Source of the DNA: Thalassomonas haliotis
GTDB lineage: Bacteria; Pseudomonadota; Gammaproteobacteria; Enterobacterales; Alteromonadaceae
Length of the DNA: 64,000 nucleotides
Direction: 5' to 3'
NCBI RefSeq assembly: GCF_028657945.1
Contig: NZ_CP059693.1
Span: forward strand, 1,054,001 to 1,118,000
Shown here: positions 1 through 64,000 of the stretch, one piece after another
Layout: every line of letters starts with the position of its first letter
How positions within the stretch are numbered: position 1 is the stretch's first letter
Position numbers and translations under genes: made by a program
Notes under the pieces: model-generated
Databases searched by the model: none
Told to the model about the DNA's origin: nothing
The model's input: the letters and a program-made list of their open reading frames with translations, nothing else

Positions 1-1
1 C

Positions 2-1684
2 GCTGAAAAAGGCATCGAACTTGTCGCGAACCTGCCGCTGCTTGAGTGCGAAGCTTTTTATTTTGACCGGGGCCGACTGAACCAGGTCTTTGTCAACCTG
101 CTCAGCAATGCCATCAAATTTACCGAGTACGGCCAGGTGAAAGTGTCGTGGCAGATCAGCTTGCAGGAAAAGCAGGCGGAAGTGGCGATTGCCATCACAG
201 ATACCGGCATTGGCATCCACAAGCATAAACAACAGCAGATCTTCGAGGCTTTTCAACAGGCGGACTCCACTACCACCCGCATTTACGGCGGTACGGGCCT
301 GGGATTGTCCATTTCCAAACTGCTGATCGATAAAATGGCCGGGAACATCACCGCGGCCAGCGAATATGGCCGGGGGTCCTGTTTTACCGTTGCCTTAAGG
401 CTGGGACGGGATCTGACGGCGGCTCCCGCCCCTTATTTTCGCGAGCATATCTTTCCCGGGCTGAAAATTGCGCTGATCAGTCCCCAGGCCAATGAAGCCG
501 AGGTGATATGCCAGCATTGCCAGTTTTGGGGCGCCGAGTGCTTCTGGTTTCAGGATATCGCCTGTTTTGAAACCCGTGTGATACGCCGCCGGACGATAAC
601 CGGACTCAAGGCCATCTTGTGGGATAAACAGGGGGCAGGCGGCGACAGCCATCCGTTAGAGCAAATCATAGATAATTTCGCCGGGGATAAGATCCCGGTT
701 ATTCTCCTTGACCGCCATGTCCATTCGGCGTCGGGATCGAGAAAAAAATATCAACACTTAAACAAACCCCTTACCACCAAACGTTTATTCCAGCTGGCTG
801 AATTATTGTTTGCAAACCGCCCGGTGACCGAGCTGAATAAGAAAAGTGAAGCGCAGCTCGACTTTGTTGTCCGTTGCCCGCCTCATGTATTGCTTGCCGA
901 TGACAACCTGGTTAATCAGGAGTACGGCCAGGCGGTTTTGTCAAAGCTGATGTGTGAATTTGATATTGTCGATAGCGGCAAAAAAGCATTGCAGAGCTAT
1001 ATAAACAAGCGCTACGACCTGGTGCTGATGGATTGCCAAATGCCGGAGATGGACGGTTATAGCGCCACCCTTGCCATCCGGGAGTATGAAGACAAACATG
1101 GCCGAACCAGGGTGCCGATAATTGCCTTGACCGCACATGCCTTGAGCAGCGAAAAGCAAAAATGTTTCGATGTGCAGATGGATGATTATTTATGCAAGCC
1201 TTATGGCATACGGGAACTGGTTGAGGTGATGAACCCGTACTTAGCCGAAGAAAAGCAGTTTGTAATCAAGCGTGATGCCAGTGCTGCCCTAAAAAGAACT
1301 CGCGGGGAAAAACCACAGGAAGCCGTGATCGATAAACAAAAGCTGGATAATATCAGGGCGCTACAAAAGCCGGATCAGGAGAATCTGCTGGTGAAGATAA
1401 TCCATCGTTTTTTTACCGATGGCGAGCAAATGATCAATCAGCTTAACGACAACCGCGAACAGGAAAATTTTGAAGCGCTCAGGGCCTGTGTGCATAAGTT
1501 TAAAACCGCGGCCCGTAATCTCGGAGGCACAGGTTTAGGTGATTTATGCGAACGTTTAGAGCATCACGAGGCCGGTGATTGGCAAGGCATAGATGAGTTA
1601 CTGGCACAGATTCATCAAGATTACCAGGGCTTGTTGAAAGCCCTTGGCGATATTCGTGAAAGCGAAGCCGCGGCACAGGAATAG
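2..1684 (+). CDS. Hybrid sensor histidine kinase, C-terminal part (HATPase, receiver, HPt)
   Basis: The gene enters the window already open, so the sensor and dimerisation domains are missing. The visible 560 residues start in the ATPase domain: N-box (NQVFVNLLSNAIKF, about residues 30-43), G1 box DTGIGI (about 67) and G2 box GGTGLGLS (about 97). A stretch at about 150-265 looks like a degenerate receiver ending in a K-P pair. A full receiver follows at about 297-415, with the acidic pair in LLADD, phospho-acceptor Asp in LMDCQMPEMDG and Lys in LCKPY. An HPt domain with the active His in CVHKFKTAARNLGG ends the protein. The layout matches BarA-type phosphorelay kinases of the inner membrane. 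The cognate regulator and signal cannot be told from here. Confidence 0.93.
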   Translation, partial: AEKGIELVANLPLLECEAFYFDRGRLNQVFVNLLSNAIKFTEYGQVKVSWQISLQEKQAEVAIAITDTGIGIHKHKQQQIFEAFQQADSTTTRIYGGTGLGLSISKLLIDKMAGNITAASEYGRGSCFTVALRLGRDLTAAPAPYFREHIFPGLKIALISPQANEAEVICQHCQFWGAECFWFQDIACFETRVIRRRTITGLKAILWDKQGAGGDSHPLEQIIDNFAGDKIPVILLDRHVHSASGSRKKYQHLNKPLTTKRLFQLAELLFANRPVTELNKKSEAQLDFVVRCPPHVLLADDNLVNQEYGQAVLSKLMCEFDIVDSGKKALQSYINKRYDLVLMDCQMPEMDGYSATLAIREYEDKHGRTRVPIIALTAHALSSEKQKCFDVQMDDYLCKPYGIRELVEVMNPYLAEEKQFVIKRDASAALKRTRGEKPQEAVIDKQKLDNIRALQKPDQENLLVKIIHRFFTDGEQMINQLNDNREQENFEALRACVHKFKTAARNLGGTGLGDLCERLEHHEAGDWQGIDELLAQIHQDYQGLLKALGDIRESEAAAQE

Positions 1685-1773
1685 ATAACCCGAGTTTCAG
1701 GTTAGATAATATCTTAGCCGGTGCGGGCTGTCGGGGGAATAGGGCGTTATCGCCCGATTGTGTCTCCTGCAAG

Positions 1774-2568
1774 CTAAGGCAGGTTTATCTCCCCCGACAT
1801 ATAATCGACGGCATTGCCGGTTAACAGCACCCGGTCGCCTTTTAGCTCACAGGTCATAAAACCGCTGCGCCGGGAGAGTTGTTTGGCGGTCAGCAGCCTG
1901 CGTGTTAATTGTGTCTGCCAATAAGGGGCCAGCTGGCAGTGGGCGGAGCCGGTCACCGGATCTTCATTCACCCGGTATTTAGGGTAAAAGCAACGGCTGA
2001 CAAAATCGCAGTCGGAGCCAGGCGCCGTGACTATAACCCCCCTTAAATCCAGGTTCAGCCAGGCGGCATAATCAGGTGTAAGGTTTTTCACGGCTTCTTC
2101 ACTGTTGAGCACCACCAGGTAATCACTTCCTGCCAGCACGGTTTCGGGAGTCACCGCCAGTCCGGCCAGCAATGCTGCAGGTGCGGTAATGGCGTGGGAT
2201 GTCAAGGCCGGAAAGTCGAGACAATAGCCGCCGTCAGTTTGAGTAACTATCAGTTCGCCGCTTCGGGTGTGAAAACGGATTTGCGGTTCGCTAAATCCTA
2301 AATGCCGATATAAGACATGGGCGCTGGCCAGGGTGGCATGGCCGCATAAATCCACTTCCCCCTGCGGGGTAAACCAGCGCAGCTGGATATCCTTTTCGCC
2401 ATGCTTTTCTTCGGGGACGATAAAAGCGGTTTCCGATAAGTTATTGGCCTCGGCGATTTTTTGCAGTAGCTCATCGCTTGGCCAGTGCCCCAAAGGGCAG
2501 ACAGCGGCCGGGTTGCCTTCAAACACCCGGGAGGCGAATGCATCTACCTGATATATGCTTATTTTCAT
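1774..2568 (-). CDS. PhzF family isomerase/epimerase-like protein
   Basis: A 264-residue protein of the PhzF fold, which covers isomerases with a diaminopimelate-epimerase-like fold; PhzF itself acts in phenazine synthesis. Family signatures are visible: QVDAF and GNPAAVC near the N-terminus, the region LSETAF with the catalytic Glu equivalent, RWFTPQGEVDLCGHATLA, and EDPVTGSAHC near the C-terminus. Length fits the family (260-300). There are no phenazine genes around it, so a housekeeping or metabolite-repair role is more likely than phenazine production. It stands alone and is convergent with the histidine kinase. The substrate cannot be predicted. Confidence 0.9.
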   Translation of the reverse strand: MKISIYQVDAFASRVFEGNPAAVCPLGHWPSDELLQKIAEANNLSETAFIVPEEKHGEKDIQLRWFTPQGEVDLCGHATLASAHVLYRHLGFSEPQIRFHTRSGELIVTQTDGGYCLDFPALTSHAITAPAALLAGLAVTPETVLAGSDYLVVLNSEEAVKNLTPDYAAWLNLDLRGVIVTAPGSDCDFVSRCFYPKYRVNEDPVTGSAHCQLAPYWQTQLTRRLLTAKQLSRRSGFMTCELKGDRVLLTGNAVDYMSGEINLP

Positions 2569-2659
2569 GGTTTACCTTATGTTAATGTTATTGTTGTTCC
2601 CGGTGCCGGAGCGTTACCGCAGCACCAGAGTCGCTCACCGAATGGGAAATGTTGCTCAG

Positions 2660-2923
2660 TCACTCAGGCTGTAACGCAGAAACCAATTCACTGGCACTGG
2701 TAAATAACTTGTTCCAGCTGGCAAAGGTGCTGCGAAATACTTTATAGCTGACTGAACAGGGTTTTGAAATATAAAGCCGGGCATTTGAAAATGAATGGCT
2801 GGGATTCACTTTGCTGGGATCTGTCACCCCCTTAGCGCAATTGCCTTGCCAGCAAAGCCCGAAGTTGTCATCCCCGACACAGGTCTTGCCGTTTTGACAT
2901 ATCCAGGTCACTTTTTTCTCCAT
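2660..2923 (-). CDS. Small Cys-rich protein, unknown
   Basis: An 87-residue reading frame beginning 19 bases after the stop of the alpha/beta hydrolase gene on the same strand, so probably the last gene of that unit. The first third holds four Cys in the pattern C-x6-C-x8-C-x4-C (ICQNGKTCVGDDNFGLCWQGNC), suggesting a metal site or disulfides. A fifth Cys follows in KPCSVS. No signal peptide is evident. The Shine-Dalgarno match before the ATG is weak, which lowers confidence. I do not recognise the family. Confidence 0.5.
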   Translation of the reverse strand: MEKKVTWICQNGKTCVGDDNFGLCWQGNCAKGVTDPSKVNPSHSFSNARLYISKPCSVSYKVFRSTFASWNKLFTSASELVSALQPE

Positions 2924-2942
2924 CTCGTTTAAGGGCAGGCCG

Positions 2943-3695
2943 TTACTTTAAGAAAGCTTGGATCACTTGATAATACTTTGGATATTGAGCAATATCATTG
3001 TGATCGGCATTTTTTATTAATTCCACTCCGGGCTTTAGCCCGGTATAAGCCCTGAGCAGTTGCTCGCTGCGTATCCGGCGAATAACCCTGTCATGTTCGG
3101 CGATCACCAGCAATACCTTGGCTTTAATGTCTTTGCTTCTGGCGGCAGAGTCATATTTATCTTTAAGCAGGTATTTCATCGGGTAAATGGGAAATTGTGC
3201 CTGGGCCACCGCTTCTATGCTGTCGAAAGGGGTTACCAGCACCAGATGGGAGATATCCCGTTTGGCAGCCAGGTAGCTGGCGATGCCGCTGCCTAAGCTG
3301 CGGCCGATCACACTTATGCTGCTATGGCTTTGGCTGAGCTGATCGTAAATGGCCAGGGCATCGCTATAAAGGCCCTGTTCACTCGGGCTGCCGCTACTGC
3401 CGCCGTAGCCGCGATAATTTACCAGGTAAACGCTGTAGTTGGGGAATGCCTGTTTAAAGTCAACGGCATTAAAGGCCACGGTTTCGGCATTGCCGCCGAA
3501 ATATAACAGTGCTTTTTTTTGCCCGCCGTTGACAACGATAGCTTTAATGACCTCTCCCTGGTTGGCAAATTCAAGCTCAGGGTAGCCGTGGGCTATGGCA
3601 TTGCTTGGAAAGTAAATAAAAGTGCGCTGCAGTACAAACAGCAAGGTTCCCAGGGCGAAATATATAAGCAGTAAAGAGCAGAGTAATTTCAGCAT
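2943..3695 (-). CDS. Alpha/beta hydrolase, BEM46/ABHD13-like, membrane-anchored
   Basis: About 250 residues with one N-terminal membrane segment (LLCSLLLIYFALGTLLFVL) and then an alpha/beta hydrolase domain facing the periplasm. The oxyanion region FGGNAET, the nucleophile elbow GRSLGSG with its Ser, an Asp in VIAEHDRVI and a late His (ADHNDI) form a plausible catalytic triad. I chose the ATG at 3695 over the one at 3761 because it is preceded by AGGTGG at proper spacing and avoids overlap with the upstream transporter, whose stop lies 13 bases before it. The substrate is unknown; family members are esterase- or thioesterase-like. Confidence 0.85.
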   Translation of the reverse strand: MLKLLCSLLLIYFALGTLLFVLQRTFIYFPSNAIAHGYPELEFANQGEVIKAIVVNGGQKKALLYFGGNAETVAFNAVDFKQAFPNYSVYLVNYRGYGGSSGSPSEQGLYSDALAIYDQLSQSHSSISVIGRSLGSGIASYLAAKRDISHLVLVTPFDSIEAVAQAQFPIYPMKYLLKDKYDSAARSKDIKAKVLLVIAEHDRVIRRIRSEQLLRAYTGLKPGVELIKNADHNDIAQYPKYYQVIQAFLK

Positions 3696-3708
3696 AAATG
3701 CCACCTGG

Positions 3709-4590
3709 CTAATCGGAAACAGCTGCTTGCTGCTTGCCTGCTTGTTGAGCTTTACCTGCAACAGGTTTAGCCAGGTTAATCAGGTTACCGGCGAGCATCA
3801 AGGCCGCGCCGACAAAAAGCGAGAAACCTACCCCTTCCTGATAGAGCAGGCCGGCGATTAAAGCGATTAACGGCAGGCGTAAAAAATCCAGGGTGACAAC
3901 TGTGGTGACTTCTGTTGACAGCATGGCCCTGGCGATACAGTAATGGGCGCTTAACGCGGCCAGCCCCATCAGGACTAACCACAGCCATTGTATGCCTTCG
4001 GGCCATTGCCACTGGGGCAGGGCAAAACACAGGGCCACAGGCAGTTGCAGCACAGACATATAAAACAGGATAGCGACAGGCTTTTCCGTGCTGGAAAGGG
4101 ATTTCACCGCCGTGTGGGCAAGGGCGTAAAAAACGGCGGCCGCCAGGGCAACCAGGGCACCGGTGTCAAACATGGCAACCCCGGGTTGCACTATCACCAA
4201 TACGCCTGAAATGCCCAAAACGATGGCGGCCGATTTGCGCAAGGTGATTTTTTCCTTGAGCACCAGGGCGGCAATCAGGGCGGTCCATAGCGGTACGGTA
4301 AATTCGAGTGCAAATACTTCTGCCAGCGGCAGTAAACCCATGGCTAAAAACCAGCAGTATTGCCCGGCAAAGTGCACCAGGTTTCTAAAGCCGTGCAGGG
4401 GCAGCCTGTTGATTGTGATCTGGGATTTTTCTTTGATAAAAAAGATCACCAGGGAGATAAAGGCCAAACTGAACAGGCTGCGGAAAAACAGCATAAGCCC
4501 GACAGGCAAGTCGCCGCCAAGCTCCCTGCCACCTATTGCCAACAGGCAAAAAGAGAAAATTGAGCCCGACATCCATAAAAAGGCATGCAT
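3709..4590 (-). CDS. EamA/DMT family transporter
   Basis: About 293 residues, almost entirely hydrophobic, giving ten predicted membrane helices in two EamA repeats, the usual build of drug/metabolite exporters of the inner membrane. The second repeat carries the familiar pattern of helices ending with a short basic tail. The start at 4590 is preferred: AGGAG lies 10 bases upstream, whereas the ATG at 4659 would overlap the preceding acetyltransferase gene. It is followed tightly by the alpha/beta hydrolase gene, suggesting one transcript. The substrate is not inferable. Confidence 0.88.
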   Translation of the reverse strand: MHAFLWMSGSIFSFCLLAIGGRELGGDLPVGLMLFFRSLFSLAFISLVIFFIKEKSQITINRLPLHGFRNLVHFAGQYCWFLAMGLLPLAEVFALEFTVPLWTALIAALVLKEKITLRKSAAIVLGISGVLVIVQPGVAMFDTGALVALAAAVFYALAHTAVKSLSSTEKPVAILFYMSVLQLPVALCFALPQWQWPEGIQWLWLVLMGLAALSAHYCIARAMLSTEVTTVVTLDFLRLPLIALIAGLLYQEGVGFSLFVGAALMLAGNLINLAKPVAGKAQQAGKQQAAVSD

Positions 4591-4651
4591 GTTAACAGTA
4601 CTCCTGGCCAGTAAAGTTTGGCGGTTGAATGGCATCAAGTGTTGTTGCAGC

Positions 4652-5161
4652 TTAAACAAATTTACACATGCCCGGGCCTAATACGGCTCCGCATCTGTCC
4701 TGATAGCCGTAACGGCGATAAAAACCTTCTTTTCCCCGGGCCGCCAACAGTCCTATGGTCGCGCCGGTTCCTGCTGCCGTTAACAAATAGTTTTCTATAT
4801 GTTTCATGACGATATCTCCCAAGCCCTGCTTTTGGTAACCGGGATCTACGATCACATCCTGGATATAGAAAAACATCGCGCCATCGCCTATTACCCGACC
4901 CATGGCGATAAGCTTCTCCTGCTGCCTGATCACCACATGAAACAGGGAGTTACCCAGGCTGGCTTCGGCCATCTTTTTATCGGTTTCCCCCCAGCCGATT
5001 TTCTCTCTCAAAGCGGCGAATTCAACCACCGAAGGACTTAAATGGCTGATGGTTAAATTCCCTGTTTTGTTTGCTGCTGAAGTGATGGCCAAAAGTGTTC
5101 CCGGGTTTGTTAAGTAAGTGAAAAGGAAACTTTTTATATCAGATAATACCGGCACCTTCAA
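4652..5161 (-). CDS. GNAT family N-acetyltransferase
   Basis: A protein of about 169 residues whose second half carries the GNAT core. Motif A is seen as VDPGYQKQGLGDIVMKHIE, with the pyrophosphate loop QKQGLG that binds acetyl-CoA; a beta-bulge region (FFYIQDVIV) precedes it and the C-terminal FYRRYGYQ closes the fold. The first 30 residues look poorly conserved, and the start at 5161 is a TTG with AAGGG six bases upstream, so a later start is possible. It is first in the minus-strand run with the EamA transporter and hydrolase. The acceptor substrate is unknown. Confidence 0.85.
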   Translation of the reverse strand: MKVPVLSDIKSFLFTYLTNPGTLLAITSAANKTGNLTISHLSPSVVEFAALREKIGWGETDKKMAEASLGNSLFHVVIRQQEKLIAMGRVIGDGAMFFYIQDVIVDPGYQKQGLGDIVMKHIENYLLTAAGTGATIGLLAARGKEGFYRRYGYQDRCGAVLGPGMCKFV

Positions 5162-5183
5162 TGTCGGCCCTTAAAGTAAAAGC

Positions 5184-5675
5184 TTACTGCTCCTTGCCGG
5201 TTGCAGGAGGCATTTTTTTCCCCGTCAGGCCGTCCAGCTTCGCCAGTACGAACTTTTCCGAATAACCGGCAATTATGGACCAGGCGATCATCTTATAAAA
5301 ATCGCCATTTTCAGCCAGGCTGACGCCACCCCGTAATACCGATCTGCCGGACTCGAATTTCCCCTCGATATTGATGAATTTGGGAAAAAGATCGCCGCTG
5401 ACCATGCCGGACAATAACAAGGACATCAGGATCAGCGCGATCAGGGCGCCGACAACCGGCTTAAAACAGACAATAATGGCGGCATCGCTTAAACGTTTGG
5501 CTTTTTCCTCGCCAGACAGGCTGCGCATTTCGACATGCTCGCGTACCGTAGCCCCCAGGGCGCCAAATGCCAAGATCAGGATAGGAATAGGGGCGTCTTG
5601 ATCATTATTTACCCAGGTCATGGCGGCGGTTAACAGCAGGATAACGACGATAGTGACGTAATGAATGGCTCTCAT
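5184..5675 (-). CDS. Small integral membrane protein, unknown
   Basis: About 163 residues from the ATG at 5675, chosen because GGGAGA sits seven bases before it. The N-terminus has two hydrophobic helices (IHYVTIVVILLLTAAMTW and IPILILAFGALGATV), then a charged loop (HVEMRSLSGEEKAKR), a third strong helix (VVGALIALILMSLLLSGMV) and a soluble C-terminal part of about 65 residues ending in a Lys/Pro-rich tail. I do not recognise the family. It is 22 bases downstream of nothing on its strand and may be the start of the minus-strand run. Confidence 0.7.
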   Translation of the reverse strand: MRAIHYVTIVVILLLTAAMTWVNNDQDAPIPILILAFGALGATVREHVEMRSLSGEEKAKRLSDAAIIVCFKPVVGALIALILMSLLLSGMVSGDLFPKFINIEGKFESGRSVLRGGVSLAENGDFYKMIAWSIIAGYSEKFVLAKLDGLTGKKMPPATGKEQ

Positions 5676-5839
5676 AACAGGCTCTCCCGGCCGGTAACTT
5701 AGTATGCCTTGATTGGCATGCCTGAATAAAAGTTTAGTGCCTAAGCCCGTATATAGGATAAGTTTATTGCTCAATCTATTAATTTGTTTACACTTTTATT
5801 TTCATTAAAAGAGCAGGCTTTAACAGCAATTGGGCTTAT

Positions 5840-6544
5840 ATGGATCATTTTTCGATACGCGCTTATAGCAATAAAATGCGGGGACATTATCACGAGCACC
5901 ACCAGTTGGTGCTGCCCCTGCACGGCTCCATTTATATCTCGGTCGGGGAGTTTTCCGGTCTGGTCAGCCCGGGGGAATGCGTGATAATCAAAGCCGGGCA
6001 AAGGCATGAGTTCAGGGCGTCGGAGGAGGCGCGTTTTCTGGTGCTCGATACCGGGCGCTTACCCGATAACCTGATGTCGTCGCTTGATGAAAAATTTGCC
6101 GTAAATAGCCCGCTGATGTCTTTTATCCATTTCATCGAACAGCAATTGCAGCACCAGGTTAACCAGGCGCTGGAGTCGTTAACTTATGAATTGTTCCAGC
6201 AATTGCTGGTACAGCAAAGCTGTGCCAGACGCATAGATAAAAGAATTGAACCTGTGCTCGATGTGATCAGCCAGGATCTTAGCCGCCAACATTCATTACC
6301 GGCCCTGGCCCGGGTAGCCTGTTTAAGCCCGACCCAGTTTAAAAAGGTGTTTAAAGAAAGTCTCGGCGTCAGCTTTCAGGTTTACCTTACCCGGCTGCGC
6401 ATGGAAAAGGCGAAAGCCCTGCTCACCCATACCGATATCCCGGTAAGCCTGGTAGCCGGGCGGGTGGGCTACCTTAATGCCTCGGCTTTTAGCCGCAGGT
6501 TCAGGCAGTATTTTGGCGCCAGTCCAAAAACCTTTTTACAGTAG
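5840..6544 (+). CDS. AraC family transcriptional regulator
   Basis: A 234-residue regulator. The N-terminal half is a cupin-like ligand domain (HYHEHHQLVLPLHGSIYISVG, His-rich first strands). The last 100 residues form the double helix-turn-helix of AraC/XylS proteins: LPALARVACLSPTQFKKVFKESLGVSF and VSLVAGRVGYLNASAFSRRFRQYFGASP. Such small regulators often control the next transporter gene; here a YddG-like exporter follows 113 bases downstream on the same strand. The effector is unknown. The start ATG has only a weak ribosome site. Confidence 0.92.
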   Translation: MDHFSIRAYSNKMRGHYHEHHQLVLPLHGSIYISVGEFSGLVSPGECVIIKAGQRHEFRASEEARFLVLDTGRLPDNLMSSLDEKFAVNSPLMSFIHFIEQQLQHQVNQALESLTYELFQQLLVQQSCARRIDKRIEPVLDVISQDLSRQHSLPALARVACLSPTQFKKVFKESLGVSFQVYLTRLRMEKAKALLTHTDIPVSLVAGRVGYLNASAFSRRFRQYFGASPKTFLQ

Positions 6545-6657
6545 TATGTTTTCAAGCGGTGAGGGCGTCTTTTGTGCTGGTAAAAACGTCTTAACTGCAC
6601 ACACAAGCGAACAGGATCAGCCAATAATATAGCCATGGTAATTTTGAGGGAAACTTT

Positions 6658-7620
6658 ATGATGGCGACAATTTATGGTGTACTGGCAATTGGACTCTGGG
6701 GCGCCCTTGCCCTGCTAGGCGTAAATACCAAAGCTATTCCTGCGTTTCAATTGCTCTTTATGTGTTTCTTTATTTCCGGTTTGCTGATGTTTGTCAGGCG
6801 CTTTTTAACCGGACAGCCGCTGCTTTGTAAACCGGCTATGACTTTATCTCAGTGGCTTTTTGGCACGGGGGCGCTTTTTGGTTTTCATTTTTGCTATTTT
6901 ATTGCCCTTAAGCATGCTCCGGCGATAGAAGTGAGCCTGATCTGTTATATGTGGCCTATGTTGCTGGCAATATTGCTTGCCGGTAAAGCAAGCTGGTTTC
7001 GGGCTCTGGCGGGCGGTGTTTGCGGTTTTATCGGCATAGCTTTTGTTATCCTGGGGGATGGGGATATCAGCTTTAATCCCGAGTTTGCTTTAGGGTACGT
7101 CCTGGCAGGGACCTGCGCCCTGATATGGTCGGGTTATTCCTGGTATTTGTCGAAATCCAGCGGCGAGCTTGACGATATCGGCTGGTTATCCCTGGCTGTT
7201 GCCTTGCTGTCCTTAGTGGCCCATTTCTTTTTGGAAAGCCATTTAGCGGGTCAGCCGTTAACAAGCCAGCAGGTCATAGGTCAGTGGCGGTTCGACGGCG
7301 GTCAATGGCTGGGGATTATCCTGCTGGGATTGGGACCGGTAGGAGGGGCTTTCTATTTGTGGGATCTCGGGCTGAAAAAAGGCAACCAGCCATTATTGGC
7401 ATCAATGAGTTTTTGCAGCCCTTTGATATCCTCTGTGCTGCTGGCGCTGGCAGGCTACAATGCCTGGTCTTTGAATATTTTGCTTGCCCTGGCCTTGATA
7501 CTGCTTGGCGCCCTTTTGGCGAATAAAAAAGTTGCCAATCAAAAGCCGCTGGATAAAACAAAAGCCGGAGATAATAAGCCATCAGCGCTTGAGGTCGATC
7601 GTATCGACTCGGTTATTTAA
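6658..7620 (+). CDS. EamA family exporter, YddG-like (aromatic amino acid exporter type)
   Basis: A 320-residue protein with ten hydrophobic helices in two EamA repeats. The N-terminus (ATIYGVLAIGLWGALALLG) and the sequence HAPAIEVSLICYMWPMLL in the first repeat resemble the YddG/aromatic amino acid exporter branch. A good ribosome site (GAGGGA) lies ahead of the start. The AraC regulator directly upstream is its probable controller, a common pairing for amino acid exporters. A hydrophilic 35-residue tail follows the last helix. Exact substrate is an inference from family resemblance. Confidence 0.87.
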   Translation: MMATIYGVLAIGLWGALALLGVNTKAIPAFQLLFMCFFISGLLMFVRRFLTGQPLLCKPAMTLSQWLFGTGALFGFHFCYFIALKHAPAIEVSLICYMWPMLLAILLAGKASWFRALAGGVCGFIGIAFVILGDGDISFNPEFALGYVLAGTCALIWSGYSWYLSKSSGELDDIGWLSLAVALLSLVAHFFLESHLAGQPLTSQQVIGQWRFDGGQWLGIILLGLGPVGGAFYLWDLGLKKGNQPLLASMSFCSPLISSVLLALAGYNAWSLNILLALALILLGALLANKKVANQKPLDKTKAGDNKPSALEVDRIDSVI

Positions 7621-7640
7621 CCGGTTATGCATTTATCTGG

Positions 7641-7664
7641 CCCGGCTGTTATCACTAAGCCGGG
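7641..7664 (+). terminator. GC-rich hairpin after the exporter gene
   Basis: A 7-bp perfect stem (CCCGGCT/AGCCGGG, 10-base loop) 20 bases after the exporter stop codon. No T-run follows, so it is a weak or Rho-assisted terminator at best. Confidence 0.3.
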
Positions 7665-7757
7665 TCCGAGTCAGTTCCCCGTCAGTTATGCCTTACTTTT
7701 ATCCTGGTCCGCCCCTTTTTATATTATTTTCAATTGAGTCGATTACCTACTGGTATT

Positions 7758-7774
7758 TTGTATACAGTATACTA
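7758..7774. promoter_or_regulatory. Palindrome of the TTGTATA-N3-TATACAA type
   Basis: TTGTATA CAG TATACTA is a near-perfect 7-3-7 inverted repeat (one mismatch) about 125 bases before the secreted phosphodiesterase gene. The same arms with the same 3-base spacer occur without mismatch upstream of oadG at 46167. The form recalls GntR-family operators, which is inference; no GntR gene is present in the window. Confidence 0.4.
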
Positions 7775-7899
7775 TGCTTTGTTGGGCGCTGATGAAGCAA
7801 GATAGCAAGGAGCGCCTGTTCCTCTGACCCACTGGTAGCACTTGTTTTATACGGCTTACCAGGGGAAGTTGACACTAAAATGATTAAATGGAGATGATC

Positions 7900-9213
7900 A
7901 TGATAAATAAGAATAAGTGTTTTATCCGCAGCAGCAGGGTTATTTGCGGGCTATGTGCCGTATTGGCAACGCCTCTGACCTTTGCCAATGAAATTAAAAT
8001 CATGAGTTATAACGTACTTGCCGGCAGTGACTGGCAAAGCCGGATGCTCGATGTTGCCGAAACCACCCGCACCCTGAATCCCGATATCGTTGCCTTTCAG
8101 GAAGCTTTACCGGCATTGAGACGCAGTGATAGCGACGATCAGCAGTCTGCGCTTGAACGTGCCCTGGCCGGAAGTAAATGGCATTTTTTTCGCTGGGATC
8201 AGGAGCTTGGCCACAGAAATTGTGCCCCGATAGCCCTGGATACCAGTCGATTTACCCCGATAGCCAACGGCAGTGTTATTTTAAACTTTACCGATGAAAT
8301 CAGCCAGTCGCAGTGGCAGGACTTATGGGAGCTTCATGATCTTTTTCATAAAGATCACACTTTTGTTGAGTTTCGCTATCTTACCTGGCTGGTGGTTGAG
8401 GATAACGACGGCAAACGCTACAGCATAATGAATACCCATTATGAAACTTATCCCGAACCCGAGCGCGGTGCTCCGGATGAGCCGGAGAAGCTGGAATACT
8501 TCCGCGAGTTACTGCACAGGGTGTTCCAACATATGTCCGCCAAGGCAGTTGAACAGGGAGAGCTGCTCAGGGCGCAATATGGTGCGACACCTATTCTGCT
8601 GGGAGACTTTGAATATGGCGATCTCGACGACCCGGCAATAAAAACTATCGTCGACGGAGGTTACCAGGATACCTGGTTAACCCTTAATGTCGAAGATCGC
8701 AATAACCGCCGGGCAGCGCGTGGCATAGATCATATTTTTGTCGACAAAGCATTGCTGGTCAAAGAAGCATATTATGACTGGACTGCCGATGCCTCGGATC
8801 ATCAGCCGCTGATTGCCGTACTCGACACTACTCCTGCCCGGGCTGTTAGCCATGTCAGTTTGAAAAAACAGGATATTGCCGGTGAGCGGCTTTCCTGGCA
8901 ACATTTTCACTTTCAGGTGCCCGATAATACCGCTGAGCTAAACGTGGTTATCAAAGGGGGTAAAGGAGAGGCCGGACTTTATGTCAATAATGGCAAGCAA
9001 GCGGCCACTCGCAGCAATTATGTCTGTAAAACGCAAATCAATGGCCATCGGCAGGCCTGCGTGATAACGGCTCCTAAACCCGGGGCCTGGACATTCTCGC
9101 TTTACGGTTATAGCAACTATAGCGGAGTCAGATTGGAAGCTAGCGCTAGAAAAAGTCAGGCCGCAGAGTTTAATGACGGGAGAGAAAAGCTCGATGAAGG
9201 GTTGAGCAATTAA
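7900..9213 (+). CDS. Secreted endonuclease/exonuclease/phosphatase-fold protein with C-terminal PPC domain
   Basis: About 437 residues. A signal peptide (ICGLCAVLATPLTFA) is followed by an EEP domain (DNase I/sphingomyelinase/inositol phosphatase fold): IMSYNVLAG, IVAFQEA with the metal-binding Glu, MNTHYET with a His, LLGDFEYGD, GIDHIFVD and ASDHQPL with the catalytic SDH. The usual GDFN is GDFE here, which removes the conserved Asn. The last 110 residues resemble a PPC (pre-peptidase C-terminal) beta-sandwich with two Cys, common in exported marine enzymes. The ATG at 7900 is preferred for its GGAGA five bases upstream. The substrate may be nucleic acid or a phospho-ester; I cannot decide. 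Confidence 0.85.
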   Translation: MINKNKCFIRSSRVICGLCAVLATPLTFANEIKIMSYNVLAGSDWQSRMLDVAETTRTLNPDIVAFQEALPALRRSDSDDQQSALERALAGSKWHFFRWDQELGHRNCAPIALDTSRFTPIANGSVILNFTDEISQSQWQDLWELHDLFHKDHTFVEFRYLTWLVVEDNDGKRYSIMNTHYETYPEPERGAPDEPEKLEYFRELLHRVFQHMSAKAVEQGELLRAQYGATPILLGDFEYGDLDDPAIKTIVDGGYQDTWLTLNVEDRNNRRAARGIDHIFVDKALLVKEAYYDWTADASDHQPLIAVLDTTPARAVSHVSLKKQDIAGERLSWQHFHFQVPDNTAELNVVIKGGKGEAGLYVNNGKQAATRSNYVCKTQINGHRQACVITAPKPGAWTFSLYGYSNYSGVRLEASARKSQAAEFNDGREKLDEGLSN

Positions 9214-9241
9214 CCCGGATTATTCACTTTGTCTGTCACTG

Positions 9242-9277
9242 AGCAATAGCCCGGCTCTTTTGAACGGCGCTATTGCT
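9242..9277 (+). terminator. Hairpin after the phosphodiesterase gene
   Basis: A perfect 9-bp stem (AGCAATAGC/GCTATTGCT) with an inner CCG/CGG pair-up begins 29 bases after the stop codon. Only a short GTTT follows, so this is a likely but imperfect terminator. Confidence 0.45.
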
Positions 9278-9378
9278 GTTTATGCTTGCTGTCACCTGTA
9301 TTCATTGGGGCATGTTGTTATGCATTTCTATCTGCCAATGCCAGCTGCCAGAATTCCTGGTCAATACTTTGATTATAT

Positions 9379-10326
9379 TTAACCCGAGTTCAGTTTATCT
9401 AGTATTTGTGGCAGCAGCTGTATCGCAAAAACAGAGGAAATCACTATGGCTATGCCGAGTAAAGCGGCAAGGTTTAATGGCGTGCTGGTGATGATGTCCG
9501 GCCACCAGCCTAAATAACTGACCAGGGCGGTGCTTGAAAAGCTGATAACAGGCGTCAAAGCAACCATAGGGCCTACCTGGGAGGTCGGCCAGTATTTCAT
9601 CGATTGCGCAAAGCAGCCATAGGCGACTAAGGTATTGAGTGCGCAAAACAGGGCAATCCACCAATCATGGACACTCATTTGTAGAAAATCATCGAAGCGG
9701 CTAAACGGCAGCATGGCAAAAATACCAAAGCCGTAGATAAATAATAAAATATTGTTGGCGGAGAGCTGCTGCGCTAATGACTTCTGAATTAAGGCGTAAC
9801 AGCACCAGGATAAGGCGGAAAATTGCACTATCAAAACCCCCAGCCATATCCTGCCATTGTCTGCCTGGCTGAAATCCAAATAGGGATTAAAAAATAACAT
9901 CATGCCTAGCGCCAATGCCGCAAAACAGGCCATTTGAACCGCTGTTAACTTTTCTTTGAAAAACAGCAAACCGCCAAAGGCCAGGAAGAAAGGCGCGGTC
10001 TGAAAATTAAGTTGTGCCTGTCCCGGAGACAAATATTCCAGGCAATAAACAAAAGACACATAATTAAAAATTAAAAAGCTGGCGGCAACGGATAATTTCA
10101 GCCACCCGGGTTTTGTCAGTTGTTTGAATTGCGATAGTTTTCCGGCATAAAATTGAATTAAGGCACTGACGATTAAGGCAATAAAAAACCTGAACCAGGT
10201 TAAGGTCACAGGATCGATGAAGCTTGATGACAGTTTCAATGCTATGGGTAAGAATCCCCAAAACATGACCGCGGTCGAAATAAAAAATAACCCTATCCTA
10301 AAGTTTTGCGTCACTGGCTTGTCCAA
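9379..10326 (-). CDS. EamA/DMT family transporter
   Basis: A 315-residue inner-membrane protein with ten hydrophobic helices. The first EamA repeat opens with IGLFFISTAVMFWGFLPIALKLSS and the second with IWLGVLIVQFSALSWCCYALIQKS, typical of drug/metabolite exporters. The start at 10326 is a TTG; a GTG four codons later is an alternative, and no ATG fits before the first helix. It is divergent from a LysR regulator whose start lies 92 bases away, so the regulator probably controls it. The substrate is unknown. Confidence 0.86.
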   Translation of the reverse strand: MDKPVTQNFRIGLFFISTAVMFWGFLPIALKLSSSFIDPVTLTWFRFFIALIVSALIQFYAGKLSQFKQLTKPGWLKLSVAASFLIFNYVSFVYCLEYLSPGQAQLNFQTAPFFLAFGGLLFFKEKLTAVQMACFAALALGMMLFFNPYLDFSQADNGRIWLGVLIVQFSALSWCCYALIQKSLAQQLSANNILLFIYGFGIFAMLPFSRFDDFLQMSVHDWWIALFCALNTLVAYGCFAQSMKYWPTSQVGPMVALTPVISFSSTALVSYLGWWPDIITSTPLNLAALLGIAIVISSVFAIQLLPQILDKLNSG

Positions 10327-10418
10327 CCGTCACTTACAAGATAGCGGCATTGTGCGCTTTAAATGATATTCGATCCAATGCATAATTTGAGTAACCATTA
10401 TTTAAAAACTGTATAGAG

Positions 10419-11363
10419 ATGGCTATTCAACAAGTTGATTTTAAATTGTTACAGTGCTTGCAGAGCTTATTAAAATATAACAATGTCAGCCTGGCTGCCG
10501 ATGATATGAATATGACGCAGCCGGCGATGAGCCGTGCCCTGGCAAAGTTGCGGGAGATATTCAACGACCCGCTTTTTGTCAGAACAGGTTCGGGCATGGA
10601 GCCTACGGCCAGGGCTTTGTCTTTGATACAAGCTTTAGAAGCTACACTCGATCAATTAAATCAATTGCTTGCCAGTGAAAGCTTTATCCCCGCCCTGTGT
10701 CAGCGCAACTTCAGGTTGCATATGAGCAGCTATATCAGCCAGGCGCATTTACCCGATATCGCCCGGGCTTTTTATCGGGCGGCGCCACAGGCGCAATTAG
10801 AGATCATTGACTTAAAAGAAAAGTCACTGCTCAGTGAAAGCGCCCAAAATATCGATATCGCCATTTGCAGCCAGGCGATGAAAATACCTGAGTATTTTCA
10901 CCAGAGTGTCGCCGGCAACGAATCTATGCTTTGTTATATGGCGCAAAGCCACCCCCTTAGCGACAAACCGCTGACATTAGACAACTACCTGAGTTACCCG
11001 CACATAGTGGTTTCCCTTGGCGGAGGCCCGAAAATCCCCATTGAAAATCAATTGGCAAAGCAGGGGCGGGCACGGAAAATAGGCTTACGGGTACCCCATT
11101 ATCTCGGGGCACTGGAGGTAATGAGTAAAACCGATATGCTTTTCAGTTCAACCTCATTTGTACCGGAGCGTTTTAGCCAGCAGTTTAGAATAATGGCCAA
11201 ACCGCTACCGTTTGCCGTCGATAGTTTGGAATATGTAATCGTCTGGCCACCCACAGTACATAAAGATCCGGCGCACCTGTGGATGCGCAATTTATGCACA
11301 AATATTATCAGGGACAATTTGGCCAGCTTAAAAGGTCAGGCTGATAGCCCGGTGAGCACTTGA
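10419..11363 (+). CDS. LysR family transcriptional regulator
   Basis: A 314-residue LysR regulator: winged HTH at residues 5-65 (CLQSLLKYNNVSLAADDMNMTQPAMSRALAKLREIFNDPLFVR) followed by an effector-binding domain of two alpha/beta lobes (DIAICSQAM, DNYLSYPHIVVSLGGG). The HTH is of the NodD/LeuO-like kind (FVRTGSGMEPT). It reads away from the EamA transporter gene and shares its 92-base promoter region, the normal arrangement for a LysR regulator and its target. Effector unknown. Confidence 0.93.
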   Translation: MAIQQVDFKLLQCLQSLLKYNNVSLAADDMNMTQPAMSRALAKLREIFNDPLFVRTGSGMEPTARALSLIQALEATLDQLNQLLASESFIPALCQRNFRLHMSSYISQAHLPDIARAFYRAAPQAQLEIIDLKEKSLLSESAQNIDIAICSQAMKIPEYFHQSVAGNESMLCYMAQSHPLSDKPLTLDNYLSYPHIVVSLGGGPKIPIENQLAKQGRARKIGLRVPHYLGALEVMSKTDMLFSSTSFVPERFSQQFRIMAKPLPFAVDSLEYVIVWPPTVHKDPAHLWMRNLCTNIIRDNLASLKGQADSPVST

Positions 11364-11506
11364 AAGTAACAAGACTATCAGCCGTTGGCCTGAGTATTGC
11401 TCGCTTTTACTAAGTCTGAGCCAGTTCAGGCTCCATTTGGCCGTTGGAATTTAGTCTTGTGGTGTACTCGCCTGCGGGCAGGATGAGGGGGGCTTACCAG
11501 CCAGCC

Positions 11507-11531
11507 CCCCGGCCGCCACAGGCGGCCGGGG
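11507..11531. repeat. Perfect 11-bp GC hairpin
   Basis: CCCCGGCCGCC ACA GGCGGCCGGGG: eleven GC pairs around a 3-base loop. It lies between the convergent LysR gene and TonB receptor gene. GGCTTACC and GGTAAGC just outside add further pairing options. There is no T-run on either strand, so it is not a classic terminator, although it may block 3' exonucleases. Confidence 0.6.
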
Positions 11532-11535
11532 TAAG

Positions 11536-11567
11536 CATTATCGAAACAGCAAATAATTTCGATAATG
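11536..11567. repeat. Perfect 11-bp AT-rich hairpin
   Basis: CATTATCGAAA and TTTCGATAATG form a perfect inverted repeat with a 10-base loop, four bases beyond the GC hairpin and 19 bases from the TonB receptor stop. It probably ends or stabilises the receptor transcript. Confidence 0.55.
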
Positions 11568-11586
11568 TTGTCATCGTAGTTAGCTC

Positions 11587-14034
11587 TTAGAAAGAAGTAT
11601 TGAAGCGGATACCAAAGGTTCTCGGCGCGGCATAACGGCCGGGGTTACCGGCGGCGGTACCGTTATCGAAGGATACGCTGGAGCGGGTCATTTTGTCGGT
11701 GACATTGTTGACATAAACATCCAGCGACCAGTCGCCTTCTGCCGGGTAGAACTTGATCCCTAAGTTAACCTTAGTATGGGCTTTTTGTCCGGCGGCGTCA
11801 TCGCCAAAGTAGGTGCCGCTTTGCTCGACATCGTCGATCATATTGTTGATGGTGGTGGATACCTGGTTTTGATCGGTGAAGTAGATGTCATCGACATAAC
11901 GGGCATTTAACCTCGGGATATAATCGCCGTGCTCTGTGCTCAAAGCCCAGCTCAGGCTGGCGCTGAACTGCAGCTTGGGCGACTGGGGCAAGGTATTGCC
12001 GCTCAGATCATACAAACCCGCCTGCGCTCCTTCGGTGATCAGCGCATTGCCCGGGTTATCGCCGCCGTTGTCTGAGATATAATCGGTATAGCTGGCATCG
12101 AGGTAGGAGCCGGAGAAGTCCAGGCGTCCGCCGTCACCGAATAACCAGGTCACTTCCGCTTCAACCCCTTTGATTTCGGCGGCAGCAACATTGGAATTGA
12201 CGATTTGGTTTTTGTCTTCGTCAAAACCTGAGCGGATCAGATCTTGATAGTCGATAAAAAAGGCCGCCAGGTTGATGCGCACATCACCGTATTGTGTGTT
12301 GATATCCGACTTGCTGCCGATTTCATAGCTGGTGCTGTTTTCCGGTTTGGTGGCCTGGCCGCCATCCTGGATCACCCCGGCGCGGTAGCCGGTGCCGACA
12401 CTGGCATAAATCAAGTGATCTTTCATTTGATAATCGGCGCGCAGCAAATAGGTGGTTTTGCTGGACTTATCTTCAATATCATTGCGCAGGGTCGCGGCAC
12501 ACTGGTTGCGGGTGCGTTCCAGCCCGGTGTAGTCGTCCAGGCCATCGGCCCCTTCTGTGCCCGTGTTATTGTTAAGGAAGTCTTCAAATACCGATAACTG
12601 GCTGCCGCCCAATGTCGGGCGGATAAACTCGTTGTTACAATCCTGGATATTGCGGCCGCCGCGGTCATATTTTAAATCGTCGGTATAACGCACCCCGGCG
12701 GTCAGGGTCAGTTCATCGGTCAGGCGGTAACCCAGTTGCAGGAACGCCGCTTTAGATTCTGCGCCACGGGCAGGCTGGATAAAGGTATTCCCCCCCTGCA
12801 ACCAGGACCCCTGGCCGTCGAAGTCGAAGCGGATATCGGTTTCTTCCTCAAAATAATATAAACCTGTGGTCCAGCTCAGCGGGCCATCGTCGGTATTTTG
12901 AATTTTGATCTCATGGCTGGCGGCATCCGAATACTGGTATTCGGTACGTCCCTCCTGGAAGCGGGAGGTCACCCCGGCATCCTGATCCACCACCTGGTGA
13001 CGCTCTAACTTGCTGTACCCTGTGATATATTCGATATTGATGCCGTCGGTAATGTTATAACTTAAGGTTGAACGCCAGACATCCGTGGTCAGATCCAGGG
13101 AAACCGGCGAGTCGATAAAGGCGTCGAAATTATCCTGCGCCACCTCTACCGGGTTTAACAGGATGCCGTGGTTGCCCTGGTCGGTGAAGGTTTCAAAAGA
13201 AGCGGTCCAGGTCAAATCCTCAGAGATGTTCCATAAACCGGTCAGGCGCGCCGAGCGGACATCGGTATTATTAAGCTGGGTATTGGTATCGGCTACCCGG
13301 CCTATTTCCAAACCGCTGTAGTTATGCTCGCTGCCGCGGGGATCTGTGTCTATGGCATCGACCCAGCCATCGTCCCGCTCCAGGTAACCGGCGAAACGGA
13401 ATGATAAGTTATCGGTGACCGGAATGGTAACGCCGCCGGAGATTTGCTGGCGGTTGTAGTTGCCGTAGCTCATCTGGAAATCCCCTTCGAACTCGTCGCC
13501 GGGTTTTTTCGTTTCCAGCAGCAGGGCGCCGCCGGTATTGTTGCGGCCAAATAAAGTACCCTGTGGCCCCCGTAATACCTGGATACCTTCAAGATCATAC
13601 ATTAAGGCTAATGCCCCCTGGGCACGGGCGGCGAAAACACCGTCAACATAGACGCCAACCCCCTGGTCGCCGGTTTCCGTAGGGTTATTGGTACCGACAC
13701 CGCGGATATAAATCTTGATATCCGACTGTTCTTCCTGCCCGGAAACCACCAGGCTGGGCACGTAACCGGTCAGGTCGGTAACATCGGCAATATTATGCTC
13801 GGTTAAGGTTTCCTGGCTCATGGCGGTGACGGCAATCGGCGTGGTTTGCAGATTGCCTACCCGGCGCTCGGCGGTAACCTGGATCACTTCAATTTCACGG
13901 GCCTGGTTTGTTGCTTCTTCGGCGGCGTGGACAAGGGCCGGTGTTGCGCAAACACCTGTGATTAAGGCGCAGCGCACGGCTTTAGCTAAAAAACGTCTTT
14001 TATTTAAAACCTGGCTTGTTGAATGCTTACTCAT
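11587..14034 (-). CDS. TonB-dependent outer membrane receptor, probably for glucosides/oligosaccharides
   Basis: About 815 residues. The start at 14034 is chosen for its GGGGAGAG ribosome site; 28 codons of upstream open frame look non-coding. A signal peptide (ALITGVCATPALVHA) is followed by a TonB box (IEVIQVTAERR), a plug domain (TPIAVTAMSQETL ... VYVDGVFAA ... IQVLRGPQGTLFGRNNTGGALLLET) and a 22-strand barrel ending in the aromatic C-terminus RFNTSF. Barrel and plug are of the Caulobacter-type group often linked to carbohydrates. It shares the strand with a FucP-type sugar transporter and a GH3 glucosidase, so uptake of beta-glucan fragments across the outer membrane is inferred. Confidence 0.93.
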   Translation of the reverse strand: MSKHSTSQVLNKRRFLAKAVRCALITGVCATPALVHAAEEATNQAREIEVIQVTAERRVGNLQTTPIAVTAMSQETLTEHNIADVTDLTGYVPSLVVSGQEEQSDIKIYIRGVGTNNPTETGDQGVGVYVDGVFAARAQGALALMYDLEGIQVLRGPQGTLFGRNNTGGALLLETKKPGDEFEGDFQMSYGNYNRQQISGGVTIPVTDNLSFRFAGYLERDDGWVDAIDTDPRGSEHNYSGLEIGRVADTNTQLNNTDVRSARLTGLWNISEDLTWTASFETFTDQGNHGILLNPVEVAQDNFDAFIDSPVSLDLTTDVWRSTLSYNITDGINIEYITGYSKLERHQVVDQDAGVTSRFQEGRTEYQYSDAASHEIKIQNTDDGPLSWTTGLYYFEEETDIRFDFDGQGSWLQGGNTFIQPARGAESKAAFLQLGYRLTDELTLTAGVRYTDDLKYDRGGRNIQDCNNEFIRPTLGGSQLSVFEDFLNNNTGTEGADGLDDYTGLERTRNQCAATLRNDIEDKSSKTTYLLRADYQMKDHLIYASVGTGYRAGVIQDGGQATKPENSTSYEIGSKSDINTQYGDVRINLAAFFIDYQDLIRSGFDEDKNQIVNSNVAAAEIKGVEAEVTWLFGDGGRLDFSGSYLDASYTDYISDNGGDNPGNALITEGAQAGLYDLSGNTLPQSPKLQFSASLSWALSTEHGDYIPRLNARYVDDIYFTDQNQVSTTINNMIDDVEQSGTYFGDDAAGQKAHTKVNLGIKFYPAEGDWSLDVYVNNVTDKMTRSSVSFDNGTAAGNPGRYAAPRTFGIRFNTSF

Positions 14035-14270
14035 ACTACTCTCCCCAGTTAGGTCATTCTTCTTTTGCTTGCCCGCAATAAAGTGATATGCATTTTCAAC
14101 TGGACGTGTGATAAGCATATTTCATTGCGGGAATTAAACCCAATCCCTGGCTGTTTACGGTGTATTCCAACCTTAGAGAACACCGTTCGAACTCGTTAGT
14201 TGTGAACTTAATTGCGAACTTAGTTGTCCATCTTTTTGCTGTTATTCTTTACTGTTCAGCTTTTGCCTGG

Positions 14271-15560
14271 TCAGGTTTGGCTACTTTTTATTTTTGAGCC
14301 GATAAGGCCGTAATAGCCGATGTAGAGGTAACAAAGCAGCGGCAAAATAAAGGACAGCTGGATGCCGATATTATCCGCCAGTATGCCCTGCAGCAGCGGC
14401 ACGATTGCCCCGCCGACAATTGCCAGGCATAAGATGCCCGAGCCCTGGCTGGTGTGGTGTTTTAACCCCGTCAACGCCAGGCTGAAAATGGTGGGGAACA
14501 TAATCGAGTTAAATAAGCCCACCAGTAAAATGGCGACCATGGCGGTATCGCCGGACAAACTCATGGCGATAAGGAGCATGGCGGTTGCCAGCAGTGAATT
14601 AACCGCCAGCAGCTTACCGGCAGGGACTTTTTGCATGATAATGGCGCCGATAAAACGGCCTACCATAGCGCCGCCCCAGTAATAGGCGATCAGGGCCGCC
14701 GCTTCGGCTTCGGCTAAACCGGCGATATTGTCTTCGCCGAGAAAGTTAATTAAAAAGCTGCCGATAGAGACTTCTGCACCGACATAAACAAAAATGGCGA
14801 TAGCGCCCAGCATCAAATGGCGGTGATGCCAGATGCCCGGCTGGTTTTCCTGGGCTAGCGCTTGTTGCCGGTGGCTGGCGATCACCGGCAACTTCAGGCG
14901 CGAGAAAATAAAAGCCAGCAGCAGCAGGCTAAAGGCCAGCATCAGGTAAGGGGTCTGTACCGTTTGTGCTTCCTGTAATTTAAACTGGGCTTCGCTCAGC
15001 TGCTCCAGCCCTGTGGTAGCGGCGGTTAAGATCAGCACAGCGCCGAATAAGGGGGCGACTGTGGTGCCCAGGGAGTTAAATGCCTGGGTCATGGTCAGCC
15101 GGCCTGAGGCGGTTTCACTGCTGCCTAAAGCGGTGACATAGGGGTTGGCGGAAACCTGTAAGATGGTGATGCCCGAAGCCATGATAAACAAAGCGCCAAG
15201 AAATACCGGGTAGGCGGCCAAGGCTGCTGCCGGGTAAAACGCCAGGCAACCTATGCCGGCGATAATCAAACCTGTGACTATGCCTTTCTGGTAGCCGATT
15301 TTACGCACCAGGCGGCCCGCCGGCAGCGAAACAATAAAATAGGCGCCGAAAAAGCAAAACTGGATCAGCATCGCCTGGGTATAAGACAGGGAAAAAACGT
15401 TTTTTAAATGGGGGATAAGAATATCGTTTAAGCTGGTTAAGAAACCCCAGATAAAAAATAAACTGGTTAAGGATACCAGGGCAAAGGTATATCCCGTGCC
15501 CTGCTGTCCTGAGATATTGCCGTCGAGTCTAGTCTCATCGGGTGAAAATGTGCCGGCCAT
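14271..15560 (-). CDS. FucP/GluP-type sugar MFS transporter
   Basis: A 429-residue major facilitator protein with twelve helices. The region [30 protein letters not shown] at residues 35-65 is the signature of the fucose/glucose/galactose:proton symporter group. AGGAG is five bases before the ATG. It lies between the GH3 glucosidase gene (157 bases upstream) and the TonB receptor gene, so it likely imports the glucose released by the glucosidase through the inner membrane. Exact sugar is inferred from context. Confidence 0.92.
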
Positions 15561-15618
15561 AATAACTCCTGCTTGAATGTTTTGCTGCCAGAACCTCTGG
15601 TTTCAGGCGGCATTTGTT

Positions 15619-15642
15619 AGCGCTTCCCCGCAGGGAAGCGCT
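15619..15642 (-). other. Intercistronic hairpin between the GH3 and sugar transporter genes
   Basis: AGCGCTTCCC and GGGAAGCGCT pair perfectly over ten bases around a 4-base loop. It lies in the 156-base gap after the GH3 stop codon. No T-run follows in the direction of transcription, so it may be a processing or stabilising hairpin, or a partial terminator that lowers transporter expression. Confidence 0.5.
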
Positions 15643-15716
15643 GATACAAGGTTGATAGTAAGAAAGTGGTTAACTGCTGTTAGCTGTTGCCAGTTAAGAA
15701 ATGAAGGCTTAAGCCG

Positions 15717-18329
15717 TCAGTTGCCGGACAGGCTGCAGTTGCTCCCTTGCCCGCCTTTGGCGATGCGGACATTGGCTATGCTGAATTTCGCGGCACTGCT
15801 GCTTTCAAAAATCAGCGGCTTGGTGATCTGGCCCGGGTTTAAACCGGCCTGGCTGAAGCAGGAGATGTCGATGGCCATTTGCTGCCATTTGGTTACCGGC
15901 AGTGCCTGCAGCTGCTTGCTGATATCAAGTTTTGCCGCGCAGTTGTTGCCGCAGGCCATGCCTAAAAATACCGCAGCATCGGGGGCGGAGCTGACTTTGA
16001 CATCAAATACCAGCTGGCCGTTTGCCAAATCAAGCTCAGTCAAATCTATGTGCTGCTCGCCTTTTAAGTAGACCGAAGCGCTGGCATTACCCGACCAGGT
16101 AAATTCCCGGGTATCTTCCTGTTTTTTCCAGTCGACGGAATCAAAAACCAGGTTGTCCGAGCCGGGTGTGGTGGCGTAATTGCCTGTCACCAGCAGTTCA
16201 GGGCTGGCGGCATCCGCCAGGTAAAACTCCAGGTTATTTTCCGGGCGGCGGTTAAACAAACCGTAGCTGTGCTCTGCGCCTGAGGCGGCACTTTGCAAAT
16301 GGCTTTGTTCGTTAAGCTTATTGCTGACCAAAACATGTTCCCGGTAGTTCAGGCCATAACCGTAGGAGAATAACGCTTGGTAGTTTGCTGTTTGGTTTTT
16401 TGCTCCGGCAAAGTTTAGCTCATTCTGATCGTCGGACTTGGGCCAGGAAAACGGCAGTTTACCGACAAAGTCATAGTTAGCCTCGCCATTGGCCTTGCTA
16501 AAGATCACCTCGGCAACCCCGTTACCTTCCGAGCCCGGCAGCCAGGCGGCAACAAAGGCATCTGACTGGTTTAGCTCGGCGTTCACCCATAACGGACGGC
16601 CGGACAGGAATATCGACACCACTTTAATGTCTTGGGCTTTTAATGCCCTTAACAGTGCCAGATCCTGCTTATTGCCGGGCTGATGTTCTATGGTGCTGAT
16701 ATCACCGTCATATTCGGCATAGGGCTGCTCGCCAAAGACAACAATGGCAACATCCGGTTTTTGCTTGAAGCTGGCGTCTGTGCTTAATTCAACGCTGCCG
16801 CCGGCATTGCTTACCTGGGTTTTTATGCCGTCATAAATTGAACTGCCGCCGGGGAAGTCGTCATTGCTGTTGCCTGTGCCTTGCCAGGAAATGGTCCAGC
16901 CGCCGGACTGCATACCGATATTATCGGCGCCGGAACCTGTCACCAGCACCTGCTGCCTGGGCATAAGGGGCAAGAGATTATTATTGTTTTTCAGCAATAC
17001 CAGGGATTCCCTGACCGCCTGGCGGGCAATATCCCTGTGTGCTTGTGAGCCGATAATATGCTTGTCATTATTGGCTAAACGGCTGGCGGGAGAAGGATTG
17101 TCGAATAAACCGGCGCGTAATTTCACCCTTAAGATACGGCGTACGGCATCGTCTACCCGCTCTTGTTTGATGGTGCCCTCACTCAGCTGCTGTAAGGTAT
17201 TGTGATAAAAGGCCTTCCAGTCGTCCGGCACCATAATAATATCAACCCCGGCATTAATGGCTGAGGCGCAGCTGTTGTTGCTGCAATTTGGGATTTTGCC
17301 GTGGCCGTTCCAGTCGCCGACCACTAAGCCGTCAAAACCCATATGATCTTTTAACACCCCGGTCAGCAGGCTTTTATTGCCGTGCATTTTACTGCCGTGC
17401 CAGCTGTTATAGGAGGCCATTACGGTTTGTACCCCGGCTTCAAGGGCGGAGAAGTAGCCCTGGGCATGCAGGTCGATCAGCGCCTGTTCGCTGCTGAGGT
17501 TATTGCCCTGATCTTTACCGTTTACCGTGCCGCCGTCGCCGAGAAAGTGTTTTACCGTGCTGATGACATGCTCGCTGTCGAATTGATCTTTGCCCGGCTC
17601 GCCCTGCAATCCGGAAACAATTTCACTGGCATAACGGCTGACAATCGCCGGGTATTCGGAATAACTTTCATAGGTGCGGCCCCAACGGTCATCCCGGGCA
17701 ACGGCAACCGTAGGCGCAAATACCCAGTCGATGCCGGTGGCGGCCACTTCGCTGGCGGTGGCGGTAGCGACTTGATGAATCAACCCCGGGTTATTCATGG
17801 CGCCAAGGCCGATATTATGGGGGAAAATCGTTGCGCCGATGACATTGTTATGGCCATGTACGGCATCTGTGCCCCACATGGTAGGAATGGTTGAGCCGTC
17901 AAGACTGCTGTCGATGGAAGCCTGGTACATGTCTTCTGCCAGTTGCACCCAGTCGCCTACTTTGGCGTGTTTGTTATTGTTCGGGAAGGCGCCGCCGCCG
18001 TTAAGGTAAGAGCCGAAACCATATTGGCGCATGTCGGTAACCGTCATCGAACGGATTTCAGGTTGTACCATCTGGGCAATTTTTTGCTCATTGGACATAG
18101 TGGCTATCAGGGTGTCGATACGGGTTTCCAGCAGTTTGCTTTTTTCAACCCGGTGAATATCTTTCGGCCATAATGCTTTGCTTGCTATACCCTGGCTTTC
18201 AAGTGATGCCTTTGCTGACAGTTGCTGATTTTTCTGTTCTTGTCCGCCGGGTTCTTGCTTGGCCGTTAAACAGGCGGTAACGGTTAATGTGCTCAGCGCA
18301 ACCACAGTCAATTTGGTGCTGATATTCAT
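15717..18329 (-). CDS. Glycoside hydrolase family 3 beta-glucosidase lipoprotein, ExoP-like
   Basis: An 870-residue enzyme. It starts with a lipoprotein signal (LSTLTVTAC, Cys at 20), so it is probably tethered to a membrane facing outward. The GH3 N-domain holds FAPTVAVARDDRWGRTYES, KHFLGDG and the nucleophile Asp in GFDGLVVGDWNG; the C-domain includes LLPL, TGSGADNIGMQSGGWTISWQG and PYAEYDGD. After about residue 690 comes an extra beta-sandwich like that of the Pseudoalteromonas exo-1,3/1,4-beta-glucanase ExoP. It probably releases glucose from beta-1,3/1,4-glucan ends. It is the first gene of the sugar locus; the glucose transporter and TonB receptor follow. Confidence 0.94.
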   Translation of the reverse strand: MNISTKLTVVALSTLTVTACLTAKQEPGGQEQKNQQLSAKASLESQGIASKALWPKDIHRVEKSKLLETRIDTLIATMSNEQKIAQMVQPEIRSMTVTDMRQYGFGSYLNGGGAFPNNNKHAKVGDWVQLAEDMYQASIDSSLDGSTIPTMWGTDAVHGHNNVIGATIFPHNIGLGAMNNPGLIHQVATATASEVAATGIDWVFAPTVAVARDDRWGRTYESYSEYPAIVSRYASEIVSGLQGEPGKDQFDSEHVISTVKHFLGDGGTVNGKDQGNNLSSEQALIDLHAQGYFSALEAGVQTVMASYNSWHGSKMHGNKSLLTGVLKDHMGFDGLVVGDWNGHGKIPNCSNNSCASAINAGVDIIMVPDDWKAFYHNTLQQLSEGTIKQERVDDAVRRILRVKLRAGLFDNPSPASRLANNDKHIIGSQAHRDIARQAVRESLVLLKNNNNLLPLMPRQQVLVTGSGADNIGMQSGGWTISWQGTGNSNDDFPGGSSIYDGIKTQVSNAGGSVELSTDASFKQKPDVAIVVFGEQPYAEYDGDISTIEHQPGNKQDLALLRALKAQDIKVVSIFLSGRPLWVNAELNQSDAFVAAWLPGSEGNGVAEVIFSKANGEANYDFVGKLPFSWPKSDDQNELNFAGAKNQTANYQALFSYGYGLNYREHVLVSNKLNEQSHLQSAASGAEHSYGLFNRRPENNLEFYLADAASPELLVTGNYATTPGSDNLVFDSVDWKKQEDTREFTWSGNASASVYLKGEQHIDLTELDLANGQLVFDVKVSSAPDAAVFLGMACGNNCAAKLDISKQLQALPVTKWQQMAIDISCFSQAGLNPGQITKPLIFESSSAAKFSIANVRIAKGGQGSNCSLSGN

Positions 18330-18667
18330 GCTTTACTCGACTCCCTTGTTCTTTGTTAGAAATAGTTGTTAGAGATAGTTATTGTCTCTGCTCTTGGTTT
18401 TTCTTATTAATAACTTGGTAAATATTTTGGCTAAAACCTTTTATGTTTTTAAGAAAGGTTTTGTATGGGCCATAAAGATAATTTATTACTGTCTGCATTC
18501 TAGGTTCGGCGGAAACATCTTGTCGTTCCAAGTAGGGGAATTACCTTAATCAGAACGTTCTGGTAAGGAGTAGAACGTTTTTGCTTTTTTTAATTATTAA
18601 AAATCAATGTCTTATTTGATTTTTCTTTTTTAGGATAAAGCCTGGGGAATGTGATGATTTACCGAAA
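18330..18667 (-). promoter_or_regulatory. Upstream region of the GH3 gene with AGAACGTT repeats
   Basis: This AT-rich region has no gene. AGAACGTTCT (18552-18561) is a perfect palindrome, flanked by TTACC (18541) and GGTAA (18562) in inverted orientation; AGAACGTTTT follows at 18572, 20 bases further, close to two helix turns. This looks like a two-site operator about 225-245 bases before the GH3 start. The binding protein is unknown; the membrane AraC regulator next door is a candidate. Confidence 0.4.
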
Positions 18668-18799
18668 TTAAAGGGAGGAGAAGTTTGAAATTCGCTGATT
18701 TGTGCTCATCGTTACACCCTCAGGCATTGTTTCAGAGTGGGTTGGCATTGCTATAGCGAAGATGCCGGCCAGTACAAGGGATATGGGAATTTTCATCAT
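18668..18799 (-). CDS. Possible 43-residue secreted peptide
   Basis: A short frame that begins MMKIPISLVLAGIFAIAM and continues with a hydrophilic Met/Thr/Ser-rich part ending FSSL. The start has the form of a Sec signal peptide (Lys, then a hydrophobic core, then PTHSE as a possible cleavage region), which is unusual for a chance frame. The ribosome site is weak (GGTGA). It lies alone between the GH3 gene and the AraC regulator on the same strand. I do not recognise it; it could be chance. Confidence 0.3.
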   Translation of the reverse strand: MMKIPISLVLAGIFAIAMPTHSETMPEGVTMSTNQRISNFSSL

Positions 18800-19118
18800 T
18801 TATTCACCGCTTAGGCTTGCTGGTAAATTGACTATAGTATTTAGGAAAAACTCGGGAGGAGTATTTTTATATGTATTAAATCGTTGAGGTTTTTATTCAA
18901 TTATTTTTTCTATCGATGGCAAGTTGAGGGAGTTAGGTATCTTTGTTGCAATAATTTTTATGGGGAGTAAGGGGGAATAACGCACTTCTGCACGGAAATG
19001 CTAACGGTTTAAGCTTAGCTGTTGAGTTAAAATATTTTGAAATAAGCCGAGGGTTTTCATGGCAACTGGTGCTGTTGACGTAAGCGAAGACAGGGGCTTA
19101 TCCCTTAAACAGGCATCA
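18800..19118. other. Gene-free AT-rich gap
   Basis: No convincing frame, RNA gene or repeat is seen here. It is the 3' side of the AraC regulator gene and may hold the promoter of the possible small peptide. Confidence 0.5.
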
Positions 19119-20378
19119 CTACTCTTTGCTGGTGTTTTTGGCTGCTGTCTCTTGAGCCAGGAATTGTTTGCGGTACTGGCTTGGGGTGGCATTAAACTGT
19201 TTTTTGAACAGGGTATTGTAAACCGATTTACTGTTAAAACCGGCTTCATAAAAGATGTCGGTGATGCTGCGCTTACTGGCGGCTTCTTTTTCCAGGGTTT
19301 GCCTGGCCTCATTGATACGGTAGCCGTTAAGGTACTCGTAAAAATTGACCTGAAAGTGCCGGTTGATGGTGCTGGATAAGTCTTTAACCGGAATAGACAG
19401 TTGCTCTGCCAGCCGCTCCAGTGAGATATTGGGGTTGCGGTAAATATGCTCCTGCGTCATCGCTTTTTCTATGCTGTGGACATAGTCCATATTCACCGGC
19501 TCTTTTGGCTTGCTCTCGCTCTTATGCCCGGTTTCCGGCTGAAGCCGGCTTTGGCTGCTCTGGATATGATTTTCTGCTGTGGTCGGCGGTACATAGCCTG
19601 GCGGCATATTGCCCAGGGTGATGTCTTTAAAGGTTAAGAAAATCAGCATATTGATCAGGGCGAATAAAAAGTAATAATCGGATATGCCGATGATCTCAAA
19701 TATCCGGACATTTACCGGAGAAAACAGGCCGTAAACCTTGATCAGGGTTAACAGGGCTTCCCAGACTATGACCATGAAAAATGCGCCGAGCAGGTATTTT
19801 ATCCAGCTTTTTTCCGGGGACAGTCGGGTCAGTTTTTCCGTGACAGCCCCGGTTTTTAGGGCGCAGGAGATGAGTTTAAATGCCAACAACAGGTAAATAA
19901 CCCGGCTAAGTTTTGCTATGGTGTCAAGCAACAGGTAATGCCAGCTATAGGTAAACTGGTAGCTGGTAATTTGCTCTGCTTTTGCTGCCGGGTCCAGGGC
20001 ATAATAAGCGCCGGAAATATAAAACAAAAAAATGACCGCAGGCAAAAGGTGCAGCAGCTGTTTTTTCTGTAAGGAGAAACCTGGTTTTATCAGGCTGCAA
20101 AAAAATAAATACAGCAGCGGACCGTCAAGAAAATAGGCAAAGTTAAAGCTGAAGAAAATATTCGGTGACAGCGACAATACCCAGTGGCGGAAGGCGCTGC
20201 CCCATAAAATGAGTTCGTGCAGGGCGATCAGGCTGTGGGCCACTAAAAAAGCCGCCAGTAATACATGGCCTATAGGTTTGACTTTTTTACTTACCAGCAG
20301 GAAAGCGCTAAAGGCCAGGCATTCAAATGCCAGCAGCAATAACACCAGATCATGTAAGTTAAAGAGGGTTTTATCCAT
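19119..20378 (-). CDS. Membrane-anchored AraC family regulator
   Basis: A 419-residue protein. The first about 235 residues are hydrophobic, with roughly seven helices (LVLLLLAFECLAFSAFLLVS ... VLLAAFLVAHSLIALHELIL ... FLDGPLLYLFFCSLI), followed by a linker rich in Ser, Gln, Lys and Pro and a C-terminal AraC double HTH (ISLERLAEQLSIPVKDLSSTINRHFQVNFYEYLN and SITDIFYEAGFNSKSVYNTLFKKQFNATPSQYRKQF). Such regulators are frequent in Alteromonadales and Bacteroidetes next to carbohydrate genes. It probably senses at the membrane and controls the adjacent GH3/transporter/TonB locus; this is inference. Confidence 0.9.
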   Translation of the reverse strand: MDKTLFNLHDLVLLLLAFECLAFSAFLLVSKKVKPIGHVLLAAFLVAHSLIALHELILWGSAFRHWVLSLSPNIFFSFNFAYFLDGPLLYLFFCSLIKPGFSLQKKQLLHLLPAVIFLFYISGAYYALDPAAKAEQITSYQFTYSWHYLLLDTIAKLSRVIYLLLAFKLISCALKTGAVTEKLTRLSPEKSWIKYLLGAFFMVIVWEALLTLIKVYGLFSPVNVRIFEIIGISDYYFLFALINMLIFLTFKDITLGNMPPGYVPPTTAENHIQSSQSRLQPETGHKSESKPKEPVNMDYVHSIEKAMTQEHIYRNPNISLERLAEQLSIPVKDLSSTINRHFQVNFYEYLNGYRINEARQTLEKEAASKRSITDIFYEAGFNSKSVYNTLFKKQFNATPSQYRKQFLAQETAAKNTSKE

Positions 20379-20539
20379 TAAGGCTTAATATTCCGGTCAG
20401 CACAGCATCTTTGTCGTTTTCAGCTGATGTGAAAAACAGTGTGCGTGAATTCTGCGGAACTTGGTTGCTTTTTCAAACTTGCGGGAAGAATACTATATTG
20501 GTTTGATATTATCTATAAAGGGATAAATTAGATCACAAG

Positions 20540-20572
20540 AAAAGCCGGGAAGTTAATCACTTACCGGCTTTT
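20540..20572 (-). terminator. Intrinsic terminator of the OmpA-like gene
   Basis: AAAAGCCGG and CCGGCTTTT form a 9-bp stem with a 15-base loop, 22 bases after the stop codon; a T-run ends the stem in the direction of the minus strand. Confidence 0.7.
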
Positions 20573-20593
20573 GTCTTTATTCTGAACTTACCC

Positions 20594-21223
20594 TTATGCC
20601 TTGTTCGGGATAATTTGAATTTCAACCCGGCGATTCAGGGCCCGGTTTTGTTCGGTGTCGTTACTGGCGATGGCTTGTGATTCACCGTAACCTGTGGTGT
20701 GCAGCCTGTCGCTGTGGATGCTTTGTTTCACCAGGTAATATTTTACGCTCTCTGCTCTTTTTTCCGATAAGCTCTGGTTAAAGGCATCGCTGCCTGTGCT
20801 GTCGGTATGGCCTTCGATGCTTAGCAGGGTTTTATCAAACTTGGCCAGTACCTTGGCGATATCATTTAAAGTGTTATGAAAGCCCGCGGTAATGTATGAC
20901 TGTCCGGAAGCAAAGGTAATGTTTGAAGGCATGATCAAACGCAGGTTGTCGCCTTCACGCACAACATCTATGCCCGAACCGGCCAGCTCCTGGCGGAATT
21001 CCTGCTCTTGTTTGTCCATATAAGTGCCTACGGCGGCGCCGGCAATGGCGCCAATGGCTGCGCCCCATACGGCACGTTTGTTTTTATGGTTGCTGGTAGA
21101 CTTACCTAAAACCGCACCGGTAATGGCGCCGATAGCCGCACCCTTTTCAGCATTCGTGGCTGCACAGCCGGAAAAAATCAGGGAAACAGCAATAACAGGA
21201 ATAAGAGTTTTTTTTGCTAACAT
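20594..21223 (-). CDS. OmpA family lipoprotein with glycine zipper (YiaD-like)
   Basis: A 209-residue outer membrane lipoprotein. Lipobox IFSGC places the acylated Cys at 20. Residues 28-68 form glycine zippers (GAAIGAITGAVLGKS and GAAIGAIAGAAVGTYMD). The C-terminal half is an OmpA-like peptidoglycan-binding domain: SIEGHTDSTGSDAFNQSLSEKRAESVKYYL and NRRVEIQI. The architecture equals YiaD and related cell-wall tethering lipoproteins. It is a single-gene unit with its own terminator. Confidence 0.94.
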   Translation of the reverse strand: MLAKKTLIPVIAVSLIFSGCAATNAEKGAAIGAITGAVLGKSTSNHKNKRAVWGAAIGAIAGAAVGTYMDKQEQEFRQELAGSGIDVVREGDNLRLIMPSNITFASGQSYITAGFHNTLNDIAKVLAKFDKTLLSIEGHTDSTGSDAFNQSLSEKRAESVKYYLVKQSIHSDRLHTTGYGESQAIASNDTEQNRALNRRVEIQIIPNKA

Positions 21224-21494
21224 ATTAAATTGCCCAAAATAAAAGTGAAAAAACGAACTTGTAGCACAAGTTTATTCGCATCTAATAGAGCGCATGATAT
21301 CAAAGTTAGCTGAACGGGAGATGAATCAAAGGTAAAAAAATGTTGAATGACGGGAAAAAAACTTTTATTTACCTGAAATTGTTGTGAAGTGCATTGTTAA
21401 ATATCAAAAGAAACATTAGCTTAAGATTGTGCGAACAAAAAGTAGCCGTATTGTTCGTGTATCAGCAATTAACAATTAATAAGGAAAAATAATA

Positions 21495-21731
21495 ATGAAA
21501 AGTAGTTTAATGTTAAGTATGGTTGCAGCGGGTATGGTATTAGCCAGTACTTTGATGAGCGCACCGGCGAATGCGATAAAAGATCCCGACAGCGTTGTTT
21601 ATCATGTCGCCTGTTACAGCGGCACTTCGTTCCAATGGTATGAATTGGCGGATTATTATGTTGAAGCCAGAGAACATGCTGCAAGGTGTACCAGAGAGGG
21701 CGGCAGCTATAAAATAACTATCCTGCTTTAA
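21495..21731 (+). CDS. Small secreted protein, unknown
   Basis: 78 residues with a clear Sec signal peptide (LMLSMVAAGMVLASTLMSAPANA, cleavage after ANA). The mature part is about 50 residues with two Cys (VACYSG and AARCTREGG) that could form one disulfide, and many aromatic residues (FQWYELADYYVEA). AAGGAAAA precedes the ATG. An inverted pair GCGAACAA/TTGTTCGT (21431-21458) lies in its upstream region. No family is recognised; it stands alone just before the repeat cluster of the RAYT element. Confidence 0.75.
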   Translation: MKSSLMLSMVAAGMVLASTLMSAPANAIKDPDSVVYHVACYSGTSFQWYELADYYVEAREHAARCTREGGSYKITILL

Positions 21732-21818
21732 TTACCTGTACAACTCAGATCTTTTTGAACCTGAGGTGGTTGTTACCTCAGGTTTATAACCAAACCAAAG
21801 CAACCAAAGCTGGACTGC

Positions 21819-21920
21819 AACCAAAGCTGGACAGCCAAAAATTGATTAATTAACCAAACTTGGACAGCCAAAAATTGATTTGCCAAAAATTAACCAAACT
21901 TGGACAGCCAAAAATTGATT
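21819..21920 (-). repeat. Left repeat cluster of the RAYT element (three copies)
   Basis: A 30-base unit is present twice without change (21851-21880 and 21891-21920) and once in a variant form (21819-21847). Read on the minus strand, the core is TTTTTGGCTGTCCAAGTTTGG. It resembles, in opposite orientation, the unit of the cluster at the other side of the transposase gene. Confidence 0.85.
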
Positions 21921-22083
21921 TATTCAGATGACAATATCATGAAAGTCGACCAAGGTAACCGTGAAAAACTCATTTTCTTATGCTGGAAGCTTTTTCTTTT
22001 GAAAAGGGAGGAATTGTTGAATTTAGAACAAGATAGGTCGTCGCTATCAATTAACGGGTATAGTTACAGCTAAAGTTTGTTGA

Positions 22084-23082
22084 TTAGTGAAAGATGGCTT
22101 GTTGCTCTCGTTGCCCTGCTATCCATTTTTTCCCCATACGCTGTGCAAAAAGGGATAACTCAGCTAATGACCCCACCGCCCTATGATACTTTTTACCAAA
22201 GTGCTGCGCTAAATCCATCCAGTCATCGCCACAAAAGCCGAGTTGCTGTAACAGTGGATAAGTATTTTCATCAATATAGCCCCGTTTATCTTCCCTGATG
22301 GCTTTACCCGTAGCTTCTACTAGCTCCAAATAATCGAGAAGAGAAAAAGCAATACCGCAAGGGGGGCTTTTATGTTCATTGCCAATAAAACCGAGCAAGG
22401 GCTTAACTTTAAACGGAAGCAATGAAGGGTTATCTTTTTTACTGGCTTTATCATGCGCTCGTTCATAGGCCGAGGTATATTCAGATTCTTGCACGGTACT
22501 CACCATTTTGGCGCGAATAGGGTTTAAATCGACATAAGCCATACAGGCGAGTAGTGCTTTTTCATCCAGTAAGGCTTGAGATTTAAATCTACCTTCCCAA
22601 AATCGCCCCTGGCAGTTATCTTCTTTATTTGCTTTACGGGCAATATACTCATTAAGTGATCGCATTAACCATGAAATATCGCTTAGCCTGCCTCGCCATT
22701 TTTCGATAATTTCCAATGCTGCAGTCTTTTCAGCATTTGTTTTAGCTTCTCCGGATAACCAGCGTTCGACTAAGGGCTTATTGGCATAGAGTTGTAGCCA
22801 GCGACGACAAACTTCCTCATTACTCCAGCTATTGGCTTCCTGTTCATTAACATATACCACTAAATGATAGTGATTTGACATCACCGCGTAAGCGGCCACC
22901 TCAATCGAAAATACCGAGCTAAGAAAACGAATACGGTCAACCATCCACTGCCGCCTGTGCTCATAATTCTTATTGGTATATTCATCATCACCACACAATA
23001 AAGCGCGGCGAATACAGCGGGAAACCAGGTGGTAATAACAGGTATCAGAAAGGGATATCTGGGAGCGTCGTGCCTGTGTCAT
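22084..23082 (-). CDS. REP-associated tyrosine transposase (RAYT, Y1_Tnp)
   Basis: About 332 residues from the ATG at 23082. The Y1 transposase core is at the N-terminus: YYHLVSRCIRRALLCG, then AYAVMSNHYHLVVYVN with the HUH-type metal site HYH, and CMAYVDLNPIRAKMV further on. Proteins of this class nick single-stranded DNA and mobilise or maintain REP palindromes, but are normally single-copy domesticated genes rather than insertion sequences. Repeat clusters on both sides fit this. The extended C-terminal part (about residues 200-332) is typical of the longer RAYT forms of Alteromonadales. Confidence 0.92.
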   Translation of the reverse strand: MTQARRSQISLSDTCYYHLVSRCIRRALLCGDDEYTNKNYEHRRQWMVDRIRFLSSVFSIEVAAYAVMSNHYHLVVYVNEQEANSWSNEEVCRRWLQLYANKPLVERWLSGEAKTNAEKTAALEIIEKWRGRLSDISWLMRSLNEYIARKANKEDNCQGRFWEGRFKSQALLDEKALLACMAYVDLNPIRAKMVSTVQESEYTSAYERAHDKASKKDNPSLLPFKVKPLLGFIGNEHKSPPCGIAFSLLDYLELVEATGKAIREDKRGYIDENTYPLLQQLGFCGDDWMDLAQHFGKKYHRAVGSLAELSLFAQRMGKKWIAGQREQQAIFH

Positions 23083-23145
23083 TTTGAACACCAATGCTAG
23101 CAAAAATAGCCGTGACACAAAGGTAGTTCAGCTTTTCAGATTTAC

Positions 23146-23260
23146 CAAGTTTTGGGTGTCCACGTTTAGAGGGTGTGGGTGTCCACGTTTAGAGGATTGG
23201 GATTCAAGTTTTGGGTGTCCACGTTTAGAGGATTCACGTTTAGAGGATTCACGTTTAGGA
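23146..23260 (+). repeat. Right repeat cluster of the RAYT element
   Basis: GGGTGTCCACGTTTAGAGG occurs three times (23154-23172, 23177-23195, 23213-23231), followed by two shortened copies (CACGTTTAGAGG at 23235, CACGTTTAGGA at 23250). It matches the left cluster in inverted orientation around the shared core GGNTGTCCANGTTT. The cluster runs up to the end of the next minus-strand gene. Confidence 0.85.
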
Positions 23261-23800
23261 TTGTTGATATTCAAGGGTGTTTAGCTGATACCTCACCACC
23301 TCCAGCCACTTTTCTCTTAATACAAATATCCTGCGATCATCCACCATCAGCTGGTCGCGGTTAAACTTGGCCAGGAACCTGTCTATGTACATTTGCTCTA
23401 CCGACAAGTTAAGTTTGATTTCTTTAAGCGGTAGCTGCTTGACCCTGACCGTAGGGTGAAATAGATCTTTGTTTGAGCGGATACGGCGGTATTTATTCCA
23501 TTCCAGCAATGCCAGGTCATGGCTTGGTTGGCTGCTTGTTTCCGGCTGTTTTGGGCAGCGGCAGTGCCTGCTTTGACAAACCGGCAGGTATTGCGCCTGG
23601 CCGAGCTTTTCTATTCGGGGAAGATAGCCACGGCTGCAGGGGCGGGCTTTTACTGTGCTGAGTTTTTTACCTTTGAAGCTGTCGGGGACTATTGGTGCAG
23701 AAACTCCGGCCTTAATGAATCTCAGGTGGTAGGGCTTTACCGATATTTCTATGGCTTCACCGTTTGCAGCCGGCTTGTTAATGTTTGTGTGAATCAACAT
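23255..23800 (-). CDS. Unknown protein, third gene of an accessory operon
   Basis: 181 residues, ATG with AAGGA eight bases upstream. The middle has a Cys/His group (PVCQSRHCRCPK) that could bind metal; the C-terminal half is charged and helical (RVKQLPLKEIKLNLSVEQMYIDRFLAKFNRDQLMVDD). No signal peptide or membrane helix. It lies 53 bases after the Zn-ribbon gene on the same strand. The family is not recognised; the surroundings (RAYT, RHH protein, phage-like regulator) suggest a mobile or phage-derived origin. Confidence 0.7.
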   Translation of the reverse strand: MLIHTNINKPAANGEAIEISVKPYHLRFIKAGVSAPIVPDSFKGKKLSTVKARPCSRGYLPRIEKLGQAQYLPVCQSRHCRCPKQPETSSQPSHDLALLEWNKYRRIRSNKDLFHPTVRVKQLPLKEIKLNLSVEQMYIDRFLAKFNRDQLMVDDRRIFVLREKWLEVVRYQLNTLEYQQS

Positions 23801-23853
23801 CTGATATGTCCTTATTCATGCCTTGATAGGAAGTTATAACGAAATGATAGCCT

Positions 23854-24276
23854 TCAGCCGATATAAGAGTCTTCGACTAAACCTTTGTTTAAATAGGTAT
23901 TTAATACTTGCTGTAAACGGCGGTTTAAACCGTTGCTCATGGCTTCGTTGACCATGGCGTGGTAACTGTCATGATGGCCACAGGGATTGACCCAGAAATT
24001 GACTTCCAGGCTCTGCCTGCCAATGGATATTTGGGTTTGCATAATTTCGCCACGGGGAGCACCGCAGCGGGGACAATACCAGCTTACCTGTAGCGGCAGC
24101 GTGCATAATTGCAGGCTGCTCCGCGATAAGGCTACCGTGATCTGCCTTATGTCGGCATATCTGGCGCCGGGCTTTACCTGCGTGGTTTTAGCTGACTCTT
24201 TTTTCGTTGATAAAAGGGATGCACAACTCTCCCTAAGAGGATGGTTTGCAAAGCTGTCAAAAGGGAAGTGGGGCAT
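23854..24276 (-). CDS. Zn-ribbon-containing unknown protein
   Basis: 140 residues with a good ribosome site (AAGGA, 7 bases). The second half holds WYCPRCGAPRGEIMQ and, 24 residues on, NPCGHHDSYH, together a plausible four-ligand zinc ribbon. The C-terminus is helical (MSNGLNRRLQQVLNTYLNKGLVED). No family recognised. It sits between the RHH gene and the 181-residue gene. A DNA- or RNA-binding role in a phage- or plasmid-like module would fit, as inference only. Confidence 0.72.
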   Translation of the reverse strand: MPHFPFDSFANHPLRESCASLLSTKKESAKTTQVKPGARYADIRQITVALSRSSLQLCTLPLQVSWYCPRCGAPRGEIMQTQISIGRQSLEVNFWVNPCGHHDSYHAMVNEAMSNGLNRRLQQVLNTYLNKGLVEDSYIG

Positions 24277-24403
24277 AGTGATATCCTTGTGATCACGTTA
24301 ATCAATTCCTGATATGCGTTACGTGTATAAATTGAATAAAAATAAATGAAGTATGCTGATTTAGGCCTGCTGGCTGATGGAGCTTATTGTCTTTTTCACA
24401 GGG

Positions 24404-24613
24404 TCAACCGTAATGAGCTGTTGAAGCATCCCAGTTTTCTATCGGACCAAGACCAAGTGCTTTCTCCTTTATTTCAAGCGACTGTTCTAAAAGTAGTTTT
24501 GCCATCTGTGAAGGTTTCCGCCTTTCTTGGCTGGCCAGACGCATAACCCGTAACTTTAACCTGAGATTGTTAACGCCGATCACCGGGTTAATATCGTTTT
24601 TTTGTGCTTTCAT
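24404..24613 (-). CDS. Small ribbon-helix-helix-like protein
   Basis: 69 residues. The segment LRLKLRVMRLASQERRKPSQMAKLLLEQSLEIKEKA has the short strand plus two helices expected of an Arc/MetJ-type DNA-binding fold, though the match is by eye. It is the first gene of the minus-strand operon, and its start is 20 bases from a 16-bp palindrome, which suits autoregulation. GAGAG precedes the ATG by ten bases. Confidence 0.6.
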   Translation of the reverse strand: MKAQKNDINPVIGVNNLRLKLRVMRLASQERRKPSQMAKLLLEQSLEIKEKALGLGPIENWDASTAHYG

Positions 24614-24632
24614 ATTCGTTATACTCTCTAAG

Positions 24633-24648
24633 TTGTTAATATTAACAA
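24633..24648. promoter_or_regulatory. 16-bp perfect palindrome, candidate operator
   Basis: TTGTTAATATTAACAA is symmetrical over all 16 bases and lies 20 bases upstream of the RHH gene, over its likely promoter. Confidence 0.55.
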
Positions 24649-24654
24649 TGTTAA

Positions 24655-24670
24655 CCTCTCTTTAGAGAGG
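24655..24670. promoter_or_regulatory. Second palindrome, candidate operator
   Basis: CCTCTC TTTA GAGAGG is a perfect 6-4-6 inverted repeat, with a weaker related copy CTCTCAAAAAGAG at 24697-24709. Both lie between the RHH gene and the divergent regulator gene, so this type may be the site of the other regulator. Confidence 0.5.
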
Positions 24671-24733
24671 TATTTGGCTTGGTGTGCATTATCGATCTCT
24701 CAAAAAGAGGTTGTCAATGAGGTTTTTCTCTTT

Positions 24734-25546
24734 ATGAATGATTGTTTTTTAAAACGATTGGAAAATCATGTGCTTGCAAATAGAAAAATTTACACCTGGG
24801 GCAAGGCTTTAGGAGTAAGTTCCGGAGCGGTTGATAAGTTGTTAAAAGGCGCTGTGCCCGGCATCGACATTCAATTGTCTATGCAGCACAAAGAAAACTG
24901 CAATTTAACCTTTTTAAATACCGGCAAGGGCAAGCCTTTTAATGTTAACAATTTTCCTGCCAGCCAGGGCATGATCGATTACGTGGCCGAGCTGTTAGCA
25001 ACGGCTCCCTGGAATATTTATATTGTCAGGGCCGACAATCTGATCACTTTGGTTTTTCAGCAGCCGGGGCAGTACGAATATAAAACCAAGCTGATAGATC
25101 ATGACGTTTGTGAAGTGCTGGTTGGCCAATATACCGAAGCCGTATATAAATATTTATCGACCAAGCTTGAGCACAACAAGGTGTATTACCCTAAGTTAAG
25201 CGAAGAAGTGATTGAACAGATCACTTCGGGTTATCTGGGTACCTTTGCCTTGTTTGGTGATAAAAAGACTTCCGGAATTTTAAACCATTTGAGTCAGGCA
25301 ACTGCTGTGCTCGATCAACTTCCGTCTACGGTGGCCAGTGAGCAAAACACCGCAGACAGCCACTTAATGCGGGCGGTGATCCGTTTAATTGAACAGGCGA
25401 TTGTTGAAAACAGGATAGAACTGTCGGTAGAGACCCGGGCGAAAGTGATCACTGCCGGTTACAATTACGCAGTTAGAACCGGGAGCAGCGTATCGAGCTT
25501 AGATCCTCACGGCATCTTGGCGATACTTGACACCATAGTTGAGTGA
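24734..25546 (+). CDS. Phage-repressor-like regulator
   Basis: About 270 residues from the ATG at 24734. The N-terminal segment HVLANRKIYTWGKALGVSSGAVDKLLKG reads as a helix-turn-helix that binds like lambdoid/Mu-type repressors; the remainder is mixed alpha/beta without catalytic motifs I can name, ending in a helical domain (LMRAVIRLIEQAIVENRIELSVETRAKVITAGYNYAV). It is divergent from the RHH operon and shares a promoter region with two palindromes, like a lysogeny switch. No phage structural genes are in the window. The 3' end overlaps the convergent membrane-protein gene by 40 bases. Confidence 0.7.
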   Translation: MNDCFLKRLENHVLANRKIYTWGKALGVSSGAVDKLLKGAVPGIDIQLSMQHKENCNLTFLNTGKGKPFNVNNFPASQGMIDYVAELLATAPWNIYIVRADNLITLVFQQPGQYEYKTKLIDHDVCEVLVGQYTEAVYKYLSTKLEHNKVYYPKLSEEVIEQITSGYLGTFALFGDKKTSGILNHLSQATAVLDQLPSTVASEQNTADSHLMRAVIRLIEQAIVENRIELSVETRAKVITAGYNYAVRTGSSVSSLDPHGILAILDTIVE

Positions 25547-26034
25547 TCGGCTCTGCTTTGTTTATGTTCTTGCTCTTGCTCTTGCTCTTGCTCTGCATTG
25601 CAGTAGGTTTCAGCATAATTTAAGCAGTCTATTTTGATCTGGGTATTAACCATGATCCGCTGTTTGGGCGACATATCGGTATTAATAAAGTTGATCTGTT
25701 TTTGCAAAATACTGTGCGCCTGGGAAAACTGCTGATATTGCTGCGGCGACAAGCCCGCCTGTCCTTGTGTCCCCGGAGATAACTGGTAGGGGCTGTTAAA
25801 ATAGCGATTGATTTTCTCAGTGATCAGGTTTAGCTCGTCGACGCTTGCACCGTTGCTTATTGCCTGATGGTATTGCTGCAATAACTGATGTGCGTGATAG
25901 AAAGGAGCGTCTTTATACAAACGGGCGATAACCCGTGCTTTGAGGTTTTTTTCCACTAAGGAAAAAGCGAGAACCATCACCACCATGACAGCTGCGAGTA
26001 GCAAGGGAATATAACTAGCTAATTGAACGTCCAT
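25507..26034 (-). CDS. Membrane-anchored unknown protein with Glu-Gln repeat tail
   Basis: About 175 residues from the ATG at 26034. One N-terminal membrane helix (IPLLLAAVMVVMVLAFSLV) is followed by a helical soluble part (HAHQLLQQYHQAISNGASVDEL ... LSPQQYQQFSQAHSILQKQ) and a tail of EQ repeats coded by four exact 6-base units at 25571-25594. It overlaps the end of the preceding membrane-protein gene by 20 bases, so the two are translationally linked. It is the last gene of the double-glycine peptide operon before IS insertion. Family not recognised. Confidence 0.7.
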   Translation of the reverse strand: MDVQLASYIPLLLAAVMVVMVLAFSLVEKNLKARVIARLYKDAPFYHAHQLLQQYHQAISNGASVDELNLITEKINRYFNSPYQLSPGTQGQAGLSPQQYQQFSQAHSILQKQINFINTDMSPKQRIMVNTQIKIDCLNYAETYCNAEQEQEQEQEHKQSRADHSTMVSSIAKMP

Positions 26035-26467
26035 CTCTGCCTTTAACTCCTTTAATGCTGGCAAATAACAAGATGCCTACAATGATATAATTAATTGGCA
26101 CTACGGTCCAGGTATATAAATCCCAGGTCCAGTCAGGTTCATTCCTGCCCAGAATATTTCGCTGCCAGTGCATATAGGCATAAAAGCAGACGTTAATAGT
26201 CATTAAGACATAAATGCATTTGATGGCTTTGCTGGTGGTCCATAATAGCAAGGCATGTAGGGCTACAGAAGCGATGAAAGCTCCAAAATACAGGTATTCG
26301 AAGGTTTGATACCAAAGGTAAATTTTCTCTGCTCGTGGTAATTCTGAATATGCACCCTGGAGAATGTGGCGAATAGCTGTGGTACTTAAAAATAACAGTC
26401 CAAAGCTGAATATTGGCCAGTTTTTTTGTTTTAAGCTTGAAAATACAGCTAAAAAACATAGTGACAT
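26015..26467 (-). CDS. Polytopic membrane protein, 5' end cut off by an IS element
   Basis: 150 residues remain readable, with four to five helices (IFSFGLLFLSTTAIRHIL, YLYFGAFIASVALHALLLW, AIKCIYVLMTINVCFYAYM, VVPINYIIVGILLFASI). Removing the IS and one copy of its 8-bp duplication joins this frame without a shift to 16 more codons that start with the ATG at 27562, giving an original protein of 166 residues. The natural start and promoter are now 1 kb away. The ATG at 26467 may still be used, from an IS-borne promoter if at all. Family not recognised. Confidence 0.72.
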   Translation of the reverse strand: MSLCFLAVFSSLKQKNWPIFSFGLLFLSTTAIRHILQGAYSELPRAEKIYLWYQTFEYLYFGAFIASVALHALLLWTTSKAIKCIYVLMTINVCFYAYMHWQRNILGRNEPDWTWDLYTWTVVPINYIIVGILLFASIKGVKGRDGRSIS

Positions 26468-26484
26468 AGCTACTATGTCACTAT
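26458..26484. repeat. Perfect 12-3-12 inverted repeat at the IS insertion point
   Basis: ATAGTGACATAG and CTATGTCACTAT flank CTA. The repeat ends exactly where the IS target duplication begins and lies within the coding part of the interrupted gene. Confidence 0.85.
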
Positions 26485-26492
26485 AGTACAGA

Positions 26493-27531
26493 GGCTCTGT
26501 TGTAGAAAATTGTTGTCTATACTGATAAGTGCGACTAACTTATTGAAGGTAATAGCGATGAATACAAAATCATTTGTAGGTAAGCTTAACCAGATAACGA
26601 AAGCACTTTTCTCTATGACACCAGCGCAAAGGGAGAAAGTTCATCAGTCAATTCAAGCATTAGATGCTGAAATCAGCACAGATGAGCTCATTCAGCCACT
26701 TTTTGATGTGTCATCTCAATGCCCGCACTGCCATTCCCGTCATTTAAAAAAATGGGGAAAGTCAGGCGCCATACAGAGGTACCGTTGCAAGGATTGCCAG
26801 AAAACCTTTAATAACAAGACCAATACGCCTTTAGCGAAGCTACATAAGTGCCATCTGTGGGAAGAATATGCGCGCTGTATGGTGTTGAAATTAACGTTAA
26901 GAGAAGCGGCAGATATTTGCGGCATTAATCTTAAAACCGCTTTTTTATGGCGTCATCGTTTCTTAATGGCCCAGGCAGGCAAAAACCAGGATAAGTTGTC
27001 GGGCATTATTGAAGTTGATGAGTTTTTTCTTGCTCGCTCCGAAAAAGGCTCAAAAACATTGGCACACCAAAAGAAGCCTAGAAAACGCGGCGGTAACCTT
27101 GATAAAAGAACGAAAGAAGGTCAGGTGACCGTACTTTTATCTATTGATCGCAGTAACCATATGATTAATGCAATTTTATCTGCTGATACCAGGGCAGAAA
27201 TAGCGGCTCACTTGACTGAGAATATTACAGAAAATTCGGTCTTATGCAGCGATGGCTCCTGGTCATATGTGGAAATAGCCAAGCAAAAAAATTGTGACCA
27301 TAAACGTCTGATAAACAACCAAGTAAGGGTGATAGATAAGGTTTACCATATCCAAACGGTTAATGGCGCGATAGCTCACTTTAAAGGTTGGGTTAACGGA
27401 AAAATGAAAGGAGTTGCCACCAAATACTTATCAAATTATCTTGCGTGGTTTAAAGAAAGCCACGCAAAGCTAGATAAACAGCAAATATTGGTAGCAGCTT
27501 ATGGGTGACAACAATATTATGGAACACAGCC
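26493..27531 (+). mobile_element. IS1595-family insertion sequence, complete
   Basis: The element is 1039 bases. Its ends, 26493-26517 and 27507-27531, are inverted repeats matching at 19 of 25 bases (GGCTCTGTTG... against GGCTGTGTTC...). It is flanked by an 8-bp direct repeat AGTACAGA (26485-26492 and 27532-27539), the duplication length known for this family. One intact transposase gene fills it. The insertion has split the membrane-protein gene of the peptide operon. Confidence 0.93.
26558..27508 (+). CDS. IS1595-family transposase
   Basis: About 316 residues from the ATG at 26558. An N-terminal zinc ribbon (CPHCHSRHLKKWGKSGAIQRYRCKDCQKTF) is followed by a HTH (LREAADICGINLKTAFLWRHR) and the DDE/N-type catalytic core: Asp in IIEVDEFFLA, Asp in VLCSDGSWSY, and VNGAIAHFKGW with the Asn-Lys pair typical of the family. 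The gene ends 23 bases before the right end of the element. It appears intact and so possibly active. Confidence 0.93.
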   Translation: MNTKSFVGKLNQITKALFSMTPAQREKVHQSIQALDAEISTDELIQPLFDVSSQCPHCHSRHLKKWGKSGAIQRYRCKDCQKTFNNKTNTPLAKLHKCHLWEEYARCMVLKLTLREAADICGINLKTAFLWRHRFLMAQAGKNQDKLSGIIEVDEFFLARSEKGSKTLAHQKKPRKRGGNLDKRTKEGQVTVLLSIDRSNHMINAILSADTRAEIAAHLTENITENSVLCSDGSWSYVEIAKQKNCDHKRLINNQVRVIDKVYHIQTVNGAIAHFKGWVNGKMKGVATKYLSNYLAWFKESHAKLDKQQILVAAYG

Positions 27532-27562
27532 AGTACAGAGCATATTGCAGTATATCGCTCAT
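27532..27562 (-). pseudogene. Detached 5' end of the interrupted membrane-protein gene
   Basis: Starting with the ATG at 27562, eight codons (MSDILQYA) lead into the IS right end; they continue in frame with the rest of the gene on the other side of the element. The A of this ATG is also the last base of the TAA of the double-glycine peptide gene (TAATG). Confidence 0.75.
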
Positions 27563-27801
27563 TACTTCGGATGAATACCGTCGCCTGTACGGGCTCTTAC
27601 CGGAGTTGTATCTTTTGTTTCATCATCAGCCGGAGGGGTTACCGGGTCGGTGGTCGTTTTTGTGTCATCCGTGCCGCCAACAACATGCGTCAGCATTTCA
27701 CTATCAAGATCTTTATCTGTCAGGTGATTTTCGGATTGGTTTGAAAGGGTGTCGCCTGATTGTGGCTGGCGTTTGCCAAAAAGTTTAAATAACTTTTCCA
27801 T
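27562..27801 (-). CDS. Double-glycine leader peptide (bacteriocin/RiPP-precursor type)
   Basis: 79 residues. The first 43 form a leader: basic start (MEKLFKLFGKRQ), then HLTDKDLDSEMLTHVVGG, which has the L-x-D/E-x2-L pattern and terminal Gly-Gly of peptides cleaved by C39-peptidase ABC exporters. The predicted mature 36 residues are rich in Thr, Asp and Pro, without Cys, ending in VRARTGDGIHPK. The stop overlaps the start of the next gene (TAATG). No modifying enzyme or C39 exporter lies in the window, so it may be exported by a system elsewhere or be an orphan. Ribosome site is weak. Confidence 0.7.
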   Translation of the reverse strand: MEKLFKLFGKRQPQSGDTLSNQSENHLTDKDLDSEMLTHVVGGTDDTKTTTDPVTPPADDETKDTTPVRARTGDGIHPK

Positions 27802-27836
27802 GAGGTTAATAACTCTTTTGTTTCCATTAGTCGACT

Positions 27837-27866
27837 ATTCTGGCAAAACCTGTACCGGGCTGTCAA
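27837..27866 (-). promoter_or_regulatory. Candidate promoter of the peptide operon
   Basis: On the minus strand TTGACA (27866-27861) and CAGAAT (27842-27837) are 18 bases apart, about 36 bases before the peptide start codon. The -35 matches the consensus exactly. Confidence 0.45.
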
Positions 27867-28410
27867 ATATATTAACCCCAGTTTCCACGCCCCCTGTAGC
27901 AGGTCAAAGCTGTTTTTTATGGCAGTAATCATAAGCAAAAATATTTGTGCTTCCTTGCTATTTGATATTTATCATTTTTTGCCGATTAACATACTCTAAC
28001 TGTAATACCCGATACTTGTATGAAAGACATTTTTTAAATTTAGATTTTACCTGAGGGCTGGTGAAACTTACCAGCGACGATTGCCTCCCTTGCCGGAAGA
28101 TAATGAAAAACCTTGAAACCCCGGCTGCTTTTGAGAGTACTGTCTATTAAAAAACAATCGCAAGATTTAGCACGATAATGCTTTCACTGTTGATGTTTAA
28201 GCCTGGTGGTGCAGATATCAAACGGTGAGCATGCTTGCTGCCTTTAATTTTTGTCGAAAAGATAAAAACGCACAGTCGTCACCCCTGCCGGTTGACTGGC
28301 ATTTAACCGTTTTATGCCTATATTAAGAAGAACACTGATATTAGCTCCTGATTTCTATCGGGAATTAATCCTCCAAGCAGCAGTTATGAATATAAGGGAA
28401 TATAGCAAAG
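27867..28410. other. Gene-free gap
   Basis: 544 bases without a convincing frame, RNA gene or repeat; AT-rich, with promoter regions for the peptide operon on the left and probably for the membrane-protein gene on the right. Confidence 0.5.
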
Positions 28411-28803
28411 ATGAAAAAGATATTACTTACGCTGTTAGTTGTTTGCATTATAAGTGCCATTTCATTAACTGTTGTGCATTTAACTGGGGGGCTTCCGCCG
28501 GACGGGCGGCCCGGGTGTCTGAAATTCTTCGGCGTACTGGCTTGTCCTATTATTGCCGTAGTTTGTGTGGTGCTGCTGGTAAGTTTGCTGCTTAATAAAC
28601 GCCATGTCTACTATGGCGGTCTGATGGCTGGCTTTGTGGTTTCTACCTGGTTCTCTTCACGCAACATGCTTGGTCTTGCTTCTTGTCCTGAAGTTTTTCA
28701 TTTAAAATCCTGCTATGTGGTTTTCGTCAGCATGATAGGTTTCACTATTCTCGGGGTTATGTATTTCAGGGAGAAAATGAAGGAGGAGGCTGGCGGACAG
28801 TAA
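28411..28803 (+). CDS. Small integral membrane protein, unknown
   Basis: 130 residues with four hydrophobic helices: the N-terminal ILLTLLVVCIISAISLTVVHL, then FFGVLACPIIAVVCVVLLVSLLL, HVYYGGLMAGFVVSTWF and YVVFVSMIGFTILGVMYF, with a short charged C-terminus (REKMKEEAGGQ). Five Cys are spread over it. AAGGGA lies 17 bases upstream of the ATG, rather far. No family recognised; it is a lone gene. Confidence 0.62.
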   Translation: MKKILLTLLVVCIISAISLTVVHLTGGLPPDGRPGCLKFFGVLACPIIAVVCVVLLVSLLLNKRHVYYGGLMAGFVVSTWFSSRNMLGLASCPEVFHLKSCYVVFVSMIGFTILGVMYFREKMKEEAGGQ

Positions 28804-29086
28804 CTGCTTTTTTCAGTCGGGCATTAAAATACTGTTCGTTTATTTCTGAGCGAAAAAAGCATTTTCAGAGCTGCTATTGAAAGCTGGCGGCTCTTGGTAA
28901 CTGCATGGAATGCATTGCTCAACCGGCAATAGCCCCGTACAATCTTTTCTTTGATATTCAAATGTTTTCTAAAGATGTCCCTGAGTCGGCGGCATCACTC
29001 CCGCTATGGTTTGCATCAAGTGAGTGTTCCCGGGTTTTATTGCCGCCCCCAGGCGTTAACAGCCGAGTCGTAACAGGAGTTTAGCT

Positions 29087-29422
29087 GTGGAATATGCATC
29101 AGGCTTAATTAAGTTAAAACCGGGCAGTGAAGATAAAGTTGAGCACTGGAGAGCGACAATAGCCTCCCGCCTCGATGAAGCCGCTGCGACGTTGCAGGAT
29201 GAAGAAGTGCAGATAGAGTCCTGGTTTAAGGTAGAGATTGACGGTAACAAGTACCTGCTTTGGTATCTGCGGGCCAATTCGATAAAACGGGTCTTTGAAG
29301 TTTCAATGCAATTAAAGCACCCTATCGATCGTTTCCATTATGAACTTATGGCTGAAATCGCCGCACAGAACGGCAATGTTTTAGCGCAGCCCCTGATTGA
29401 TATACCAAGAGAAAGCAAGTAA
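29087..29422 (+). CDS. DUF6176 family protein
   Basis: 111 residues starting with GTG, with AGGAG seven bases upstream. The sequence (SGLIKLKPGSEDKVEHWRATIASRLDEA ... ESWFKVEIDGNKYLLWYLRANS ... HYELMAE) fits DUF6176, a small soluble alpha/beta dimer fold of unknown role. A single-gene unit; a 9-bp hairpin (29454-29481) follows in the space before the convergent kinase gene. Confidence 0.82.
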   Translation: MEYASGLIKLKPGSEDKVEHWRATIASRLDEAAATLQDEEVQIESWFKVEIDGNKYLLWYLRANSIKRVFEVSMQLKHPIDRFHYELMAEIAAQNGNVLAQPLIDIPRESK

Positions 29423-29453
29423 CCGCGGCATTTCATTAAGTGTTTTTTATCGG

Positions 29454-29481
29454 GCCTAACCGGGCATATGCTCGGTTAGGC
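29454..29481. terminator. Hairpin between convergent genes
   Basis: GCCTAACCG and CGGTTAGGC form a perfect 9-bp stem around GGCATATGCT. No T-run follows on either strand, so termination here is uncertain. Confidence 0.35.
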
Positions 29482-29504
29482 TGAGGTAAAGTTGCCAGGT
29501 CTGC

Positions 29505-30029
29505 CTAGCTGCTGTTTTTGCCTATGGCCAGCAAAAAATTGGCAATGTCGCTTTTCGAGCGCAAGTGATAAACCGTTTTGGTTTTGGCGGCATTGGCAAC
29601 ATATCTACGGTATGCCGGCGTCAGTTTTTTATGGCATAACCAAAGCACCCGGTAACTGTTTACTGTGCCTTTGATAATAGAGGAGTGCTCCGGCCAACCT
29701 TCCGGTGGCTGAAACAGCCCTTTGAAAAAACGTTTGGTCACCCATAAAAAATGCACCCGGATAGGAAGGTCGATATAAACCAGGGTGTCTGCCCGGTCAA
29801 GTCGGGTCCAGGTTGATTCCAGGCAGCCGTAGCCATCAATAAGCCAGGTTTTTTCGGATAAAATGCGGCTGTGAGCGGCCAGGTATTGATCGTGGGGAAC
29901 TTCATCGCCTCCCGGGAGAAATTTCACCTTATCCAGGGCATATAACTCAAGGCCGGTGATTTCTGCAATGTGTTTACTGGTGGTTGACTTACCTGCTCCG
30001 GTATTGCCAAAAACGGCGACTCTTTTCAT
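29505..30029 (-). CDS. P-loop nucleotide kinase-like protein (FlaR/topology-modulation type)
   Basis: 174 residues with Walker A GNTGAGKST at residues 8-16 and the lid/LID-like features of small kinases: LYALDKVKFLPGG, WLIDGYG, ADTLVYIDLP. It resembles adenylate-kinase-like proteins called FlaR or DNA topology modulation protein; the substrate of these is not established. CAGGAG precedes the ATG. Directly upstream lie a terminator and a leader peptide frame, so its expression may be attenuated. Confidence 0.82.
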   Translation of the reverse strand: MKRVAVFGNTGAGKSTTSKHIAEITGLELYALDKVKFLPGGDEVPHDQYLAAHSRILSEKTWLIDGYGCLESTWTRLDRADTLVYIDLPIRVHFLWVTKRFFKGLFQPPEGWPEHSSIIKGTVNSYRVLWLCHKKLTPAYRRYVANAAKTKTVYHLRSKSDIANFLLAIGKNSS

Positions 30030-30064
30030 TTTTTACTCCTGTATTGTTATTTTCGCGGCAATAA

Positions 30065-30088
30065 AAAACCCGCCTTGATGGCGGGTTA
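30065..30088 (-). terminator. Intrinsic terminator in the leader of the kinase gene (attenuator)
   Basis: On the minus strand AACCCGCC ATCAA GGCGGGTT is followed by TTTT. The hairpin is 38 bases before the kinase start and 19 bases after the leader peptide stop, where an attenuator would be. TGGTGGG over the two Trp codons of the leader can pair with CCCGCCA of the stem as a rival structure. Confidence 0.75.
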
Positions 30089-30106
30089 TTGAGCAGCTAA
30101 GCAGCA

Positions 30107-30175
30107 TTATTCCCACCAGGACCCTGAGGTGATGTTAATCATTCGGATTATCAAAAAAGATAAGCTGTTGTTCAT
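30107..30175 (-). CDS. Leader peptide, 22 codons, ending in Gly-Ser-Trp-Trp-Glu
   Basis: A short frame with a good ribosome site (AGGA, six bases) and a promoter in front. It codes for a hydrophobic peptide with four Ile in eight residues (LIIRMINI), then TSGSWWE and stop. It is followed by an intrinsic terminator, the build of amino-acid-operon leader peptides such as trpL. Which amino acid would be sensed is unclear: the paired Trp codons lie in the part that could form the antiterminator, and the Ile run lies just ahead. Confidence 0.6.
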   Translation of the reverse strand: MNNSLSFLIIRMINITSGSWWE

Positions 30176-30215
30176 TATTTTCCTGATGAAAATTTATTCA
30201 ATATGGTCAGAGGTT

Positions 30216-30243
30216 AGCATAGCCAGACGATAAAAATAACCAA
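30216..30243 (-). promoter_or_regulatory. Candidate promoter of the leader-kinase transcript
   Basis: TTGGTT (30243-30238) and an extended -10 TGGCTATGCT (-10 at 30221-30216) are 16 bases apart on the minus strand, about 40 bases before the leader start codon. Confidence 0.5.
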
Positions 30244-30383
30244 ATTTTTACTGGTAAGATAACAGGGGGGTTACCCTTGGTTGCAGGGATACTTGCAGGA
30301 AGTTGTGATGGCTCCCACAATGGCGGGGTTTCCCTGTTAGCCTATGGGCTGCTCATATCAGATAAATGTGGGTTTTTGTCCTG

Positions 30384-30406
30384 GCAAGGTGTAGCCTTGC
30401 TTTTTT
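30384..30406 (+). terminator. Intrinsic terminator with no gene in front
   Basis: GCAAGG TGTAG CCTTGC followed by six T. No plus-strand gene precedes it within 950 bases, so it may end a small RNA starting near 30250-30330 or be a relic of the deleted gene part. Confidence 0.6.
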
Positions 30407-30432
30407 AGCTGCGCGTAAGTAATAGGGTTTAT

Positions 30433-30603
30433 ATGAAGCTGAGCAAACATTTCAAAGAGAACCTGAAAGGGCAGAGTGTTATTTGTTTGGGGCTTCCGGA
30501 TAATTATGACTATATGGATGCTGAACTTATTGAAACTGTTAAGCGGGATGTACCCCGGTTTATTTATTTGTTCAGTAACGCCTTATCAGGGCATAGTGTT
30601 TAA
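30433..30603 (+). pseudogene. C-terminal remnant of a low-molecular-weight protein tyrosine phosphatase family gene
   Basis: 56 codons from an ATG to TAA. The sequence (FKENLKGQSVICLGLPDNYDYMDAELIETVK) matches the C-terminal part of the roughly 105-residue phosphatase-like family, whose end reads like ICLxIPDDYxYMDxELV. The N-terminal catalytic part with CxxNxxRSxT is absent; an in-frame stop and a terminator lie directly upstream. The last 12 residues look altered. It is therefore a truncated gene, unlikely to be active. Confidence 0.65.
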
Positions 30604-30630
30604 CAGCAGACTCAGGAAGCAAATACACTG

Positions 30631-31590
30631 ATGGAATTATTATTTTTAGGTACATCCTCCGGCACCCCCACTAAAAGCCGTAATGTCTCGGCAACGGCGA
30701 TCAAGGCGCCGAATGCCAAACACTGGTGCCTGGTTGATTGCGGCGAAGGCACCCAGCACCAGGTTTTAAGAACCAAGCTGTCCCTGAATAGCCTGCAGGC
30801 TATTTTTATCACCCATGTACACGGGGATCACTGCTACGGCTTGCCCGGTTTGCTGGCAAGCGCCGCTATGGCCGGGCGAAGTGAAAAGTTATATCTGGTA
30901 GGCCCGGCGGAGATCGAGGCGTTTGTTAAGGCCGTTTGCACCCTGACCGAGCTGTATCTGCCTTACGAGATTGTTTTTATCAATTCTGCCTGGCTTAATG
31001 ATTGCCAGCCCGAGCTGGAGCTAAGCGTGAATGCCGTTAAGCTGTCGCACCGGGTGCCGTCACATGCTTTTAGTTTTAGTTACCAAAATAGTGAACGTAA
31101 GCTCGATATTGATAAGTTAAAACGCGCCAATATCAAGCCGGGTCGCCATTGGGGAGAACTGCAAAGCGGCAGGGATATCAAACTCGGCGGTGAGCTGATT
31201 TTGGCTGACGAATACCTGTTGCCGAAAGCTAAAGCGCAGAAGATCATTATCTGCGGCGATAATGACAAACCCGAGTTATTGTCGGATGAAATCAAAAGCG
31301 CTAATGTTTTAGTGCATGAGGCAACCTACACCTATGATATCGCGCAGAAAGTCGGGGCCGGGCCAATGCACAGCAGCGCGAGAACTGTTGCTGAGTTTGC
31401 CGGTAAACACCAGGTTGAAAATCTGGTGTTAACGCATTTTAGTGCCCGCTATCAGCATGATACCAGCAGCAGTCCTTCGATTTTAGATGTTGAACAGGAA
31501 GCACGGGCATATTATGGCGGTAACCTTAGGCTTGCCAATGATTTTGACCATTACCGGCTGGATAAAAATGGCCTGCTGAGTAAGCTTTAG
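30631..31590 (+). CDS. rnz: Ribonuclease Z-like MBL-fold hydrolase
   Basis: 319 residues of the ElaC/RNase Z group, which cuts the 3' trailer from tRNA precursors and some other RNAs. Visible motifs: LFLGTSSGTPTKSRNVSA at the start, the metal site THVHGDHCYGLPGLL (HxHxDH), KLSHRVPSHAF, the Asp in ICGDNDKP, HEATYTYD and VLTHFSARY near the end. Length and order of motifs match bacterial RNase Z. The gene starts 27 bases after the phosphatase remnant, and may use a promoter within it. Confidence 0.92.
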   Translation: MELLFLGTSSGTPTKSRNVSATAIKAPNAKHWCLVDCGEGTQHQVLRTKLSLNSLQAIFITHVHGDHCYGLPGLLASAAMAGRSEKLYLVGPAEIEAFVKAVCTLTELYLPYEIVFINSAWLNDCQPELELSVNAVKLSHRVPSHAFSFSYQNSERKLDIDKLKRANIKPGRHWGELQSGRDIKLGGELILADEYLLPKAKAQKIIICGDNDKPELLSDEIKSANVLVHEATYTYDIAQKVGAGPMHSSARTVAEFAGKHQVENLVLTHFSARYQHDTSSSPSILDVEQEARAYYGGNLRLANDFDHYRLDKNGLLSKL

Positions 31591-31758
31591 CCCGTTAAGG
31601 CGATAAGGCCTTTCTCGGTTGTCATCGCTGAGCTGCGGCGGTGTTAATTTCTTGTAACAATGATATAGTCTTTTTCTGATAGTTTAATCATTGCCTTTGC
31701 TCAAAGAGATTTTTTTGGCAATGAGAATGATTCACCTGGGGATTTTTGGGGGGGACAG

Positions 31759-32112
31759 ATGTCAGTATCAGGTCGGTTGTTTCGGTGGCAGCGGGGCAGG
31801 CAAATGTCCGGTTATGATAAAATGTTGCTTTGCGGAGCATTATGGCCGCTGAAGTTTGATGTTTATTTGCTTAAATTTCCTTCGGGCAGTGAAATAGCGC
31901 CCCATAAAGATACGGTTGACTCGGGTAAGCATTACCGCTTGAATATCGTATTAAAGGCGGCAAAGCTTGGCGGGGAGTTTATTTGCCGTGACGCCATTTT
32001 TCAGTGTCAGCGTATTAAGTTTTTCCGTCCTGATATTGCAGAGCACCAGGTAAGCCAAGTGGTGGCCGGCAGCCGTTATTTGCTTAGTATCGGCTGGGTG
32101 AAAAGTGATTAA
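31759..32112 (+). CDS. 2OG-Fe(II) oxygenase-like protein
   Basis: 117 residues of a double-stranded beta-helix. The likely iron ligands are His and Asp in SEIAPHKDTVDSGKHYRLNIVL and the later His in FFRPDIAEHQVSQV; an Arg/Ser pair in GSRYLLSIGW may bind 2-oxoglutarate. Related proteins are short and often annotated as 2OG-Fe(II) oxygenases of unknown substrate. A G-rich stretch just before the ATG serves as ribosome site. A lone gene. Confidence 0.72.
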   Translation: MSVSGRLFRWQRGRQMSGYDKMLLCGALWPLKFDVYLLKFPSGSEIAPHKDTVDSGKHYRLNIVLKAAKLGGEFICRDAIFQCQRIKFFRPDIAEHQVSQVVAGSRYLLSIGWVKSD

Positions 32113-32272
32113 GGCCATAAGCTGGTGTTAAAAACGGTAAAAGTAGAATAGTAAAATTTGTTTGTAAGTTGTTGATTTTTAATCTTTGTCACCTAAATGT
32201 CAGGTGGCTGGCGTGTTCTTTTATGCCATCTTTGGCTGATAATTCACAACGAACAACAGAAAAGGATAATAC

Positions 32273-32764
32273 ATGATAGTTCGTAAATTAAGACTTCAAC
32301 GCGGCTGGTCTCAAGAGCAGTTGGCTCAGCTTAGTGGTTTAAGTACCAGAACCATTCAGCGGATAGAAAGAGGGCAAAGTGCCGGGCTGGAGTCGATGAA
32401 ATCCTTGGCTGCTGTTTTTGAAATTGAATTAACACAGTTACAGCAGGAGAAGCCCGTGGACAGCCAAACAGAAAATTCAGTACAAGTTTCAGCACAAGTT
32501 TCAACAGAAGAGCAAGCGGCGATTGAGTACGTAAGAGGTATCAAAGACTTTTACACCCACCTGAGTACTTATGTATTGGTGGTGTCTGCTTTGTTTGTTT
32601 TTAATTATCTGACCCACCCGGGTTATATATGGGCCTGGTGGACGGCTTTGGGCTGGGGCATAGGGGTTATTGCCCATGCCCTGACGGTTTTTGAAGTATT
32701 CAATCTTTTCGGCGTCGAGTGGGAAAAAAAGCAAATTGAAAAAAGGCTGGGCAGAAAATTATAA
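32273..32764 (+). CDS. HTH regulator fused to a 2TM domain
   Basis: 163 residues. The N-terminal XRE-type HTH (IVRKLRLQRGWSQEQLAQLSGLSTRTIQRIERGQSAGLESMKSLAAVF) is followed by a Gln/Val/Ser linker and a 2TM domain: FYTHLSTYVLVVSALFVFNYL, then WAWWTALGWGIGVIAHALTVF and a basic end (EWEKKQIEKRLGRKL). The combination XRE-HTH plus 2TM is known for membrane-tethered regulators of unknown signal. A lone gene ahead of the SMR exporter gene. Confidence 0.88.
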   Translation: MIVRKLRLQRGWSQEQLAQLSGLSTRTIQRIERGQSAGLESMKSLAAVFEIELTQLQQEKPVDSQTENSVQVSAQVSTEEQAAIEYVRGIKDFYTHLSTYVLVVSALFVFNYLTHPGYIWAWWTALGWGIGVIAHALTVFEVFNLFGVEWEKKQIEKRLGRKL

Positions 32765-32834
32765 TTCAAGGCCTCAGTCTGAGGTGCCGGATATGAGTGG
32801 CTCACAAAGTTGTTAGATAAAATAAGGAGTTAAT

Positions 32835-33167
32835 GTGGCCTGGACAGTTTTAGTTATTGCCGGCATATTTGAAATTATGTGGGCGGTGGGCCTTAAACAC
32901 ACGGCAGGTTTTACCCGGCTTTGGCCTTCGGTTTTTACCCTTGGCGCCATGTGGGCCAGTTTTGCCTGCCTTTCATATGCTTTAAAAACCATTCCTATGG
33001 GCAATGCTTATGCCGTTTGGACCGGTATTGGCGCCGTAGGGGTGGCCATAGTCGGCATTGTCTGGTTTAACGAGCTGGCCGATATACGGCGTATCGCCTG
33101 CATTGGCCTGATTGTTTTGGGGATTATTGGTTTAAAATTGCTGGATTCGGGCACAGGTACGGCGTAG
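32835..33167 (+). CDS. SMR family exporter, Gdx/SugE type
   Basis: 110 residues with four membrane helices. The start GTG has AAGGAG five bases upstream. The N-terminus [30 protein letters not shown] carries the membrane Glu and the WAVGLK motif that marks the SugE/Gdx branch, exporters of guanidinium and some quaternary ammonium compounds by proton exchange. I looked for a guanidine riboswitch in the 70-base leader; only a small hairpin (CCTCA GTC TGAGG) is there, without the known loop signatures. Confidence 0.9.
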
Positions 33168-33246
33168 TTTGTTTTAACCCCTGTTTCGTTGTCTCGGTTA
33201 GGGGCGACATCATTTCTCTAATCCCTTGGCCGTGTCAGGAGTAAAA

Positions 33247-33768
33247 ATGACAAACAGAGTGCTTGAAGTGGTCGCTTATGATCCGGCCTGGGCCAGGTTG
33301 TTTGCCGATGAGCAAATGTTGCTGGCACAGTCTTTGACCAATGTTGCCTTAAATATTCATCATATCGGCAGTACCTCAGTGGTGGGGCTGGCGGCTAAAC
33401 CTGTGATTGATATCTTGATGGAAGTTACAGACCTTGAGGCATTAGACGGTAAAAGTCGGCTGATGGAAGCCCTGGGTTATGAAGTAAAGGGAGAGAATGG
33501 CATAGCGCGCAGGCGTTATTTTCAAAAAGGCGGCAATGCCAGGAGCCATCACCTGCATGCATTTAAAAAAGGGGATGAAGCCCTGAGCCGGCACCTGGCT
33601 TTTCGGGATTACCTGGTAGCCCATCCGAATATCGCACAACAATACGGCGCGCTTAAGCTGGGGCTGATACTGGCGGGCCATAACAGCAGCGAGCCTTATA
33701 TGCAGGGGAAAAATGATTTTATCCGGCATCATGAGAAGCTGGCGTTAAGCTGGCATGCCAGCCGATAA
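33247..33768 (+). CDS. GrpB family protein (UPF0157)
   Basis: About 173 residues of a nucleotidyltransferase-like fold. Recognised by YDPAWARLFADEQ, IHHIGSTSVVGLAAKPVIDILMEV and RSHHLHAF, the usual GrpB motifs. The ATG at 33247 has AGGAG six bases upstream, which decides against an earlier TTG. Function of the family is not settled. A lone gene. Confidence 0.88.
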   Translation: MTNRVLEVVAYDPAWARLFADEQMLLAQSLTNVALNIHHIGSTSVVGLAAKPVIDILMEVTDLEALDGKSRLMEALGYEVKGENGIARRRYFQKGGNARSHHLHAFKKGDEALSRHLAFRDYLVAHPNIAQQYGALKLGLILAGHNSSEPYMQGKNDFIRHHEKLALSWHASR

Positions 33769-33900
33769 CTTTGTCGTTTACCGGCATTGGCGGCGATAGC
33801 GCGGGCGGCAGGTTGGCCATTATTTTCAGGGGGCAGCTTTGCAGTGTTTTATCAGCAAATAACTATCAGTAAATAACTATAAGTAGATAAGGATATAGTT

Positions 33901-34359
33901 TTGAAAACTCAGTATATCGAAGGCTTTGCACTGGCAGGTTTTGCCACCCGGACAAAAAATACCGATGAAATGGACCCGGCAAAGGCGAAAATCGGCAATC
34001 TCTGGCAGCAGTTTTACGGTGGCGCGGGGGCTGCTTTGTTGCCTGAGTCGAAAGTTTATGGCGTTTACAGCAATTATGAGTCGGATGCCTCCGGTGAATT
34101 TGATGTCACTGCCGCCGCCGATACTTTAGCCGGGCAAGGATTACCGGGGACTGAGGCTGTGCGGATAAAAGCGGGCAATTACCTGGTATTTTCCGGTGAA
34201 GGGGAAATGCCGGATGTGGTCATTGCCTTGTGGGGGCAGATCTGGCAGTACTTTAACGAAAGTGATTGCCCGCATCAAAGAGCCTACCAGAGTGACTTTG
34301 AATATTATAAGAGTGAATCGCAGGTGGAAATTTATATCGGAATTAGCGAGCTCTCTTAG
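33901..34359 (+). CDS. GyrI-like effector-binding domain protein
   Basis: 152 residues starting with TTG; AAGGA lies seven bases before it. It consists of a single GyrI-like/SOUL-type small-molecule binding domain: FALAGFATRTKNTDEM, VYGVYSNYESDASGEFDVTAA and the terminal FEYYKSESQVEIYIGI. Stand-alone domains of this type bind ligands or act on them by hydrolysis; the ligand is unknown. Confidence 0.82.
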   Translation: MKTQYIEGFALAGFATRTKNTDEMDPAKAKIGNLWQQFYGGAGAALLPESKVYGVYSNYESDASGEFDVTAAADTLAGQGLPGTEAVRIKAGNYLVFSGEGEMPDVVIALWGQIWQYFNESDCPHQRAYQSDFEYYKSESQVEIYIGISELS

Positions 34360-34496
34360 CTGGTTGTTTTAGTAAGTTGAGGTGTCAGTGAGTTAGGGGA
34401 TTAGCAGGTTAAAGCAAGTCTAATTAAAATTGACCGTTTTTACTTTTTTATTCGTGACTCAGGAGTTTCAGGCCTTGAAGTGAAAGTTATTATTTA

Positions 34497-34877
34497 TTGG
34501 CTTGTTTTTCTGTTTTATCCGTCAAAGCACAAGCTGTTGATGAGCAGCAGCCGGCAGCAAGCACAAAATTTGCTATGCAAGCGGTTTTGGTTGCCCAAGC
34601 GGGCAAAGGGGATGGGCTGGCGGAAATTATGTTGCCGGCATCGGCGTTGGTATCGAAAATGGAAGACTGTCATTTATATTTGCGACAACAGTCTTTAACC
34701 GATAACGGCAAAGTAGTTATGAGCGAACTCTGGGACGATAAAACGGCCCATAAAACCTTGTTAAAAAATGCTAAGGTCCGGAGATTCATTACGCGGGCCA
34801 AAGCCATGATTGTTGCGATGGAGCATAACCCGGCAAAATACCTGGGGGATATGCTCTTTAGCGCCCGGGGTTATTAA
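34497..34877 (+). CDS. Secreted antibiotic biosynthesis monooxygenase (ABM) domain protein, start unclear
   Basis: About 126 residues. After a signal-peptide-like start (ACFSVLSVKAQA) comes an ABM dimeric alpha/beta-barrel domain: FAMQAVLVAQAGKGDGLAEIMLP, DCHLYLRQQSLTD, VVMSELWDDKTAHKTLL. The only start in frame is TTG at 34497 without a good ribosome site; in another frame, GTG at 34480 opens KVIIYW, which would complete a normal signal peptide if one base were changed in the run of A/T at 34485-34498. The gene may therefore carry a frameshift. Confidence 0.62.
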   Translation: MACFSVLSVKAQAVDEQQPAASTKFAMQAVLVAQAGKGDGLAEIMLPASALVSKMEDCHLYLRQQSLTDNGKVVMSELWDDKTAHKTLLKNAKVRRFITRAKAMIVAMEHNPAKYLGDMLFSARGY

Positions 34878-34939
34878 ATCGATACTGTCAGTTACCTGTC
34901 CTGTGCATTCACCCTTGCACAGGACATGATGAAGGAGTA

Positions 34940-35575
34940 CTAATAGGCAATACCGATACGGGTATTGTGGTGCTCTGCTTTTTCTGCCTGGTCCAGTAAG
35001 GCTGCGGCATAATCCTGTACCGAAATTTTGCTCTTGCCTTCACTGTCTGTTTGCAGCTGATCGCCGCCGAGTCGGTAGTTTCCGCTGCGCTCGCCCGGGA
35101 AGATTTCTGCGGCCGGGCTGACAAACAGCCAGTTAAGGGGGCTGTCGCTTTGGCGAAAAACTTCTAACGCCTGTCCTTGAGCCAGGGCTTCGTCTTTATA
35201 TTCTGCGGGAAACTCAGGTATTGTGACCAGTTTAACGCCGGGAGCAACCTCCAGGCTGCCGGCGCCACCGACCCAGAGTAACCGCTTGATACCGGCTTGT
35301 GGTAATTCTGTTAATAACCGCCGGGCAGTATTGGCTACCATGTCGTGGTTGCCTTCTGCGCGTCCGCCGACAGCGGCGATAACCACATCGGCTCCGGCTA
35401 CGGCTTCATTAAGCCCGCTGGTAGCCAGTAAATCTAAGCAGCGGGTTTCTACGCCTGTTTGTTTTATGTTGGTCGCGTCGCGGCTGACAGCGATCACTTG
35501 GTGTTGGCGGTTAAGGGCTTCGCTCATGATGGTTGAACCGATCCAGCCGCTAGCGCCTAAAATTGCAATTTTCAT
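34940..35575 (-). CDS. NAD(P)-binding protein, atypical SDR (YwnB-like)
   Basis: 211 residues of a Rossmann fold. The nucleotide site is IAILGASGWIGSTIMSEAL at the N-terminus, followed by ADVVIAAVGG and LLWVGGAGSLEV. The family contains NAD(P)H-dependent reductases of unknown substrate, often next to a LysR regulator, as here (168 bases, divergent). The 5' region contains an exact 10-base tandem copy (TTTAACTTGG at 35595 and 35605). Confidence 0.87.
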   Translation of the reverse strand: MKIAILGASGWIGSTIMSEALNRQHQVIAVSRDATNIKQTGVETRCLDLLATSGLNEAVAGADVVIAAVGGRAEGNHDMVANTARRLLTELPQAGIKRLLWVGGAGSLEVAPGVKLVTIPEFPAEYKDEALAQGQALEVFRQSDSPLNWLFVSPAAEIFPGERSGNYRLGGDQLQTDSEGKSKISVQDYAAALLDQAEKAEHHNTRIGIAY

Positions 35576-35743
35576 TATCTACTCCAGTGGTTTGTTTAAC
35601 TTGGTTTAACTTGGTTTGTTTTAGCCCAGCTGTTCCGGCCCGGCGTTGATGGCGTTATTATCTTCTGGTTTTTTCTTGTAATAAATATTGAAAAATGAGC
35701 ATAATTGTTTCGTAATTTGAAATAATATTTAAAGGAAGCTGAG

Positions 35744-36640
35744 ATGGATAAAGTTGCAGCCTTAACCAGCTTTGTCGAAGTGGCGAATACCGGCAGCTTT
35801 ACCCGGGCGGCGGAGCAACTGGAGTTGAGCCGGGTAAAAGTAACCCGTCATGTGCAGGAGCTGGAGAGCTGGCTTAATATCCGTTTATTTCACCGAACTA
35901 CACGTAAGGTTACCCTGACGGCGCCGGGCCAGGATATGATGCTGCATTGCCAGCGCATTTTGAATGAGGTGGCGGGGCTGGAAAGTCTGGCGCGCAGCCA
36001 TGATGAAGAACTGATCGGGGAAATTCGTATTGCCACCCCGATAGGCTTTGGCCAAAACCTTTTGTATGAGCAGGTGGAAAGCTTCACCGCCCGTCATCCC
36101 AAGGTAGTGATCCAGTTGATGATGTCAGATCGCAATGCCCAATTGGTGGATGAGCGTATTGATGTTGCGCTGCGTTTTAGCGAACAGGTGGATGAGGGCC
36201 TTATTGCCCGGCGCCTGATGGCGATTGAAAGTGCTGTCTGTTGCTCTGCTCAATATGTGCTTGAACACGGGCAGGTAAGTACTCCCGAGCAGCTGACTCA
36301 GCATAATTGCCTGATCCATATCAGTCAGCGCCGCTGGTCTTTTCTTGCCGGGCAGCAACTGACCCGGGTGCCGGTGAGCGGCAGTCTTTGCGCCAATGAT
36401 CTCGGCGTGCTGGTGCGGGCGGCGCTTAACGGTGCCGGTATAGTGTACTTGCCCTGTGATTTGGCCAACCCTTATTTGAAAAGCGGGCAATTGATCCAGC
36501 TACTGCCGGATGTGCCTTTACCTGTAATGTCCCTGTGGGCGGTATATCTGTCACGCAGTTACCAGCGGCCGGTGGTGCGGGCCTTTATTGATTTTCTGTT
36601 GGGTCAATGGCAGCAAGACTTAGGGGTCTTTAAAAATTAA
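35744..36640 (+). CDS. LysR family transcriptional regulator
   Basis: 298 residues: winged HTH (LTSFVEVANTGSFTRAAEQLELSRVKVTRHVQELESWLNIRLFHRTTRKV) and a LysR substrate-binding domain of the CrgA/DmlR-like group (LIGEIRIATPIGFGQNLL, RIDVALRFSEQVDEGLIARRL). AAGGAAG precedes the ATG. It is divergent from the SDR-type reductase gene, the likely target. Confidence 0.93.
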   Translation: MDKVAALTSFVEVANTGSFTRAAEQLELSRVKVTRHVQELESWLNIRLFHRTTRKVTLTAPGQDMMLHCQRILNEVAGLESLARSHDEELIGEIRIATPIGFGQNLLYEQVESFTARHPKVVIQLMMSDRNAQLVDERIDVALRFSEQVDEGLIARRLMAIESAVCCSAQYVLEHGQVSTPEQLTQHNCLIHISQRRWSFLAGQQLTRVPVSGSLCANDLGVLVRAALNGAGIVYLPCDLANPYLKSGQLIQLLPDVPLPVMSLWAVYLSRSYQRPVVRAFIDFLLGQWQQDLGVFKN

Positions 36641-36725
36641 AGTGGGGTTTTTATTCTCAGCTTTTCCAGGAAAAAAACGGGGCAGCCCAGGGCCGACCCG
36701 TCTGGTTTAGGTTAAGCCGTTAGTG

Positions 36726-38213
36726 TTATTCGCTGCCTAAATAGGTTTGTTTGCAAAGGTGCCCCAAGACCACGTACGGGACACTGTTGCCGCCGACACC
36801 CAGGTCGGCATTGCCGGGCACTTCTATGCGCCAGCCGCCATAGTTGAACTCTGTCTGCCACCAGTTCTTGGTGCCGAACTTGTATTCGTAATGGGGCTGT
36901 GAGGTGGATGAGCCTGAGCAGGTGCCTAAAGTAACGTTGCCGGCCACCTGGCCGCTGCTGTCGGTGGTCAGGGTGTAATCCACATAATGGACGTAGCCGT
37001 CGGGATTGTCGGCGAAGCTTTTATCTACCCTGAGCTTAACCTGGGCTCCTTCAATCGGCTGGCCGCTGGAGTCTTTTATGGTTGCGCCCCAGGTCAGGTT
37101 TTTATAGGCCTGGGTGGTGAGATAAGTGCTGGTAGCACCGTATGTTACCCGGGTGACGTTCGATTCCCCGTCAACCGAATAGTCACTGAATATCGCCGGT
37201 TTAGAGCCGAAGGAAAGCTGGTAGTTATGGCTGGGGTCGACGCTAAGGGCAGGGTTTGGCGTAACCCGGACATTGACCACCTGGTTTGCCTGTAACCCGG
37301 ACAGGTTGTGGGTCAGGTTATTGCCCAGTACCTGCCAGCCGCCGTTGTATAGTTCCAGTATCCACTCGTTGTTGCCAAAGCTGTCGCCCAGGGAAATGCT
37401 GGTATCCTGGCCGCGCAGGGCGGTGAAATGGTAGTAGTCAACATCGGCTGTGCTGTCCATATTGCCTGAGATGTTGTTGAGCTTATCCCCCAGCGGCGTT
37501 GATAAGGCAAGGCTGTCGTTAAGTTCATAGCTGTCTGCCGACGTATTGGCGACCGCGGCAAAATTAAAGGCGCCGCCGTCGGCCGCCACTAGGTCGATAT
37601 ACCAGTAATAATGGCCGGGTTCGGTCAGGGCCAGCACCACTTCATCGGCATTGCCGGCATTGGCTGAGCTGCCGACGACCGTCAGGCTGTCGTCGGCTTC
37701 GTGGCGAAAGACCGTGAGATTGGCATTGGTCTGGGCGTTTTGTCCCACCACCAGTACCGTGGTTTTTGCTCGCTGGGTTATTTCAAAGTGATAACAGGAA
37801 GCGCTGCCGGCGGTTGAATTATTCAGGGTATATAAAGTATCGATATTGAGGGTCGGGCATACCGGGGTAATGGCGGCAGTTTCAGCGCTCAGGCTTACCC
37901 GCTGTTGTGACGTTTTCAGCGGTACTTTAACACTTGGTTGCTGGAGGTTCTTGACGGCTGCGGGCACCAGGGGCTGAGAGTCAAGTATCAAGTAATGGCT
38001 GTCGTCTAATGCCGCTACTTTTTCGGTTTGAGTGAAAGTCCCTGGCGCGCTTACTTGTTCTGCCGAGCGTTGTGCTACCATCGCCGCCGCTTGTTCTGAG
38101 GCATCAACAGCGCCACCTTGCTTTAAATGAAGTTCATTGGCATAGCTGAAGGCACTTGCGCCACAGGAGAGCGCCAGTAGAGATATTTTAAAAAAGCTTG
38201 GGGTATTAATCAT
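36726..38213 (-). CDS. Secreted protein with PPC and Ig-like domains
   Basis: About 495 residues from the ATG at 38213, chosen for AAGGA eight bases upstream. A signal peptide (FFKISLLALSCGASAFSYA) is followed by a Gln/Ala-rich part, one or two PPC-type beta-sandwiches (DSYELNDSLALSTPLGDKLNNISGNMDSTADVDYYHFTA) and an Ig-like domain (LTWGATIKDSSGQPIEGAQVKLRV). No protease or other enzyme domain is visible, although PPC domains usually accompany one. It may be an accessory or adhesive protein, or a partner of a secreted hydrolase. Downstream of the endonuclease gene, but separated by its terminator. Confidence 0.75.
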   Translation of the reverse strand: MINTPSFFKISLLALSCGASAFSYANELHLKQGGAVDASEQAAAMVAQRSAEQVSAPGTFTQTEKVAALDDSHYLILDSQPLVPAAVKNLQQPSVKVPLKTSQQRVSLSAETAAITPVCPTLNIDTLYTLNNSTAGSASCYHFEITQRAKTTVLVVGQNAQTNANLTVFRHEADDSLTVVGSSANAGNADEVVLALTEPGHYYWYIDLVAADGGAFNFAAVANTSADSYELNDSLALSTPLGDKLNNISGNMDSTADVDYYHFTALRGQDTSISLGDSFGNNEWILELYNGGWQVLGNNLTHNLSGLQANQVVNVRVTPNPALSVDPSHNYQLSFGSKPAIFSDYSVDGESNVTRVTYGATSTYLTTQAYKNLTWGATIKDSSGQPIEGAQVKLRVDKSFADNPDGYVHYVDYTLTTDSSGQVAGNVTLGTCSGSSTSQPHYEYKFGTKNWWQTEFNYGGWRIEVPGNADLGVGGNSVPYVVLGHLCKQTYLGSE

Positions 38214-38330
38214 ATCAATAATCCTTATTAAATGATGAGCCGCGGGAATGGAAGTTTGCGGCTTGAAAAGATTAATGAAATTTCCCGGGTAAGTACATAA
38301 AAACAACAGTTTAACTGTTTCAGATCAAAA

Positions 38331-38359
38331 AAAAGCCCCTGGTAATACCAGAGGCTTTT
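38331..38359 (-). terminator. Terminator of the endonuclease gene
   Basis: AAAAGCC-C-CTGG and CCAG-A-GGCTTTT form a 12-bp stem with one mismatch and a 5-base loop; T-runs border both sides, so it can act in both directions. It is 44 bases after the stop codon. Confidence 0.75.
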
Positions 38360-38402
38360 GATTGGACATCCTTAAAGCGCCTTATAGTGGCTTAGTGCTC
38401 CA

Positions 38403-40022
38403 TTAGTTCCAGATTTTGCTGACATACTCAGGGTGGTCAACAAAAGGGTTACGGTTGCCCTGGTGGGTGTGGGCCGCGTCGTTACGGTCAAGCTCTTTCT
38501 GGCTCACCGGATCGTTGGCGTGCCAGCTCAGCAACATAGAAATCACCCAAGGTTCAAATACGGCTGTGGTGCTGCCGTCCAGTACCGCATCGCCGTAGCT
38601 GCTGATGCTCTGCCAGCTGGAGATTTGATCCTGGTAACGGGTTGCCATATAGAAGTAAGCACGGGCCAGGTCGCCTTTAAATTCATCAATCGGCTCAAAT
38701 ACTGTGCCGCTGTAACCTAAGCTGCTTGAGGCCGAACCCAGCTTGCTGCCGTTTGAAGAGGTATAGCTGGCAGAGGCAACTTCACCATAAGGGTAGCTGC
38801 TGCGCACTGAGTTTACTTTGCCGTCGGTGGCAAAAATATGGTGAATATCCGAGTTCATCGGCTCGTGATCGCCGCCGAACCAGCTGCGCGGGAAGGAATG
38901 TTCACGGTTATAACAATCCCCTTCGCCCGAGTAGCTGCCGCATTGGTTGCTGACTTTGGTGAAGTTGTAGGGATCTGAGCCGTTGGGGTTTTCCGAGTAG
39001 ATGTCTAAGATAGTACCGTCTTTCTCATAGTATGTATCTAAGGCATTGCTGCTGTAGAAAGTCCAGATGGCGGAATAGCCGCGGGTGGTGTGGTTGTTGA
39101 TCAAGTTATGCAGTGCGGTTTTTAAGGTATAACCGGTTTGCGTAGTGATGCTGTCGTAATAGTTGCCTGCACCTGTGCCGCCGCCATTGTCACCGCCGCC
39201 TGAGCCGATAGTGAAATTAGTGCTGTCGCTGCTGGTGAAGGTGCTGCCGGAGGCCAGGGTGCTGCCGCCTGAGGTCAAGGCATATGAGCCGTTGCCGAAC
39301 TGACAGCAGATGCCGTCGCCATAGCTGTCGCTGATGGTAAAGGTGTAGTCGCCGTCGGTTAAACAGAAGTTCTCGTTGTAAGTGGTGTTGTTGGCCAGTG
39401 TGCTGCTGCTGGCAACTGTGGTGCCGCTGCTGGTTTTTAAAGTCCAGCTGGTTTCCGAGGCGTAACCGTCTGTGGTTAATGCCAGTGTTGCTTCGGTATT
39501 GGCGCAGCTGTTGCCGCCGCCGTTATCGGCCGTGGCCGGCTGAAAATCGTCAACATAAACGATTTCCGAGCCGTCAAAACCCGTGGCATCGTAAAAACGC
39601 AGGCCGACATCAATATTGCCGGTAGCGGTTGCCGTGTAGGTATAGCTGATTTGCTGCCATTGGTTTAGCAGGTTCTCATTGGAATATCCCTGGTAACCGT
39701 TGACGTAAAGACGGGCTTTCATGCCGCCTTCGGTATGATATACCCAGGTAGAGAAGTTATAGGTCTGGCCGGAAACCAGGGCGACGGATTGGCGAAAATC
39801 TGTGGATGACTGGGTGCCGGTATTGACGGTGATCGCCGCGGCACTGGAGCCTGATTTTACGATAGAGCCTTCCTGGCTGATACTGAGACCACTGTCGATT
39901 GTTGTCCATGAATCCGGGCTGCCGCTGGTCCAGTTTTCAAAGGAGCCGTTAGTCACTTCAGCCATGGCGCTGCCACTGAGTAGGGTAAGCAGGCACAAAG
40001 CGTTTAAGCTATTGTTCTTCAT
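38403..40022 (-). CDS. Secreted endonuclease I family nuclease with N-terminal binding modules
   Basis: About 539 residues. The ATG at 40022 has GAGGA five bases upstream. After a signal peptide (ALCLLTLLSGSAMA) comes a carbohydrate-binding-like module (NGSFENWTSGSPDSW ... VYVDDFQP), then a Ca-binding-like segment (DGDYTFTISDSYGDGICCQFGNGSYAL), and the endonuclease I domain: CYNREHSFPRSWFGG with the catalytic His, MNSDIHHIFATDGKVNSVRS, NRNPFVDHPEY at the end. These nucleases degrade external DNA/RNA. The two extra modules are not in the classical 200-230-residue enzymes and may target it to cell walls or matrix. Confidence 0.9.
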   Translation of the reverse strand: MKNNSLNALCLLTLLSGSAMAEVTNGSFENWTSGSPDSWTTIDSGLSISQEGSIVKSGSSAAAITVNTGTQSSTDFRQSVALVSGQTYNFSTWVYHTEGGMKARLYVNGYQGYSNENLLNQWQQISYTYTATATGNIDVGLRFYDATGFDGSEIVYVDDFQPATADNGGGNSCANTEATLALTTDGYASETSWTLKTSSGTTVASSSTLANNTTYNENFCLTDGDYTFTISDSYGDGICCQFGNGSYALTSGGSTLASGSTFTSSDSTNFTIGSGGGDNGGGTGAGNYYDSITTQTGYTLKTALHNLINNHTTRGYSAIWTFYSSNALDTYYEKDGTILDIYSENPNGSDPYNFTKVSNQCGSYSGEGDCYNREHSFPRSWFGGDHEPMNSDIHHIFATDGKVNSVRSSYPYGEVASASYTSSNGSKLGSASSSLGYSGTVFEPIDEFKGDLARAYFYMATRYQDQISSWQSISSYGDAVLDGSTTAVFEPWVISMLLSWHANDPVSQKELDRNDAAHTHQGNRNPFVDHPEYVSKIWN

Positions 40023-40204
40023 TGTCTTCCTCATCTCTTTTCTTGTTTTTGTCGTGCTATTTATAATTTTTTTTGCTGGGTGAGCATACCTGTCAAGTCG
40101 CAAAAGTAAACCATTATCGATCGGATTTAATACAAAAATGTTACAATTGAAACAATTTAACCTTAAGTTAACACTTGTGACATAAACCTTAAGGTTTTAC
40201 CCTG

Positions 40205-41263
40205 TTATTGCCTGTATCCGGTCATTTCCAGAAATCCTTTGCCCCTGTGGCTGCCGTGAAACGATACCATTCCTTCGAAATATTCGATGCCAAATGAGAG
40301 TATTTGCTGTTTGTTGACGGCTTCTATGCGGATATCTATGCCTTGTGTCGGGATGCTCAGGGTAAAGGCCTCAGGATAAGCCTGCTGTTCGGTTTTTTCG
40401 CTGCTCAGGCGGATCTCCTGCGCCGTCAGAGTTTTTATTTCCCCGTTTCTATGCATCAGGCTGCCGGAGATAAAGTCTTCTTTGCTTGAGCGCAGGCGGT
40501 ATACCATCAAACGGCTGTTATGTGTCAGCCTCAGGGAAAACCAGTCCCAGCCGAGCTGATCGTCGGTGAGCATTTTCGAGCCCCATTCGCGGTCAAACCA
40601 GGCATCGCCATGCACCTGCTGCCAGCGTCCCTGCCACCATATCTTGCCTGTGATCTGGATAAAGGGCTGGGAGTAATAATAGCTGGCGATATCTTCTTGC
40701 TGATGCCTGGGGTTATAACCTTGCTCACCCTGGAGAAAAAACGGCTTGGCGCTGCTCAGGTTCAGTATTGCCTGCCATGTTTGTTCTCCCTGGTCGCCAA
40801 AGATCAGGGTGGCCGGCAGCAGTTCGCCGCTTGATTGCCAGGACCAGTCGTCAATTACCGCACTGAAGGGGTAATGCCTGATGGCGACATTGTTAAATTC
40901 CCGGCGGCCCTGGCGAAAGGAGGTTTTGTGTGTCTGCTTGTTTGCCAGGGCGGCGTGGGCAAAATACCAGTGGCGCTTCTTATGGGCGGTCCTGAATAAG
41001 GTCCACTGCGCCGATATCTGCTGGCCCCCGGTTGTGCTCAGCAGGGCATTGAGGTACCACCACTCATGCTGAAATAACGGGTGCGGCCAGTGATCTTCCG
41101 GCAGGCGTACCTTATGGTTGCGGGTAACTGCCTGGTATTGTGCGCTGTGCCGGTTTAAATACTGTAAAGGCTGGCTGGCTTGCTGTTCGCCTTTATCGCA
41201 AGCGGTACTGAGCACTAACATGGCGCTAAAGCACAGGGATCTTATTATTGTCCGGGTCTTCAT
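40205..41263 (-). CDS. AttH-like lipocalin-type lipoprotein (CrtC/AttH family)
   Basis: 352 residues. A lipobox (LVLSTAC, Cys at 22) marks a lipoprotein. The body is of the AttH/carotenoid 1,2-hydratase-like fold: HEWWYLNALLST, WYFAHAALAN, and the family hallmark HGDAWFDREWGSKML...WDWFSLRL. Its ATG overlaps the stop of the permease gene (ATGA), so it is made together with the ABC transporter, the same gene order as in Agrobacterium attEFGH-type loci. It likely handles a lipid-like ligand in the periplasm; the ligand is unknown. Confidence 0.88.
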   Translation of the reverse strand: MKTRTIIRSLCFSAMLVLSTACDKGEQQASQPLQYLNRHSAQYQAVTRNHKVRLPEDHWPHPLFQHEWWYLNALLSTTGGQQISAQWTLFRTAHKKRHWYFAHAALANKQTHKTSFRQGRREFNNVAIRHYPFSAVIDDWSWQSSGELLPATLIFGDQGEQTWQAILNLSSAKPFFLQGEQGYNPRHQQEDIASYYYSQPFIQITGKIWWQGRWQQVHGDAWFDREWGSKMLTDDQLGWDWFSLRLTHNSRLMVYRLRSSKEDFISGSLMHRNGEIKTLTAQEIRLSSEKTEQQAYPEAFTLSIPTQGIDIRIEAVNKQQILSFGIEYFEGMVSFHGSHRGKGFLEMTGYRQ

Positions 41264-43734
41264 CGGCTGCCAAGCTCCAGTTTATAAAGGGGCAAGAGCA
41301 AGGCCGGCAATAAACATAATAAACCGCTCAGGGCGGTGGCGATAAACACATCTGCCCTGAGCTGCAGCGGCATCGACCAGCCGAAGGAGGCGGGCAGGGC
41401 TTTACTCACCAGGGTATCGGCGAGGATCGCCGCCACCGGGGCGCTGATGATAATGCATGCCAGCGCCATCAGCAGCCATTGGCTCAGCATAAAGCGGAAC
41501 AGGGCGCTGCGGCTGTAACCCAGGGAGCGTAAAATAAGCAGTTGTGACGCTCTGGCCAGCTCCAGGGTATTGGCGGATAAAAACAGCCCCAGGCAGGCGA
41601 TACAGATAAGTACCAGGGCGATGGCGCGGGTGATAATAAAGGTTTGTTCGAAAATTTTCAGCGCCAGGGTTTTGGTTTGCGCCGTAGCTATGATTTGTCC
41701 GGGGGGAATATTGAGTTGTTGGCTTAATGTCTGGCGCAGCTGGTCGAGATGTTGCTCTCCCTGGTCAAGATGCAGGGACAGGCCTTTTTCTAGCAGGGAA
41801 AAGTTTTGCTCCCGGGCCTGGGATAAAGCCAGGGTAAGTTCAAATTTGGGGTTGCCGTAATCATAATAAATGCCCCGGATGCGGCAGCTGAGCCTGGCTT
41901 GCTGTTGAGATATCGTCAGCAGCTGCCCTATGGCCAGCTGCCGTTTGATGGCCAGGGGTTCATTGATAAAACAGCCCGGTTGCCGACCGGTAGCGTCATG
42001 TGCTTTAAAGACCAGGGAGTTGAGCTGTTTGGCGGAGCTGTAAATGCCCAGATCCAGTGTTTCCCCGTCCAGGGTGCCGCTGCCCCGGTAGTAAAAACGG
42101 TACTCTGCAATCTTGTACTTGCCTGTGGCGGTTTGCGCTTTTATCCAGGCAAGCAAGGGCGCTTTTTGCTCCGGGGTAAAACGTATGTACAGATCCTGAT
42201 CCAGGTTTTGATCCAGGTAGTCGCTAAAGGCGGTTTCAAAGCTGTTGATCATTAAAGCCGCGGCTATGCCGGTGGTCAGGGCAAGATAAAATGCCGCCAG
42301 CGGCAGACTGCGCCTGTTGACCTGGCTGCGGGCATCTTGCAGCAGAAAATTGACTTTAAAACCCCGGCTGATCTGGGTGAATGCCCAAAGAAAGCATTGC
42401 AGCAATAGCGGCAGCAGCACAACCGAGGCCAGGAGCAACAGGCCGTATTTGGCCATGATCAGGTGCCAGGGGGAGAGCGGAGCCAGGTTTGTCAATGCGC
42501 CCGGGGTAACTTCGGGTATCAGCAAAAATACCAATAGCAGGGCAAGTCCGGGTATTGCCTGCTTTACTCTGCTTTTTCCGGCTTGCCCGCCGCCCGGGTC
42601 ATTGCTTTGCCGGGCAAAGCGGCTGATATATTTGCCTGCGATGCGCCGGTATTGTTTGGCTAAAGTGGTTAATACCGCGACGCTTGCTATCAGCAGGGAC
42701 CACAGGGCGTAGATAGCGTGCCAGCTGAGCTGGCCGTTGATATTGAGGTTGTAGAGCTGCTCCAGGGTAAGTCCGAGCAAGGGCAGCAAGACAAGGACCA
42801 GTAAAAGGGCGATCCCCGTGCCCAGCAAGGAAGTGATCAGGACTAAGCCTATGGCTTCAAGGAGCAGCATATGAAAAAGCACCGGCAGGGAAACCCCGAG
42901 CAATCTAAGCTGGGCCGCGAGTTCGCTGCGTTTACGCCAGGCCTGCTCACCCGCCTGGAAAGCGATAAACAAACTGACAATAAAGGCCAGTATCGCCAGC
43001 GCCGATAAATTTAAATGCAGGGCATCGGCAAATCCGCTGCGATTATCCAGCGACCAGCTGCTTTGTAATGTCAGTTGCGGTGGCAGGGTACGGCTCAGCC
43101 GGGCCTGTTCTTTTTGGCTCAGGGGCGGGCAGATGAAATGGCTGAAGCCGGTGAGTTCGGGGAATAGTTGCCAGGCCAGGGTAATATCGAGTAAAACCTC
43201 GCTGCCCCAGTTGGCATTTTCATGATACCGGCTGTCCAGACGCCGGTTGTCCGCCAAAATCAGCGCTTGCTTCGGAGAAAGGTCAAGGCGTTTAAGGCCG
43301 GAGTGGCCGATATGGATCTTGTCGGGGTCATATTCCGGGCGGGTAATGGCCAGGGGCAGCAAATCTATTGCCTTAAAGCGGATGTTTTTACCCGAGTCGA
43401 GTTTTTTTGTAAAGCTAAGGACCGGGCTTAGTTGCTGAAAACCTGCCCGGCGCAGCCGGGCAAAGTCGGCTTTGCTGATGTTATTGCCCTGTTTTGGCAA
43501 GATATAAAAAGCGACCGGGGAGCTTAAGCTGAGATCTGCACTGGCGTACTGGCTTTTGCTGGCATGGTTTAATATCAAGATAGTTAACAAGGTGCTGGTG
43601 GCAATAGCCAGGCTAAGGACAAAACCGAGATTAAGCAGACCCTGACGGCGATATTGGGCCAATATAAGCTTGCCGATAAGTAAGTGCTGTTGCAGGGCTT
43701 TGTTTACCCGCATGCTTAAGGCCGGGTTTGCCAT
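41260..43734 (-). CDS. FtsX-like ABC transporter permease
   Basis: About 824 residues from the ATG at 43734, one base after the ATPase stop. A first helix (NLGFVLSLAIATSTLLTILIL) is followed by a large periplasmic part, then two FtsX-type blocks of three or four helices (LAILAFIVSLFIAFQAGEQAWRKRSELAAQLRLLG; AIALVLICIACLGLFLSANTLELARASQLLILRSLG). This is the ten-helix duplicated build of the YbbP/AttFG type. With the neighbouring ATPase and AttH-like lipoprotein it likely moves lipids or lipoproteins from the inner membrane. Confidence 0.88.
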   Translation of the reverse strand: MANPALSMRVNKALQQHLLIGKLILAQYRRQGLLNLGFVLSLAIATSTLLTILILNHASKSQYASADLSLSSPVAFYILPKQGNNISKADFARLRRAGFQQLSPVLSFTKKLDSGKNIRFKAIDLLPLAITRPEYDPDKIHIGHSGLKRLDLSPKQALILADNRRLDSRYHENANWGSEVLLDITLAWQLFPELTGFSHFICPPLSQKEQARLSRTLPPQLTLQSSWSLDNRSGFADALHLNLSALAILAFIVSLFIAFQAGEQAWRKRSELAAQLRLLGVSLPVLFHMLLLEAIGLVLITSLLGTGIALLLVLVLLPLLGLTLEQLYNLNINGQLSWHAIYALWSLLIASVAVLTTLAKQYRRIAGKYISRFARQSNDPGGGQAGKSRVKQAIPGLALLLVFLLIPEVTPGALTNLAPLSPWHLIMAKYGLLLLASVVLLPLLLQCFLWAFTQISRGFKVNFLLQDARSQVNRRSLPLAAFYLALTTGIAAALMINSFETAFSDYLDQNLDQDLYIRFTPEQKAPLLAWIKAQTATGKYKIAEYRFYYRGSGTLDGETLDLGIYSSAKQLNSLVFKAHDATGRQPGCFINEPLAIKRQLAIGQLLTISQQQARLSCRIRGIYYDYGNPKFELTLALSQAREQNFSLLEKGLSLHLDQGEQHLDQLRQTLSQQLNIPPGQIIATAQTKTLALKIFEQTFIITRAIALVLICIACLGLFLSANTLELARASQLLILRSLGYSRSALFRFMLSQWLLMALACIIISAPVAAILADTLVSKALPASFGWSMPLQLRADVFIATALSGLLCLLPALLLPLYKLELGSR

Positions 43735-43735
43735 G

Positions 43736-44425
43736 TTAACCGCCGCAGCTTTGTTGATTGAGCTGGCCGTCTTTAAGCTGGTAAATTTTATCCATTTTTC
43801 CGGCAATACTGGCGCTGTGGGTCACCATTAATAAGGCGCTATGATGTGATTTGGCCAGGGAAAGCAGCTGCTCAATCACCTTGTCACTGTTGTTGTTGTC
43901 CAGGTTGCCTGTCGGTTCATCCGCCAGCAGCAGTTTAGGTCGGGTGCCCAGTGCCCGGGCGATGGCAACCCGCTGCATTTCTCCGCCGGAAAGGGTATCG
44001 GGGTAATGATCCAGCAAGTGATCTATGCCCAGGTTTCTTGCCAGGCTCAAACTGTGGCTTTGATCATATCTGCCGGCCAGGCGGGCGCTGAAGCTGATGT
44101 TGTCTGAGACATTGAGGCTGGACAGCAGGTTATAGTGCTGGAATATCATCGCCAGGGTTTGCCTGCGCAGCTGGCTGAGGGTTTTGTCCCCGGCGTGTCG
44201 CAGCCCCTGCCCGGCAACATAAATCTGCCCCTGTTGCAGCGGCTCCAGTCCGGCAATCAGGTTGAGCAAGGTGGTTTTGCCGCTGCCGCTGTCTCCGGTG
44301 AGGGCGACACATTCCCCCGGCGCTATGTTCAGCGATACCCGGGTTAACAGCCAGCGCTCGATATGGCCATCATGTATCTGGTGGTTAAGGTTATGTATGG
44401 TTAATGGCATGGTTAATGCCGCCAT
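43736..44425 (-). CDS. ABC transporter ATP-binding protein (MacB/LolD/YbbA type)
   Basis: 229 residues with all ABC motifs: Walker A GDSGSGKTT at about 43, Q-loop MIFQHYNLLSSL, signature LSGGEMQRVAIARAL and Walker B LLLADEPTG followed by the H-loop in VTHS. AGGA precedes the start. It is first in the operon with the FtsX-like permease and AttH-like lipoprotein. The short form and sequence place it with exporters using mechanical transmission from the cytoplasm. Confidence 0.94.
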   Translation of the reverse strand: MAALTMPLTIHNLNHQIHDGHIERWLLTRVSLNIAPGECVALTGDSGSGKTTLLNLIAGLEPLQQGQIYVAGQGLRHAGDKTLSQLRRQTLAMIFQHYNLLSSLNVSDNISFSARLAGRYDQSHSLSLARNLGIDHLLDHYPDTLSGGEMQRVAIARALGTRPKLLLADEPTGNLDNNNSDKVIEQLLSLAKSHHSALLMVTHSASIAGKMDKIYQLKDGQLNQQSCGG

Positions 44426-44476
44426 TGTCGTTCCTGTTTTGTTGTTTTATGGATATTGGCACTATTCATACTGGCG

Positions 44477-45811
44477 CTATTCATACTGGCATTGGGGCGC
44501 TGCAAACTCACTGTTTAATTTATTGAGTAAAGTCGTTAAATCCATGTCGCTGACCGAAATATGGCCCTGGGGGTGGAGCATTACCCCGTGAAAATTTGCT
44601 GTTGGCTCCCGGTAAATACAGGGGCCGCTTTCGGTTGCTAACGGTTTCTGCCCCGGGGCAAAATTAAAAGTTTCTGTTGGCCGGAGGCGATACGGGGCTA
44701 CGGCATTGCTGGAAAAGGCCGGCTCGCCCCAGCCAAAGGCGGCGTGATTATAAAGGGCGGCATAATGCCAGGCATAATTAAATTGCTGCTGGCTGAATTG
44801 ATAGCCGCTGCTGTTGGTGGTCAGGGATAAGATCTGTACCGGCTTGGCGGCAGTGTAGCTGCCCTGGTAGGCGGTTAATTTTTCCTGTTTGCTTGTCAGG
44901 GCCGCTTGTCCGGCCCAGCTGCTGTTTTCGATCACGAAACTCTCACTTAAGTAATAATCTATGCCCTGGGGCGGCGGATCGCCGTCCGGGTTCATCATGA
45001 TGCCCATATAGCTGTTGGTATTAATCTCCGTCTTGAAAACATCATCCGGGTTCCAGGCATTAACGATCACCTGCAAACCCAGGGCCTTGGCATAATTTAC
45101 CGCGGATGCCTGGCGCGCCCTGTCGGTGCCAAAATCATAACCGTAATCATCGAGGAAAATACCGGCATGGATATGATCATAACCCTGAAATAATTGTAGC
45201 CATAAATCAATGCGCTGCTCTATTTCTGCCAGAGAATAGTTGTTGGTGCTGCGCCCTAAATCCAGGTAACCGAAAATACTGATTTTGCCTGCTGTGGCTG
45301 CCCGCTGCTGGTTTATTTTCGATAAAATAGTGGTGGTATTGAGGTGGTCGCCATGGCTGGCAAACTCTAAGCCGGCACCGAGTACGATCAAGTCATAGCG
45401 GTTGAAATCGCTGGCAACCTTGCTCAGATCCCAGAAATTGCTGCTGTAGTTAAGGGATGACGGCCAGCCATAATATACCAGCAGGGATTTCGGGGTTGTG
45501 CCGGTATCGGCATTGCTGGCTTGTTGGAGCTGCTCAGGGTTAAGACTGGCCTGAGCCGATCGGGGTGAATTTTGCGCCTGCTGGTTGCTGCTGGCGGGGG
45601 GGGTTGCCAGTTTCAGGTCAGTCAGGGCAAAGCTGATATTTTTGCTGGCAAATGCCGGGGTTAGATAATGCAGGCTTAATATGAAAATCGCGGCTTTGAG
45701 CAGCAAGCTGACGGGGCGAGCTTTAACCGGGGCGCGGTTTTTTTTATCAGCTCCGCTGCTGGCGGCTTGACAAAATGTCTGCAGCGATTTTTTCTCAGGC
45801 AATGCCTTCAT
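44477..45811 (-). CDS. Exported TIM-barrel protein, GH114-like
   Basis: About 444 residues; the ATG at 45811 has AAGGA eight bases upstream. A hydrophobic segment (LLLKAAIFILSLHYLTPAFA) serves as signal peptide, followed by a Ser/Gln-rich spacer. From about residue 105 the chain reads as a TIM barrel: LLVYYGWPSSLNY, YDLIVLGAGLE, ISIFGYLDLGRSTNNYSLAEI, HAGIFLDDYGYDFG with two Asp, LQVIVNAWNPDDVF, IDYYLSESFVI with a Glu. This resembles GH114/endo-polygalactosaminidase-like proteins, which cut exopolysaccharide. The assignment rests on barrel motifs by eye. It lies upstream of the Att-type operon but with a 51-base gap. Confidence 0.68.
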   Translation of the reverse strand: MKALPEKKSLQTFCQAASSGADKKNRAPVKARPVSLLLKAAIFILSLHYLTPAFASKNISFALTDLKLATPPASSNQQAQNSPRSAQASLNPEQLQQASNADTGTTPKSLLVYYGWPSSLNYSSNFWDLSKVASDFNRYDLIVLGAGLEFASHGDHLNTTTILSKINQQRAATAGKISIFGYLDLGRSTNNYSLAEIEQRIDLWLQLFQGYDHIHAGIFLDDYGYDFGTDRARQASAVNYAKALGLQVIVNAWNPDDVFKTEINTNSYMGIMMNPDGDPPPQGIDYYLSESFVIENSSWAGQAALTSKQEKLTAYQGSYTAAKPVQILSLTTNSSGYQFSQQQFNYAWHYAALYNHAAFGWGEPAFSSNAVAPYRLRPTETFNFAPGQKPLATESGPCIYREPTANFHGVMLHPQGHISVSDMDLTTLLNKLNSEFAAPQCQYE

Positions 45812-46166
45812 GTGATAAGTCCTTTTCACTGGCCACCGGCATAGGCTAAGGCTTGCCGGAGATTGCTTTTCAAACAGTATAGAAAAATTTTCTCATATTG
45901 AAATATTTCAGTAGTAAATACCCACTAACAAGCCAGCTCCTGCTTTTGGGCTGTAGGGTTGCAGGATAAAATATCAGCAAGGCAGAATGATTCTCAGCCA
46001 AAAAAAATCCCGGCATTAAACGCTGCTGCAGCCCTGAGCGGGCCTGTTATTTCACCATATATTAAATAATAATTAACCTAAATTATGATCTCAGATGAAA
46101 TTTCTGGCCGAAAATTGCCGTTTAAGTGTTCAGCTGTTATTCGTTAACAGCCTCTTCTTTTATATT
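45812..46166. other. Gene-free gap
   Basis: No gene or strong structure seen. It lies between the divergent glycosidase-like gene and oadG and contains AT-rich promoter-like stretches. Confidence 0.5.
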
Positions 46167-46183
46167 TTGTATATGGTATACAA
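46167..46183. promoter_or_regulatory. Perfect 7-3-7 palindrome, candidate operator of oadGAB
   Basis: TTGTATA TGG TATACAA. Its arms are exact. It lies 44 bases before a second, related palindrome and about 220 bases before oadG. The form suits a GntR-family regulator, as inference. Confidence 0.6.
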
Positions 46184-46226
46184 TATTTATTATTTCCAAT
46201 GAAATCACTATATTTAAGGAGATTTT

Positions 46227-46238
46227 ATTGTATACAAT
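46227..46238. promoter_or_regulatory. Perfect 12-bp palindrome, second operator candidate of oadGAB
   Basis: ATTGTATACAAT, sharing the TTGTATA/TATACAA arms with the site at 46167 but without a spacer. Centres are 57.5 bases apart. AAGTTATACCATTTT just after may be a degenerate third copy. Confidence 0.55.
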
Positions 46239-46403
46239 TTTAAGTTATACCATTTTGATAGAATAAATATTTAAAAATAATGAATAAAGACTCGTTTTTA
46301 ACGCTTTTTATGCTTGACGGATGTTTTTTTTTCTGAAACTACGAATTCTTATTTGCTTTTTTGTGATTGGAGTGATTATTCTATTTCCTAATTTTTAATC
46401 AAA

Positions 46404-46670
46404 ATGGATCGACAGATGGAGCAGCTATTTATTGAAGCAGGCACTTTAATGCTTGCCGGTATGGTGTTTGTTTTTGCTTTTTTAGGCATACTGGTGGTGA
46501 TTATTTCAACGATATTAGCCCCGCTGGCAAAAAAATACCCGGATGCCAAGCCTTCGTCTGCACCCGTAGCCGCCGCAAAAAGCGAAAGCAAAGTCGAGCA
46601 GGGAATCTCTCCGGCTATCGTTGCGGCAATCACCTCTGCAGTTGTTCGTTACCGCCAACAACATAAATAA
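46404..46670 (+). CDS. oadG: Oxaloacetate decarboxylase gamma subunit
   Basis: 88 residues: a single N-terminal membrane helix (LMLAGMVFVFAFLGILVVIISTI), then a Pro/Ala linker and a C-terminal part ending AAITSAVVRYRQQHK, the standard OadG build. The subunit holds the complex together in the inner membrane and helps decarboxylation. The start has no clear ribosome site; the second Met at 46416 is possible. First gene of oadGAB, 19 bases before oadA. Confidence 0.92.
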   Translation: MDRQMEQLFIEAGTLMLAGMVFVFAFLGILVVIISTILAPLAKKYPDAKPSSAPVAAAKSESKVEQGISPAIVAAITSAVVRYRQQHK

Positions 46671-46689
46671 CGAAATAGGAACATGAAGA

Positions 46690-48483
46690 ATGACTAAACC
46701 ATTAGGTATTACCGAGGTTGTGTTAAGAGATGGTCACCAATCACTTTTAGCGACACGCTTACGACTTGAAGATATGTTACCTATCGCATCTAAACTGGAT
46801 GATATAGGCTACTGGTCAATCGAATCCTGGGGCGGCGCCACCTTTGATTCCTGTATCCGTTATTTGGGGGAAGATCCCTGGGAGCGTATCCGCGTCCTGA
46901 AAAAGGCGATGCCGAAAACCAAGCAGCAAATGTTGTTCCGCGGCCAGAATATTTTAGGTTACCGTCACTACGCCGATGATGTGGTAGAGAAATTTGTCGA
47001 ACGTGCCCATGTCAACGGCATTGACGTTTTCCGTATCTTCGATGCCATGAATGATGTCCGCAACCTGCAAACGGCAGTGAAAGCGGCAGTAAAAGTGGGG
47101 GCGCATGCCCAGGGCACCTTAAGTTATACCGAAAGCCCGGTGCACACCCTTGAAGGCTGGCTCACCATGGCCAAGCAGCTTGAAGACATGGGGGCGCATT
47201 CTTTATGTATTAAAGACATGTCCGGGTTATTAAAACCTTATGACGGCGCCGAGCTGATCCGCAGATTAAAAGAAACCGTGTCTTTGCCTATCGCCCTGCA
47301 TTGCCATGCCACTACAGGTTTAAGTATTGCCACCCATATGAAGGCCATCGATGCCGATATCGATGTTATTGATACCTCGATTTCTTCCATGAGCATGACT
47401 TACGGCCATTCGCCGACGGAAACCCTAGTGTCTATTGTTGAAGGTACAGAGCGCGATACCGGCCTGGATATGGTCAAGCTGGCGGAAGTGGCCGCTTATT
47501 TCCGCGAAGTCCGGGAAAAATATGCCCAGTTTGAAGGCAGCCTTAAAGGGGTGGATGCCAGGATTTTACTGGCCCAGGTGCCGGGCGGCATGTTAACCAA
47601 TATGGAAAGCCAGTTAAAAGAGCAGGGGGCCGCCGATCGCCTTGATGAGGTGTTGACGGAAATTCCTAAAGTACGTAAGGATTTAGGTTATATTCCTTTG
47701 GTAACGCCAACCTCGCAAATTGTCGGTACCCAGGCCGTGCTAAACGTGCTTACCGGCGAACGTTATAAGTCGATCACTAAGGAAACCGCCGGGGTATTAA
47801 AAGGCGAATACGGAGCGACCGCGGATAAGGTCAATGCCGAGCTTCAGGCCCGGGTATTAAACGGTGAGCAGGCGATCACTTGCCGTCCCGCTGACTTGTT
47901 GTCGCCGGAAATGGATAAACTTACGGTGGAGCTGGAAGAGCTGGCCCGGGAAAAAGGCATTTCCCTGGCGCAAGAGAGGGTTGACGATGTCTTAACCTAT
48001 GCCCTGTTCCCGCAAATCGGACTTAAATTCCTGGAAAATCGCGATAATGCCGATGCCTTTGAGCCTAAACCGAGCAAGATAACCGCCCAGGAAAAAGAAG
48101 CGGCGCAAGCCGCTCCTACAGCCCAGGCAGCATCGGCTGCTGAAAGCTATGCGGTCAGTGTTGACGGCAAAGTTTATGATGTCGTGGTCGGGCCGGGAGG
48201 CGCTATCAAGGATATCAGTTATGCCGCCGTCGGAGACGAGGCCATCAAGCAGTCCACTTCGGTCAGCGCCGAAGAAACCTTGAATGCACCGCTGGCGGGC
48301 AATATCTTTAAAGTGCTGGTGAAACCGGGCGACAGGGTAGCTGCCAATGATGTGGTGATCATCATGGAAGCGATGAAAATGGAAACCGAAGTGCGCGCGG
48401 TGACCGACGGTGAAATAACTGCCCTGCATGCCAAAGAAGGTGATTCGGTTGCCGTTGGTGAAGCCTTACTGAGCCTGGTATAG
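46690..48483 (+). CDS. oadA: Oxaloacetate decarboxylase alpha subunit (biotin-containing)
   Basis: 597 residues. The carboxyltransferase domain starts with [23 protein letters not shown] (metal/substrate site) and contains the active Lys region [10 protein letters not shown] and metal-binding LHCHATTG. An Ala/Pro-rich hinge (about 455-500) leads to the biotinyl domain, with the biotin Lys in [12 protein letters not shown]. It moves the carboxyl group of oxaloacetate to biotin, from which OadB releases CO2 while pumping Na+. AGGA precedes the ATG. Confidence 0.97.
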
Positions 48484-48492
48484 GAAAAGCCG

Positions 48493-49626
48493 ATGGAATC
48501 GTTAAATACTTTATGGTTATCCACCGGTCTGGCCAATTTTGAGCTGGAACAGGTGATTATGATGCTGGTGGGCTGTGGTTTATTGTACCTGGCGATAGTG
48601 AAAAACTTTGAACCTCTATTACTGGTGCCTATGGGCTTTGGTGCGATTTTGACCAATATACCTGTGGCGGGTTTTTCCGAAGTCGGCGGTTTGTTGCATT
48701 ATATCTATTATGCCGGTATCGATACCGGTATCTTCCCGCTGCTGATTTTTATGGGGGTAGGGGCGATGACAGATTTCGGCGCCCTGATCGCCAACCCGAA
48801 AACCCTGTTTTTGGGGGCGGCGGCCCAGTTCGGCATCTTTGCGACCTTATTCGGCGCTATTGCCTTAAATGCCATTCCCGGTTTTGAGTTTAGCTTAAAA
48901 GATGCTTCGGCCATCGCCATTATCGGCGGCGCCGACGGCCCGACGGCCATCTTTTTGGCCTCGAAACTGGCGCCGGATTTATTGGGGGCGATTGCCGTTG
49001 CCGCCTATTCTTATATGGCGCTGGTGCCTATTATCCAGCCGCCGATCATGCGCGCCCTGACCACAGAGCAGGAGCGCAAGATAGAAATGTCCCAGCTGCG
49101 CCATGTGACTAAGGTAGAGAAAGTGATCTTTCCGCTGGCGGTCCTGCTGATGACTATTTTCTTTTTACCGGCAGCAACACCTTTAGTGGGCATGTTCTGT
49201 TTAGGCAACCTGATGCGCGAATGTGGCGTGGTGGACAGGTTAAGCGCCACGGCACAGAATGAGCTGATCAATATTGTCACTATTTTCTTAGGGTTAGGGG
49301 TTGGTTCTAAGCTTAGCGCCGATAAGTTCCTTAATGTTGAAACCCTGGGCATCCTGGGTTTAGGGGCGGTTGCCTTTTCTATCGGTACCGCTTCCGGGGT
49401 GTTGATGGCCAAGGTTATGAATAAGCTGTCCAAAGAGCAGGTCAACCCGTTAATCGGCGCGGCCGGGGTATCTGCGGTGCCTATGGCGGCGCGGGTGGCC
49501 AATAAGGTCGGTTTGGAAGCCAATCCCCATAACTTCCTGCTGATGCATGCCATGGGACCGAATGTCGCCGGGGTGCTTGGCTCTGCGGTGGCCGCGGGTA
49601 TTCTACTGGCCTTAGTGGGGGGGTAA
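48493..49626 (+). CDS. oadB: Oxaloacetate decarboxylase beta subunit (Na+ pump)
   Basis: 377 residues, very hydrophobic, with nine or so helices. The Na+-coupling motif is seen as [43 protein letters not shown], with the essential Asp. It decarboxylates carboxybiotin of OadA and pumps sodium outward. It starts nine bases after oadA, with AGGA at the right distance, and is followed by a strong terminator. The Na+ pump fits a marine bacterium growing on dicarboxylates or under low oxygen. Confidence 0.97.
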
Positions 49627-49681
49627 TGCCCGGCTAAATATCAGCGATGGCTCAGTGTTATCACTTGCCTGGTGAGATGTT

Positions 49682-49719
49682 AAAGGTGGATATACCGCTT
49701 GGTATATCCACCTTTTTGC
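49682..49719 (+). terminator. Strong intrinsic terminator of oadGAB
   Basis: AAAGGTGGATATACC and GGTATATCCACCTTT form a perfect 15-bp stem around GCTT and end in a T-run. Also usable from the minus strand for pdxH. Confidence 0.9.
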
Positions 49720-49765
49720 TTTAATAATACCGGTTTTTATCTTGCTAAGGCCGGTATTTGCCTTG

Positions 49766-50419
49766 TTAGGGGTGCAGTTTATATTGCTGCCACTTGCCTT
49801 CGTTTTCTTCGAAACAAATCCTGTCGTGTAAACGGCTGGCGCGCCCCTGCCAGAATTCAATATATTTAGGTTTTACCCGCCATCCACCCCAAAACTCCGG
49901 GTGGGGGACTTCTTGTCCGGAAAACTTGTCGTTGAAAAATTTAAAGCGGGACGCCAATTCGTTTTCTTCGCTGATCTTCTGGCTTTGTTTTGAGGCCCAG
50001 GCGCCTACCTGGCTGCCGCGGTCCCGGCTGTGAAAATACTCGGCGGACTCTTCCCGGGTAACTTTTTCGACTTCCCCTTCTATGCGGATTTGTCTTTGCA
50101 GCACATTCCAGTGAAACAGCAGGGCCACCTTGTTGTTCTCTTCCAGTACCTGGCTCTTGCGGCTGGCATAGTTGGTATAAAAGACAAAGCCTTTGTCATC
50201 AAAAGACTTCAGCAGTACCATGCGTGAACTCGGATAGCCGTCTTTGCTGCAGCTGCTCACCGACATGGCTTCGGGCAATAAAATCCCGGATTTATTGGCG
50301 TCTTTAAACCAGAGGTCGAACAGGGTGATGGGATCGGTATCGGCTGAAATTTCCGGTAATGGCAAAGCAACACCCTGACCAAAGGTGAAAAGACAGCGTA
50401 GTTTTTCTAAAAAAGTCAT
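49766..50419 (-). CDS. pdxH: Pyridoxamine 5'-phosphate oxidase
   Basis: 217 residues, the standard length. FMN- and substrate-binding motifs are present: DPITLFDLWFKDANKSGILLPEAMSVSS, PSSRMVLLKSFDDKGFVFYTNYASRKSQ, RQIRIEGEVEKVTREESAEYFHSRDRGSQVGAWAS, and the terminal WGGWRVKPKYIEFWQGRASRLHDR. It makes pyridoxal 5'-phosphate with O2 in the final step of vitamin B6 synthesis and salvage. A single-gene unit. Confidence 0.97.
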   Translation of the reverse strand: MTFLEKLRCLFTFGQGVALPLPEISADTDPITLFDLWFKDANKSGILLPEAMSVSSCSKDGYPSSRMVLLKSFDDKGFVFYTNYASRKSQVLEENNKVALLFHWNVLQRQIRIEGEVEKVTREESAEYFHSRDRGSQVGAWASKQSQKISEENELASRFKFFNDKFSGQEVPHPEFWGGWRVKPKYIEFWQGRASRLHDRICFEENEGKWQQYKLHP

Positions 50420-50525
50420 GAATAGAGTCAGTTAACGGCTAAAACGAAAAAACAGGAGCGTATAGTAGCAGCTTTTAAATCAAACCGGAGGGGGAAAGGA
50501 GAATTATCTTGGCATATTTTAATAA

Positions 50526-50553
50526 AAGGCCGCCCCGGCTTTGGGCCGGCCTT
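50526..50553 (-). terminator. Terminator of the M20 amidohydrolase gene
   Basis: AAGGCCG and CGGCCTT with an inner CCC/GGG pair form a GC-rich stem; TTTTATT follows on the minus strand. Confidence 0.8.
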
Positions 50554-50567
50554 GAGCTTTATCCCGG

Positions 50568-51866
50568 TTATTTAGGGTTGTTCATATAATCCAGGGTCAG
50601 GTTGGACAGTAAACGCACGCCGAGTTTCATGCCGCTTTCATCGATACGAAATTCCGGGGTATGGTGGTCCGGGGCCTTGGACTTGGGCAGGTTTTTGTCT
50701 TTGCCGCCGACAAAAAGGTACAGGCCGGGGACTTCTTCCTGAAAGAAGGAGAAGTCTTCTGCGCCGGTAACGGCCCCGGTGACCCTGGCATTTTCTGCGC
50801 CTGCGGTGGCTTTTAGCACCGGCAGCATTTTACGCATTAATGAGGGTTCGTTGTAGGTGATGGGGTAACTGTAATCCAGCGGTAAGGTCACTTCGGCGCT
50901 GGCGTTCATGCTCTGGGCTATGCTGTTGACCTTGTTGTGTACCGCTTTGTGGATATGCTGGCGGATATTGGGATTCAGGGTACGTATGGTTCCCACCAGC
51001 TCGACTTCGCTGGGGATGATGTTGGAGCGGTTGCCGCCGTGGATCATGCCGATAGTGACAACAGCGGCGCTGTCGATCAGCTCGACTTCACGGCTGACTA
51101 TGGTTTGCAGGCCCATGATCACTTGTGCTGAGGTGACGATAGGGTCAACACTGTTCCAGGGATAGGCGCCGTGGGATTGCTTGCCTTTTATCACGACCTT
51201 GAACGGGTCAACTGCCGCCATGATGCCGCCTTCGCGGTAATAAACCGTGCCGACATCCTGATCTGAGCTGATATGTAAACCGAAGATGACATCGACATCG
51301 GGAGATTTTAATACGCCCTCTTTCACCATGACTTCGGCGCCGCCGGTTTCACCCGCCGGAGCCCCTTCTTCAGCGGGTTGGAAGATAAATTTCACTTTAC
51401 CTTTTAACTGATCTTTCATGGTGGTGAGAATTTTTGCCGCCCCCATCAACATGGCGATATGGGTGTCATGGCCGCAGGCATGCATTACGCCGACGTCAAA
51501 TCCTTCATGTGTGGTGCGTACCTTGGAGGCAAAGGGTAAGTCTACGGATTCCGTGACCGGCAGGGCGTCGATATCGGCGCGCAGGGCAACGACAGGGCCT
51601 GGGTTGCCGGAATCAAGTACGGCGACTACCCCGGTTTTAGCGATACCGGTTTGTACTTCCAGCCCGAGGGACTCAAGGTATTTGGCAATGGTTTTGGCGG
51701 TTTCAAATTCACGGTTGGATAATTCCGGGTATTGGTGAAAATGGCGGCGCCACTTGATCACATCGGCCTCAACCTGATCCGCCAGGCGATCAACCTGTGG
51801 GTTCGCTGCAGATACCGGGGCCGTCAGGCCAAAACCAACCAATAGGGGTAGCAGGATTTTTTTCAT
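50568..51866 (-). CDS. Exported M20 family amidohydrolase/peptidase
   Basis: 432 residues. Signal peptide (LLPLLVGFGLTAPVSA) followed by the M20D fold: metal ligands in MHACGHDTHIAML, PAEEGAPAGETGGAEVMV, and the conserved FGLHISSDQ; a dimerisation domain at about 200-310 and the last ligand region GAEDFSFFQEEVPGLY. Close relatives hydrolyse N-acyl amino acids or the like (hippurate/IAA-amino acid hydrolases). The signal peptide places it in the periplasm, as is common in Alteromonadales. Exact substrate unknown. Confidence 0.92.
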   Translation of the reverse strand: MKKILLPLLVGFGLTAPVSAANPQVDRLADQVEADVIKWRRHFHQYPELSNREFETAKTIAKYLESLGLEVQTGIAKTGVVAVLDSGNPGPVVALRADIDALPVTESVDLPFASKVRTTHEGFDVGVMHACGHDTHIAMLMGAAKILTTMKDQLKGKVKFIFQPAEEGAPAGETGGAEVMVKEGVLKSPDVDVIFGLHISSDQDVGTVYYREGGIMAAVDPFKVVIKGKQSHGAYPWNSVDPIVTSAQVIMGLQTIVSREVELIDSAAVVTIGMIHGGNRSNIIPSEVELVGTIRTLNPNIRQHIHKAVHNKVNSIAQSMNASAEVTLPLDYSYPITYNEPSLMRKMLPVLKATAGAENARVTGAVTGAEDFSFFQEEVPGLYLFVGGKDKNLPKSKAPDHHTPEFRIDESGMKLGVRLLSNLTLDYMNNPK

Positions 51867-51994
51867 AGCTCTCTTTCTTGTTGTTATCGATGAAAAACCA
51901 GCTTACTAAATTCAGCGGCTTTGTGCTAATCAATAAAGACTGGCAGGAATTTTTTGGGGGCTTGCGCGGACGGGGCTGAGGGAGCGACAGGTCT

Positions 51995-52168
51995 TTACCA
52001 GTCGTCGGTATCGTCTAACAGGTCTTTAAGTCTTTTTTGCTCTTTTAGTTCGTCGATGCGCTTGCGTACTTCGCTGTTATGCGTCGCCTGCTCTCCCTGG
52101 GGCAGGTCTTTATCATAATCGATCACTTTATTTTTTGGCATAAGGTCTTCGGCTGAAAGATTGGCCAT
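51995..52168 (-). CDS. Small PA3496-like conserved protein
   Basis: 57 residues with an excellent ribosome site (GGGAGGGAG, five bases). The sequence MANLSAEDLMPKN...EVRKRIDELKEQKRLKDLLDD resembles the PA3496 family, short acidic proteins with a charged central helix and an Asp-rich end (DDTDDW). These are described as putative envelope integrity proteins; the role is not established. A lone gene downstream of nothing, between the M20 gene and a gene-free gap. Confidence 0.72.
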   Translation of the reverse strand: MANLSAEDLMPKNKVIDYDKDLPQGEQATHNSEVRKRIDELKEQKRLKDLLDDTDDW

Positions 52169-52504
52169 AATTACTCCCTCCCTGGGTCAACGTATGTTAA
52201 GTAAGATTTTTGCAAATTTGATTATTGACCCAACACAATTTGAACATAGGCAATATTTTTTGCTTTTTCAAATTTTGCCTGGGGAGAGTTTAATGGCCGG
52301 ATATCTTTCATGCGCTGCGCCTTTTGCCCCGGGCCTTTTTGGACTCAAATTTCTCTGTGTCAGCTTATGCCTGAAGTGATGAATTTTAAGCTAAAATGTA
52401 GTGAGCGGAGAGCAGCTTGTTTTCTGCCGGAAAGGGATTTTTTAGAAGTTTCAAACGTAAGGAAAGCGTCGTTAATTGCTTACTTCCTCTAGAGAGTGCT
52501 TGCT
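52169..52504. other. Gene-free gap
   Basis: 336 bases between divergent small genes, with no convincing frame. GGCAA/TTGCC at 52250 and 52285 could form a loose hairpin. Confidence 0.45.
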
Positions 52505-52960
52505 ATGAATGACGTTAAAACGAATACCGAAGGCAAAAAAGAGCCCCTGAGCAAACGTATGGGCTTAATCGAAGAGAAACTTAAAAAATATACCCTGATT
52601 GGTACCCTGACCGGCGTTTTACTTGGCGGCGGCGGAGTGTTGGGGGCGGTGCAATGGTTTTACCAGGCGCCGCTGGAGAAAAAAATTAAAACCTATGAAT
52701 CGGCGATTTCCAGCCTTAAAGGCGTGATTGAGGCGGCTAATAAGGACGGGGCCAGTAAAGAAGAAACAAGAGCTTTGCGCCAGGAGCTGATAGCCTTAGA
52801 TCGCGACTACCGCAACGCCCTGGGTCTGGTGGCGGAATGCATGGAAATATTGTCGACCCGGGGCATTGACCAGCAATGGCTGCAAAAGGCGGCGCGACAA
52901 CTCAGGGAACTGGAGCAGCGCCCTGCCGTGACGGAAAAAAACATATTTCCGGATAAATAA
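52505..52960 (+). CDS. Membrane-anchored coiled-coil protein, unknown
   Basis: About 151 residues from the ATG at 52505. A basic N-terminus, a Gly-rich membrane helix (YTLIGTLTGVLLGGGGVLGAVQWFY, about 32-56) and then a long charged helical part (LEKKIKTYESAISSLKGVIEAANKDGASKEETRALRQELIAL) with coiled-coil character. No family recognised. It may face the cytoplasm or periplasm. Lone gene. Confidence 0.7.
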   Translation: MNDVKTNTEGKKEPLSKRMGLIEEKLKKYTLIGTLTGVLLGGGGVLGAVQWFYQAPLEKKIKTYESAISSLKGVIEAANKDGASKEETRALRQELIALDRDYRNALGLVAECMEILSTRGIDQQWLQKAARQLRELEQRPAVTEKNIFPDK

Positions 52961-53109
52961 CCCTGAATTTACGGTGCTTTTCCCTGTCGGCTGTCAGGTT
53001 TTTCTACCTGCCAGGCTTTAGTCTGTTCATTTATTTGCTTACGATTCCTCTTTGCTGTTAACCTGCTTTTTTTATCAGAAAATGCGGATAAAAGCGCAGG
53101 GCAGAAGTA

Positions 53110-53328
53110 ATGATCATCAAGTTTAATGTTTTCGGCAAGCTGATGTCTGTTCGTCGAACAGGGCAGCAATGGCAGTTATTTAATGACTCGGATACCGGCA
53201 TGTCTGCACGGGTTTATGAGCTGGTGATCCCGCCTGAGTTAACTGTGGATGAGCTGGCCGGGTACCTTGATGATATCTACCATGAATATGCCAATGAAAA
53301 CTATCCCGAAGTTGTTAAGTTGCTTTAG
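53110..53328 (+). CDS. Small conserved protein, DUF7661-like
   Basis: 72 residues: KFNVFGKLMSVRRTGQQWQLFND ... YELVIPPELTVDELAGYLDDIYHEYAN ... EVVKL. This pattern (N-terminal FNVFGR-like beta part, IPP, DELxxYLDDIYHE) is common in small gammaproteobacterial proteins of unknown role. A weak ribosome site (AGAAG) precedes it. The next gene follows within 40 bases on the same strand. Confidence 0.72.
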   Translation: MIIKFNVFGKLMSVRRTGQQWQLFNDSDTGMSARVYELVIPPELTVDELAGYLDDIYHEYANENYPEVVKLL

Positions 53329-53365
53329 CTTGGTTTAATCACTTTATTTTGGCAGGTTATTGAAT

Positions 53366-54247
53366 GTGAATATTTTAGTTACGGGCAGCGCCGGTAGGGT
53401 GGGGCGGGCAATTTATATCCACCTGATGAAAAAATACCGGGTAACAGGTGTAGATAAAACCCCCTGTTCCACCGCCGATATTGTCGGTGATATTCGAGAC
53501 AATAAGCTCTTGGAAAAAGCCCTGCCGGGAGTGGATGTTATTGTTCATTGTGCGGCATTACATGCACCCCATGTCGGCCTGGTAGCCGATGAAGCGTTTG
53601 CAAGCATTAATGTCAAAGCCACGGAGAGGCTGGCGCTATCGGGTTTGCAGGCAGGCGTGAAACATTTTGTGTTTACCAGCACCACAGCCCTTTACGGTAA
53701 AGCCTCAACCCCAAAAGGCAGCGCGGGCTGGATAAATGAAACTGTGACTCCCAGGCCGAAAACCATTTACCACAGATCCAAACTTGAAGCGGAAAAACTG
53801 CTGGAAAACATTTCACACTTATTTGCGCTGCCGGTTACCGTGCTGCAGATGTCGCGCTGTTTTCCTGAGCCGGCAGATGTAATGGCGCTGTACCGTTTAA
53901 CCAGGGGCATAGATGCTAGAGATGTCGCCCGCGCCCACGGCTGCGCCATAGCAAAGCGCCTGCCGGGGTTTAACCGTTTTATCGTTTCGGGTAAGACGCC
54001 TTTTAAGCCGGGCTTGTGCGGGCGTTTATTTACCGATGCGACCGGGGTGGTACGGGAACATGCCCCGGCATTAGCCGAAGACTTTTCCCGCCGGGGCTGG
54101 TCTTTGCCTTTAAAGCTGGACCGGGTCTATGATGCTGCTTTGGCGCAGCAGGTATTGGGCTGGCAGAGCGAATACGGCTATCAAAGTGTGCTGGAGATGC
54201 TGGATAACGAGGTGGCGGAAGTCTTGCCGGTTCAAGGTTTCGGTTAA
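53366..54247 (+). CDS. NAD-dependent epimerase/dehydratase family protein
   Basis: About 293 residues of the extended SDR fold. Nucleotide site ILVTGSAGRVGRAIYIHL, Asp of the second strand in VTGVDKTP, VDVIVHCAALHAP, catalytic Ser/Thr region FTSTTALYG and the YHRSK pair Tyr-x3-Lys. The start could be GTG 53366 or TTG 53360; GGCAGG is nearer to the GTG at proper distance. Sugar nucleotides or similar are the usual substrates; none can be assigned here. Confidence 0.85.
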   Translation: MNILVTGSAGRVGRAIYIHLMKKYRVTGVDKTPCSTADIVGDIRDNKLLEKALPGVDVIVHCAALHAPHVGLVADEAFASINVKATERLALSGLQAGVKHFVFTSTTALYGKASTPKGSAGWINETVTPRPKTIYHRSKLEAEKLLENISHLFALPVTVLQMSRCFPEPADVMALYRLTRGIDARDVARAHGCAIAKRLPGFNRFIVSGKTPFKPGLCGRLFTDATGVVREHAPALAEDFSRRGWSLPLKLDRVYDAALAQQVLGWQSEYGYQSVLEMLDNEVAEVLPVQGFG

Positions 54248-54331
54248 CTGTTTTTAGTCATTTGTTCCTTGTCGCTCTTGCCTGGTTTTATCCTATCCCT
54301 GTAAACAGAAAGGCTAAATAATCAAGCAAAA

Positions 54332-54361
54332 AAAAGCACCTGATGGGAGGCAGGTGCTTTT
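54332..54361 (-). terminator. Terminator of the nap operon
   Basis: AAAAGCACCTG and CAGGTGCTTTT form a perfect 11-bp stem with an 8-base loop and T-runs; 24 bases after the napC stop. Confidence 0.88.
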
Positions 54362-54385
54362 GGCTTCAGAAAACGGGTAATATTT

Positions 54386-54973
54386 TTACCAGCCTTCAAC
54401 TCCTTTCATGTCGGGCAGGTGATGGGCAATGCCTTTATGACAGTCAATACAGGTTTTTTCACCACTGGCCAGCGAGGTGGAATGCTGTTTCGCTGCCCGC
54501 TGACTTTGACTGGTGAAATCCATGTAGTCAAAGTTGTGACAGTTACGACATTCCAGCGAGTCATTGGCCTTGAGACGTCGCCATTCATTTTCCGCCAAGC
54601 GGCGGCGATGAGCGACGAACTTCTCCCGGGTATTAATGGTGCCGAAGATCTTGCCCCAGACTTCTTTTGAAGCCTGCATTTTCCGGGCAATTTTATCGGT
54701 CCATTTGTGGGGCACATGGCAATCAGGACAGGTGGCCCGCACACCGGAGCGGTTGGTAAAATGTATGGTTGTTTTTAATTCCTCATAAACATTGTTTTCC
54801 ATTTCATGACAGGAAATACAAAACTCTTCGGTATTGGTGAGTTCCAGGGCGGTATTAAAGCCCCCCCAGAATATAATACCGGCGATGAAGCCACCGATAA
54901 CCAAAGCACCTAAGCTGTAGTAACCACTGGGCTTTTTCAGGGTTTGCCAGCCAATTTTGATGATGTTTTTCAT
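54386..54973 (-). CDS. napC: NapC/NirT family tetraheme cytochrome c
   Basis: 195 residues. An N-terminal anchor helix ([19 protein letters not shown]) and four CxxCH heme sites (CISCHEM, CPDCHVP, CRNCHNF, CIDCHKG) match NapC, which takes electrons from quinol and passes them to NapB/NapA in the periplasm. It is the last gene of the nap operon, after napB with an 8-base gap, and is followed by the terminator. Confidence 0.96.
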
Positions 54974-54981
54974 GGCGGCCT

Positions 54982-55452
54982 CTACTTCTGTACGGTTTGT
55001 GATTTTTGCTTCATGATGCTGTGCATATCAACGAATTCATTTTCCACCAAAGGTTTGGTATCGAGCTGGGTGACATGGCATTGGTTACAAAAATAACGGC
55101 GCGGTGATATTTCCGCCAGGAAGTTACCGTCACGGTCCATAAAGTGAGTAACACTGACCATAGGCGCCTGCGACTCTTCGGTGCGCTGGCGGCTGTGGCA
55201 GGACATACACTTATTGCTGTTCAGGTTAACCTCGTAGTTACGGGTTTTATGCGGGATCACCGGTGGCTGCATCGGATAATTACGCGCCTGTTTGATATCG
55301 CTGTTAATCACCTTAGGGATAATGCCGGGTTTTTTCTGCTGATCTATACTGGTTTTCTCCCGCAGAGTCGCGACTTCACCCGGCGCGGCCCAGCTGGAGG
55401 CCAGGGGTAGCAAAACCGATAATAGCATGCCAATTTTTATCAAATTTTTCAT
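54982..55452 (-). CDS. napB: Periplasmic nitrate reductase diheme cytochrome subunit
   Basis: 156 residues, exported ([14 protein letters not shown]). Two CxxCH heme sites ([10 protein letters not shown] and CNQCHVTQ) and the NapB pattern [29 protein letters not shown]. It carries electrons from NapC to NapA. Lies 10 bases after napA. Confidence 0.96.
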
Positions 55453-55462
55453 GATAGCTCTC

Positions 55463-57961
55463 CTAAACCTTAACCACTTTAACGGCGCATTTTTTATAGT
55501 CGGTCTCTTTTGATAACGGATCTGTGGCGTCTAAGGTTAGTTTATTCACCAGGCGTCCGGCATCAAAGAAAGCCATGTAGACCAAGCCAATAGGCGGCTT
55601 GTTGCGTCCGCGGGTTTCGACGCGGGTTTCTACTTCACCGCGGCGTGACATGATTTTCACTAAATCCCCCCGGCGCATATTGCGTTTTTTCGCATCATCC
55701 GGGTGCATGTAGACCACGGCATCCGGCATGGCTTTATACAACTCAGGTACCCTTTGGGTCATGGAGCCTGTATGCCAGTGCTCCAATACCCGGCCGGTGG
55801 ATAACCACAGGTCGTATTCTTCATCCGGGGACTCTGCGGCAGGTTCGTAGGGCAGGGCAAAAATAATCGCTCTGCCATCGGGTTTGCCGTAGAAGTCAAA
55901 GTCTTTACCTGGTTTAACATAAGGATCTGAGCCTTCCTTGAAGCGCCACAGGGTTTCTTTACCGTCTACCACAGGCCAGCGTAAACCGCGCTCATTATGG
56001 TATCTGTCATACGGGGCGAGATCATGGGCTTTACCGCGGCCGAAACCTGCGTATTCTTCAAACAAACCTTTTTGCAGGTAGAAACCGAAGTCCCGTGATT
56101 CCTGGTTCAGGCGATCTTCAGGCACTTCATCCAGGGAGAATTCATCTACCTGGCCATTTTTAAACAAGATGTCGTATAAGCGCTTGCCCCGGTACTCAGG
56201 TTTCTTGGCGATTAGTTCTTCCGGCCAGACTTCTTCTACTTTAAAGCGCTTGGAGAACTCTACCAGTTGCCATAAATCAGATCTTGCTTCCCCCGGTGCC
56301 TGCACCATCTGGTACCAGGCCTGGGTTCTGCGTTCGGCGTTGCCGTACACCCCTTCTTTTTCCACCCACATGGCGGTAGGTAAAATCAGATCCGCTGCCT
56401 GTGCGGTGACTGTCGGATAAGGATCGGAGACCACGATAAAGTTTTTCGGGTTGCGATAGCCGGGGTAAATCTCTTCATTGATATTGGCCCCTGCCTGGAC
56501 ATTGTTACTACACTGGGTCCAGTAGAAATTTAACTTGCCGTCTTTGAGCATGCGGTTTTGCAGCACCGCATGGTAACCGGGTTTGGGCGGGATAGTACCT
56601 TCCGGCAGTTTCCAGATTTTTTCCGCCATTTTGCGGTGTTTCGGGTTTTTCACTACCATGTCGGCCGGCAGACGGTGAGCGAAAGTACCTACTTCACGTG
56701 CGGTACCGCAAGCCGAAGGTTGACCGGTTAATGAGAACGGGCTGTTGCCCGGGGTAGAGATCTTACCGGTTAACAGGTGAATATTGTACACCAGGTTGTT
56801 GGCCCAAACGCCGCGGGTATGCTGGTTGAAACCCATAGTCCAGAAAGAGCAGACCTTGGTTTTCGGATCGGCATATAACTCGGCCAGGGCTTTGAGTTTA
56901 TGCTCAGGCACACCGGATAACTTGGCGGTATATTCCAGAGTATAAGTGCTGACAAACTTGGCATACTCTTTAAAGTTGATGGCTTTAGAGCTGCCTTTGG
57001 TTTTGCCGTTGTTTTTCGCTTTTTGCTCCAGCGGATGTTCGGGGCGCAGGCCGTAACCGATATCGGTTTCACCTAAGCGGAAATTGGTGTGTTTGTTGAC
57101 AAAGTCATGATTCACACGGCCGGTTTCGATAATGTAATGGGCGATATAGTTTAAAATCGCCAGGTCGGTTTGCGGCGTGAAAATCATGCCGTTATCTGCC
57201 AGGTCAAAACTGCGGTGCTCATAAGTGGATAAGACATGCACTTTGACGTGGGGCGCACTTAAGCGGCGATCGGTGATCCGGGTCCATAAAATCGGGTGCA
57301 TTTCCGCCATATTTGAACCCCAGAGCACCATGGCATCCGTGGCTTCCATATCGTCGTAACAACCCATAGGCTCGTCGATACCAAAGGTACGCATAAAGCC
57401 GCCTACCGCCGACGCCATGCAGTGGCGGGCATTAGGGTCTATGTTATTGCTGCGAAAACCTGCTTTCATCAGTTTTACTGCGGCATAACCTTCGGGCACT
57501 GTCCATTGGCCTGAGCCGAACATACCGACGGCGGTAGGGCCGGTTTTTTTCAGGGCATCCTTGGCTTTTTCTTCCATGATATCAAAAGCGCGCTTCCAGG
57601 AAATCGGTGCGAATTCCCCTTCTTTATGAAACTCGCCGTTTTTCATACGTAATAACGGTGTGGTCAGGCGGTCTTTACCGTACATGATTTTCGACAGGAA
57701 ATAACCTTTCACACAGTTAAGCCCTTTGTTGACCGGTGATTTAATATCACCGTGTGTAGCGACCACTTTGCCGTCCATTACCCCGACATTAACACTACAA
57801 CCTGTGCCGCAAAAACGGCAGGGGGCCTTGTCCCATTTTAGTTTAGTAATATCACTGCTGGTGATTAGATTGGAAGCGGCAGCGGGGACTGAAACCCCGG
57901 CTACGGCAGCGGCCGCAGCAACAGCATTTGCTTTGATAAATTCTCGGCGGTTAATCGTCAT
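55463..57961 (-). CDS. napA: Periplasmic nitrate reductase catalytic subunit
   Basis: 832 residues. A Tat signal ([19 protein letters not shown]) starts it; a [4Fe-4S] site follows in [13 protein letters not shown]...NCVKGYF, and the molybdenum Cys is seen in [13 protein letters not shown]. The molybdopterin-binding domains continue to the end with [24 protein letters not shown]. It reduces nitrate to nitrite in the periplasm with electrons from NapB/C. Folded export needs NapD, coded just upstream. Confidence 0.98.
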
Positions 57962-57970
57962 GGCCTCACC

Positions 57971-58297
57971 TTATTTAGCTTGGTTAGTTTCGGGCAAAAA
58001 TTGATGGTATACCGGGGCTAGGTTATAGAGTCCGGTATGGTATTTTAGGGCGTCGATCTTTTGTCCGATTCCTTTCTGACTGGAGTCTTCAATAGTAAAG
58101 ACTATTTTTCCTTCAGGACTTACGGCATGTATTTCAGCACCCTGGAGCTGTGTTATTTCCTGCTGCACTTCATCGAGTTGTGCCGCCAGGGCATGGGCGA
58201 CGAAACTGGCGACATGGTATTCCTGAGCAGGAGCAGGTTTATCCGGCGTGTAGTGGCCAACGCCACTTTTGTCTTGGGTTAATGTATTATCTGGCAT
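57971..58297 (-). CDS. napD: NapD, chaperone for NapA signal peptide
   Basis: About 108 residues from the ATG at 58297, which overlaps the end of napF by 11 bases. The core EYHVASFVAHALAAQLDEVQQEITQLQGAEIHAVSPEGKIVFTIED is the ferredoxin-like fold of NapD, which binds the NapA Tat signal during cofactor loading. An extra N-terminal stretch of about 25 residues and a C-terminal HQFLPETNQAK are longer than in E. coli. Confidence 0.93.
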   Translation of the reverse strand: MPDNTLTQDKSGVGHYTPDKPAPAQEYHVASFVAHALAAQLDEVQQEITQLQGAEIHAVSPEGKIVFTIEDSSQKGIGQKIDALKYHTGLYNLAPVYHQFLPETNQAK

Positions 58298-58814
58298 TGT
58301 CTGCCTCGTTGATAAAAGTAAAAGAAATTGACTCTTGCGGGCAAGTAGAGATACAGGCGCCACACTGGGTACAGTCAGCAAGTGTTAATTCCGGTTTGGC
58401 GATAGAGGTATTTTGATAGCTAAAGCGGATGGCCTGACTTTCGCAGACATCCTGGCAGCTGCGGCAATAAATCTCATTTTTGGCCAGGCATTTATTGTTA
58501 ATGCTAAGTGTTGCCGGCCAGGGGGCTTCCTGTCCTGAGTTTATTTGTGCCTGCGGCTTGAATAACGGCTTTTCGCAGCTTTGTATGCATAACTGGCAAA
58601 AAGTACATTCACCTTTAGAAAAATCTACCTTGGGAAAGCCCTGTTCATCGCGGACGATGATCTGTGTTTCACAGCTCTTGATGCAGTCTTGACACTGGTC
58701 GCAACCACTGGTGAATACAGCCTCATTAATAACCCAGGGCAGTCTTTGCTCGGGTTTATGGCTTAGCTTTCCTCTAAATAACCGACGCCTTGCCGGATTC
58801 TCTAACCTGTCCAT
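58287..58814 (-). CDS. napF: NapF ferredoxin-type protein
   Basis: 175 residues with Cys clusters for up to four [4Fe-4S] clusters: CDQCQDCIKSCE, CTFCQLCIQSCEKP, CRSCQDVCESQ (one incomplete cluster with an earlier CLAK) and CTQCGACISTCPQ. NapF is cytoplasmic and helps mature NapA. Second gene of the operon, 10 bases after napE. Confidence 0.95.
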   Translation of the reverse strand: MDRLENPARRRLFRGKLSHKPEQRLPWVINEAVFTSGCDQCQDCIKSCETQIIVRDEQGFPKVDFSKGECTFCQLCIQSCEKPLFKPQAQINSGQEAPWPATLSINNKCLAKNEIYCRSCQDVCESQAIRFSYQNTSIAKPELTLADCTQCGACISTCPQESISFTFINEADNAR

Positions 58815-58824
58815 CCCGGTTGCC

Positions 58825-58986
58825 TTATGCGCCCGGTGGCCCGAACAGGATTTGGCTGATCCAGACCATAAATCCGAAGCCGCCGACGATAATGACCGAC
58901 AAGATTGGCGCTAAAAAAACCGCCAGAAAAATGAAAGTATTTCGTTCATGGTTCTTTTGTAATTCAGCTGAGTTAGGCTCATTCAT
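58825..58986 (-). CDS. napE: NapE small membrane protein
   Basis: 53 residues from the ATG at 58986 (MNEPNSAELQKNHERNTFIF), with one helix (FLAVFLAPILSVIIVGGFGFMVW) and a short tail ISQILFGPPGA, the standard NapE form. Role in the nap system is unknown. First gene of the operon. Confidence 0.9.
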   Translation of the reverse strand: MNEPNSAELQKNHERNTFIFLAVFLAPILSVIIVGGFGFMVWISQILFGPPGA

Positions 58987-59046
58987 GATGTGCTCGTATA
59001 TTGATTTGTAGTCAAGGTTATTGTGCCAGTTCCCCGGGGGGAGGAA

Positions 59047-59060
59047 TTGATCAAGATCAA
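59047..59060. promoter_or_regulatory. FNR box upstream of the nap operon
   Basis: TTGATCAAGATCAA equals the FNR consensus TTGAT-N4-ATCAA without mismatch. Its centre is 67 bases before the napE start codon, so anaerobic activation of the operon is likely. Confidence 0.85.
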
Positions 59061-59277
59061 TGAACATTCAATAGCCACTAACATAATAGGGGTTTATATT
59101 GAATGGGGAGTTTTTGAACAGATAAATGATTTTTCGAACTTTTCGAACATAGTTAAGGCTTGTCAAGCGTAGTGAAACCACCTTAAGCATAGATTAATTT
59201 TGCACTTTAGTTCAGGTTTTTGTATCTGCTTGGTACACTTAGCTTTTCTCCCGGTATTTTCCGTTAATGAGTGAACT

Positions 59278-61563
59278 GTGCTGAGCAATAATTCCGACGT
59301 TTTTTTATCCTGGTTAAAACCTTATATGCAGCAGGCGTTAGTTGTCCGGCAGCGGCGTTTAGTGGTGTTGGCGGGCGAGACAGCTTGGGCGCTTTCCCTG
59401 TTAAAGGCCTTGCCTTCATCCCCTGCTGAAAAGCCGGCAAACGTTCAAGGGGAAAATAAGGCCGACTGGCTTATTTACAGTGACTTTTTGGATGCGCTGC
59501 CGCCGTTTAACCAGCAAGCAGTAAACAGTACCGCCGTCGACCGTAAAAGTTATCGCCATCATTTGGGCACGGAAAATACTTATTTGCTGTTTGATGGCGG
59601 GAAAAGTGATGACGACTTTAATATTGATGCGCTGGCGGCCTTATCCGGTACCCTGGTAGCCGGTGGGGTATTATTTCTTTTGTGGCCGCAGGGCAAGGTT
59701 TCTTCTGCGGTGGCAAAAAGCATTTTTTTGCAAAGGTTTTGCCGGGAGTTAGTCCATGACCATGCCGCCTGTTTTCTTGAGCAGGGAAAAGCACTGCCGT
59801 CACTTCCGGCTGAGCCTGGCTTTGAACCACCTGCGCAGGAAAGCCTGGCTTTAGGCTGTAAAACACCGGAGCAAGTTGCAGCGGTACAAAACATTTTCAA
59901 GGTGGTTAAGGGCCACAGGAACCGGCCTTTGGTATTAACCGCCGACCGGGGCAGGGGCAAGTCGTCGGCACTGGCAATCGCGGCCGCCGAACTGTTGGCA
60001 CAGCATGATAGCGGCGGGGAAAAAATGCATATAGGAGTCACCGCCCCGCATTTACAGGCTTGTGATGTTTTTTTCCAGCAGCTAAAAACCTCCTTGCCGG
60101 GGGCTAAATTTTCCCGCGGCCGCTGCGAGTATGCAAATGGCGTGCTTGAGTTTTTGCCTGTGGATGTGCTGGTGCAGCGCAAACCTAAACTGGGATTATT
60201 ACTGGTGGATGAAGCGGCGGCGATCCCGGTTTATTTACTGCAAAAGCTGCTTCATTCATACCACCGTATGGTTTTTTCAACCACAGTGCATGGCTATGAA
60301 GGCGCGGGAAGGGGTTTTACCCTCAAGTTTCTGAAAATCTTAAAACAGCACAGCCGCCAATATCAGGCTTTTCATCTGCACCAGCCGATTCGCTGGGCCC
60401 AAGATGATCCTCTTGAAAGCTTTATTTTCAAGGCCTGTTTGTTAAAAGCAGCCCTGGCTGATATCAATGATAACCGCTTGCCGTTTCCGGAAAGCTTATT
60501 GGCACGGCAAGGTGAGTACAAAGCAGAATTCCTGCAACTGACACCCGAAGACTTGTTGGCTGATGAAGCCCTGCTGGAGCAGATTTTTGCCGTGCTGGTA
60601 ACGGCACATTATCAAACCAAACCCGGCGATTTGAAGATGTTATTGGATAATGCCCGGCTGCGGATTTTCTGTCTGAAAAGTCAGCAGCAGGTGATTGCCG
60701 TTGCCTTATTGATGCTGGAAGGCAAGGCGGGCGCGGAAGATATTGATGCGGTGAAAAATTCACGCCGCAGGTTAAGGGATCAATTTATTCCGCAATCCTT
60801 ATTGAGTCATAATGGTGTCGATAACGCCTTTGAGCACAGTTATTTAAGAATTATGCGTATTGCCGTGCATCCCATGTGCCAGCAAAAGGGGCTGGGCAGC
60901 TATTTTTTAACTTGCCTGGAACAATACGGGCAAGCACAGCAGATAGATTTTATCGGCTCCAGTTTTGGCGCTAATACCCGGCTATTGTCATTTTGGCTTG
61001 AAGGGGATTATCAGCTGGCAAGAATGGGTTTTACCCCGGATGCCGCCAGCGGCGAACATTCTGCCCTGGTGCTTAAAACGCTTAATCCAGACAGCGGGGC
61101 ATTGCAGCAGGAGATACGGCAGCAGTTTTATCGCAGTTTTGACTATTTGCTGCTTGAGGAATACCAAAACCTGCCGGTGGACCTGGTTGCCCTGATCCTG
61201 CGCTATTGTCCCCGGGCTGCTTTAGCGGGACTCAGTGATTTTGACCGGCGCACGGTGGCGGCCTTTGCTGCGCAACAAAGGTTATACAGCAGCTGTGTTT
61301 ACAGCCTGCATTTATGGCTTAAGTCTTTGCTTGCAAAAACAGCTGCAACAACAAGCGTGAAAGCAAAAGCACAGGCAAAAGAAAAAAAAGCGCCGACAAC
61401 TACAGAGCAGGCACTTTACCCGTTGATCAGCCGGATATTGTGTAAACACAGCATCAGCCAGGTGTGTCATCAGTATGGTTTCACCGGGAAGAAAGCGTTA
61501 AACCAGTACCTGATCAGCCAAGTGCAACAGGCGCTGAACCAAGAGGGGCTCTCAGGGGATTAG
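59278..61563 (+). CDS. tmcA: tRNA(Met) cytidine acetyltransferase
   Basis: 761 residues. The helicase-like domain has a P-loop TADRGRGKSSALAIA and a Walker B LLLVDEAAAIPVYLL; a GNAT domain follows with HPMCQQKGLGSYFLTCLE, the acetyl-CoA loop. TmcA acetylates C34 of elongator tRNA-Met using ATP and acetyl-CoA. The start is GTG, since the nearby ATG runs into a stop. A Lys/Ala-rich linker (about 685-705) precedes a C-terminal tail. It is divergent from the nap operon. Confidence 0.95.
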   Translation: MLSNNSDVFLSWLKPYMQQALVVRQRRLVVLAGETAWALSLLKALPSSPAEKPANVQGENKADWLIYSDFLDALPPFNQQAVNSTAVDRKSYRHHLGTENTYLLFDGGKSDDDFNIDALAALSGTLVAGGVLFLLWPQGKVSSAVAKSIFLQRFCRELVHDHAACFLEQGKALPSLPAEPGFEPPAQESLALGCKTPEQVAAVQNIFKVVKGHRNRPLVLTADRGRGKSSALAIAAAELLAQHDSGGEKMHIGVTAPHLQACDVFFQQLKTSLPGAKFSRGRCEYANGVLEFLPVDVLVQRKPKLGLLLVDEAAAIPVYLLQKLLHSYHRMVFSTTVHGYEGAGRGFTLKFLKILKQHSRQYQAFHLHQPIRWAQDDPLESFIFKACLLKAALADINDNRLPFPESLLARQGEYKAEFLQLTPEDLLADEALLEQIFAVLVTAHYQTKPGDLKMLLDNARLRIFCLKSQQQVIAVALLMLEGKAGAEDIDAVKNSRRRLRDQFIPQSLLSHNGVDNAFEHSYLRIMRIAVHPMCQQKGLGSYFLTCLEQYGQAQQIDFIGSSFGANTRLLSFWLEGDYQLARMGFTPDAASGEHSALVLKTLNPDSGALQQEIRQQFYRSFDYLLLEEYQNLPVDLVALILRYCPRAALAGLSDFDRRTVAAFAAQQRLYSSCVYSLHLWLKSLLAKTAATTSVKAKAQAKEKKAPTTTEQALYPLISRILCKHSISQVCHQYGFTGKKALNQYLISQVQQALNQEGLSGD

Positions 61564-61577
61564 CGGCTGGCCTTTCG

Positions 61578-61835
61578 CTACTCTTGATAGCCGGTATTTT
61601 CTATCAGCCACAGCCAGTATTTGTGCATACAAAAGTAATCACAGCGTTTATCGGGAGCCTGGATGATATCTTCATGCTTTATCAAACGGTTGACGTAATA
61701 GAGGATCACCTTTGCCAGCGAACGGCTCGGGTGCTCGCTATAGGTGGATGTCAGCACCTTTAACCAGTCTTCCAGCCGGGTAAATTCAGCTGACATCTGG
61801 AGGTATTGGGCCGGTTTGTTATTGGTCTTGTTCAT
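61578..61835 (-). CDS. Small conserved protein, unknown
   Basis: 85 residues with a good ribosome site (AAGGA, five bases). Sequence is helical and aromatic: MSAEFTRLEDWLKVLTSTYSEHPSRSLAKVILYYVNRLIKHEDI ... CDYFCMHKYWLWLIENTGYQ. No signal or membrane helix. It is the second gene of a two-gene unit behind a Fur-like box, 12 bases after the first. Not recognised. Confidence 0.72.
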   Translation of the reverse strand: MNKTNNKPAQYLQMSAEFTRLEDWLKVLTSTYSEHPSRSLAKVILYYVNRLIKHEDIIQAPDKRCDYFCMHKYWLWLIENTGYQE

Positions 61836-61847
61836 CGGGTTCCTTTT

Positions 61848-62036
61848 TTATCTGTCGGTTTCCATTAAGCTGCAGTTGAGCAAAGATTGCCAGACGATCC
61901 TTTTGGCGTTTTTATCCAGGCATTTACATTCATTGCAGTGCAAAACACCGCTGATAATTAACCGGGCAAGCAGGCAGCCGGATAACTCCACCTGTGCTTT
62001 TTCCGGGATAAATTCGTTGTATGCGAGCGATTCCAT
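61848..62036 (-). CDS. Small Cys-containing protein, unknown
   Basis: 62 residues. GGAGG lies 11 bases before the ATG. The centre holds LHCNECKCLDKN, a Cys group C-x2-C-x-C, plus further Cys in GCLLA and LNCSLM, so iron or zinc binding is possible. It is the first gene after a Fur-like box at 62101 and is followed by the 85-residue gene. I do not recognise the family. Confidence 0.68.
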   Translation of the reverse strand: MESLAYNEFIPEKAQVELSGCLLARLIISGVLHCNECKCLDKNAKRIVWQSLLNCSLMETDR

Positions 62037-62100
62037 GGTGACTTTTTCCTCCGGGCCAATACGCTGATGTTATAAAAATAGAATATCCTGCAATTAAATG

Positions 62101-62119
62101 CAAATGATAATTGTTATCG
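62101..62119. promoter_or_regulatory. Fur-box-like site
   Basis: GCAAATGATAATTGTTATC agrees with the classical 19-base Fur consensus at 15 positions. It lies 64 bases before the small Cys protein gene and 92 bases before the ABC gene on the other strand, so it may control either. Confidence 0.6.
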
Positions 62120-62211
62120 TTTGTGGTTTTTTATAAAAAACTTGATTAAAAACAAGGTGGGCAGGCTAGTATTTAAAATACGGGGACTTTGGCTAGGGGG
62201 GAAATAAAGTT

Positions 62212-63093
62212 ATGCAGGGGGTGATCAGGGTCGAGCAGCTGACAAAAAGATATGGTGAGCTGGTAGCCGTCGACAATATCAGTTTTGTGATCAGGGGCGG
62301 GCATTGTTTTGGTTTGCTTGGTCCCAATGGCGCCGGGAAAACCACCACCATAGAAATTATGGAAGGTATTATCTCTCCTACCCGGGGGCGGGTGAATTAT
62401 CAAGGCCTGGTTAATGGCCGTGATATCAGCCACCAAATCGGCATTCAGTTTCAGCATACCGCCTTGCAGGATTTTTTAACGGTGAAGGAAACCCTGGAGT
62501 TATTTGCCGCCTTTTACCGTCAAACCCTACCGCAGGAACAGCTGATTGAACTGTGCGACTTGCATGAATTTCTGCACCGGGATAACCGTGCACTCTCGGG
62601 AGGACAGAGGCAGCGGCTGTTGCTGGCACTGGCGCTGATTAATGATCCCAGCATAGTGTTTCTGGATGAACCCACGACCGGGCTAGATCCCCAGGCGCGG
62701 CGCAACTTCTGGCAATTGCTGAAAAACATTAAAGGTGAAAATAAAACCCTGGTGCTGACCACGCATTATATGGATGAAGCCGAACAGCTTTGTGATGAAA
62801 TTGTGGTGATGGATCACGGGCGCATCATAGAAGCCGGTACCCCGCAGCACTTGCTTGATAAACACTTTGATGAAATTTTTATTTATTTGCCGGAAAGCCA
62901 GGTCAGCCCCGCTTTACTGGAGCAGCATCATTGGCGCCTGCTTGGCGACAGGGTGGAAATTACCAGCAAAAATGTTGAGCAGACACTAGCCTTGTTAATA
63001 GCGAGCCGGGTTTCACTGGAAGGTTTACATGTTAAGTCGGCAAACTTAGACGATTTGTTTTTAAAGCTAACCGGACACTCCTTGAGGGTTTGA
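62212..63093 (+). CDS. ABC transporter ATP-binding protein (ABC-2 type exporter)
   Basis: 293 residues with complete motifs: Walker A GPNGAGKTT, Q-loop IQFQHTALQD, signature LSGGQRQRLLLALAL, Walker B IVFLDEPTTGLD and H-loop LTTHYMDEAE. The C-terminal extension of about 75 residues is typical of the CcmA/DrrA/NatA-like group. The permease gene follows 19 bases downstream. Substrate unknown; a Fur-like box upstream hints at metal-linked control. Confidence 0.93.
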   Translation: MQGVIRVEQLTKRYGELVAVDNISFVIRGGHCFGLLGPNGAGKTTTIEIMEGIISPTRGRVNYQGLVNGRDISHQIGIQFQHTALQDFLTVKETLELFAAFYRQTLPQEQLIELCDLHEFLHRDNRALSGGQRQRLLLALALINDPSIVFLDEPTTGLDPQARRNFWQLLKNIKGENKTLVLTTHYMDEAEQLCDEIVVMDHGRIIEAGTPQHLLDKHFDEIFIYLPESQVSPALLEQHHWRLLGDRVEITSKNVEQTLALLIASRVSLEGLHVKSANLDDLFLKLTGHSLRV

Positions 63094-63112
63094 TATTTGA
63101 CTGGGATAAGAG

Positions 63113-64000
63113 ATGGCGATTAAACGCTTTTATGCCGTGTTCAAGGCACGCAATATTGAGTTTTTCCGGGATAAATCTTCATTGAGCTGGAACCTGATTT
63201 TTCCGGTGCTGCTCCTGGTTGGTTTGTCCTTTATTTTTTCCGGAGACGGGCGGGCGGTTTACAAGGTGGGGGTGATGGATTTAGCACAAGTGCAGTCGGA
63301 CTTTATTGATACCCGCTATATCGAGTTTATTGATTATCATCACCGGGAAACGGCCATGAAGCAGTTATCCCGGCATCATATTGACTTGCTCATCGACTTT
63401 GCCGGGAAAAGCTACTGGCTCAACGAGCAATCGCCGAAAGGTTATTTGGCGGAGAAAATATTTCTTTCTTCACAAAGCGGTTTTACCCGGGGGCAGGCAA
63501 GCGGTGAACAGATACGTTATGTTGACTGGGTATTGCCGGGCATCCTGGGCATGAACATGATGTTCAGCTGTTTGTTCGGCGTGGGTTATGTGATTGTGCG
63601 TTACCGGAAAAATCTTGTGTTAAAGCGCCTTAAAGCCACGCCCTTGTCCGCCTTTGAGTTTGTTTGCGCCCAGTTGTTATCGCGGTTGTTTATTGTGATG
63701 CTGATGTCTGTGGTTATATATGCCGGTTGCAATGTCTTTTTCGATTTTTATATGTCGGGCAGTTATTTCGATCTATTTCTGGTCGGTATTTTAGGGGGCT
63801 TTAGCCTGATCACTTTGGCTTTGCTGATGTCTTGTCGCAGCAAAAGCGAAGAGCTGGTGGGGGGCTTATTAAATATGACGTCCTGGCCTATGATGCTGTT
63901 ATCCGGTGTCTGGTTCAGCCTGGAAGGGGCGCCGGAATTTCTGAAACGTTTTGCCGATTTCTTACCCCTGACCCACCTGGTCAAGGGGGCAAGGGAGGTG
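63113..64000 (+). CDS. ABC-2 type permease, cut by the window end
   Basis: 296 codons are visible without a stop. It begins AIKRFYAVFKARNIEFFRDKSSLSWNLIFPVLLLVGLSFIF: the first helix after a basic N-terminus. Then a periplasmic part, and several helices after YVDWVLPGILGMNMMFSCLFGVGY, with the ABC-2 motif VKGAREV at the cut. It is the partner of the ATPase just upstream. The C-terminal end lies beyond the window. Confidence 0.88.
   Translation, partial: MAIKRFYAVFKARNIEFFRDKSSLSWNLIFPVLLLVGLSFIFSGDGRAVYKVGVMDLAQVQSDFIDTRYIEFIDYHHRETAMKQLSRHHIDLLIDFAGKSYWLNEQSPKGYLAEKIFLSSQSGFTRGQASGEQIRYVDWVLPGILGMNMMFSCLFGVGYVIVRYRKNLVLKRLKATPLSAFEFVCAQLLSRLFIVMLMSVVIYAGCNVFFDFYMSGSYFDLFLVGILGGFSLITLALLMSCRSKSEELVGGLLNMTSWPMMLLSGVWFSLEGAPEFLKRFADFLPLTHLVKGAREV

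Follow-up and report, generated by a model that had tools for sequence, protein, structure and literature searches.

A phage-associated module of a short peptide and a five-helix membrane protein at a Thalassomonas haliotis locus: possible recognition of secreted oligopeptides

The operon in the window

A stretch of 64,000 nucleotides of Thalassomonas haliotis DNA (hereafter, the window) raises the question of what is encoded by a short peptide gene that runs into two genes for membrane proteins. The preliminary description had offered two possible readings of this set: a double-glycine peptide accompanied by proteins for immunity or export, or a new signalling unit. That frame proved right, but it missed that the membrane gene is broken here by an insertion sequence and that the module is phage-associated.

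The peptide gene was located at 27562..27801 of the minus strand, the strand being absent from the preliminary description, and encodes 79 aa: a GG leader of residues 1–43 (27673..27801, minus strand) ending in LTDKDLDSEMLTHVVGG, the last residues of which, LTHVVGG, were aligned in four orthologues, and a Thr/Asp/Pro-rich core of 36 residues. The peptide ends in the motif TGDGIHPK (27565..27588, minus strand), of which DGIHPK is invariant in the four orthologues and a paralogue. The GG-type leader is present in the window peptide and its orthologues and absent from some relatives. The ORF is more than a chance frame: the peptides of the four orthologues can be aligned over their whole length, and dN/dS is 0.16–0.47 (Nei–Gojobori, six pairs). 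For the same six pairs, dN/dS was 0.13–0.28 for the membrane protein, 0.09–0.15 for the one-helix protein, and 0.06–0.18 for the convergent repressor-like gene. Curated bacteriocin models were not matched by the window peptide in Pfam/NCBIfam-type scans.

The TAA of the peptide gene shares a base with the ATG of the five-helix membrane gene (TAATG), as described before; this gene, however, is not intact. Its first codons, MSDILQYALY, were found at 27532..27562 (minus strand; by comparison with the intact orthologue L019/L020) and the remainder at 26015..26484 (minus strand; 65% identical to the paralogue, query residues 9–166). The gene is disrupted after codon 10 by an IS1595-family (ISXO2-like) insertion sequence at 26493..27531 of the plus strand. 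The element has the features of the ISXO2 group of IS1595: a transposase ORF (26510–27508, plus strand) with the DDE_Tnp_IS1595 domain (PF12762, E 5.6e-15), terminal inverted repeats of 25 bp, 80% complementary, and an 8-bp target-site duplication AGTACAGA (27532..27539 and 26485..26492, no strand; the repeat finder gives 9 shared bases). Six full-length copies with 97–100% identity are present in the genome, another of them scoring equal to the window copy; therefore, the insertion is probably recent. The element is active-looking. Since it cuts the membrane partner, the window copy of the module is probably dead or reduced.

The third gene (25507..26034, minus strand; orthologues in relatives) encodes a one-helix protein of 175 aa with an N-terminal membrane anchor, recognised by eye, and a Glu/Gln-rich stretch near the end. 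It starts at 26034, 20 bases before the membrane gene is complete at 26015, so that the two genes overlap, and none of the three proteins had a Pfam match above the cut-off; the preliminary description had noted both this overlap and the lack of recognised enzymes. A repressor-like gene (24734..25546, plus strand) is convergent with the operon, and a small gene of 69 aa is located at 24404..24613 of the minus strand. Both are related to genes beside the module of prophage L024, with 31% identity for the former and 47% over 58 columns for the latter. The L024 counterpart of the repressor-like gene, in the equivalent position, matches PHROG repressor families; no PHROG match was obtained for the window gene itself.

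Relatives in bacterial genomes and phages

In the T. haliotis genome (one contig, 6.45 Mb), an intact paralogous operon was found at 5.349 Mb; its peptide of 80 aa has KVAGG, a different core, and the end SDGIHPK. A second intact unit, more distant, is located at 0.966 Mb. Three congeneric genomes (L020, L021, and L023) contain the intact orthologous operon, and the order of peptide, five-helix, and one-helix genes, the conservation of which had been in question, is kept in relatives and phages. A gene of a PAAR-like protein, by eye possibly a type VI secretion tip protein, adjoins the paralogous operon (L028 8427–9332; G000, about 5.35 Mb).

A membrane-protein profile had matches in 41 of 395 genomes of the taxonomic family, belonging to 10 of 52 genera, and locus regions were taken from all 41. 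The genome samples of the different searches overlap. Profile A1 matched 4 of 394 genomes of the order, all from the family of T. haliotis, and 2 of 369 of the class: the T. haliotis genome and a marginal fragment with a stop. With the broader profile A2, 247 genomes from the order gave 8 matches (G238 is a false hit; the rest include other families), and 350 from the class gave T. haliotis only. Seven new places were obtained with A2, six of them with a Gly/Pro peptide upstream; the seventh, L126, contains a stop and was discarded as a false hit. We rejected the view of the three-gene set as an isolated oddity of the window, given the relatives found by these searches, and also that of a module common across the class, given the A1 and A2 counts there. 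The plasmid collection, searched with one query, gave no match.

Profile comparisons gave E values of 1.6e-12 between the window type and the phage-like type of the membrane protein, 8.8e-24 between the phage-like and the array type, and 2.8e-7 between the window and the array type, which supports homology of the types. The peptide, five-helix, and one-helix proteins all remained below the curated cut-offs of Pfam/NCBIfam; PHROG and PADLOC gave no convincing match, the one-helix proteins reaching PHROG only at E 0.048–0.097. No title or abstract start found in the open-licence PMC literature describes such a family.

The module was present in the predicted viral contigs L029, L127, L128, and L134–L139; the contigs of L135 and L138 start at the membrane gene, the peptide region lying outside them. 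It was also present in isolated Peduoviridae—the Pseudoalteromonas phages C5a (KY045851) and ACA1 (OR438928)—as gp5–gp7, which encode a GG peptide, a membrane protein, and a one-helix protein, are all annotated as hypothetical, and lie between a gene annotated as peptidase or SOS-sensing protease and the immunity repressor. Section 3.3 of PMC10612066 discusses the ACA1 immunity region without these genes, and the terms gp5, gp6, and bacteriocin do not occur in the main text of that paper.

The phage genes resemble the Thalassomonas module in gene order, GG-type leader, five-helix and one-helix proteins, and a repressor nearby; they differ in the membrane protein, which has 18% identity to its Thalassomonas counterpart and weak profile support. 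The leader of gp5 is followed by GGGGGGVEPP. TIGR01847, a signal for cleavage and export, is noted in the ACA1 record as a weak HHpred hit of gp5; C5a gp5 had no match in the NCBIfam scan. The sequence link of the C5a-type membrane protein to the rest is weak (hhalign probability 30%; 1.5% against A1). What connects C5a gp6 with the family is its gene order, its fold, and a homologous one-helix partner (E 4.4e-8) rather than its own sequence. The window-type one-helix protein showed no sequence link to the phage-like type.

A tblastn search of the phage collection with six membrane proteins yielded, for two of them, only five records of the C5a/ACA group and, for the other four, no match; further scans of viral contigs found no relative. 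On the T. haliotis chromosome, the repressor adjoining the 0.966 Mb unit shares 46% identity with the immunity repressor of C5a, indicating that the phage-type regulator and the module stayed together there; phage structural genes were not seen alongside by eye.

The Gly/Pro motif and its leaders

Directly ahead of its first membrane gene, every one of the 56 loci examined has a short ORF under a loose criterion (at least 30 aa, with an end between −124 and +25 bases relative to the membrane gene). The window is excluded from this count, and the loci are not independent, comprising orthologues as well as the near-identical C5a and ACA1. By the preliminary description, a peptide frame that is not conserved, or membrane proteins that mostly occur without it, would have spoken against the unit; homologues keep the peptide, and all these loci have the short ORF. 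Because the criterion is loose, motif counts are also given. Exact GGG was present in 32 of the 56 upstream ORFs and in 4 of 407 other small ORFs from those loci (38–130 aa, non-overlapping, candidate peptides removed), two of these four being further peptides of the module. GG followed by Pro within seven residues was present in 38 of the upstream and 20 of the other ORFs. We read the loci lacking GGG as mostly carrying the variants DGIHPK, DGINPP, GGVYIPP, RAGG, and RGG; the peptides of L040, L083, and L099 have no recognisable Gly run or motif variant.

Across the wider family, the motif takes the forms GGGGV.PP, RGGGIIKT, and DGIHPK. The L139 peptide, with TGG followed by NGGGGDGIVPP and NGGGGDGIIPP, joins the Gly-run form to the DGIHPK form of the window, and TGDGIHPK of the window is proposed as the equivalent of GGGGDGIVPP / GGGGVYVPPK in relatives. 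Some precursors contain 2–9 copies of the motif. In L078, pairwise codon differences among nine RGGGIIKT copies were 147 synonymous and 0 non-synonymous, against 53 and 62 in the linkers; the corresponding ratios for the repeat units were 7:0 in L068, 9:0 in L136, 3:0 in L024, 12:0 in L121, 14:0 in L122, 14:2 in L128, 6:1 in L139, and 6:1 in L072. The peptides of L121 and L122 both start with a Sec-like signal; the former contains a GGGGVEP unit five times and the latter a GGGVEP unit six times, five of these six fitting the longer pattern used in the codon comparison. Several kinds of leader before one motif, together with repeats under strict purifying selection, point to a short peptide as the product.

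In viral contig L136 (1585–4610), two modules that differ from each other stand in tandem, each with peptide, membrane, and one-helix genes; the first of the two peptides has two NTGGIIILNPKK copies. A second motif resembling DTVSIS.EA was seen in many precursors (e.g., L080 3992–4198, L068 5816–6115, and L024 6594–6872), where it stands before, between, or after the Gly/Pro motif. A relation of the DTVSIS leader to FlgM was dropped, as Pfam gave no support.

Crude regular expressions, which misfiled some peptides and missed that of L121, assigned the leaders of 62 loci, including the window, to the DTVSIS (24), GG (19), and Sec-like (3) classes, 16 being unassigned. The GG leader was rejected as the defining feature, the motif also standing behind Sec-like or other leaders. 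The framing of the module as a GG-peptide system holds for the window and its orthologues, but the wider family shares the short Gly/Pro motif more than the leader.

Sub-cut-off matches, mostly in the leader, were obtained in Pfam for three of eight GG-type peptides (ComC, 0.057; Bacteriocin_IIc, 0.1; type-A lantibiotic, 0.0052; also unrelated families) and in NCBIfam for four of ten (TIGR04149; EntF, 0.099; cerein, 0.03; TIGR01847, 0.091; lacticin; RaxX). ComC and the EntF induction factor are of pheromone type, and Bacteriocin_IIc, cerein, type-A lantibiotic, and TIGR01847 belong to the bacteriocin side. These matches support the GG-leader reading but speak for both a pheromone and a bacteriocin; the standing of the two was therefore left as before.

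The leaders and repeats also bear on whether the peptide leaves the cell at all. In a phage exclusion or abortive infection system, the five-helix protein would act in the membrane as an effector or block entry, and the peptide would be its non-diffusible regulatory subunit or inhibitor. Several prophages and phages have the module next to the integrase or close to the repressor, sites that often hold accessory genes of lysogens. Many precursors have no recognisable export signal (for instance, the 24 of 62 with a DTVSIS-type leader by the crude expressions), and the loss of the membrane gene in the window with the peptide kept would be harmless if the peptide were an inhibitor. We nevertheless regard such a system as improbable: GG leaders and Sec-like signals ahead of one motif argue for export, multi-copy motifs would be odd for a subunit, and none of nine proteins submitted to PADLOC had a match.

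Membrane proteins, their arrays, and possible functions

The AlphaFold2 model of the Thalassomonas membrane protein had five helices (pLDDT 86.6, pTM 0.80), and that of C5a gp6 five long helices and one short (pLDDT 84.6, pTM 0.77). Foldseek found no fold match in the PDB (best E 0.51). In BFVD, both models weakly matched (TM 0.50–0.60, E 0.075–0.13) the same uncharacterised phage membrane proteins: K4JPZ4 of phage phiCbK, A0A6J5NI52, A0A2I7RSY3, and A0A2I7QVX0. None of the membrane proteins scanned reached the Pfam cut-off. Loop charges weakly suggest that the N terminus is outside and the C terminus inside. No column was invariant in an alignment of 32 membrane proteins; among 112 family sequences, the most conserved positions include Tyr134, Trp131, Asn108, and Tyr69 (in 104, 92, 91, and 86 sequences, respectively), as well as position 118, which is Asp in 90 sequences and Gln in the window type. 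By the helix limits of the model, residues 134, 131, 118, and 69 would lie near the periplasmic ends of helices 3–5.

A five-helix protein constantly paired with a small ORF might be the processing enzyme or exporter of the peptide rather than its receptor or target. AgrB, a membrane peptidase with conserved catalytic Cys/His, is similar in size, and His87 is kept in 10 of 10 aligned phage and Thalassomonas proteins. However, neither A2 nor A3 has an invariant Cys or Ser in its alignment (A3 has one nearly invariant Ser column), His87 does not rank among the top 14 columns by conservation when 112 sequences are aligned, the array paralogues behind one peptide are strongly diverged, and a PDB fold match is missing. 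An AgrB-like role is, thus, very unlikely.

In Pseudoalteromonas-like loci, which we take to be such from their argH–coaD context, judged by eye, a single peptide gene precedes a tandem series of one to nine membrane genes. A total of 111 membrane ORFs were counted in 50 sources (108 after removal of two overlapping regions), gene fragments being included in the smaller arrays; the largest were L099 with nine, L083 with eight, and L097 with seven genes. In a midpoint-rooted tree without proteins under 140 aa, one clade (support 0.758) comprised 26 of 26 first-position proteins, among them those of single-gene loci of this group, and 0 of 53 downstream ones. A one-helix gene was not seen by eye in Pseudoalteromonas-type arrays, and therefore the common core is the peptide and the five-helix protein. 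No repressor was recognised alongside the listed arrays and L002.

One peptide before up to nine diverged membrane proteins looks more like an immunity repertoire than a set of receptors. In such a system, lysogens would secrete an antibacterial peptide, the five-helix protein would protect them, and the downstream array genes would be orphan immunity genes; the separate first-position clade fits a cognate immunity gene with orphans. Strings of tandem, non-identical small immunity proteins such as tsaI behind one cognate locus are described for type VII toxins (PMC9484751), although there the locus has a large toxin gene instead of a peptide precursor. The prophage location suits lysogenic conversion, and the GG leader, C39 domains in the genome, sub-cut-off bacteriocin and lantibiotic leader matches, and a small membrane partner directly 3′ of the peptide recall double-glycine bacteriocins and class II microcins. 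The module differs from these in having other leader types on the same motif and multi-copy motifs. The conserved units of 7–12 residues, mostly Gly-rich and repeated up to nine times, are unlike known class II bacteriocins, and no bacteriocin model was reached at cut-off among the peptides scanned. In the window, the partner is broken and the peptide intact, which speaks a little against a lethal toxin, unless cross-protection comes from the paralogue. On balance, a bacteriocin-like peptide with immunity is possible, if on the unlikely side.

Short repeated units favour a signal with its receptor, as the arrays with their separate first-position clade favour a toxin with immunity; in either case, arrays behind one peptide argue for membrane proteins that recognise peptide variants. 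We consider the signal and receptor likelier, closely followed by the toxin and immunity, and tentatively regard the module as phage-derived and serving recognition of a secreted oligopeptide, a reading that falls somewhat short of an even chance. The sequences themselves show the gene order, the conservation, the motif, the repeats, the phage association, and the predicted five-helix fold, whereas export, processing, binding, and signalling are what we infer here. The precursor would be exported through its GG leader, presumably via a host C39 exporter, and in relatives by a Sec-like signal or another leader type. The active part would be the short Gly/Pro motif at or near the C terminus—DGIHPK here and RGGGIIKT, KGGGGVKT, HGGGGVYVPPK, or NGGGGDGIVPP elsewhere—and several copies may sometimes be released from one precursor. 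The peptide would be recognised by the cognate five-helix protein at the outer face of the inner membrane, while the one-helix protein may relay or tune the response via its soluble tail. The use would be to sense the population or kin, with the genes for it residing in a prophage beside the immunity repressor.

A dedicated C39 exporter was not found in the window locus, and none was recognised by eye in the other loci. Elsewhere in the genome, where the preliminary description had suggested looking, three C39 peptidase domains were found in frames of 711–761 residues, none closer to the locus than 700 kb; two adjoin a gene resembling, by eye, that of a membrane-fusion protein. GG export is therefore plausibly available in trans. 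No kinase or other recognised output protein was found in module loci.

A parallel in phages is arbitrium (RRNPP family), which likewise has a short peptide of a temperate phage beside a putative partner and near lysogeny genes. There, a cytoplasmic tandem-repeat (TPR-type) receptor is encoded next to the propeptide; the partner in our module is, in contrast, a predicted five-helix inner-membrane protein, and the hosts are Gram-negative. To our knowledge, temperate phages have been established to exchange peptide signals in Gram-positive hosts only, and Gram-negative bacteria seldom use peptide pheromones that are sensed by membrane receptors. A wider proposal, which we hold as doubtful, is that Gram-negative temperate phages and their hosts possess a class of extracellular oligopeptide communication, with Gly/Pro pheromones and five-helix receptors, which bacteria captured and expanded into chromosomal receptor arrays that read the dialects of neighbours. 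If true, pheromones in multi- or single-copy precursors would inform lysogens or kin; in the case of a toxin with immunity, the module would still represent a peptide family not known before, organised with arrays of immunity genes and present in P2-like phages as well. The peptide and membrane-protein family has no name, although it occurs in cultivated phages and marine bacteria, and its motif is short enough for synthesis.

Several other genes of the window lie beyond the small gene of 69 aa. Two minus-strand genes (23255–23800 and 23854–24276) gave no Pfam match above the cut-off, and their counterparts adjoin the module in L019, L021, and L023. Positions 22084–23118 encode a protein resembling, by eye, REP-associated tyrosine transposases, and the translation of 23084–23364 repeats FRG-type units, which suggests short DNA repeats.
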